Virus record (IMG/VR): IMGVR_UViG_3300046812_000114
Span: 1 to 25,272 of that record
Direction: 5' to 3' (one strand)
Length of the DNA stretch: 25,272 nt
DNA from: a virus
In this document: piece after piece, positions 1 through 25,272 of the stretch
How the letters are laid out: each line of letters starts with the position of its first letter
Numbering within the stretch: the first letter of the stretch is position 1
The notes under the pieces: generated by a model
What the model saw: the letters and a program-made list of their open reading frames with translations, nothing else
The model's database searches: none
Told to the model about the DNA's origin: nothing
Program-made: the position numbers and the translations under genes

Positions 1-128
1 TCCATCCACTCATCAAGTTTAAATCCTTTTTCATTTAAAAGCTGATGTATAACCCAAACACTATGTGTAAAGTACTCATCTAGTTTTATAGTAAATTCTA
101 CAATTTCTACAAACTCAATCATCTTCAT
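1..128 (-). CDS. Hypothetical protein, C-terminus outside the window
   Basis: An open frame reads leftward from an ATG at 126-128 to the window edge (42 codons, no stop). It starts MKMIEFVEIV and continues as an amphipathic, probably helical stretch. A second in-frame ATG lies at 120-122. The start falls 1 base beyond the stop codon of the 213-residue gene (stop at 130-132), so the two are probably translationally coupled and share the minus-strand operon. I do not recognise the family. Confidence 0.6.
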   Translation of the reverse strand, partial: MKMIEFVEIVEFTIKLDEYFTHSVWVIHQLLNEKGFKLDEWM

Positions 129-129
129 T

Positions 130-771
130 TTAGTGCTTCACTAACTTAAGATAAACATCTACACTTCTGTTAAACGCAAGCTTACGTTCGTTAATATACT
201 TTGTATCTAGTGCAAGATTCTTTAGTTTGTCGAATCTTTCAATATATTTTGTGACCTCGGCGGATATGTCGATATTACCTGCGGACATGACCTTTAGGAC
301 TATCTCTTCAATTAGATTATACGCTAAGATCATATTCGTGGCAGTTGGAATACGCCGGAACAATTCTAACCGTATATTAAGCCGCGCTTGCAACGCTTCA
401 ACTTTAGTTGTATCTTTCATATGTGATATTAAGAGAATTAAATTAACTTTACCTAAAGATTTTCCGGTCTTTTCATCAGTAGCATCTACATTTTCAAATT
501 CAGCTAAAATAGATAATGTTAGAACAATATCTTCGTCGAATTCGCAACCTTCTAGAAATTCATCTAAAAGATTTCGGTGCATGAGAGGTATCTTTGTTTG
601 ATACCTCTTGCATACACCGACTACATAAGGTAATGAATATTTGGGCATTTTAGATTTTGTGTAAATTCCAAGCTTATATTCTCTTTCGGCTGTGCAAGTT
701 ACCATCCATATTGTATCATCACATCCATTTAATAATGGACAACCTTGTTTAAGAAATTCACAGTAACGCAC
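130..771 (-). CDS. Hypothetical protein with N-terminal cysteine cluster
   Basis: A 213-residue protein of no family I recognise. The N-terminus holds C4, C11, C17 and C26, which could bind a metal; the rest is mostly helical with alternating charged and hydrophobic positions. The start is GTG at 769-771. It lies 5 bases after the stop of a 36-residue membrane-protein ORF, which suggests re-initiation, since no good ribosome binding site is visible. An out-of-frame ATG overlaps the GTG. The first in-frame ATG (residue 23) would remove three of the four cysteines, so I keep the GTG start. It belongs to the minus-strand operon with the VWA and helicase genes. Confidence 0.72.
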   Translation of the reverse strand: MRYCEFLKQGCPLLNGCDDTIWMVTCTAEREYKLGIYTKSKMPKYSLPYVVGVCKRYQTKIPLMHRNLLDEFLEGCEFDEDIVLTLSILAEFENVDATDEKTGKSLGKVNLILLISHMKDTTKVEALQARLNIRLELFRRIPTATNMILAYNLIEEIVLKVMSAGNIDISAEVTKYIERFDKLKNLALDTKYINERKLAFNRSVDVYLKLVKH

Positions 772-776
772 ATATT

Positions 777-887
777 TTACCAGTATTTAACTATAAAATG
801 ATATGCAATATAAATTGGAGCAACCATTAAAAGTAGACAAATTAAAAAGATAGTTAATTTAACAAATACTTCAATTATATCTAACAT
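777..887 (-). CDS. Small single-pass membrane protein (36 aa)
   Basis: The minus strand reads ATG at 885-887 through TAA at 777-779. The product starts MLDIIEVFVKLTIF and carries one hydrophobic segment at about residues 11-29 (TIFLICLLLMVAPIYIAYHF), followed by a short basic/aromatic tail ending in KYW. It is therefore likely a one-pass inner-membrane peptide. The ATG lies 1 base past the TAA of the VWA gene, and the stop is 5 bases before the GTG of the 213-residue gene. Translational coupling on both sides supports a real gene in an operon without gaps. Function unknown. Confidence 0.6.
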   Translation of the reverse strand: MLDIIEVFVKLTIFLICLLLMVAPIYIAYHFIVKYW

Positions 888-888
888 T

Positions 889-1494
889 TTATGCCCCTAA
901 AAACCCTTTAATCTTCGCCTCAATCAATTCCTTACCTCTAGTTGCTCCAGCTTTTAAAAGCTCAACCGAGTCAATCTTATTATCTTTCAAGTTACCTAAG
1001 TCTAGAAGAAACTTAGGTGTGGGTTGCGGCCCGATATAAATAATATTGAGCTTTAATCCTTTAGCTTCGCGCAAAGCATCTAAATGATGATCCGGCGCGC
1101 CGTCAGTTAAAAGGATAGTTTCTGTTACGTTATGCAATTTAATATATTTAAATGCACCTGCGAGATTAGTTGAACCTTTAGTATATAAAACTGTACCCGG
1201 CTTAACTAAGCTACAGTTAGATGAAAACTCAAAGATTCTTGCACCGTCAAAATCTTTCACGATGTCATTTAATACGTCAATCGCTTTAACTGTACCGTAT
1301 GATTTATACGTGTCACTATCTGTGTCATTAAGGACTTCATCCATTGACCCAGATACGTCACATAATAGAGTCATGTTCTTAAATTCGTTACGCGCGGCGA
1401 TTTTAGATTTCAGATCTGTAATCTTAGATGTTAAGGTTTTAGATTTAACTTGGTCTAAGATATCGGATGTTTTCTTTTCGATGTTTTCGGACAT
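889..1494 (-). CDS. von Willebrand factor A (VWA) domain protein
   Basis: A 201-residue protein. After a charged helical N-terminus (about 1-40), the sequence TLLCDVSGSMDEV matches the MIDAS metal site DxSxS (D46, S48, S50). The other two MIDAS positions fit T109 in KGSTNLAGAF and D131 in LLTDGAPD. This is a complete Mg-binding VWA fold of about 140 residues with no extra domain. VWA proteins usually bind a partner protein, often a MoxR-type AAA+ ATPase; none is visible here, so the partner may lie left of the window or be a host protein. A Shine-Dalgarno GGAG sits 6 bases before the ATG. The gene is coupled to a 36-residue membrane protein downstream. Family assignment is secure; role in the phage is unknown. 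Confidence 0.93.
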   Translation of the reverse strand: MSENIEKKTSDILDQVKSKTLTSKITDLKSKIAARNEFKNMTLLCDVSGSMDEVLNDTDSDTYKSYGTVKAIDVLNDIVKDFDGARIFEFSSNCSLVKPGTVLYTKGSTNLAGAFKYIKLHNVTETILLTDGAPDHHLDALREAKGLKLNIIYIGPQPTPKFLLDLGNLKDNKIDSVELLKAGATRGKELIEAKIKGFLGA

Positions 1495-1509
1495 GTCTAA
1501 CTCCTTTCT

Positions 1510-1749
1510 TTACTCCAATTCAAACCTAACTTGGTTCGTTACATCTTTAAGCATCCTTAACAAAAAGTTAAGAGCTAACCTTTTATCTCCGTGACAAGTT
1601 AACCCAATTAAATTTCCAAGTAACCTGTTCGCGGATTCAGACATAACTATCTCAGAGTGTTCATAAGTGAATTCAGGGTCAACACAAGAGAGTAATTCTG
1701 TTAGACCGAGAAGTCTATTTCGTAAATCTTCTTTTTGTTTTAGGTTCAT
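1510..1749 (-). CDS. Hypothetical protein (79 aa)
   Basis: A short, mostly helical protein starting MNLKQKEDLRNRLLGLTELL, not recognised. Its ATG overlaps the stop codon of the upstream 87-residue gene by 4 bases (ATGA), and it ends 15 bases before the VWA gene. It therefore sits in the operon immediately upstream of the VWA protein and may be co-translated with it. Two cysteines (C22, C52) do not form a motif. Confidence 0.75.
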   Translation of the reverse strand: MNLKQKEDLRNRLLGLTELLSCVDPEFTYEHSEIVMSESANRLLGNLIGLTCHGDKRLALNFLLRMLKDVTNQVRFELE

Positions 1750-2009
1750 TTTAAATTCTCAAGAGTATTTTCAAGGTTCTTGATATATCCAAACTCAGCG
1801 CCTTTGACGAAAGAAAACTTCATTAACGGATTAATGATAGTTGTAATTAACTCAATTACTTCTTTAGGCGCTGCGGGTAAACTTTCTATGATACCAGATT
1901 TCTCAACAGATAAATGATTATCGTATTCAAATTCAGCTTGTGTTTTAATTTCAAGTAAAAAATGATCTAATTGTTCTTTAATTGCTTTTTGTCTTTCTTC
2001 TGAATTCAT
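1746..2009 (-). CDS. Hypothetical protein (87 aa)
   Basis: A small acidic helical protein starting MNSEERQKAIKEQLDHFLLE. It has no cysteines, no membrane segment and no motif I know. GGAG lies 6 bases before the ATG. It overlaps the next gene by 4 bases and follows the small zinc-binding protein with a 3-base gap, so it is one link in a continuous operon. Confidence 0.75.
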   Translation of the reverse strand: MNSEERQKAIKEQLDHFLLEIKTQAEFEYDNHLSVEKSGIIESLPAAPKEVIELITTIINPLMKFSFVKGAEFGYIKNLENTLENLK

Positions 2010-2012
2010 AAC

Positions 2013-2213
2013 TTACTCCGCCTCTTTCCTTGCTTCCTCAATAAACTCATTTCCGAATTTAGAATATCTACAGTTAACATGAAAGTTAACTCCGGATAGA
2101 ATCAAAGTAAGCTTTAGTCCTTTATGAAATTTCAAAGGATAATGAACTGTAACTACAGAATCTTCTTTCTTTATTTTAAGTTCACAGATAGGACAAATAA
2201 AGTTACCTTTCAT
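2013..2213 (-). CDS. Small zinc-binding protein (66 aa)
   Basis: The protein opens with MKGNFICPICELKIKKED, a CxxC knuckle (C7, C10). A second potential ligand pair, H45 and C48, lies in NFHVNC. The spacing of about 35 residues between the pairs, with beta-strand-like sequence between, is typical of a single zinc ribbon or treble-clef fold. Such proteins usually act as nucleic-acid or protein adaptors. Its ATG overlaps the stop of the preceding 54-residue zinc-ribbon gene (ATGA). Specific function unknown. Confidence 0.75.
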   Translation of the reverse strand: MKGNFICPICELKIKKEDSVVTVHYPLKFHKGLKLTLILSGVNFHVNCRYSKFGNEFIEEARKEAE

Positions 2214-2374
2214 ATCTTAATTCCTTCTAAGAGTTGAGTTGCCCAATCCATACAGGAAAGGCATATAAAATCTAATTGCTCATCTACTTCTACAGTATAT
2301 AGAAAAGATAAATAATGGCAAATTGTGCAATGGTATCGACGACTTTTACTATTAAGTTGAGGTACAATTCTCAT
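2210..2374 (-). CDS. Small zinc-ribbon protein (54 aa)
   Basis: The minus strand reads ATG at 2372-2374 to TGA at 2210-2212. The product starts MRIVPQLNSKSRRYHCTIC and contains two CxxC pairs (C16/C19 and C38/C41) about 20 residues apart, the classic four-cysteine zinc ribbon, preceded by a basic stretch (KSRR). It overlaps the SNF2 helicase stop by 4 bases on one side and the next small zinc protein by 4 bases on the other. This ATGA-ATGA linkage plus the intact cysteine pairs makes it a convincing small gene. It may be an accessory factor of the helicase; that is inference from position. Confidence 0.72.
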   Translation of the reverse strand: MRIVPQLNSKSRRYHCTICHYLSFLYTVEVDEQLDFICLSCMDWATQLLEGIKI

Positions 2375-4125
2375 ATTTTATTGTTAACTACGTTTTCACA
2401 TAGTTCCTGTAGAAAATTCAAGTCAGTAGTTAAGTCTACTTCGTTACCCATTCCAGTTTCAAGTAGAATCTTTCTCTTATTCGTAACCATAGTATGAAAG
2501 AATTCGTCAATTGTGCCTTTAGCTATCATGTAGGTTACAGTTACGGCTGATTTCTGACCGTCACGATGAAATCTACATTCAAACTGTTCTTCGTCTGCAC
2601 TATTCCATTGACGTTCTAAAACAAGAGCTTGAGCACAGGTTTGAAGATTTAATCCAACCCCGCCGGCTTTAGTATTTACAACAAGTACGCGTGCCGCGCC
2701 ATTTGTGAAACGTCTTACAACGTCAGCTTTACCGTAAACATTATCTTCACCACTTAGTTCGAGAGATTTTATTCCAGCTTTTTGTAACGTCTGGAATAGA
2801 ATCTCTCTTACGCTCTTATGGTGAATGCCTACACTTAAGCTTTCGTCAGTAGATTCACAGAAATCTAAAATCCATTCAATTGCATTTTTACACTTTGCAA
2901 CTCCCGTTATAGCGCGAAGTTGGGCTAGCCAACCTAACATTTGTGAACTATCCGCGCCTGATTTGTTATCTCGTAACCAATTTGCGAATAGATCAATTGT
3001 TCGGTTATAAGTGTTCTTAATGTTTGGATCATCTATCTCTATTATCTGGAAGTCCCGAGTTAACGCCGGGAGATTCTTTAAAACATCGTGACGCTCGCGG
3101 CGAATAACCCAAGTAGATATTAGAGTTTTAAATTTATCAGCAACTAACGGATTCAATCTTTGATATGTTGTAACTGCGTTACCTGAACTATTCATTTTAG
3201 TTTCAGGTAAAAGCCATTTCTTTTTGAAATTATCTAGAGAATTAAAATACTGTGGCGCGAGTAAATTAAGAATTGTAAAATATTCACTAGCACGATTCTT
3301 AATTGGCGTACCACTTAATGCTATTTTATATTTAATTCCAGCTAATTCAATGAATTCAATCAAACCTTTTGTTCTTTTAGCTGACGGGTCTTTGAAGTTT
3401 TGAACTTCATCGACTATAACCGATTTAATACCGCAAGCTAAAAGTTTTTCTCTTATATCTTTCTTGGAAATCATATCCATAGATAAGATATAAAAGCCAA
3501 ATCCCGGTATTAGTTGTGCACGGCTAGTTACCGGAACACAAGTAATAAAATCTTTAGACGCCCATTTACTTATTTGATCCGCCCACTGAAATATTGTGGA
3601 AGATGGGACTAAAACGACGCAAGGTAGTGCTATTTGTTTATTTCGCCACATTGCGAGAATACCTTGAATAGTTTTACCTAATCCCATTGCGTCTGCGATC
3701 AAACAATTTAACTGCGTGTCTTCAGCGAATTTAATTCCTTCGCGTTGAAATTCATAAGCGGCTAAATTATTATCCCACGATTGAAAACGCGGATCGAAAT
3801 TTCCATAATCTACACTTGGATTAGAGGAAATACCTTTAACTAGTCCGCCGTCTGTAACCCAAGCGTCTAAAGAAATGTATTCTTCGGATAAAGAAGTCTT
3901 AATGTCTCTCGGCTCATTAACTATGCTTTTCAAGTTAATAGCTTCCACATATTCGCTAGCACTTTGTCTGCTTTCTTCCTTATCCGAAGAAACTTCGAAA
4001 CTAATCTTCTCCCTAACTTCCATGTGCCCGCACATCCACACATATCCAATTAGTTTTCCCATAGGGAATTCAGATTGAATTTTAGCGGGTTTACCGCATT
4101 TAGCACATTTAAGAGTTAGTTTCAT
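2371..4125 (-). CDS. SNF2-family (superfamily 2) DNA helicase/translocase
   Basis: A 584-residue ATP-dependent DNA translocase. A short N-terminal zinc-binding region (C7, C10, C32, H34) precedes the two RecA-like domains. Motif I is DAMGLGKT (145-152), motif II is DEVQ (239-242, in place of DEAH), and motif III is SGTP (271-274). The C-terminal domain has motif V NTKAGGVGLNLQ (484-495) and motif VI QFECRFHRDGQK (514-525), typical of SNF2/RapA-like enzymes. All catalytic positions look intact. Phages of several kinds carry compact SNF2 helicases, presumably for replication or for remodelling protein-DNA complexes. It is flanked by a zinc-finger coiled-coil gene and overlaps a zinc-ribbon gene. 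AAGGAT lies about 13 bases before the ATG. No nuclease domain is fused. Confidence 0.95.
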   Translation of the reverse strand: MKLTLKCAKCGKPAKIQSEFPMGKLIGYVWMCGHMEVREKISFEVSSDKEESRQSASEYVEAINLKSIVNEPRDIKTSLSEEYISLDAWVTDGGLVKGISSNPSVDYGNFDPRFQSWDNNLAAYEFQREGIKFAEDTQLNCLIADAMGLGKTIQGILAMWRNKQIALPCVVLVPSSTIFQWADQISKWASKDFITCVPVTSRAQLIPGFGFYILSMDMISKKDIREKLLACGIKSVIVDEVQNFKDPSAKRTKGLIEFIELAGIKYKIALSGTPIKNRASEYFTILNLLAPQYFNSLDNFKKKWLLPETKMNSSGNAVTTYQRLNPLVADKFKTLISTWVIRRERHDVLKNLPALTRDFQIIEIDDPNIKNTYNRTIDLFANWLRDNKSGADSSQMLGWLAQLRAITGVAKCKNAIEWILDFCESTDESLSVGIHHKSVREILFQTLQKAGIKSLELSGEDNVYGKADVVRRFTNGAARVLVVNTKAGGVGLNLQTCAQALVLERQWNSADEEQFECRFHRDGQKSAVTVTYMIAKGTIDEFFHTMVTNKRKILLETGMGNEVDLTTDLNFLQELCENVVNNKI

Positions 4126-4128
4126 ATT

Positions 4129-4827
4129 TTATTTTAAATCCTTCAAATCTCTAATCTTTGAAAAATCTAATCCAGTAAAACTTAAACTCGCAATAGCTTG
4201 CGCCTGAGTTAAACCTATTTTCATGGAACTCAGAATCATTTTTTCTTCGGTCGTAAGTTTAAGTTTTTCTTTCTTTTCTTTAGCTTCGGCTACTTTCTTA
4301 ATTTCGACTTTACCATTACGGATCTTTTCAGCTTCAGCTAATTTCTTATTACTTTCAGCTAATTGCTCTTTCTTAATACTTAGGCGATTCACACCTTTTT
4401 CATTTAAGAACTGCGCCCATGAGTGAGCTATTTTCTCATTAGCTTCGAGTAAAGACATTCCCACGGTTATTAAATCATCCGTAGCGAGAATATCCCAAGA
4501 CCAATTAGGATTTTGTGAAATCATTAAACCTTGAGTATTAATACCAGTCGTTTTGATTAATACCTCAAAGGCTTTAGGAGTTATACCTAAAACACGATTT
4601 ATGTTTACAATCTCTTTTAACTTGTTTTTGTTATCTTCGTTCTCTTCTTTTAATTCCTCGAATAATCTTTTGTATTCGTCACATTGAAAACGAAGTTGAC
4701 ATAATGGACCGCCGCATATCACGGTTTCAGGTACTTCACAATTAGGATTAGGACAAGTACATTTAACTCCTTCAATTGTGGTATCTGAATGAAAATCATT
4801 TTTACCGCAATATTTGCATGTGTGCAT
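4129..4827 (-). CDS. Zinc-finger and coiled-coil protein of unknown function (232 aa)
   Basis: The N-terminus is rich in cysteines: C4, C7, C23, C25, C30, C38, C43 and C49, including CKYC and CTCPNPNC, so one or two zinc sites are likely. A charged helical stretch follows (about 50-72), then a middle domain of about 80 residues with no motif I know. A strongly charged coiled coil (about 150-193, rich in K, E and A) precedes a C-terminal part that looks like a helix-turn-helix or UBA-like element (SSMKIGLTQAQAIASLSF). The layout suggests a DNA-associated protein. It lies 3 bases upstream of the SNF2 helicase and is probably co-transcribed with it. AAAGGA is 5 bases before the ATG. Confidence 0.8.
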   Translation of the reverse strand: MHTCKYCGKNDFHSDTTIEGVKCTCPNPNCEVPETVICGGPLCQLRFQCDEYKRLFEELKEENEDNKNKLKEIVNINRVLGITPKAFEVLIKTTGINTQGLMISQNPNWSWDILATDDLITVGMSLLEANEKIAHSWAQFLNEKGVNRLSIKKEQLAESNKKLAEAEKIRNGKVEIKKVAEAKEKKEKLKLTTEEKMILSSMKIGLTQAQAIASLSFTGLDFSKIRDLKDLK

Positions 4828-4837
4828 AGTTTTCCTT

Positions 4838-5041
4838 TTACATCCAAGTTGAGAAAATCATTTTACCTGAATGAAAGATTGCATAACGATTTTTGAAAAG
4901 AGGATGTAACATATTAATAAATCTTGTTACATTCCATTCTTCTTTTTCATTCGGTCCACTTAAACAAACCAAATAAAATGCTACATCAGTATGTTTAAAT
5001 GATTTTTCTCTTGCTTCGTTGTAAGCTTCTGAATAAGTCAT
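4838..5041 (-). CDS. Hypothetical protein, first gene of the helicase operon (67 aa)
   Basis: A 67-residue protein starting MTYSEAYNEAREKSFKHTDV. It contains VAFYLVCLSGPNEKEEWN and looks like a small mixed alpha/beta domain; not recognised. CGGAG is placed about 10 bases before the ATG. The perfect TATAAT of the promoter unit at 5067-5125 lies about 30 bases upstream of the start. This makes it the first gene of the minus-strand operon that continues through the helicase and VWA genes. Confidence 0.78.
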   Translation of the reverse strand: MTYSEAYNEAREKSFKHTDVAFYLVCLSGPNEKEEWNVTRFINMLHPLFKNRYAIFHSGKMIFSTWM

Positions 5042-5066
5042 AGTTTTTTAACTCCGAAAGAAACAA

Positions 5067-5125
5067 ACCTTATTATAGAATTTCGAATTCCGGCCTCGCG
5101 CCTAGCGTTAAAGCTCTAATAAGGT
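5067..5125 (-). promoter_or_regulatory. Promoter unit 1: minus-strand TATAAT inside an inverted repeat
   Basis: On the minus strand a perfect TATAAT (5072-5077) is followed by AAGGTTTG and then the ribosome binding site of the 67-residue gene. A 9-bp inverted repeat, ACCTTATTA (5067-5075) and TAATAAGGT (5117-5125), spans the whole promoter, one arm overlapping the -10. Between the arms is a smaller palindrome GAATT-TCG-AATTC (5079-5091). No TTGACA-like -35 stands at the usual spacing. A second copy of the same design lies at 5247-5296. The role as promoter is inferred from the -10 match and the well-placed downstream start. Confidence 0.6.
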
Positions 5126-5145
5126 ACTGATTTATAGTTTAAAGG

Positions 5146-5220
5146 CTACTTTTGATAATAGATCAGGTTTACCAGGTTTATATAACTATTATCTTTCGCC
5201 TTTACGTGATTACATGACAT
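5146..5220 (-). CDS. Possible 24-residue leader or micro-protein
   Basis: The minus strand has GGAGGTGAT directly before an ATG at 5218-5220, the strongest Shine-Dalgarno match in the window, though only 3 bases separate GGAGGT from the ATG. The frame runs 24 codons (MSCNHVKAKDNSYINLVNLI, then YYQK) to TAG at 5146-5148. It lies about 30 bases downstream of promoter unit 2 and ends just before promoter unit 1. A regulatory leader peptide or a short phage effector are both possible. There is no homology information. The short spacing and small size keep confidence moderate. Confidence 0.45.
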   Translation of the reverse strand: MSCNHVKAKDNSYINLVNLIYYQK

Positions 5221-5246
5221 ATCACCTCCGGGATATTTAAAACTAA

Positions 5247-5296
5247 ACCTTATTATAAAGATTCGATCTTAAGCCTCTCGCTTTAAATAATAAGGT
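5247..5296 (-). promoter_or_regulatory. Promoter unit 2: second copy of the inverted-repeat promoter
   Basis: The minus strand carries TATAAT (5252-5257) followed by AAGGTTTAGTTT, nearly the same as promoter unit 1. The flanking arms ACCTTATTAT (5247-5256) and ATAATAAGGT (5287-5296) are a perfect 10-bp inverted repeat. The inner palindrome is AAGAT-TCG-ATCTT: it keeps the TCG centre of unit 1 but both arms have changed together, so pairing or symmetry is conserved rather than sequence. A conserved GCGAG/GGC block lies upstream of the -10 in both copies. It would drive the 24-codon ORF and possibly the whole operon. Confidence 0.6.
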
Positions 5297-5310
5297 AATT
5301 AACCTCCGTA

Positions 5311-5353
5311 AGATTCTTTTAAAACGTATTCCTATTCAGGAAATTAAGAATCT
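5311..5353. repeat. Third inverted repeat in the control region
   Basis: AGATTCTT (5311-5318) and AAGAATCT (5346-5353) are perfect 8-bp arms around an inner TTCC/GGAA hairpin. The design (outer stem plus inner hairpin) resembles the two promoter units next to it, but there is no TATAAT at the arm. It could be a protein-binding site or an RNA fold. Confidence 0.4.
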
Positions 5354-5588
5354 AAAAATCAAAGTTAATTAAATGTGCTACTTTTTAATAGTTGACCATT
5401 TTGGATCGGACCGAATGACGGTCTTCGATGCCGAAAACGGGCGTTCAAAAGGCACATAAGGACAGCATAAGGAAAGGTTAGGAGCATGTCAAGGACTATA
5501 TTTCCTTTGTTTTGAGAAATATACAGGGAATTTGAGAAAAAGTCTCTCTGGTCGTTTCGAGCGATCTCCCTAGCCTTGCTTTTGACCC
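5354..5588. other. Intergenic segment without a convincing gene
   Basis: The stretch holds a strong hairpin at 5405-5429 (ATCG-GACCG, loop AATGA, CGGTC-TT-CGAT) and a smaller CCG/CGG hairpin just after it. A 9-codon + strand ORF at about 5488 has AGGAG only 1 base before its ATG and is doubtful. A 76-codon minus-strand frame runs across the + strand promoter and has no ribosome binding site, so I treat it as chance. I see nothing else. Confidence 0.4.
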
Positions 5589-5617
5589 TTGACAAGCCCT
5601 TGTGTTTTCAGTAAGAT
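5589..5617 (+). promoter_or_regulatory. Sigma-70-type promoter for the 5780 gene
   Basis: TTGACA (5589-5594), a 17-base spacer, then TAAGAT (5612-5617). The -35 is a perfect consensus match, the -10 matches 4 of 6, and the spacing is optimal. The start would be near 5624. Arms CCTTGCT (5574-5580) and AGCAAGG (5650-5656) form a 7-bp inverted repeat around the promoter. The promoter faces the gene at 5780 across a leader of about 155 bases that contains a terminator-like hairpin. Confidence 0.8.
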
Positions 5618-5636
5618 ATAAACGTCTTCTCTTAAT

Positions 5637-5668
5637 GCCTCTTGCTGAGAGCAAGGTAGGGCTTTTTT
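5637..5668 (+). terminator. Terminator-like hairpin in the leader (candidate attenuator)
   Basis: CTTGCT-GAG-AGCAAG (5641-5655) forms a tight stem, extended with small bulges by GCC (5637-5639) and GGGC (5659-5662), and is followed directly by six T (5663-5668). It stands only about 15 bases after the predicted transcription start and before the gene. If active, most transcripts would stop after about 45 nt, so expression of the downstream gene would depend on read-through. Confidence 0.55.
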
Positions 5669-5678
5669 GTTCTATTCT

Positions 5679-5711
5679 CTTAAGTATATATATATCATAT
5701 ATATATATAAG
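5679..5711. repeat. AT palindrome (TA repeat)
   Basis: Eleven bases of alternating TA (5685-5695), a single C, then eleven bases of alternating AT (5697-5707), flanked by CTTA and TAAG. This is a nearly perfect 33-base palindrome of pure A+T in its core. It could form a cruciform, a weak RNA hairpin or an easily melted element, as found at some replication origins. No accompanying iterons are seen. Confidence 0.6.
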
Positions 5712-5724
5712 ACTCAAAACACAG

Positions 5725-5757
5725 GGTGCCCCGACGGGTACCCCCCTATAGGGGTAC
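5725..5757 (+). promoter_or_regulatory. Two mutually exclusive hairpins upstream of the 5780 gene
   Basis: Hairpin 1 pairs GGT-g-CCC (5725-5731) with GGG-t-ACC (5736-5742). Hairpin 2 pairs GTACCCC (5738-5744) with GGGGTAC (5751-5757). They share bases 5738-5742, so only one can form at a time. The ribosome binding site AAGAGGT (5769-5774) follows 12 bases later. The arrangement suggests a leader RNA that can switch; this is inference from pairing only. Confidence 0.4.
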
Positions 5758-5779
5758 TTTCAAAGAAAAGAGGTCCTAA

Positions 5780-6085
5780 ATGGCTCGCGGTCCACTACTT
5801 AGCTCAAATAGCAAGCTTCGCAACCGCCGCTTAGTTGTCGGCCAACCGCTTCTTAAAGCTTATTTAAAAGAAAACATAGAATTTCTTCGGTCCCAAGGTT
5901 TCCTTCCAAAATATAAATGTCCTAATTGCGGAAAATTACATAAAGGATGGGAAACTATGGAACCATGTGCTATGGCTTTTATTGGTAGGTATATTTCTCA
6001 ATTAGATAAAGAGGAAAGAAAAAAGGCAATTGAGACTGCGAAATCCCAATTGCCTGAAAAGATACGGAAGAAACTAAAGTTTTAA
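5780..6085 (+). CDS. Small zinc-finger protein of unknown function (101 aa)
   Basis: A basic 101-residue protein starting MARGPLLSSNSKLRNRRLVV. A knuckle CPNCGKLH (C47, C50, H54) and C63 form a likely zinc site in the middle. The C-terminus is a charged helix rich in K and E ending KIRKKLKF. The size, basic ends and zinc site suggest a nucleic-acid-binding phage protein. AAGAGGT lies 5 bases before the ATG. The gene is alone in its orientation here, behind a promoter with an attenuator-like leader. It meets the minus-strand 150-residue gene stop to stop with no base between them. Confidence 0.8.
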   Translation: MARGPLLSSNSKLRNRRLVVGQPLLKAYLKENIEFLRSQGFLPKYKCPNCGKLHKGWETMEPCAMAFIGRYISQLDKEERKKAIETAKSQLPEKIRKKLKF

Positions 6086-6538
6086 TTACTCTTGCGAAGC
6101 AATTGCCTTTGCGGATGCATCTTTCAATTGCTGCAAAAGAACTGGAATCTGACGAATCTGTTCAAGAATCGCTTCTGTTTGTGCATTCCATTCTTCCGCA
6201 GTTGCCTTGCGTTTATCTTCTGCTTTAACCATTGCAGAAAACATCGGCATTTCGCGCCACGGTTTAATAAAGTTCATAACCGTCTCGCGATCGAATCCGC
6301 CACTAATACCTGCGGATTCTTTTGCCTTCGCCAAAGCTTCGCGTCGAATCAAATAATTCGCGGCATCAACAAAGTTATTGATGCGATTCAATTCAACCAA
6401 TGCATTTTCATTTGTCGTTACAGGCGTAAAGCTTACTTCAACTTCCTTTTCAACTGACTTCAAATTTTCATCGAAGCCTGTATAAGTTCGTTTGAAAGTT
6501 GTTGGTTCAATCGTTGCGGTCGTTTCTGTCTTAGACAT
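6086..6538 (-). CDS. Hypothetical protein (150 aa)
   Basis: A helical, charged protein starting MSKTETTATIEPTTFKRTYT. The first 45 residues look strand-rich or flexible; residues 45-150 are helical with glutamine-rich amphipathic repeats near the end (EAILEQIRQIPVLLQQLKDA). Not recognised. AGGAG stands 8 bases before the ATG. A strong minus-strand promoter with a direct repeat over it (6568-6621) lies immediately upstream, suggesting controlled, possibly high expression. Its stop abuts that of the convergent 5780 gene. Confidence 0.82.
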   Translation of the reverse strand: MSKTETTATIEPTTFKRTYTGFDENLKSVEKEVEVSFTPVTTNENALVELNRINNFVDAANYLIRREALAKAKESAGISGGFDRETVMNFIKPWREMPMFSAMVKAEDKRKATAEEWNAQTEAILEQIRQIPVLLQQLKDASAKAIASQE

Positions 6539-6567
6539 TTTGTAATCTCCTAATTAGGGAAGTTTGG

Positions 6568-6621
6568 GAACAAGCTCCTTCGAGCTAGAACAAGCTTAAC
6601 TTATGAGGCTAAACTTGTCAA
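6568..6621 (-). promoter_or_regulatory. Sigma-70 promoter with operator-like direct repeat
   Basis: On the minus strand TTGACA (6616-6621), a 17-base spacer and TAAGCT (6593-6598) precede the 150-residue gene. A 9-bp direct repeat GAACAAGCT (+ strand reading) occurs at 6568-6576 and 6588-6596. The two copies are 20 bp apart, about two helical turns, and one lies over the -10. Between them AGCTC-CTTC-GAGCT can form a small hairpin. A regulator bound to both copies on one DNA face would block the promoter. The binding protein is unknown. Confidence 0.75.
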
Positions 6622-6627
6622 GTGAAT

Positions 6628-6807
6628 TTAGTTGATGCTTTGTAAAATCACAGGCACTTTTAAAAGACTTGGGACGTAGATTGAAACTTTATCCAGCCCA
6701 ATTTCTTCGAAACCAAGCCAAGCCTCGAAATCCAGAATCGTCAGTTCGCAATCCGAACAAAACTCATTAATCGCGAAGCCGTGAATGCAATAGTTAAATG
6801 TTTTCAT
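6628..6807 (-). CDS. Small cysteine-containing protein (59 aa)
   Basis: The minus strand reads ATG at 6805-6807 to TAA at 6628-6630. The product starts MKTFNYCIHGFAINEFCSDC. C7, H9, C17 and C20 could form a compact zinc site. The remainder is hydrophobic with EAWLGFEEIGLDKVSIYV and has no membrane segment. AAAAGG lies 7 bases before the ATG, and the gene overlaps the upstream 51-residue ORF by 14 bases. It ends just short of the -35 of the promoter for the 150-residue gene. Function unknown. Confidence 0.6.
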   Translation of the reverse strand: MKTFNYCIHGFAINEFCSDCELTILDFEAWLGFEEIGLDKVSIYVPSLLKVPVILQSIN

Positions 6808-6949
6808 ATCTTAGCCTTTTTAAAAGGTTAATGATTGTAATCAGCAAACCATTGTTTGTTTCAAGTTCAACTTTATAAGCGTAAAGTAGCATTTGATTGC
6901 GCTTATATTGTTGTTCTATTTCATCAAAGTTAAAGGTTTGTTTGCTCAT
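6794..6949 (-). CDS. Small hypothetical protein (51 aa)
   Basis: The minus strand reads ATG at 6947-6949 to TAA at 6794-6796. The product begins MSKQTFNFDEIEQQYKRNQM and continues as an amphipathic helix ending LLKRLRYENI. AAGG and GAGA precede the start. Its ATG shares one base with the TAA of the 18-codon ORF upstream (TAATG), and its end overlaps the next gene. The tight coupling and good initiation site suggest a real gene; function unknown. Confidence 0.55.
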   Translation of the reverse strand: MSKQTFNFDEIEQQYKRNQMLLYAYKVELETNNGLLITIINLLKRLRYENI

Positions 6950-7005
6950 TATCTCTTTACCTTTTTCTTTGCATCCAAAATAACTCGTAATTCATACACT
7001 GTCAT
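6949..7005 (-). CDS. Possible 18-residue peptide at the start of the small-gene operon
   Basis: The minus strand has GGAGG 7 bases before an ATG at 7003-7005. The frame runs MTVYELRVILDAKKKVKR and then TAA, overlapping the following ATG by one base. The strong ribosome binding site and coupling suggest that it is translated. It may be a leader peptide that delivers ribosomes to the 51-residue gene, or a tiny basic protein. Confidence 0.45.
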   Translation of the reverse strand: MTVYELRVILDAKKKVKR

Positions 7006-7026
7006 ATTCTATCCTCCGTTTTAGTC

Positions 7027-7097
7027 GAAATAACTCTGCCATATAGTGAATATGGTAAAGCTTGCTAAGCTTCTATGTTTACTCACAGAGTTATTCC
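7027..7097 (-). promoter_or_regulatory. Folded 5' leader of the small-gene operon (three-way junction)
   Basis: On the minus strand an outer stem of 12 bp (7086-7097 with 7027-7038, one G.U pair) encloses two hairpins: AAGCTT-AGC-AAGCTT (7058-7072) and CCATAT-TCACT-ATATGG (7039-7055). The outer stem extends further on the minus strand, by a G.U and a G-C pair, than on the + strand, supporting this orientation. The promoter at 7109-7138 would start RNA near 7102, so this fold is the first thing transcribed. The GGAGG of the 18-codon ORF follows about 13 bases after it. The shape resembles a riboswitch or protein-binding leader, but the sequence matches no riboswitch class I know. Confidence 0.5.
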
Positions 7098-7108
7098 CTA
7101 ATTGAGAA

Positions 7109-7169
7109 TTTATAACGCTATGCTTGGTACATGTTCAATTATCTCATGTACTCTTGAATTCAGCGTTAT
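7109..7169 (-). promoter_or_regulatory. Minus-strand promoter embedded in an inverted repeat
   Basis: TTGAAC (7133-7138), an 18-base spacer and TATAAA (7109-7114) on the minus strand point at the small-gene operon. The promoter lies within an 8-bp inverted repeat ATAACGCT (7112-7119) / AGCGTTAT (7162-7169), one arm overlapping the -10, and a nested one GTACATG (7127-7133) / CATGTAC (7145-7151). The layout is the same as in the promoter units at 5.07 and 5.25 kb: -10 overlapped by one arm, the other arm upstream. Confidence 0.55.
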
Positions 7170-7662
7170 GTATTTGGTAGGCTAGTGATTTTAAAAAGAA
7201 CCCGTAATCGCTGTGCGTTTTGGCGCAAAGTTTTTATCCCGAAGGATTTAGACTAGCGTAATGGATATACGGGAATACTCAAATACTCCCTGTATACCGT
7301 ATTAATGCATCATACAGGATGCTATGCCTACCGCAGTAACCGCTAACACTGCATTCATTCGCCTCGTAGTGGCACGTACTTAGCGCAGCGCGTGTTACCG
7401 CAACTATTAGACTGTGCCGGACTACTTCGGCTAATCCTACCTTATCGCTGGACCGCTTCAATAACCGTACTGGCATTATTTGAGACTGCGACTACCAGTA
7501 TCGTCCGTTTATCAGGTAAGGGCCTTTTCGCTGCTTGCCCCGGTCTACATCGTTCAGACGGGAATGTATTAGCAAGCTATGTGCCAAACAAAGTATCGTG
7601 TGTTATCAATGATATACAGTTACCCATCTTATCCCTAGATGACATTAATTGTCACTAGTTTT
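7170..7662. ncRNA. Candidate large structured non-coding RNA (GC-rich, many nested stems)
   Basis: No credible gene lies here, yet GC is 52% at 7321-7560 in an otherwise AT-rich genome. Perfect or near-perfect stems follow one another: GCTAGT 7181-7186 / ACTAGC 7252-7257 enclosing TGCG/CGCA (7214-7227) and ATCC/GGAT (7236-7247, a C(UUCG)G tetraloop if read on the minus strand); TATACGGGA 7266-7274 / TCCCTGTATA 7287-7296; TAACAC 7344-7349 / GTGTTA 7392-7397; TACTGG 7468-7473 / CCAGTA 7495-7500; GCTTGC 7533-7538 / GCAAGC 7572-7577 enclosing CCC-g-GTCT / AGAC-GGG. The size is like that of ROOL or GOLLD RNAs known from phages, but I cannot match a consensus. Strand is unresolved: G.U pairs at 7467/7501 favour +, the UUCG loop favours minus. 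Confidence 0.45.
7626..7655 (-). promoter_or_regulatory. Possible minus-strand promoter over the first TGACA palindrome
   Basis: GTGACA (7650-7655), an 18-base spacer and TAAGAT (7626-7631) read toward the GC-rich island. The -35 overlaps the palindrome at 7640-7654, so a protein bound there would block it. In the opposite direction, CTAG-A-TGACA / TGTCA-CTAG (7635-7658) followed by TTTT resembles a weak + strand terminator. Either reading bounds a structured RNA at this point. Confidence 0.35.
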
Positions 7663-7766
7663 ATTCATTTTGCCTGTTTTTTATGCATTTTGTGAGCTAA
7701 GCCGTTGAATAGGCTGCATGAATATGATGTGACATTATTTGTCATATGAAATGACATTATTTGTCA
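7640..7766. promoter_or_regulatory. Three copies of a TGACA-N5-TGTCA palindrome
   Basis: TGACATTAATTGTCA at 7640-7654 and TGACATTATTTGTCA at 7730-7744 and 7752-7766. The arms are identical in all three and the centre differs by one base. The last two are 22 bp apart, about two helical turns. Repeated perfect dyads in a gene-free region are typical operators for a dimeric regulator; the XRE protein encoded 280 bp away is one candidate. Nothing links them directly. Confidence 0.6.
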
Positions 7767-7990
7767 CATGCTGTTATTATCGCTACGATCGTTTATAGGC
7801 TGCGTTTGACTTTCCTTGATACTTTGTATCAGGTCCAGTTCGGTTATCGCTGTACGTCGATTGTAGCGCGATTGCGGCCATACTCACGAGTTCGATCATA
7901 CCGCAGTCTAGTCTATATCCTAGTCCTAGTCCTAGTCTCGTATTCCGTATCTCGTATTATAGTCCTAGTCTCGTAGCCAGTTCCCCCGCT
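7767..7990. other. Gene-free structured stretch with tandem repeats
   Basis: Hairpin TGATAC-TTT-GTATCA (7817-7831), then GATTGCGG (7870-7877) pairing with CCGCAGTC (7901-7908) through one internal G.U if read on the + strand. At 7919-7936 CCTAGT is repeated three times, and TAGTCCTAGTCTCGTA occurs perfectly twice (7927-7942 and 7960-7975). A 71-codon + strand frame across this part has no ribosome binding site and a repeat-driven composition, so I do not accept it as a gene. It may be a second structured RNA, an extension of the first, or a recombination or replication site. Confidence 0.4.
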
Positions 7991-8044
7991 TAGTACGTCA
8001 GGTAATCTAATATTTCAAACCTAAAAAGCAGAAACACAACTCTT

Positions 8045-8290
8045 TTAAATCGGAAATTTACAAAAATAAAATGTCTCATATTTAATATTATTCTTTTGTT
8101 CCATCCAGTAAACTAATTTAAGATACGAATCTAAATCAATTCGGCGTCCGTCCTTAATTCGCGAAAGCATTGATCGGGATATTCCACTTTCCTTTTCAAC
8201 TTCACGATAGGTTAAATTAAAGTCTTTTATTGTGTTAAATACCATAAAACTAAAGTGAACATAATCTAAGCCAGGACATTGATTTCTCAT
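8045..8290 (-). CDS. XRE-type helix-turn-helix regulator (81 aa)
   Basis: A small DNA-binding protein. LTYREVEKESGISRSMLSRIKDG (residues 26-48) is a typical XRE helix-turn-helix, with the recognition helix around SRSMLSRIK. The frame is open up to a TTG at 8356, but that TTG is the -35 of a clear promoter (8328-8356), so transcription starts inside the longer frame. I therefore place the start at ATG 8288-8290, with GAGGAG about 15 bases upstream. The protein lacks a dimerisation or peptidase domain. It faces away from the late operon and could be an early repressor or a control protein for the palindromes at 7640-7766. Confidence 0.82.
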   Translation of the reverse strand: MRNQCPGLDYVHFSFMVFNTIKDFNLTYREVEKESGISRSMLSRIKDGRRIDLDSYLKLVYWMEQKNNIKYETFYFCKFPI

Positions 8291-8327
8291 AAAAATAAAA
8301 TTTTTCTCCTCGGATTTTTCTGTCTCG

Positions 8328-8356
8328 ATAGTAAAACAAAACAATGTAAAAGTCAA
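8328..8356 (-). promoter_or_regulatory. Sigma-70 promoter of the XRE regulator
   Basis: On the minus strand TTGACT (8351-8356), a 17-base spacer and TACTAT (8328-8333): five of six matches at the -35 and, with standard spacing, a good -10. It decides the start codon of the XRE gene, because the upstream TTG start would lie inside the -35. No obvious palindrome overlaps it. Confidence 0.75.
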
Positions 8357-8463
8357 GTCTCTTTAATCGCTTGAAACTAAACGACTTGGAGGAATTTCGC
8401 GTTTGCATTTTCTCTCAAAATATGTTAGCGTCAGGATGTTGCGGAAAACCTTAGGTTAAATTT

Positions 8464-8814
8464 ATGAAGTTTCACATACTTGAATGGGTTTTTGAAACAT
8501 TAAATAAAAGAGTTTCACAAGGAATGAAACTTAAGGATCTTTTCATTTGCTTACCGTATCACGAGGAAAGTGAAATAAATTGGGATCTTTTTTCACTATT
8601 TAATAAAATGGGTAGGGCACAAGGGAATGATCTGGCGCGCGATTATCCGGCATTATACCGACTGTTTAATGGTTCCGATCGAAAAGAGGAAACTTCGATT
8701 CGTGTCTTTTTTCTTTCAACTTCACGTTTACCGAAGCCCTTGATTCTTAATGTAAGAAAGTATAAGTATCCTCGTGTTAATCAATTAATTAAGATCCCTT
8801 TTTTGGTACATTAA
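8464..8814 (+). CDS. Hypothetical protein, first gene of the rightward operon (116 aa)
   Basis: Starts MKFHILEWVFETLNKRVSQG. The sequence is mixed, with LKDLFICLPYHEESEINWDL and a basic C-terminal half (RLPKPLILNVRKYKYPRVNQ). No domain is recognised. A weak AGGT lies 7 bases before the ATG. The odd-centred palindrome AACCTTAGGTT just upstream could be an operator. No convincing promoter was found in the 107 bases between it and the divergent XRE promoter. Confidence 0.75.
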   Translation: MKFHILEWVFETLNKRVSQGMKLKDLFICLPYHEESEINWDLFSLFNKMGRAQGNDLARDYPALYRLFNGSDRKEETSIRVFFLSTSRLPKPLILNVRKYKYPRVNQLIKIPFLVH

Positions 8815-8817
8815 GAT

Positions 8818-9024
8818 ATGACTACTTTAAGTGTAGTTTTACAAGTCCTAGAGTTACTAGCAATTATAATCGGGTTTAGTAAGATGTTGTTTGCGTTCGG
8901 TTCGTTTTATACGTCTCATAAGGAATTAAAAGAAAATTTTAATCGTCATGTAGAAGATGACAAAGAAAGTTTTAGAGATCTTAATGAAGTTCTTTTAACT
9001 ATGGCACGGAGTCAACATGACTGA
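8818..9024 (+). CDS. Small membrane-anchored protein with coiled-coil tail (68 aa)
   Basis: One hydrophobic segment at about residues 5-28 (VVLQVLELLAIIIGFSKMLF) followed by a charged helical tail (HKELKENFNRHVEDDKESFR). This one-pass N-in or N-out layout resembles small phage membrane proteins such as holin-like or Rz-like products, but there is no specific signature. The start is 3 bases after the previous stop and its end overlaps the next gene by 8 bases. Confidence 0.7.
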   Translation: MTTLSVVLQVLELLAIIIGFSKMLFAFGSFYTSHKELKENFNRHVEDDKESFRDLNEVLLTMARSQHD

Positions 9025-9169
9025 AACAAAGAAGCTTGACGTATTCGATATTCCAGAAGAAAATGAAGATTTACGCGAAGCATCTTTAATTGAAGCTAAT
9101 CTACGTTTAAAAGAATCTCCTTTAACTAAATTTCAAGAGTCTTTAGTTAAAGATGTAAAAGGAGTTTAG
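9017..9169 (+). CDS. Small acidic protein (50 aa)
   Basis: ATG at 9017-9019 to TAG at 9167-9169. The product starts MTETKKLDVFDIPEENEDLR and is acidic and helical, with EASLIEANLRLKESPLTKFQ. It overlaps the preceding membrane-protein gene by 8 bases and ends directly before the ATG of the next gene. The tight packing and the open frame fit a real small gene. Function unknown. Confidence 0.6.
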   Translation: MTETKKLDVFDIPEENEDLREASLIEANLRLKESPLTKFQESLVKDVKGV

Positions 9170-9343
9170 ATGGAAGTAATTGATTGTCCTTATTTTCAAT
9201 GTCCTAAATGTTTTGCACATTATAATGCAATATATCATACAGAAGATAACACTGTAACATTTACTCATGTTCAAGAAGATTCGTGTGAAAATACTGGTAA
9301 TGTAATTACCCGTTCTTTAGATGAGTTTAAAAAGAATCTTTAA
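9170..9343 (+). CDS. Small zinc-binding protein (57 aa)
   Basis: ATG at 9170-9172 follows the previous TAG without a gap; TAA at 9341-9343. It starts MEVIDCPYFQCPKCFAHYNA and contains C6, C11, C14, H17 and C39, consistent with one zinc ribbon. AAAGGAG (9158-9164), inside the previous gene, provides the ribosome binding site 5 bases before the ATG. It is one of several small zinc proteins in this genome. Confidence 0.68.
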   Translation: MEVIDCPYFQCPKCFAHYNAIYHTEDNTVTFTHVQEDSCENTGNVITRSLDEFKKNL

Positions 9344-9357
9344 CTAAAGTCTATCCT

Positions 9358-9711
9358 ATGTTAAAACCTTACGATGTTACTTCAAATGAAGTTGAGTTAC
9401 CTGACGAGCTTAATACTATTCTCGTAGACCATAAACTCGCGGAGCCGGCGAAGAATACGAAATTATCTGACGCGCGAGATGTGTTTAATAAAGAAAGCGC
9501 ATCTATTGACGAAGCTGCTAGAACTATTGGTCAGATAATGCGGAGTGCGGATAAAGAATCGGATCGTCTTAAGGCCGCAGACATGGTTTTAAAAGTTCAT
9601 GGAATATTGAATGAACTTGATGAAAAGAATATCCCTGGTATTTCAATTGTAGTGAATAACATAGGTAATGACAATAAAACGTTAGTTAACTTAGTGCTTC
9701 CGGTGGTATGA
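9358..9711 (+). CDS. Possible small terminase subunit (117 aa)
   Basis: A helical protein starting MLKPYDVTSNEVELPDELNT. The part DEAARTIGQIMRSADKESDR-LKAADMVLKVHG (about 51-82) resembles the helical core of small phage proteins often annotated as terminase small subunits or found upstream of terminase genes. The C-terminus ends in a strand-rich stretch (GISIVVNNIGNDNKTLVNLV). There is no clear N-terminal helix-turn-helix, and the large terminase is 5.4 kb away, so the call is tentative. No good ribosome binding site is seen. Confidence 0.45.
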   Translation: MLKPYDVTSNEVELPDELNTILVDHKLAEPAKNTKLSDARDVFNKESASIDEAARTIGQIMRSADKESDRLKAADMVLKVHGILNELDEKNIPGISIVVNNIGNDNKTLVNLVLPVV

Positions 9712-9914
9712 ACTTTTATTGGAATCTTCGAATTAAATACTATTGGAAATATTCTTTTTGGAAATGTCAGTTACTTGAATGCAAATTTCCTCCGAGTTCA
9801 GCATATTGTGAAGTACATTATACATCTTTATGGCAGACCTTAATTTTTTGGATGCAGACCTCGAAATTACGGAAGAAGATCTTGAAAGAGAAATATCTGA
9901 AGGATCTTCTTTAG
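9708..9914 (+). CDS. Doubtful small ORF (68 aa) overlapping the next gene
   Basis: The ATG overlaps the previous stop (ATGA), as real genes here do, and the frame fills an otherwise empty 118-base gap. The product (MNFYWNLRIKYYWKYSFWKC) is unusually rich in W, Y and K, has scattered cysteines, and overlaps the following gene by 85 bases in another frame. It may be translated at least as a coupling device, but composition and overlap are unusual. Confidence 0.3.
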   Translation: MNFYWNLRIKYYWKYSFWKCQLLECKFPPSSAYCEVHYTSLWQTLIFWMQTSKLRKKILKEKYLKDLL

Positions 9915-10075
9915 ATTCAGCAGGAAACTTAACTAACAAAGAACTAATTGAGAAACTGAAAGAACAACGACAGAAACTAACAAATAGAATCGAACATATT
10001 GATGCTGTGATTCATTTGTTAAAAGCAACACCTAATTACGCACGAATCCATGATATGTTAAACACGGAGATATAA
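9830..10075 (+). CDS. Small acidic coiled-coil protein (81 aa)
   Basis: Starts MADLNFLDADLEITEEDLER. The acidic N-terminal half is followed by a helix-forming stretch (TNKELIEKLKEQRQKLTNRI) that probably forms a coiled coil. No ribosome binding site is evident before the ATG, so translation may be coupled to the overlapping ORF. Its TAA shares a base with the next ATG (TAATG). Not recognised. Confidence 0.7.
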   Translation: MADLNFLDADLEITEEDLEREISEGSSLDSAGNLTNKELIEKLKEQRQKLTNRIEHIDAVIHLLKATPNYARIHDMLNTEI

Positions 10076-10341
10076 TGCCATTAACTACTGCCCCGGTTCA
10101 ACCTGTTGGTCATTTGCCTATTCCCGTAGATAAGTCACGTACTTATATCCTTTATTATCACTTTCGCGCCGCGGCTCCTTTAACTTTAGTGTTTGAACAT
10201 GTCGGTACATTTAAGGAAGTAATCGAGCGCGCGAAGCTTCATTGTATCCGCGCGAACTATAGGTTTATTAAAGTACGCCCTTTTGTTGTAGATTTGGATG
10301 AACGTGAGAAACGAATTAACTCAGGAGAGGATGAATCTTAA
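10075..10341 (+). CDS. Hypothetical protein (88 aa)
   Basis: Starts MPLTTAPVQPVGHLPIPVDK with a proline-rich N-terminus, followed by an alpha/beta part (TYILYYHFRAAAPLTLVFEH). No cysteine pair, membrane segment or known motif. Coupled by TAATG to the previous gene and ending 1 base before the next ATG. Confidence 0.75.
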   Translation: MPLTTAPVQPVGHLPIPVDKSRTYILYYHFRAAAPLTLVFEHVGTFKEVIERAKLHCIRANYRFIKVRPFVVDLDEREKRINSGEDES

Positions 10342-10491
10342 ATGAGTTATATGTGTCCTTGCTGCTGGACTGAATTCGAAAGTCGCCATATGAAAGGACG
10401 CCATATGGAAGAAGATCATGGATATGAAACTCTATATTGTATTGGTTATGGACCAGACAAAAATGCACATTTAGGTGCAAATAGAGATTAA
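10342..10491 (+). CDS. Small Cys/His-rich protein (49 aa)
   Basis: ATG at 10342-10344 directly follows the previous stop; TAA at 10489-10491. It starts MSYMCPCCWTEFESRHMKGR and has C5, C7, C8, H16, H21, H26 and C33, enough ligands for a C2H2-like zinc site. GGAGAGG lies about 10 bases upstream of the ATG inside the preceding gene. Likely a small zinc-finger protein; role unknown. Confidence 0.6.
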   Translation: MSYMCPCCWTEFESRHMKGRHMEEDHGYETLYCIGYGPDKNAHLGANRD

Positions 10492-10501
10492 AGGAGCTAA
10501 C

Positions 10502-10633
10502 ATGCCATTTACAAAACAAGGTAATGGAAAGTACAAGAGTCCTTCAGGTAAGACATTTACTAAGAAACAAGTAGAACTTTATTACGCTACTGATGGGTTT
10601 AAGAATAAACCTAAAGCAAAAAAAGGAAAGTAA
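10502..10633 (+). CDS. Small basic protein (43 aa)
   Basis: AAAGGAG (10491-10497) lies 4 bases before the ATG at 10502-10504; the stop shares a base with the next ATG (TAATG). The product MPFTKQGNGKYKSPSGKTFT continues KKQVELYYATDGF and ends in a lysine-rich tail. Small basic phage proteins of this pattern are common and unassigned; nucleic-acid binding is possible. Confidence 0.68.
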   Translation: MPFTKQGNGKYKSPSGKTFTKKQVELYYATDGFKNKPKAKKGK

Positions 10634-10992
10634 TGTGGGTTTATTTTCAATCTTCCGGAAACCTAATTCATAATTCCCTCTTCATAGCAAAAGGGTATTC
10701 CGGAAAAGGCATATTTAAAGATAATCCGTATGCTCAGATTAGACCGTTTCAAGGACCAATCCCGCGCGGAATATACAAGGTAGGAACGGCGTTTAACTCG
10801 GATAAACATGGTCCTTTTTGTTTACCATTAGAACCTAGTGGATATAACGAAATGTTTGGGCGAAACGAATTTTTAGTTCATGGAGATAGTGCGGACCATC
10901 CAGGAGACGCTTCCGAAGGATGTGTGATAATGCCACGTAATGTACGTGAAGCAATTGCGAATGATGAAGATAAGTATTTGGTTGTATGTTAA
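10633..10992 (+). CDS. DUF2778/L,D-transpeptidase-like protein (candidate lysis enzyme)
   Basis: A 119-residue protein. FLVHGDSADHPGDASEGCVIMP gives H83, S95 and C97, the catalytic arrangement of YkuD-like L,D-transpeptidase folds as found in the DUF2778 family. GPIPRGIYKVG (41-51) is a second conserved element of that family. Related proteins exchange D-amino acids on, or cut, peptidoglycan stem peptides. Placed directly before a membrane protein (7-base overlap), it may form a lysis cassette, acting on the cell wall; no signal peptide is visible, so export would need the holin-like partner. Virion-associated wall processing is an alternative. Family call is good, role inferred. Confidence 0.78.
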   Translation: MWVYFQSSGNLIHNSLFIAKGYSGKGIFKDNPYAQIRPFQGPIPRGIYKVGTAFNSDKHGPFCLPLEPSGYNEMFGRNEFLVHGDSADHPGDASEGCVIMPRNVREAIANDEDKYLVVC

Positions 10993-11249
10993 AGAAACTT
11001 AAAGAGCTTTTAGCTGTAGATAAAGCTTTAAATCAATATAACGAAATTTCAAAGGAAGTAGATTCTATGGATTCCAAACATCTTTTCGTGAGTAAAACCT
11101 TCTGGCTTAATGTAATTGGTATCGCTACTACAGTAGGTGGAATACTTCCACAAAAATGGGCGATTCCTGTTTTGGGGGTGGCTAATATCCTTAATAGATT
11201 TTTAACGAATCAACCAGTTACATTATCTCTTTCTAGTCTTGTAAAGTAG
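10986..11249 (+). CDS. Holin-like membrane protein (87 aa)
   Basis: The first 35 residues are charged and helical. A hydrophobic segment (TFWLNVIGIATTVGGIL, about 38-54) and a second (KWAIPVLGVANILNRFLT, about 57-74) follow, separated by PQ, so a membrane hairpin is likely. The pattern of a hairpin followed by NILNRFLTNQPVT is common in small phage membrane proteins encoded next to lysis enzymes. It overlaps the DUF2778 gene by 7 bases. Holin function is likely from context but not proven. Confidence 0.6.
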   Translation: MLKKLKELLAVDKALNQYNEISKEVDSMDSKHLFVSKTFWLNVIGIATTVGGILPQKWAIPVLGVANILNRFLTNQPVTLSLSSLVK

Positions 11250-11335
11250 CCTCCCGAAGTCGATCTTACCGCGTGGCTTTGTTACCGGGTCACTTAAACT
11301 TCTTACCTTGCTAGATTCGCTAGCGGATAACCTAA
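11250..11335. other. Short intergenic spacer with hairpin
   Basis: Eighty-six bases without a gene in an otherwise gapless operon, richer in G+C than its neighbours. It holds GCTAG-ATTCG-CTAGC (11310-11324). There is no T-run, so it is not an obvious terminator, and no clear promoter is seen. A protein site or RNA-processing hairpin is possible. Confidence 0.35.
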
Positions 11336-11686
11336 TTGACTGGTTCAGTTGCATTACCTACAAGTGGATTTTTACCTATCTTTTTACCAGCACAAAAAGA
11401 AGTGCTGGTAAATATATCTCTTCGTCCAACGCGAATAGGTGGATGGGCATTAATTAATCCTAATGCGACTGTAGCCTATGTTTTGTTCTTTGATAGTTTC
11501 TCTTCACCATCATTAGGCGTTGATATTCCTACTTTTGTAATGCCATTACCAGGAACTGCCGCAGCTAATTTATTTAATGAAAAAGGAATCTTCATGCGTA
11601 ATGGCTTATGGATTGCATGTACAACTACAGCATTAGGTTCTTCTCCTCCGGGAATTGGTTTAGATGTTAGTATCTTCTATCAGTAA
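11336..11686 (+). CDS. Virion-associated protein of a common phage family (116 aa)
   Basis: A beta-rich, glycine-rich protein. The part GGWALINPNATVAYVLFFDS and the ending GLWIACTTTALGSSPPGIGL match a type often found near phage fibre or adhesin genes, usually annotated as hypothetical. The frame opens with TTG (11336-11338) immediately after an in-frame stop, and the first internal ATG would remove most of the protein. TTG is therefore the likely start, with a weak GCGGA 9 bases upstream. It precedes fibre-like genes; a surface or tail-related role is inferred. Confidence 0.65.
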   Translation: MTGSVALPTSGFLPIFLPAQKEVLVNISLRPTRIGGWALINPNATVAYVLFFDSFSSPSLGVDIPTFVMPLPGTAAANLFNEKGIFMRNGLWIACTTTALGSSPPGIGLDVSIFYQ

Positions 11687-11695
11687 AGGAATTAT

Positions 11696-12013
11696 ATGGC
11701 AACTCCGACATACACTGAATTAGCAAATGCACTTAATGTTGCTTCATTTCTTGATCGTTGTACGATTGCAGTAGTTAAATTCGCTAGATTTATTCTGGCT
11801 GAAGCTACAAATGTAACGAATCATCAACGACGAAATAGTTGGGCTATTAATGCGATTCAAAGTCCAGCAAGTATCATTAATAGTATTAAATGGAATATTA
11901 TTACTGACCCCGCATTCACAAGTCAAGATCCATTGAATGTATCTACTACATCGGATAGTGTATTACAATCAGCAGTTGAAACAACTATTAATGCGACTCT
12001 GTTAACTTTCTAA
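11696..12013 (+). CDS. Conserved phage protein of unknown function (105 aa)
   Basis: Starts MATPTYTELANALNVASFLD and is helical. It includes CTIAVVKFARFILAEATNV and NHQRRNSWAINAIQSPASII, then a short C-terminal part ending SVLQSAVETTINATLLTF. Small helical proteins with this layout occur beside virion surface genes in many phages, usually unnamed. AAAGGAATT lies before the ATG. Its stop overlaps the next start (TAATG). Confidence 0.72.
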   Translation: MATPTYTELANALNVASFLDRCTIAVVKFARFILAEATNVTNHQRRNSWAINAIQSPASIINSIKWNIITDPAFTSQDPLNVSTTSDSVLQSAVETTINATLLTF

Positions 12014-13068
12014 TGAAGTTTACGAGTATTTCACCATTAGCTAAATCTATTCGCGTAGTTGTGCCTCCTTTCTTTGCTAAGGATGGTTCACAATTAGGCG
12101 TATCTATTATAGTGCGTAAGGATGATGAAATATTCAAATCTAGTGGAAGAGTTACATCAGGAAAACATAACAAGCCATATTTATTAGAATATACTTTACC
12201 TTGGGGATTTTTTGGTAGGCAAGTAGAACCATCTAAGTTAGCACAAACTTATCGTTTAGGTGAATTATCTAAGCGATTTGATATAGGTATTAAATTAGAA
12301 GGAGATTGTCAATTTAAATCTAAAGGTTCAATTCTTTATGAAAAACCTTTATGGATGCCATATCATAATTCTATAGCTTTTGATGCAGCAACTTCAGCGC
12401 GTGAAGATGGCGGAGATGGAATTGTTAGTTTAACACATACTGCATCAGGGTCTAATAGAGTTGCATTAATGACAGTAGGAGTAGATAATCCTTTTAGTTC
12501 TGCTGCTGGAACTATGGATTATGGTGGAGTATCAGGTGAAACATTAATAGTTTTAAACGATGGCACTTTTACACAACAAGCAACTTATTATGTAATTGCT
12601 CCTCCTACTTCTGCACAAACAGTTACAAATACACAAACAGATACTACACCAGATGCAGATAATTTAACTGTTATGTCATTAACTGGTGTAGATCAAACAA
12701 CTCCTGTACCAGCAGCCGATGTAAAATCTCGTAATGGTACTTCAGAGACTGGACCTTCTAGTTTAACAGTTACAAATGTTGCTTCAACTGATTTAGTTTG
12801 CGATCATTGGTATAATCAAGGTGTTGGAAGTGCAACTATTGGTGCAGATCAAACTGAAAGAGCTAGTGTAGGTAATGGAAGTAATCCTGATGTAATGAAA
12901 ACATCAACGCAGGATGGAAGTAATGGTGGAGTAATGTCATGGAGTTGGACTGGTTCTGTACATGATGTTCATACAGCATATAGAGTTGTAGCAGCGGGCG
13001 GTGGTGGTGGATTTACGGCATTAAATAGAATGACATTAGGACCAAGAGTAGGAAGTAGATCAGCATGA
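12013..13068 (+). CDS. Fibre or surface protein with beta-sandwich repeat (351 aa)
   Basis: Residues 1-115 form a strand-rich domain (MKFTSISPLAKSIRVVVPPF). From about 120 the sequence NSIAFDAATSAREDGGDGIV-SLTHTASGSNRVALM begins a beta-sandwich unit widespread in phage adhesins and environmental surface proteins. It includes YGGVSGETL and TYYVIAPPTS and ends before the glycine-rich tail GGGGGFTALNRM. Threonine, serine and asparagine are abundant. It probably sits on the virion surface or tail. It overlaps its neighbours by one base and by four bases (ATGA). Confidence 0.7.
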   Translation: MKFTSISPLAKSIRVVVPPFFAKDGSQLGVSIIVRKDDEIFKSSGRVTSGKHNKPYLLEYTLPWGFFGRQVEPSKLAQTYRLGELSKRFDIGIKLEGDCQFKSKGSILYEKPLWMPYHNSIAFDAATSAREDGGDGIVSLTHTASGSNRVALMTVGVDNPFSSAAGTMDYGGVSGETLIVLNDGTFTQQATYYVIAPPTSAQTVTNTQTDTTPDADNLTVMSLTGVDQTTPVPAADVKSRNGTSETGPSSLTVTNVASTDLVCDHWYNQGVGSATIGADQTERASVGNGSNPDVMKTSTQDGSNGGVMSWSWTGSVHDVHTAYRVVAAGGGGGFTALNRMTLGPRVGSRSA

Positions 13069-14744
13069 ACTTTCAAGGAATCCTAAAACAATCTACTTCA
13101 GTTAATATAACTGTATTAATTATTGATTCAGCAGATCATATTACAGGTAAAACTGGAGCTACTCTTACAATTTATTTAACTAAAGCTGGCGGCACTCCTG
13201 CTTCGATTGCTCCTACCGTAACTGAATTAGATTCTACAAACGTTAAAGGCTTATATAAACTTGCATTATCTACAACCTCTTGGACTGATACATTAGGTGA
13301 AATGCAATTACATATAACTGGAACTGGATGTGATCCGGCGGATTATAAATGGTTAGTTTCTGCAAGATTAATTGATGATTTGGCATTTCCTGCTACTTCT
13401 GGTAGATCAGTGGTTGTTGATGCATCTGGTTTAGTAGATGCGAATATGGTTAAAGCTGGACCAACAGGTAGTGGAACTGCACAAACTGCTGGAGATATTT
13501 ATTCCAAAGTTACAGGATTAACATTTACAGTAGCTAATCAAGTTGATGTTAATGTTAAAGATTGGAATGGAACCGGTGTATCTGCTGTAACTGCTGGAAT
13601 ACCTGATGTAAATACTAAAAATATTAATAATGTTGCTGCTGCAACTCCTGGTGCTTCAGGAGGTATTTTAATTAGTGGAAGTAATGCTGGAACTACCACA
13701 TTTGGAGCATTAACAGTTACAGGAGTTACTACTTTAACTGGTAATTTTATCTTATCTGATGGTATTACAATATCTGCACCTTCCACTGGAAATAGAGCAG
13801 GAATAACAATTACTGGTAATGGCACTGGCGCAGGTGTCTCGATTACATCAGGTAGCGGTGCTTCAGGTAATGGATTAGATTTAATATGTAATTCTACCAA
13901 TGGTTCTGGATTAAGTTCCGCGGGTAAAGGTACTGGTAATGGATTCAAGATTACCAGTATTAGTGGTGATGGTATAAATATCACTGTATCTACTTCTGGA
14001 CATGGAATTGCAACCTCAGCACAAGGTAATGCAAAGCATGGTATATATGGGTTAGCTAATGGTGGAACTACTGCTAGTGGTATTAGAGGTACTACTTTAG
14101 GTGGTGCGTCTGGAGCAGGAATATATGCGGATACTGGTGGTAATGCAGGGGTTGGAATATATGCTATAGGTGGAGGCAGTGGTGCAAATGGTGCAGGAAT
14201 TAAAGCAACCGGTGGAACAGATTTTTCTGGTATTGAATGTGTTGGAACTGGTACAGGATCAGGTATAATTGCTACTGGCGGCGTATCTGCCGGTGGAGAT
14301 GGATTAAAATGTGTTGCAGGTGGTGGAGTTGATTTACGTGCGAATATTACTGGTAATGTTACTGGTAATTTATCTGGTTCAGTTGGTTCTGTCACGTCAG
14401 GAGTAACAGTTACAACTAACAATGATAAGACAGGATATACAATTGCAGTCGGTGGAATTGGAGCAACATCTTTCGCTGCAAATGCAATTGATTCTGCGGC
14501 GCTCGCGACTTCTGCGGCTAATGAAATTGCAGATGCTTTCTTAGATAGAGCAGACGCAATTGAAACTGGTTTAACTATTCGTGGCGCATTTAGATTGAAT
14601 AGTGCTGCACTTGCAGGTGTATTATCTGGTGCTGCAACTACGACAGTAACTATTAATAACGCAGTAGCAAATACTAAAGCACGTCTAACTGCAACAGTAG
14701 ATGCAAATGGAAATAGAAGTGCAGTTTCTACTGACGTAACATAA
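13065..14744 (+). CDS. Glycine/threonine-rich repeat protein, probable tail fibre (559 aa)
   Basis: The N-terminal 120 residues form a compact strand-rich domain (MNFQGILKQSTSVNITVLII). From about 220 to 440 the sequence is built of short glycine-rich repeats such as GITITGNGTGAGVSI, SGIIATGG and HGIYGLANGGT, the spacing expected of a parallel beta-helix or glycine-rich fibre shaft. A more ordinary C-terminal part follows (AIDSAALATSAANEIADAFL). This fits a virion fibre or adhesin. The DNA there is repetitive, which could favour slippage or recombination. It overlaps the upstream gene by 4 bases. Confidence 0.72.
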   Translation: MNFQGILKQSTSVNITVLIIDSADHITGKTGATLTIYLTKAGGTPASIAPTVTELDSTNVKGLYKLALSTTSWTDTLGEMQLHITGTGCDPADYKWLVSARLIDDLAFPATSGRSVVVDASGLVDANMVKAGPTGSGTAQTAGDIYSKVTGLTFTVANQVDVNVKDWNGTGVSAVTAGIPDVNTKNINNVAAATPGASGGILISGSNAGTTTFGALTVTGVTTLTGNFILSDGITISAPSTGNRAGITITGNGTGAGVSITSGSGASGNGLDLICNSTNGSGLSSAGKGTGNGFKITSISGDGINITVSTSGHGIATSAQGNAKHGIYGLANGGTTASGIRGTTLGGASGAGIYADTGGNAGVGIYAIGGGSGANGAGIKATGGTDFSGIECVGTGTGSGIIATGGVSAGGDGLKCVAGGGVDLRANITGNVTGNLSGSVGSVTSGVTVTTNNDKTGYTIAVGGIGATSFAANAIDSAALATSAANEIADAFLDRADAIETGLTIRGAFRLNSAALAGVLSGAATTTVTINNAVANTKARLTATVDANGNRSAVSTDVT

Positions 14745-14745
14745 A

Positions 14746-14907
14746 ATGTTTCCTAGAAGATATTTTGCAGGAAGATATTTTGCTCCAAGGTATTTTCCAC
14801 AATCTAATGGAGATACACCGGCTGGAGCTACAGATCATTGGTTATTACTTTTAGGAGTTGGACATATATGGGTATTGTGCTCGTTCTTGTTACTTCGTTA
14901 TTATTGA
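14746..14907 (+). CDS. Small phage protein with arginine-aromatic N-terminus (53 aa)
   Basis: ATG at 14746-14748, 1 base after the fibre-gene stop; TGA at 14905-14907. It starts MFPRRYFAGRYFAPRYFPQS, three repeats of an RYF unit, and ends with a hydrophobic stretch (HWLLLLGVGHIWVLCSFLLL) that could cross the membrane. Small proteins with repeated RYF/RYW units occur beside virion genes in many phages, function unknown. The last 40 bases overlap the next gene. Confidence 0.62.
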   Translation: MFPRRYFAGRYFAPRYFPQSNGDTPAGATDHWLLLLGVGHIWVLCSFLLLRYY

Positions 14908-15149
14908 ATTTTGTTTTGATTTATTTACTAATTGATAGAAAAGACTCTGTTCCAATATATGTTCACAACTCAAATGATGAACTATTTGCTCGGTGTATTC
15001 TTTTAGTAGAAGAACAAAATCAAAATCAAGAATCTGGTGAATATAAACGTCATCAAGTATATGCTCAGTTAATTAAAGAGTTTCCATTAACTAAGAGATC
15101 TGAAATAGCGTATTGTATTGAGGAAGTAATTCAAAGTTTAACTCAATGA
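14868..15149 (+). CDS. Membrane-anchored protein (93 aa)
   Basis: One N-terminal transmembrane segment (MGIVLVLVTSLLLNFVLIYL), then a polar domain with QNQNQESGEYKRHQVYAQLI ending EEVIQSLTQ. The frame is open further upstream to a TTG at 14838, but the ATG at 14868 follows AGGAG by 10 bases and puts the membrane segment at the very N-terminus, so I choose it. The one-pass layout resembles spanins or small inner-membrane anchors. It overlaps the terminase gene by 4 bases (ATGA). Confidence 0.7.
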   Translation: MGIVLVLVTSLLLNFVLIYLLIDRKDSVPIYVHNSNDELFARCILLVEEQNQNQESGEYKRHQVYAQLIKEFPLTKRSEIAYCIEEVIQSLTQ

Positions 15150-16753
15150 ATCTTGATATCAATTTTAGGAACGAAGAGCAACAACAGTTTTTCTGGCATC
15201 GTCAGAGGAATGGTTTATTCGATGGTGGATTTAATAATGGTAAATCTTACGTCGGATGTCAGCGCGCTTTCGTTCATTTAATGACGTTTCCTTATTACGG
15301 AATGGTTATCGGGCGCCAAGAATATAAAGTTCTTAAAGCGACCACAATGAAAACTTTCTTTAAAATTTGTCCTCCTGAGTTGATTCTTACACATGATAAA
15401 CAAGACGGATATACAGTATTAAAGAATGGTTCATTTATTTATTGGATGCACCTCGATGATGTCGATGAACAAGATTTACGTGGTCTTGAAATTAATTCTG
15501 CACTTTTAGATCAAGCTGAAGAAATAAGAGAAAGTATATATTTAGTACTTGATTTCCGCGTTGGACGTTGGGATAAAGCACAAGTCCCGTTATGGCTATT
15601 ACGGACTCAAATGACTCATTATGATTTCGAACAAAGCCATAAGATTGAAAGAGATGATCCTAAAAAATTAGAATCCTTCATTAACACGCATACTTTATGG
15701 CCGCGTCATCCTAAATGGAAACAGTTCTTAGTTCCAAATTACATGGATTGCCTTTGTAATCCTAGTGATGATGATGAATTCCATTGGACTTATCGGTATT
15801 ATAATCCGGCTTCATTAGAAAAGAGACCAGATCATTTCTATGTTCATAGAGCATCTGATGAATCATTAACTGACTCAAGATCATTTCAACAAGCACTTTT
15901 ACGTGACCCTGAATGGGTTGCAAAATATATTGAAGGTAAGACTGGATCTCCTAAAGCACAGATACATAGGTTAGATCCAATGTCATTGATACAACCTGAC
16001 GATTATCCAAAAGAAGATTTTGACGCTTTCCTCGCGTTGCTTAAAAGTAAAGCGGGTTTATATCGCATTCTCGATCATGGGGAAACAGGTATTACTTGCT
16101 GTCTTTGGGCTGCGTCTATCAATAATATCCACGTGTTCTACCGTGAGTATTATATATCCTCCACGCTCATTTCTGCAAATAGAATAAACATTTCTGATCT
16201 TTCTGGAGATGAAGAATTCTCCGGGGATTATGCCGATCCTCAGATATTTAAGAAAACACAACAAACGGTTAGTGGAGTTAAATCTGGATTTAATTCTGTT
16301 GCAGAAGAATATGCAGAAACAGATATATCTGATGCACCTCCTCTTCATTGGTCCGCGGCGGATAATAACGAATTAGCTACGAGAAATAGAATTAGCGAGT
16401 TATTACTTCTATCTCCTCGTTGCATGCACCCTATTACAAAAATCTCTCCTGCTCCTGCCATTTACTTCGTAAAGAAAGCTAAGACTTATCCTTTTGGTTG
16501 TGAGAAGGCACCGACACAATTACAACAACAAAGACGTTTATTACTTGGTTCTGATAATGGAAAGAACATCTATTCAGACGAACGGGATGAAACAATTGCC
16601 GATCATGCATATGATTGTGTAAGATATCTTATCTCAATGCATTCTAGTGGTAAAGCTGTAGTTAAAAAGAAACCACCTAGAATGTCATTTGAATATTATC
16701 AACAAATAATGAAGCGGCGACCTAGAATGATTTCTGCAAGTGTAGAAGACTAG
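15146..16753 (+). CDS. terL: Terminase large subunit (ATPase and nuclease)
   Basis: The 535-residue DNA-packaging motor. Walker A is GGFNNGKS (27-34), Walker B with the catalytic acidic pair is LLDQAEE (120-126). The RNase H-like nuclease acidic residues fit D310 (RILDHG), D361 or D364 (GDYADP) and D490 (DHAYD). Length and domain order are normal. The protein docks on the portal, pumps DNA into the prohead and cuts the concatemer. It starts inside the stop of the preceding gene (ATGA) and is followed after one base by the portal gene, the usual head-module order. The packaging type (cos, pac or repeats) cannot be told from this. Confidence 0.96.
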   Translation: MNLDINFRNEEQQQFFWHRQRNGLFDGGFNNGKSYVGCQRAFVHLMTFPYYGMVIGRQEYKVLKATTMKTFFKICPPELILTHDKQDGYTVLKNGSFIYWMHLDDVDEQDLRGLEINSALLDQAEEIRESIYLVLDFRVGRWDKAQVPLWLLRTQMTHYDFEQSHKIERDDPKKLESFINTHTLWPRHPKWKQFLVPNYMDCLCNPSDDDEFHWTYRYYNPASLEKRPDHFYVHRASDESLTDSRSFQQALLRDPEWVAKYIEGKTGSPKAQIHRLDPMSLIQPDDYPKEDFDAFLALLKSKAGLYRILDHGETGITCCLWAASINNIHVFYREYYISSTLISANRINISDLSGDEEFSGDYADPQIFKKTQQTVSGVKSGFNSVAEEYAETDISDAPPLHWSAADNNELATRNRISELLLLSPRCMHPITKISPAPAIYFVKKAKTYPFGCEKAPTQLQQQRRLLLGSDNGKNIYSDERDETIADHAYDCVRYLISMHSSGKAVVKKKPPRMSFEYYQQIMKRRPRMISASVED

Positions 16754-16754
16754 A

Positions 16755-18623
16755 ATGCGAAAACAATACGAAAATAAGGTTTGGCTTACTAAAATAACTA
16801 ACGCCAACAAATATTGCAAGCAGTGGACTGAGCGTTTTAAGTGTAACAAAATAGAAGAATATATTGAAGGTTATCAATGGCGTAATATCGTAGATATTCC
16901 CTATTACCGGCCTTATGTAGTCAACCTTATTTATGCAGAATTGAAGAAGAAACTCGCAAATATTCTATATCAGAATATAGAGTATAATTTGACTCCGCGT
17001 CCTGGCAACTACGGGAATAATCCTGAATTTGCAATGCAGAGCGCGGGAACTAAACAAGATTTTCTAAATGAAATTATTGCGCGTGAAAATCGGGAAAATG
17101 GATTTAATGAATCAATTAAACTTTGTGCTCAAGATTCTTTTACGCGCTTTGGAATAATGGAGATAGGCTATGCTGCTGATTGGAGAAATCCTGCTAAGAC
17201 TCCTCCTGTTACTAAATCTCATTTTGATGACAAGACTATTCTTGAAAAGGACAAAGTCGTAGAAGAACTGGACTTACCTGAAAATGAAAGAATATATTTT
17301 AAACGTATTAAACCATCACGTTTCCGTGTCAGTGTATCAGATGATACTCGCTTGTCTAATTGCTCTTGGTGTGGTTATTATTCTTACATTTATAAATCAG
17401 TACTTCGGAATAATAAAGGAATAACTTTACCCGATGATTTTGAAGTATCAAGTTATGGAATGACTTCTGAATATGTAAATGCTAAATTAGATCAGTCTAA
17501 TAATAGAGCATCATCAGATTCAAAGGATATTCAAGAGGCGCTTAAACGTGGAGAGGTATGTAAGGTCTGGCACATCTGGGATAATGAGTGCAGGGTTAGA
17601 CTCTTGGTTATTGAACCTTCATATCAAGTTATATGGACAAACGAGAAAGATGGAGGATATGAATACTTACCCTTTGCCACCCATAGACATGATCTCAGAT
17701 TCGACGGATGGTATCCTGTTCCACCAGTCTATCAATGGCTTGCACCGCAAGATGAAATTAATCAAGCTCGGGAACAAATGCGTAATTATCGTAGACGATT
17801 TACGCGGAAGTTCATGTATCACGGATTTGACCAAGAAGAAATAGAGAAGTTTAAAACAGAGATAGATGGCGAAGTTATTAAAATGAAGACGCCTAATTCT
17901 ACTCTTACAGCTATTGGTAATCCTGAGATTGGTATTTCTATTGTAGATGCATTAACAGCAGGACGAGATGATTTTAATATCGTAAGTGGGTCATCTAGTG
18001 ATATGTCAACTGTTCAAGCGGATCGTACTACGGCGACACAAAGTAAGATATCCGCGATGAAATCACAGATTATCGAGTCTGTTGAACAGGTTGAATTTAC
18101 GAAGTTCTATAAGCAAATTGGTAGACTTGCGTTGTTATCTGCACAAGAAAACTTTAATGAAGGAATATGGGTTAGGTCGGAATTGAATCCGGGCGATGTT
18201 TTCAAGAATGCAATTAATCCAGCAAACAATGCTATCTTTAAATATATAACGACGCAACAGTTGAATGATGGCTTTGACATTGATGTCGATATTAATCCTA
18301 TCAATGCTTCACCTCAAAAGATGCAAGAAGATTTCCAGAAGTTTGTTACGTTTATTCAAATGCTTGAAATGAATCCAATGTTAGCTATGTCGCCTACTTT
18401 AATTCGTGAAACAGCTTTTAGGTTAGGTTATCGTAATGAAAAGGTAATTGGTGAAGCGATGAAAGCTGCAATGGCTAAGATGGTGATGCAACAAGTAATT
18501 GGATCAATGCAGCAAGGTGGAAAACAAAAGAATGGTGATAACGGTGCAGCTCAGAATTCAGTTAGAAACGCGGCGCCCGCATCACAGGAAGCAATTCAAA
18601 GTCAATTGAATGGACAGGTGTAA
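16755..18623 (+). CDS. Portal protein (622 aa)
   Basis: A 622-residue protein directly after the large terminase. The start MRKQYENKVWLTKITNANKY and the middle part PFATHRHDLRFDGWYPVPPV, with QDEINQAREQMRNYRRRF, are typical of the large phage portals, which form a dodecameric ring at one capsid vertex. The long helical stem includes IDALTAGRDDFN-like sequence (about 395-410). The C-terminus is methionine- and glutamine-rich (KMVMQQVIGSMQQGGKQKNG). Order terminase-portal-scaffold-capsid and the size support the assignment. No fused protease domain is seen. Confidence 0.9.
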   Translation: MRKQYENKVWLTKITNANKYCKQWTERFKCNKIEEYIEGYQWRNIVDIPYYRPYVVNLIYAELKKKLANILYQNIEYNLTPRPGNYGNNPEFAMQSAGTKQDFLNEIIARENRENGFNESIKLCAQDSFTRFGIMEIGYAADWRNPAKTPPVTKSHFDDKTILEKDKVVEELDLPENERIYFKRIKPSRFRVSVSDDTRLSNCSWCGYYSYIYKSVLRNNKGITLPDDFEVSSYGMTSEYVNAKLDQSNNRASSDSKDIQEALKRGEVCKVWHIWDNECRVRLLVIEPSYQVIWTNEKDGGYEYLPFATHRHDLRFDGWYPVPPVYQWLAPQDEINQAREQMRNYRRRFTRKFMYHGFDQEEIEKFKTEIDGEVIKMKTPNSTLTAIGNPEIGISIVDALTAGRDDFNIVSGSSSDMSTVQADRTTATQSKISAMKSQIIESVEQVEFTKFYKQIGRLALLSAQENFNEGIWVRSELNPGDVFKNAINPANNAIFKYITTQQLNDGFDIDVDINPINASPQKMQEDFQKFVTFIQMLEMNPMLAMSPTLIRETAFRLGYRNEKVIGEAMKAAMAKMVMQQVIGSMQQGGKQKNGDNGAAQNSVRNAAPASQEAIQSQLNGQV

Positions 18624-18624
18624 A

Positions 18625-18822
18625 ATGATTAGATTTAAAAACATTAAAGCGAAACCTGAGTTTAGTAAAACACCTAAACCCAAAGATGAAAGTAAAAACA
18701 AAACTACATCTAAAGATTCCGACGACAAGAAAAAAAAGAAATCTGTCTTGAATGAAGGTAAGAAATCCATTTCTGTTAATAAAATGTTCCAAAGTTTAAA
18801 GAAGCAGCAAGCAACTAATTAA
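18625..18822 (+). CDS. Small lysine-rich protein (65 aa)
   Basis: A disordered, highly basic protein (MIRFKNIKAKPEFSKTPKPK, then runs of K, D and S). It lies between portal and scaffold-like genes. An upstream in-frame ATG at 18610 lies inside the portal gene; I choose 18625 because AGGTG is well spaced before it. It may be a minor head component or DNA-binding protein; not recognised. Confidence 0.65.
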   Translation: MIRFKNIKAKPEFSKTPKPKDESKNKTTSKDSDDKKKKKSVLNEGKKSISVNKMFQSLKKQQATN

Positions 18823-18832
18823 GGAGATTCAT

Positions 18833-19756
18833 ATGTTACTAGGATTATATCGTAGTCCAGTTGAAGGTTCTGGCGAAAGTAAAGAAGCAAGTCTTACAAA
18901 ATCTATCGAAGCTGCTGCTATTACAGCTGCAAAAGAGATGAAACTTGAAATTAAAGAAGATGAAGTTAAAGACGAGAAAAAAGAAGAAGTAAAAGAAGAG
19001 AAAAAGGAAGAGAAGAAAGAAGTAAAAGAAGAAGTTAAAAAAGAAGAAAAAAAAGAAGAAGACGAATTAGATCCAGAAAAATTAGCCGCGGCAAAACAAC
19101 TTTTTAAAGTTCTTTCAAGTCCTAATGCCGATGTTCAGCGCGCCGGATTAGAGGCATTAGCTAGAGCCGCAGGATTAAAGTTAGAGAAGATAGAAACTAA
19201 GGCTGAAGTTAAGGAAGCTAAGGAATCTCTATTAGACCTTCTTAAAGGTGGGCTTGGTGAATATGATTTCCTTTCAGAGAAGTTAGCTCCGATACTTGAA
19301 AAAGCTTTAAAGCAAATGGTTGCGGAAGAAACAAAGGATCTTAGAGAGACTGTAAAAACAAGAGAAGAACGCGAAGTCAAAGATCAAATCAAGATTGGTT
19401 ATGACGCTGCATTTGCTAAATATGACAATTCTTCTGAACTTCAGGAAGAAGTCCTTAAAGTTATGGATGAGTTTAAACCAACAGGAAAGATGTCGCATGA
19501 AGCATATTTCAATTCTTGTTTATTAATTGCTGCCGACCGTAAGGATATTGAATTAAAAAAAGTTTCTGGTAAAGCTGAAACCAAAGAAACTAAAGAAGCA
19601 AAAGAGAAAAAGATTGAAAAATCTAGAAATGATGTCGGATCCCGCGTGGGATCAGAACGTGCGGCTGAAGTTAAAGTACAAATTAAGCCGTCACATGGCA
19701 AAGGGTTAAACGCAGCAGTTCAGTCTGCGATAGATACATTAGCTAACGAAAAATGA
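18833..19756 (+). CDS. Probable capsid scaffolding protein (307 aa)
   Basis: A highly charged helical protein immediately upstream of the major capsid gene, the usual place for scaffolding. Residues 38-80 are almost pure K, E and D with valine; the middle (81-225) is helical (LAAAKQLFKVLSSPNADVQR) and the C-terminus is basic with KKIEKSRNDVGSRVGS. Scaffolds are typically helical, charged and poorly conserved. A fused protease is not evident. GGAG precedes the ATG by 6 bases. The gene overlaps the capsid gene by 4 bases. Confidence 0.75.
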   Translation: MLLGLYRSPVEGSGESKEASLTKSIEAAAITAAKEMKLEIKEDEVKDEKKEEVKEEKKEEKKEVKEEVKKEEKKEEDELDPEKLAAAKQLFKVLSSPNADVQRAGLEALARAAGLKLEKIETKAEVKEAKESLLDLLKGGLGEYDFLSEKLAPILEKALKQMVAEETKDLRETVKTREEREVKDQIKIGYDAAFAKYDNSSELQEEVLKVMDEFKPTGKMSHEAYFNSCLLIAADRKDIELKKVSGKAETKETKEAKEKKIEKSRNDVGSRVGSERAAEVKVQIKPSHGKGLNAAVQSAIDTLANEK

Positions 19757-20889
19757 GTACAATTACATTCGGTAATACTTCTAATCCTTCTAATATTTCG
19801 CAATACATGGATAGTGTATTCGGTTTATCCGTTGCGAATTATCGGAAGGAATTAACAGACAATATTGGCGCTACGAATTCATTCCTTGCTGAAATTTTAA
19901 AAGGTGATGCGTATGAAAGTGCAGACGGAGGTTCTTGGATTCAGGAACCATTGATGTATGCATTGGCGCCGAGTGATTCATATGATGGATATGACGAATT
20001 ATCCACATTACCCACGGACGGTGTAACTGATGCTGTGTATCAATGGCGTCAGTTAGCTTCACCTATTGTTTACAATATGCGTGAAGTTATCTTAAATCAA
20101 CATCGTATTGTTGATATCGTTAAGACACGTATTAAGCAATCTGAGATGGGAATTCAGGAAGGATTTGCTCAGTCATTAAGTTGGGGAAATTCTGTAAACG
20201 GTGGTGATCTTTGGGACCCCAAAGTATCCTCAGTTAACGGATCTAACAACATTGAACCATTAAGTGAGTTTGTTAGATTCGATCCTACCTCATCTACAGA
20301 TCCTACGGTTGGTAATATTGACCAATCTACGGCAGCAAATAGTTGGTGGCGTAATCGTACCAAGCAAAGTGCTGCAAATGATTATGTTACATTTATTCTC
20401 GAATTAGAGAATATCTATAATCAAACCGCGCTTGGTTCCGGTGGTCCGCCTAATTTGATATTGATGGATCAAGTGTCATACGAATTATTCGTTATGGCCT
20501 TCTTCTTCCGATATCGTATTATGCCTGGAGATGCACCAACGGATTTCCCGTTTGAAGCCAAGAAATTTAAGAATGCGCTTGTCGTTATGGATGATAAGGT
20601 TCCTGACTATTATAGTAACCTTGCTCCTACATCCCAGAACGTCGGTGGTTTAAGTTCTGGTTTAACCTACGGCTCAGCTATACTTCTTAATACGAAGTTC
20701 TTCAAGCTTCGTTATCATCCCGACCGCGATTGGGAAATGTTAGAAGACGAAAGCGGAAAGAAATTCGCTAAGCCTATTAACGGAGATAGTCGCGTTGGTC
20801 ACGTTGCATGGATGGGTAATTTAACATGCAATAATCGTCGTAAACAAGGTGTTCTAGGCCATATTGCTAGAACAATGACCGCTAATTAA
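19753..20889 (+). CDS. Major capsid protein, HK97-fold type (378 aa)
   Basis: Starts MSTITFGNTSNPSNISQYMD. Features include the early helix SVANYRKELTDNIGATNSFL and a strand-rich core (EPLMYALAPSDSYDGYDELS). Later parts LILMDQVSYELFVMAFFF and KFKNALVVMDDKVPDYY are typical of the capsid A-domain and P-domain of podovirus-like HK97 folds. Size and position after the scaffold fit. No N-terminal delta-domain is present; scaffold is encoded separately. High expression is suggested by the strong terminator placed after the next gene. Confidence 0.88.
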   Translation: MSTITFGNTSNPSNISQYMDSVFGLSVANYRKELTDNIGATNSFLAEILKGDAYESADGGSWIQEPLMYALAPSDSYDGYDELSTLPTDGVTDAVYQWRQLASPIVYNMREVILNQHRIVDIVKTRIKQSEMGIQEGFAQSLSWGNSVNGGDLWDPKVSSVNGSNNIEPLSEFVRFDPTSSTDPTVGNIDQSTAANSWWRNRTKQSAANDYVTFILELENIYNQTALGSGGPPNLILMDQVSYELFVMAFFFRYRIMPGDAPTDFPFEAKKFKNALVVMDDKVPDYYSNLAPTSQNVGGLSSGLTYGSAILLNTKFFKLRYHPDRDWEMLEDESGKKFAKPINGDSRVGHVAWMGNLTCNNRRKQGVLGHIARTMTAN

Positions 20890-20937
20890 TCTCATAGTTG
20901 AGAGAAAAATCAACATTAATTAAGGAGATAAACTTAT

Positions 20938-21522
20938 ATGAGATTTAAATATGCAGGAAACAAATACGATATTGGCGCTGTGGTCATTAAGAATAATGAT
21001 ACAGTAGTACTCAAAAATGGTGCTCCAGTTATCTTAGATTTTGGAGCAACTACTGAAAAAGGCGCACAAGTCAAAACAAGCAACTCTCTTGCCTTAGTTG
21101 AGCATGCAAATTTCTTTGGAATTGCATTGTCAGATATTGCTGTTAATGCATATGGTGAAGCTCAGGTATTTGGGTATAATGCCATTGCACGTACAGTACT
21201 GACTACACGTACAGCTACAAATGCTACATGGGCAAGTATTGCCGCAGGTTCTATTTGTGAGTTAATGACGATTGGTTCTGGTACAGGTATCTCAGCAGAA
21301 AGTGGAGATCAGGCATTAATCAGAGCTGGATTAAGTATGTCTGGTACATATACTGGAGCTGCTTCAAGTTCAGGACAATTCTCATTAATTGGTCCTGCAA
21401 ATGCTTTTGCTGCACGTTTAGCAGAAACATTTGCTTCTACCGATACACAAGCATCTAGTTTAGGTCCACAATCGCAGACGATTTGGACTTCAGTTCGTAA
21501 AGTGTTTTTACGTTCGATGTAA
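20938..21522 (+). CDS. Probable capsid decoration or cement protein (194 aa)
   Basis: A beta-rich, alanine- and glycine-rich protein following the major capsid gene. It starts MRFKYAGNKYDIGAVVIKNN and contains AVNAYGEAQVFGYNAIARTV and a serine-alanine-rich end. Its position and composition match head-decoration proteins that stabilise the shell, or a small head protein. AAGGAG lies 10 bases before the ATG. The terminator at 21539-21570 follows 17 bases after the stop. Confidence 0.62.
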   Translation: MRFKYAGNKYDIGAVVIKNNDTVVLKNGAPVILDFGATTEKGAQVKTSNSLALVEHANFFGIALSDIAVNAYGEAQVFGYNAIARTVLTTRTATNATWASIAAGSICELMTIGSGTGISAESGDQALIRAGLSMSGTYTGAASSSGQFSLIGPANAFAARLAETFASTDTQASSLGPQSQTIWTSVRKVFLRSM

Positions 21523-21538
21523 AGTATCCTAACTAGGA

Positions 21539-21570
21539 GGAGGGAGGATTTATTCCTCTCTCCTTTTTTT
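21539..21570 (+). terminator. Strong intrinsic terminator after the capsid genes
   Basis: GGAGGGAGGA (21539-21548) pairs with TCCTCTCTCC (21554-21563), 10 bp including one G.U, around the loop TTTAT, and seven T follow (21564-21570). This is a textbook rho-independent terminator. It separates the highly expressed capsid module from the glycosyltransferase-methyltransferase pair and the neck genes. Confidence 0.92.
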
Positions 21571-21593
21571 AAACTTTTAACTAAGGAAATTTT

Positions 21594-22352
21594 ATGAAGA
21601 TTACAGTTCTTGTCAATACACTTTCTTCTATTAGTCCTTTTATTTACCCTAATCATGTCCATTTCTTTGTTCAGGCGACTAAAAAGTTTCCAGGTATTCA
21701 ATGGAACTTTTTTACACCTCCAAGAATGTCGATTGACACGGCGCGAAATAATGCAGCTAAACTTGCATTAGAATCAGATTCTGATTATTTAATGTTCATA
21801 GATGATGATGTTTTAGTTCCTGCAACCGCTCTTGAGAAGTTAATTGCAGCGGATAAAGATATTGTTGCTGGCTTAGTTGTTATTAGAGGATACCCTTTTA
21901 ATAACATGGCTTTTAAATTCATCGGACCAGAGGCACTTACTTTTTATAACGATCTTCCATTAGAAAAAGAATGTGCAAATGCACATACTAAATATGATCT
22001 TTCTTGCGAATCTTGTCGGGCGTCTAAGTTACAAACCTTAGTTAAAGTCGGTGCAGTAGGATTCTCATGTTGCTTAATTAAGACGGATGTTTTAAAAGCA
22101 ATGGAACCTCCTTTCTTTATAACAGGAGTAAATCATACTGAAGATGTTTATTTCTGTTTAAAGACACTTGAACTTACGCCTAATCCTGAGATTTACTTGC
22201 ATACTGATGTTCCATGCGGTCATCTTTTAAATCCAGAACCTATTGAATGGGGATCTAGACATAAAATGCAAGAGTTTTACAAAGAAACTGTTATAGACGC
22301 CGGTGAACGAAATATAAGTCATATTGAACGTTGTCTTGCAAAGATGGGTTAG
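21594..22352 (+). CDS. Glycosyltransferase, GT-A fold (252 aa)
   Basis: Transfers a sugar from a nucleotide-sugar donor. FIDDDV (69-73) supplies the DxD metal/donor motif after a Rossmann-like start (MKITVLVNTLSSISPFIYPN). HTEDVYFC (181-188) contains the E183-D184 catalytic-base region and H210 in PCGH may be the second metal ligand. C138 and C141 form a CxxC pair of unknown purpose. The acceptor could be a virion protein, host surface glycan or modified DNA; the sequence does not say. AAGGA is 9 bases before the ATG. It stands behind a terminator, so it may have its own weak promoter or rely on read-through. Confidence 0.82.
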   Translation: MKITVLVNTLSSISPFIYPNHVHFFVQATKKFPGIQWNFFTPPRMSIDTARNNAAKLALESDSDYLMFIDDDVLVPATALEKLIAADKDIVAGLVVIRGYPFNNMAFKFIGPEALTFYNDLPLEKECANAHTKYDLSCESCRASKLQTLVKVGAVGFSCCLIKTDVLKAMEPPFFITGVNHTEDVYFCLKTLELTPNPEIYLHTDVPCGHLLNPEPIEWGSRHKMQEFYKETVIDAGERNISHIERCLAKMG

Positions 22353-22356
22353 TTTT

Positions 22357-22896
22357 ATGGGACATAAGTTAAATTACGGATGTGGTGAGACTAAACTTCC
22401 TGACTGTATTAACGTAGATGTTGATGCCAAAGGTACAGTTAAACCCGATGTGGTTTGTGATATTCGTAAAGGTAATTTACCTTTTGAAAAGGATCATTTT
22501 AGTACTGTTTATGCAATGCATGTCATTGAACATATCGAACAAAAATATTGGCCTGCATTGTTTGATGAATTTCGTAGAGTATTAGAACCTGAAGGTAAAT
22601 TGATTCTTGCATATCCTGAGTTTGAAATTTGTGCCAAGTACTTTATTGAAAACTATATGGGCGCACGGGATTACTGGCGAATGACTTTATTTGGGAGACA
22701 ATCTTGGCCAGGAGACTATCATGTCGTTCCAATGCGGACTCCTGAAGTAATTAACTATCTTCGATCTTATGGATTCGTAGATATAAAACACACATCAGAA
22801 CATGAAGAAGGATGGAGTACATTTATAGCTTGTTCTAAAGGTATAAATCCACCAACAAGAGTTGAGTTATACAAAAAAGAAGTATTTAATAAATGA
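22357..22896 (+). CDS. Class I SAM-dependent methyltransferase (179 aa)
   Basis: Motif I is NYGCGE (6-11), followed by the acidic ligand in NVDVD (19-23), then YAMHVIEHI (52-60) and VLEPEGKLILAYPE (75-88), as in Methyltransf_11-type enzymes. No DNA-methylase motif IV (DPPY or NPPY) is seen, so the substrate is more likely a small molecule, sugar or protein. The frame is open to a TTG at 22324, but ATG 22357 lies 4 bases after the glycosyltransferase stop and puts motif I at the N-terminus. It probably works with the glycosyltransferase, for example methylating the transferred sugar. It overlaps the next gene by 4 bases. Confidence 0.85.
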   Translation: MGHKLNYGCGETKLPDCINVDVDAKGTVKPDVVCDIRKGNLPFEKDHFSTVYAMHVIEHIEQKYWPALFDEFRRVLEPEGKLILAYPEFEICAKYFIENYMGARDYWRMTLFGRQSWPGDYHVVPMRTPEVINYLRSYGFVDIKHTSEHEEGWSTFIACSKGINPPTRVELYKKEVFNK

Positions 22897-23783
22897 GTAC
22901 ATTTAGTACATTATCTACTGAAATCTTAGATGAATTAGCAGATACATCCTCTGCGACGTATTATACTTCAGCCGATGTTACGGCAGCAATGCAAGATGGA
23001 TATGATCTAATTGCTGCTATTACTATGTGTATAGTTAAGAAGGTAGTCCTAGCTTTCATGGGTAACTATAACTACTATGATTTCACGGATAACGCTACAG
23101 ATCATTTTCCTAGTATCTATGTTTCAGATTTCCTTACTCCTCTTGCTATATTTAATAACACTACACATCTATGGCTTTTAGATGATAAGACAATACGAGA
23201 CTTTCAAAAAGATAGAATAGACTGGGAAAACTGGTCTGGTTCTCCTGTATGGTGGGCACCGTGTAATGATGGTAGACGAATAGCTTTAGTTCCGAAACCA
23301 TTGACTCCTACTCTTGCTACAGGTTGGACTTATACCGGAGGATTGAATCAAGCAGACTATACTGCATTAGTTACGGCTGAATTAGCTGCTACTAGATTAA
23401 CAATACAACAAGCTTTAACTGCTGCAAATATGTATGTTGGTACTCTTACTGGCGCAGTAAATCTTATGCCGTCTTATCCTGAAATGTTAGTTTTAGGATG
23501 GACTCAGAATGCTACACTTAATTTTGATATGTATTACGCGGCTAAAGCACCGACAATTGTTACATCTGATTCTCCTTTATTTCCAGTAGATTTTCATCCT
23601 TTAATTAAGTATTGGGCTATGTATTCTTTACTTGCTGACGCGCAGGAACTAAATAAATCTTCTATATGGTGGGCTGAGTTCTGGGGAATAGCTGAAGGAG
23701 AACAGAACTTTGATAAGGGTGTATATGCACTACAATATAGATCTAAAAATATCGCTAAAGCAGATTTACTGATGTTAGCTTAA
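22893..23783 (+). CDS. Probable head-tail adaptor / neck protein (296 aa)
   Basis: Starts MSTFSTLSTEILDELADTSS, a helical opening followed by ADVTAAMQDGYDLIAAITMC. Tryptophan-rich parts (DWENWSGSPVWWAP, KSSIWWAEFWGIAEGEQNF) match the helical adaptor proteins that follow capsid genes in many podovirus-like genomes. It would sit below the portal. The start overlaps the methyltransferase stop. Family level only; no catalytic motif. Confidence 0.62.
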   Translation: MSTFSTLSTEILDELADTSSATYYTSADVTAAMQDGYDLIAAITMCIVKKVVLAFMGNYNYYDFTDNATDHFPSIYVSDFLTPLAIFNNTTHLWLLDDKTIRDFQKDRIDWENWSGSPVWWAPCNDGRRIALVPKPLTPTLATGWTYTGGLNQADYTALVTAELAATRLTIQQALTAANMYVGTLTGAVNLMPSYPEMLVLGWTQNATLNFDMYYAAKAPTIVTSDSPLFPVDFHPLIKYWAMYSLLADAQELNKSSIWWAEFWGIAEGEQNFDKGVYALQYRSKNIAKADLLMLA

Positions 23784-23791
23784 AAGGAAAC

Positions 23792-24550
23792 ATGGGAACA
23801 GCACATTTATTTAACTTTTCAGGTGCACAAATAACACGGTTTCAACAAGAAGCCGAAACTAAGTTTGTATTACAACGTAATTGCATTGTAAGTAGAACTT
23901 CGTTAGCTTTAGTTGCTGGAACGGCTGAATATGTTTTACCTGATTATATTCAGTCAATTAAGCGTGTAACCTATTTAGGTTGGGAAGTGTTCCCGCTTGA
24001 ACATAGGCAATTACGTGCGGCTTTTTTAAGTGGGACGCAACAATCAAGACCTTACTGGTATATTATAAATACAGTTCCTACATCTAATGGAGCGTATCAA
24101 ATTAAGTTCTTTCCTGTACCTTCATTAAGTGTAGCGGCTATTTCAGGATATAGTGCATTATGGGGACCAAGTATTAACGCAGGTTTGATTATTGAGTATT
24201 TCAGATCTCCAGATTTTACAAGTTCAACTCTACGTGCTCCTGCATATTTCATGGATAAACTTAAGACCATGTATGCCAGTAAACGATGTTATGCGATAGA
24301 TGGCACGGGACAAAGTTTAAAGACTGTAAAGTTCTGGAATGACAAATATACTGAAATGGAATCATTCTTTGATGAATTAATGGATGACATGAATAACAAA
24401 CCTAGAAATCTTATTGCCAGTGACTCGTCTTCTAGGCCATATGGATATACTCCGCCCCCGCCGATATTGCCACAAACGGTTAATAGCGCATCTGGATCTA
24501 CGTCACAAGCTAATCAATTTGGTATTAGCACTGATGAATTGGATTGGTAA
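23792..24550 (+). CDS. Probable second adaptor / neck protein (252 aa)
   Basis: A mixed alpha/beta protein starting MGTAHLFNFSGAQITRFQQE, containing TAEYVLPDYIQSIKRVTYLG and SRPYWYIINTVPTSNGAYQI, a pattern common in phage neck or tail-tube-proximal proteins. Its C-terminus is a flexible proline/serine stretch (YGYTPPPPILPQTVNSASGS). It shares one base with the next gene (TAATG). AAAGGAA is placed just before the ATG. Confidence 0.6.
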   Translation: MGTAHLFNFSGAQITRFQQEAETKFVLQRNCIVSRTSLALVAGTAEYVLPDYIQSIKRVTYLGWEVFPLEHRQLRAAFLSGTQQSRPYWYIINTVPTSNGAYQIKFFPVPSLSVAAISGYSALWGPSINAGLIIEYFRSPDFTSSTLRAPAYFMDKLKTMYASKRCYAIDGTGQSLKTVKFWNDKYTEMESFFDELMDDMNNKPRNLIASDSSSRPYGYTPPPPILPQTVNSASGSTSQANQFGISTDELDW

Positions 24551-25272
24551 TGAAGACATTTAGATATCCAAATTTCGCCGCAGGCTGGACTCCTAGTGAT
24601 TCATTTAATGCATCACGCGGATTACTTTGTATGTCTGCGTTAGAAGCTGACGTGAACGGTGAGTTATCCATGACGGGTGGATGGAAAAGCCTCTTTACTG
24701 GATTTTCGAATAATCTACATACGATATATTCAAAGTTCTTAGGATCGACATTATATACGTATTCTGGAGATACTAGTGGTAATATCTTCCGTGCTAATAC
24801 AAATATAGGATCAAGTGGATCAACTTCACGAACTGCGTTTGGATATGCATTTGATTATGTTTTTGCTTTTTCAGGAAATAAACGAATTAGAGATAATGGT
24901 ACAACTGCAACTGATGTAGGAGTAGCTACACCGGCTGCTCCTGCGGCAGTAGTTGGAGCGGCAGGAGTAAACACAGGAACTTATAACTATTATCAAGTTA
25001 ATGTATTTACCAATGGAAAATATCAAACTAAATCCGCGCCTAGTCCAGTAGCTACAGTTACACTTGCGGCGCAGTATGCAACTATTACACCAGTTAACGT
25101 ATCTGGTACTGCAAATGAAGTTTGGATTTTTAGATCTGGTGGAGATTTGGATGTACCTTACCGTGTAAAGAGGATTCTATCTTCATATACTACACCTTTT
25201 AATGACACTATCTCAGATCAAGACGCGTTGGATATAGGTATTATCCTGAATGTTTTGGCCTTAACTGTAAAC
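24550..25272 (+). CDS. Virion structural protein, C-terminus outside the window
   Basis: ATG at 24550-24552, then 241 codons open to the window edge. The product starts MKTFRYPNFAAGWTPSDSFN, is beta-rich and low in charge, and contains FSNNLHTIYSKFLGSTLYTY and VNTGTYNYYQVNVFTNGKYQ, the kind of repeated strand pattern seen in large propeller-like structural proteins near the neck of podovirus-like virions. Position after two adaptor genes supports a tail or neck role; exact function unknown. Confidence 0.65.
   Translation, partial: MKTFRYPNFAAGWTPSDSFNASRGLLCMSALEADVNGELSMTGGWKSLFTGFSNNLHTIYSKFLGSTLYTYSGDTSGNIFRANTNIGSSGSTSRTAFGYAFDYVFAFSGNKRIRDNGTTATDVGVATPAAPAAVVGAAGVNTGTYNYYQVNVFTNGKYQTKSAPSPVATVTLAAQYATITPVNVSGTANEVWIFRSGGDLDVPYRVKRILSSYTTPFNDTISDQDALDIGIILNVLALTVN

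Follow-up and report, generated by a model that had tools for sequence, protein, structure and literature searches.

ROOL and GOLLD are RNAs of phages and prophages that often lie near tRNA islands, display covariation, and assemble into cages (PMC12286853), and their tRNA neighborhood is frequent but not obligatory (PMC12286853). The window analyzed here was the whole 25,272-base IMG/VR record of an uncultured tailed phage, and its stretch 7170-7662 had been flagged in an earlier note as a possible large structured phage RNA. The gene-free region around this stretch resembled ROOL and GOLLD in being large, non-coding, several hundred nucleotides long, and of phage or prophage origin, but it differed from them in having no covariance-model match, no tRNA neighbors, and no sequence conservation even between relatives. 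With ARRPOF and other replication-associated plasmid RNAs it had in common that a candidate structured RNA adjoins a possible origin, but it gave no Rfam match, and its origin role is putative. With lambda-type immunity/early control regions it shared divergent operons, palindromic repeats, and a neighboring helix-turn-helix gene, but its palindromes were located downstream of this gene, a long GC-rich core was inserted, and repressor binding is only putative. The prohead RNA of phi29-type phages reportedly drifts in sequence while keeping its fold, which offers a precedent for such a phage RNA; however, phi29-type pRNA is about 174 nt long and terminal, while the region in the window was internal, spanned about 1 kb, and displayed no detectable common fold.

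Kinship with ROOL, GOLLD, OLE, HEARO, or ARRPOF, the families named in the earlier note, was not supported: an Rfam cmscan of the window returned no match at E 1, and a search of 6950-8060 at E 10 retrieved none of these five families, the only hit being an unrelated PreQ1 at E 4.9. Rfam searches of the related loci L010, L011, L041, and L061 disclosed no large-RNA family, and ARAGORN detected tRNA genes neither in the window nor in 16 related loci. The region was not assigned to ROOL/GOLLD, as none of their testable features was found. A free-standing ornate RNA of this kind, namely, an assembling RNA, would suit a phage genome, a GC-rich and gene-free stretch of several hundred nucleotides, and the well-defined minus-strand ensemble described below, but the lack of Rfam matches and of tRNA genes, together with an expected complex conserved fold that was undetectable between relatives, made it very unlikely. 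Weak Rfam matches to miRNAs in the related phage G001 (IMGVR_UViG_3300012917_000003; terminase 62% identical to that of the window) were discarded, since they corresponded to long hairpins with scores far under the curated thresholds.

The window encoded a large terminase (15146-16753), a capsid protein (19753-20889), and an SNF2 helicase (2371-4125, minus strand). Cultured phages showed no DNA similarity to it, and terminase and capsid relatives had <30% identity. The genes left of about 7 kb ran mostly leftward and those right of 8.4 kb rightward, and thus 7170-7662 was located at a divergence point between two operons: a leftward early operon on the helicase side and a rightward operon of structural genes. 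This stretch was the left-centre part of a larger gene-free unit, in which end hairpins were followed by a GC-rich core, then by three TGACA-N5-TGTCA palindromes, and lastly by an array of short repeats with a CCCCC motif. The features were as follows:

6949-7005, minus strand: first of the tiny leftward ORFs on the downstream side of the core (MTVYELRVILDAKKKVKR), read from the sequence; GGAGG stood at 7013-7017
7020-8030, unstranded: gene-free control region as a natural unit, with no ORF of at least 90 aa between 6539 and 8044 and with syntenic gene-free regions in relatives
7029-7095 (arms 7029-7038 and 7086-7095), unstranded: strong end hairpin AATAACTCTG / CAGAGTTATT; 7025-7174 had z -4.4 on plus and -6.0 on minus
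7107-7174, unstranded: second end hairpin, an inverted repeat with arms AATTTATAACGCT / AGCGTTATGTATT
7174-7334, minus strand: multibranched domain with GGUAGGC/GCCUACC as its closing stem and, on minus, a hairpin capped by a cUUCGg tetraloop; z -4.1 on minus and -4.3 on plus
7321-7560, unstranded: GC peak of 52.1%, the top 240-base window of the contig, with a local fold z of about 0
7626-7655, minus strand: promoter-like GTGACA-18-TAAGAT overlapping the first palindrome (9 of 12)
7640-7654, unstranded: operator-like palindrome TGACATTAATTGTCA, a TGACA-N5-TGTCA copy
7730-7744, unstranded: palindrome TGACATTATTTGTCA, a TGACA-N5-TGTCA copy
7751-7780, plus strand: promoter-like ATGACA-18-TATTAT (10 of 12), which overlapped the third palindrome and had TG ahead of its second hexamer
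7752-7766, unstranded: palindrome TGACATTATTTGTCA, a TGACA-N5-TGTCA copy
7908-7978, unstranded: iteron-like array built of short CTAGTC and TCTCGTA repeats; such an array preceded the CCCCC motif in seven phages
7981-7987, unstranded: TTCCCCC motif, a C-run at the matching position after the array in seven phages
8012-8030, unstranded: 19 bp identical to G001 (ATTTCAAACCTAAAAAGCA), at equal distance from the C-run in the window and G001
8045-8356, minus strand: small helix-turn-helix protein that is a candidate to bind the palindromes (phrog_1728, E 2e-4; PF01381, E 3e-4, 21.2 bits, below the cut-off of 23)

Two further observations concerned the rightward genes: the protein encoded at 10633-10992 carried a Tlde1 domain (PF10908, 50.4 bits) within the phage gene cluster, and AAG-rich tandem repeats at 18953-19066 encoded a lysine/glutamate-rich stretch of the protein 18833-19756, which directly preceded the capsid gene in a scaffold-like position.

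The sequence comparison was applied to seven phages, namely, that of the window, G001, L061, L011, L041, L054, and L059. At the divergence point, all seven harbored an array of short repeats that differed from phage to phage, with CCCCC (mostly CCCCCAA) immediately after it, and in each of them the repeat content left of the C-run exceeded that of shuffled sequences (p 0.000-0.046); a short-repeat array at a fixed position, as is typical of iterons, was thus present in 7/7. The array plus C-run was the strongest conserved feature and lay outside 7170-7662. It is probably a replication origin or regulatory hub, and in this uncultured phage lineage it marks a candidate for an origin or a switch. 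A ColE1-like RNA II primer was considered and set aside since, by our own reasoning, the polarity of the G/C runs did not fit. Occurrences of the 19-mer in five other contigs, obtained by a pattern scan, were taken as chance. Just right of the C-run motif, L041 (about 4845-4890) and L053 (about 679-723) contained a CACAGA tandem repeat of differing copy number, while these two contigs were otherwise near-identical.

TGACA-N5-TGTCA occurred three times in the contig against 0.03 expected, and the three near-identical palindromes adjoined the small helix-turn-helix gene, whose protein would probably bind them as operators. From the promoter-like site at the first palindrome, leftward transcription would begin near 7619, and G001 likewise had a leftward promoter-like ATGTCA-17-TATAAT beside its palindromes (L010 10389-10361); promoter-like matches in the region as a whole numbered 17 versus 15.0 expected, i.e., not above chance. 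On the leftward side of the core, tiny ORFs and a Shine-Dalgarno-like sequence were read by eye in the window, G001, and L061, so that an RNA from the core could be a long leader instead of a free RNA.

The GC content of 7321-7560, which the earlier note had counted by hand as 52%, was 0.521, the contig maximum at 240 bases, with the next distinct peaks being 0.475 at 14103 and 0.471 at 7763; the entire stretch 7170-7662 had 0.444 versus 0.366 for the contig. The further claim of no credible ORF was likewise borne out. The longest ORFs of the core encoded 88 aa (GTG start, plus strand) and 65 aa (minus strand), and their presence would allow the core to be a long mRNA for an unrecognised short protein, but neither had a PHROG match, and the cores of the window, G001, and L061 shared no ORF beyond chance-level short matches, which left this explanation hardly likely at all.

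The stretch 7170-7662 contained eight perfect stems of at least 6 bp (shuffle mean 6.2; 20 of 60 shuffles had as many) and one of at least 7 bp (shuffle mean 1.6); the chain of inverted repeats noted earlier was therefore real in its stems but not above shuffles in their number. A weak excess appeared across 7020-8019, where seven stems of at least 7 bp compared with 3.3 in shuffles, a count reached in 3 of 60. Relative to dinucleotide shuffles, 7170-7662 folded with z -1.2 (plus) and -2.0 (minus) and 7020-8019 with -3.9 and -7.1, respectively, the latter pair from only 20 shuffles. Local scans placed the fold signal in 7025-7174, 7174-7334, and 7625-7774 (the palindromes), while the GC-rich middle 7325-7624 folded like shuffled sequence (z about 0). 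16S rRNA, used as control, also gave z near 0 in the same 150-nt local-window test, and thus a flat z was no evidence against an RNA. The multibranched domain 7174-7334, whose boundaries were picked after the fold was seen, was the sole part of 7170-7662 clearly better than shuffles (0 of 200 folded as well), and it folded equally well on either strand. The large structured RNA of the earlier note was supported in part, by a gene-free, locally GC-rich setting and one domain folding far better than shuffles, but it matched no known family, and the stretch as a whole folded only slightly better than shuffles.

Relatives were gathered with the terminase, helicase, and other anchors, and the GC-rich, gene-free stretch recurred at the matching place in two related phages: (i) G001, with a gene-free region at L010 9600-10530 and a core GC of 0.532 in a genome part of 0.327; and (ii) L061, with a gene-free stretch at 6330-7330 between the same genes and a core GC of 0.423 in 0.350. 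Such a core left of the array was present in only three of the seven phages (these two and the window); it was absent from L041, L054, and L059, though the array was present there. Strong hairpins occupied the core ends in the window and relatives, and the hairpin 7029-7095 had counterparts at the same core end in G001 (L010 9644-9741) and, by eye, in L061 (about 6344-6402). The whole region of G001 had z -8.9 on plus and -8.6 on minus (20 shuffles), while its core alone had -0.9 and -1.5. Local alignment of the three cores disclosed no significant sequence similarity; the whole regions of the window and G001, and of G001 and L061, beat mononucleotide shuffles, but the cores alone did not, and the G001-L061 similarity came at least partly from the repeat/hairpin part. 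A single-sequence covariance model of the domain 7174-7334 found no counterpart in relatives, and scans with the terminase, the helicase, P116 (8464-8814), and P150 (6086-6538) found no diverged core homologue beyond G001 and L061. Covariation was uninformative because the only alignable close homologues (L055, L056, L057, and L061) were practically identical, and the window and G001 were not reliably alignable.

These comparisons also bear on whether the core is sequence that turns over rapidly, has no function, or was acquired recently (decayed genes or spacer), with stems arising by chance. Stem counts and fold energy near those of shuffles for 7170-7662, the lack of core homology even with a phage of 62% identical terminase, and the absence of the core from three array-bearing phages would all be expected of such a sequence. 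This explanation is nevertheless unlikely, given the contig-wide GC peak, the matching place of the core in three phages, the z of about -4 for 7174-7334, and the rarity with which phage genomes keep a spacer of about 0.6 kb.

As to the strand, UNCG/GNRA tetraloops on stems of at least 4 bp were counted. The whole region of the window had three on minus versus 0.64 expected (p 0.010) and none on plus, and that of G001 had the same counts (three versus 0.64 on minus, p 0.023; none on plus), while the 16S control had 12 versus 1.6 in sense and none in antisense. L061 displayed no tetraloop excess over its region and no tetraloop in its core, and pooling over the cores alone reduced the evidence to p 0.042. 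In the window, the minus strand of the core combined an MFE z of -2.0 with an ensemble diversity below that of all but 0 of 40 shuffles, as low as expected of a defined fold and as seen for 16S sense, while its plus strand resembled 16S antisense in the ensemble test; the ensemble diversity of G001 did not favor minus. The minus strand was richer in A and G in the cores of both phages. Tetraloops, purine bias, and ensemble definition thus lean weakly to a leftward RNA.

The minus-strand tetraloop and ensemble bias argues against a region acting only as DNA, i.e., an origin plus operator array with cruciform-capable hairpins and the GC-rich core as a structural spacer; likewise, the 450- to 600-nt GC-rich core kept in three phages was longer than a spacer needs to be. 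Such a DNA-only role would agree with the array and C-run being the sole elements conserved across the seven phages, with the operator-like palindromes, with several hairpins folding equally well on both strands, and with the unconserved core sequence, and we consider it a somewhat improbable but serious alternative.

The reading tentatively preferred here, for which we would claim a little less than an even chance, is a divergent control/origin region with a core that specifies, in the leftward direction, a rapidly evolving structured RNA or long leader; an RNA role of the core is plausible. The flagged stretch would be the core of a control region of about 1 kb where leftward and rightward operons diverge, and the core (about 7020-7625) would most likely be transcribed leftward from the promoter-like site beside the palindromes. 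The product, a structured RNA of about 500-600 nt, would have strong hairpins at its end and would either continue into the tiny leftward ORFs or be cut short just ahead of them; it may be a long leader with structure or a non-coding RNA in its own right. A bolder proposal is doubtful: a new class of structured phage RNAs that are large (about 500-700 nt), read leftward, hypervariable in sequence, and sited beside an origin-like array, with the fold kept and possibly with lineage-wide use of structured and self-cleaving RNA. If the core is an RNA, current covariance-model searches would miss this phage RNA, since its drift outpaces that of the neighboring proteins: the terminases of the window and G001 were about 60% identical, while the core RNA candidate was unalignable. 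If the core is not an RNA, the case would show that stems within a GC-rich island free of genes do not suffice for calling an ornate RNA in an AT-rich phage.

The possible lineage-wide use of structured or self-cleaving RNA in control regions was raised by a hammerhead candidate in L061. Hammerheads of type II are common among bacteria, and phage intergenic regions harbor some hammerheads (PMC3088659). The L061 candidate (6028-6087, minus strand), textbook-like by its motifs, contained a complete CUGAUGA plus GAAA core and a GUC cleavage site; its three stems were predicted to fold exactly as a hammerhead (z -4.4, 0 of 200 shuffles), it scored 26.9 bits against Rfam RF02276 (gathering score 37), and it was located just upstream of the homologue of the window gene 6086-6538. 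No hammerhead core motif was found in the region of the window or G001. L061 additionally harbored a tRNA-like minihelix (6750-6800, minus strand) with a 7-bp acceptor-like stem UCGGUAG/CUACCGA on a 5-bp T-arm (loop UUCGAUU) and with no D or anticodon arm; a tRNA remnant was rejected, as the window and G001 had no convincing counterpart.

A second gene-free stretch was located upstream of the leftward helicase operon (window 5042-5779, L010 6975-8122, L011 3515-4520, and L041 6560-7130), and it was partly structured in the window (5328-5779, z about -4) and G001. That of the window contained divergent TTGACA-17 promoter-like sites (minus 5492-5464 and plus 5589-5617) and a 37-nt repeat in two related copies at a distance of 180 nt, while that of G001 contained a 53-nt inverted repeat with AAAGGACTTA units.
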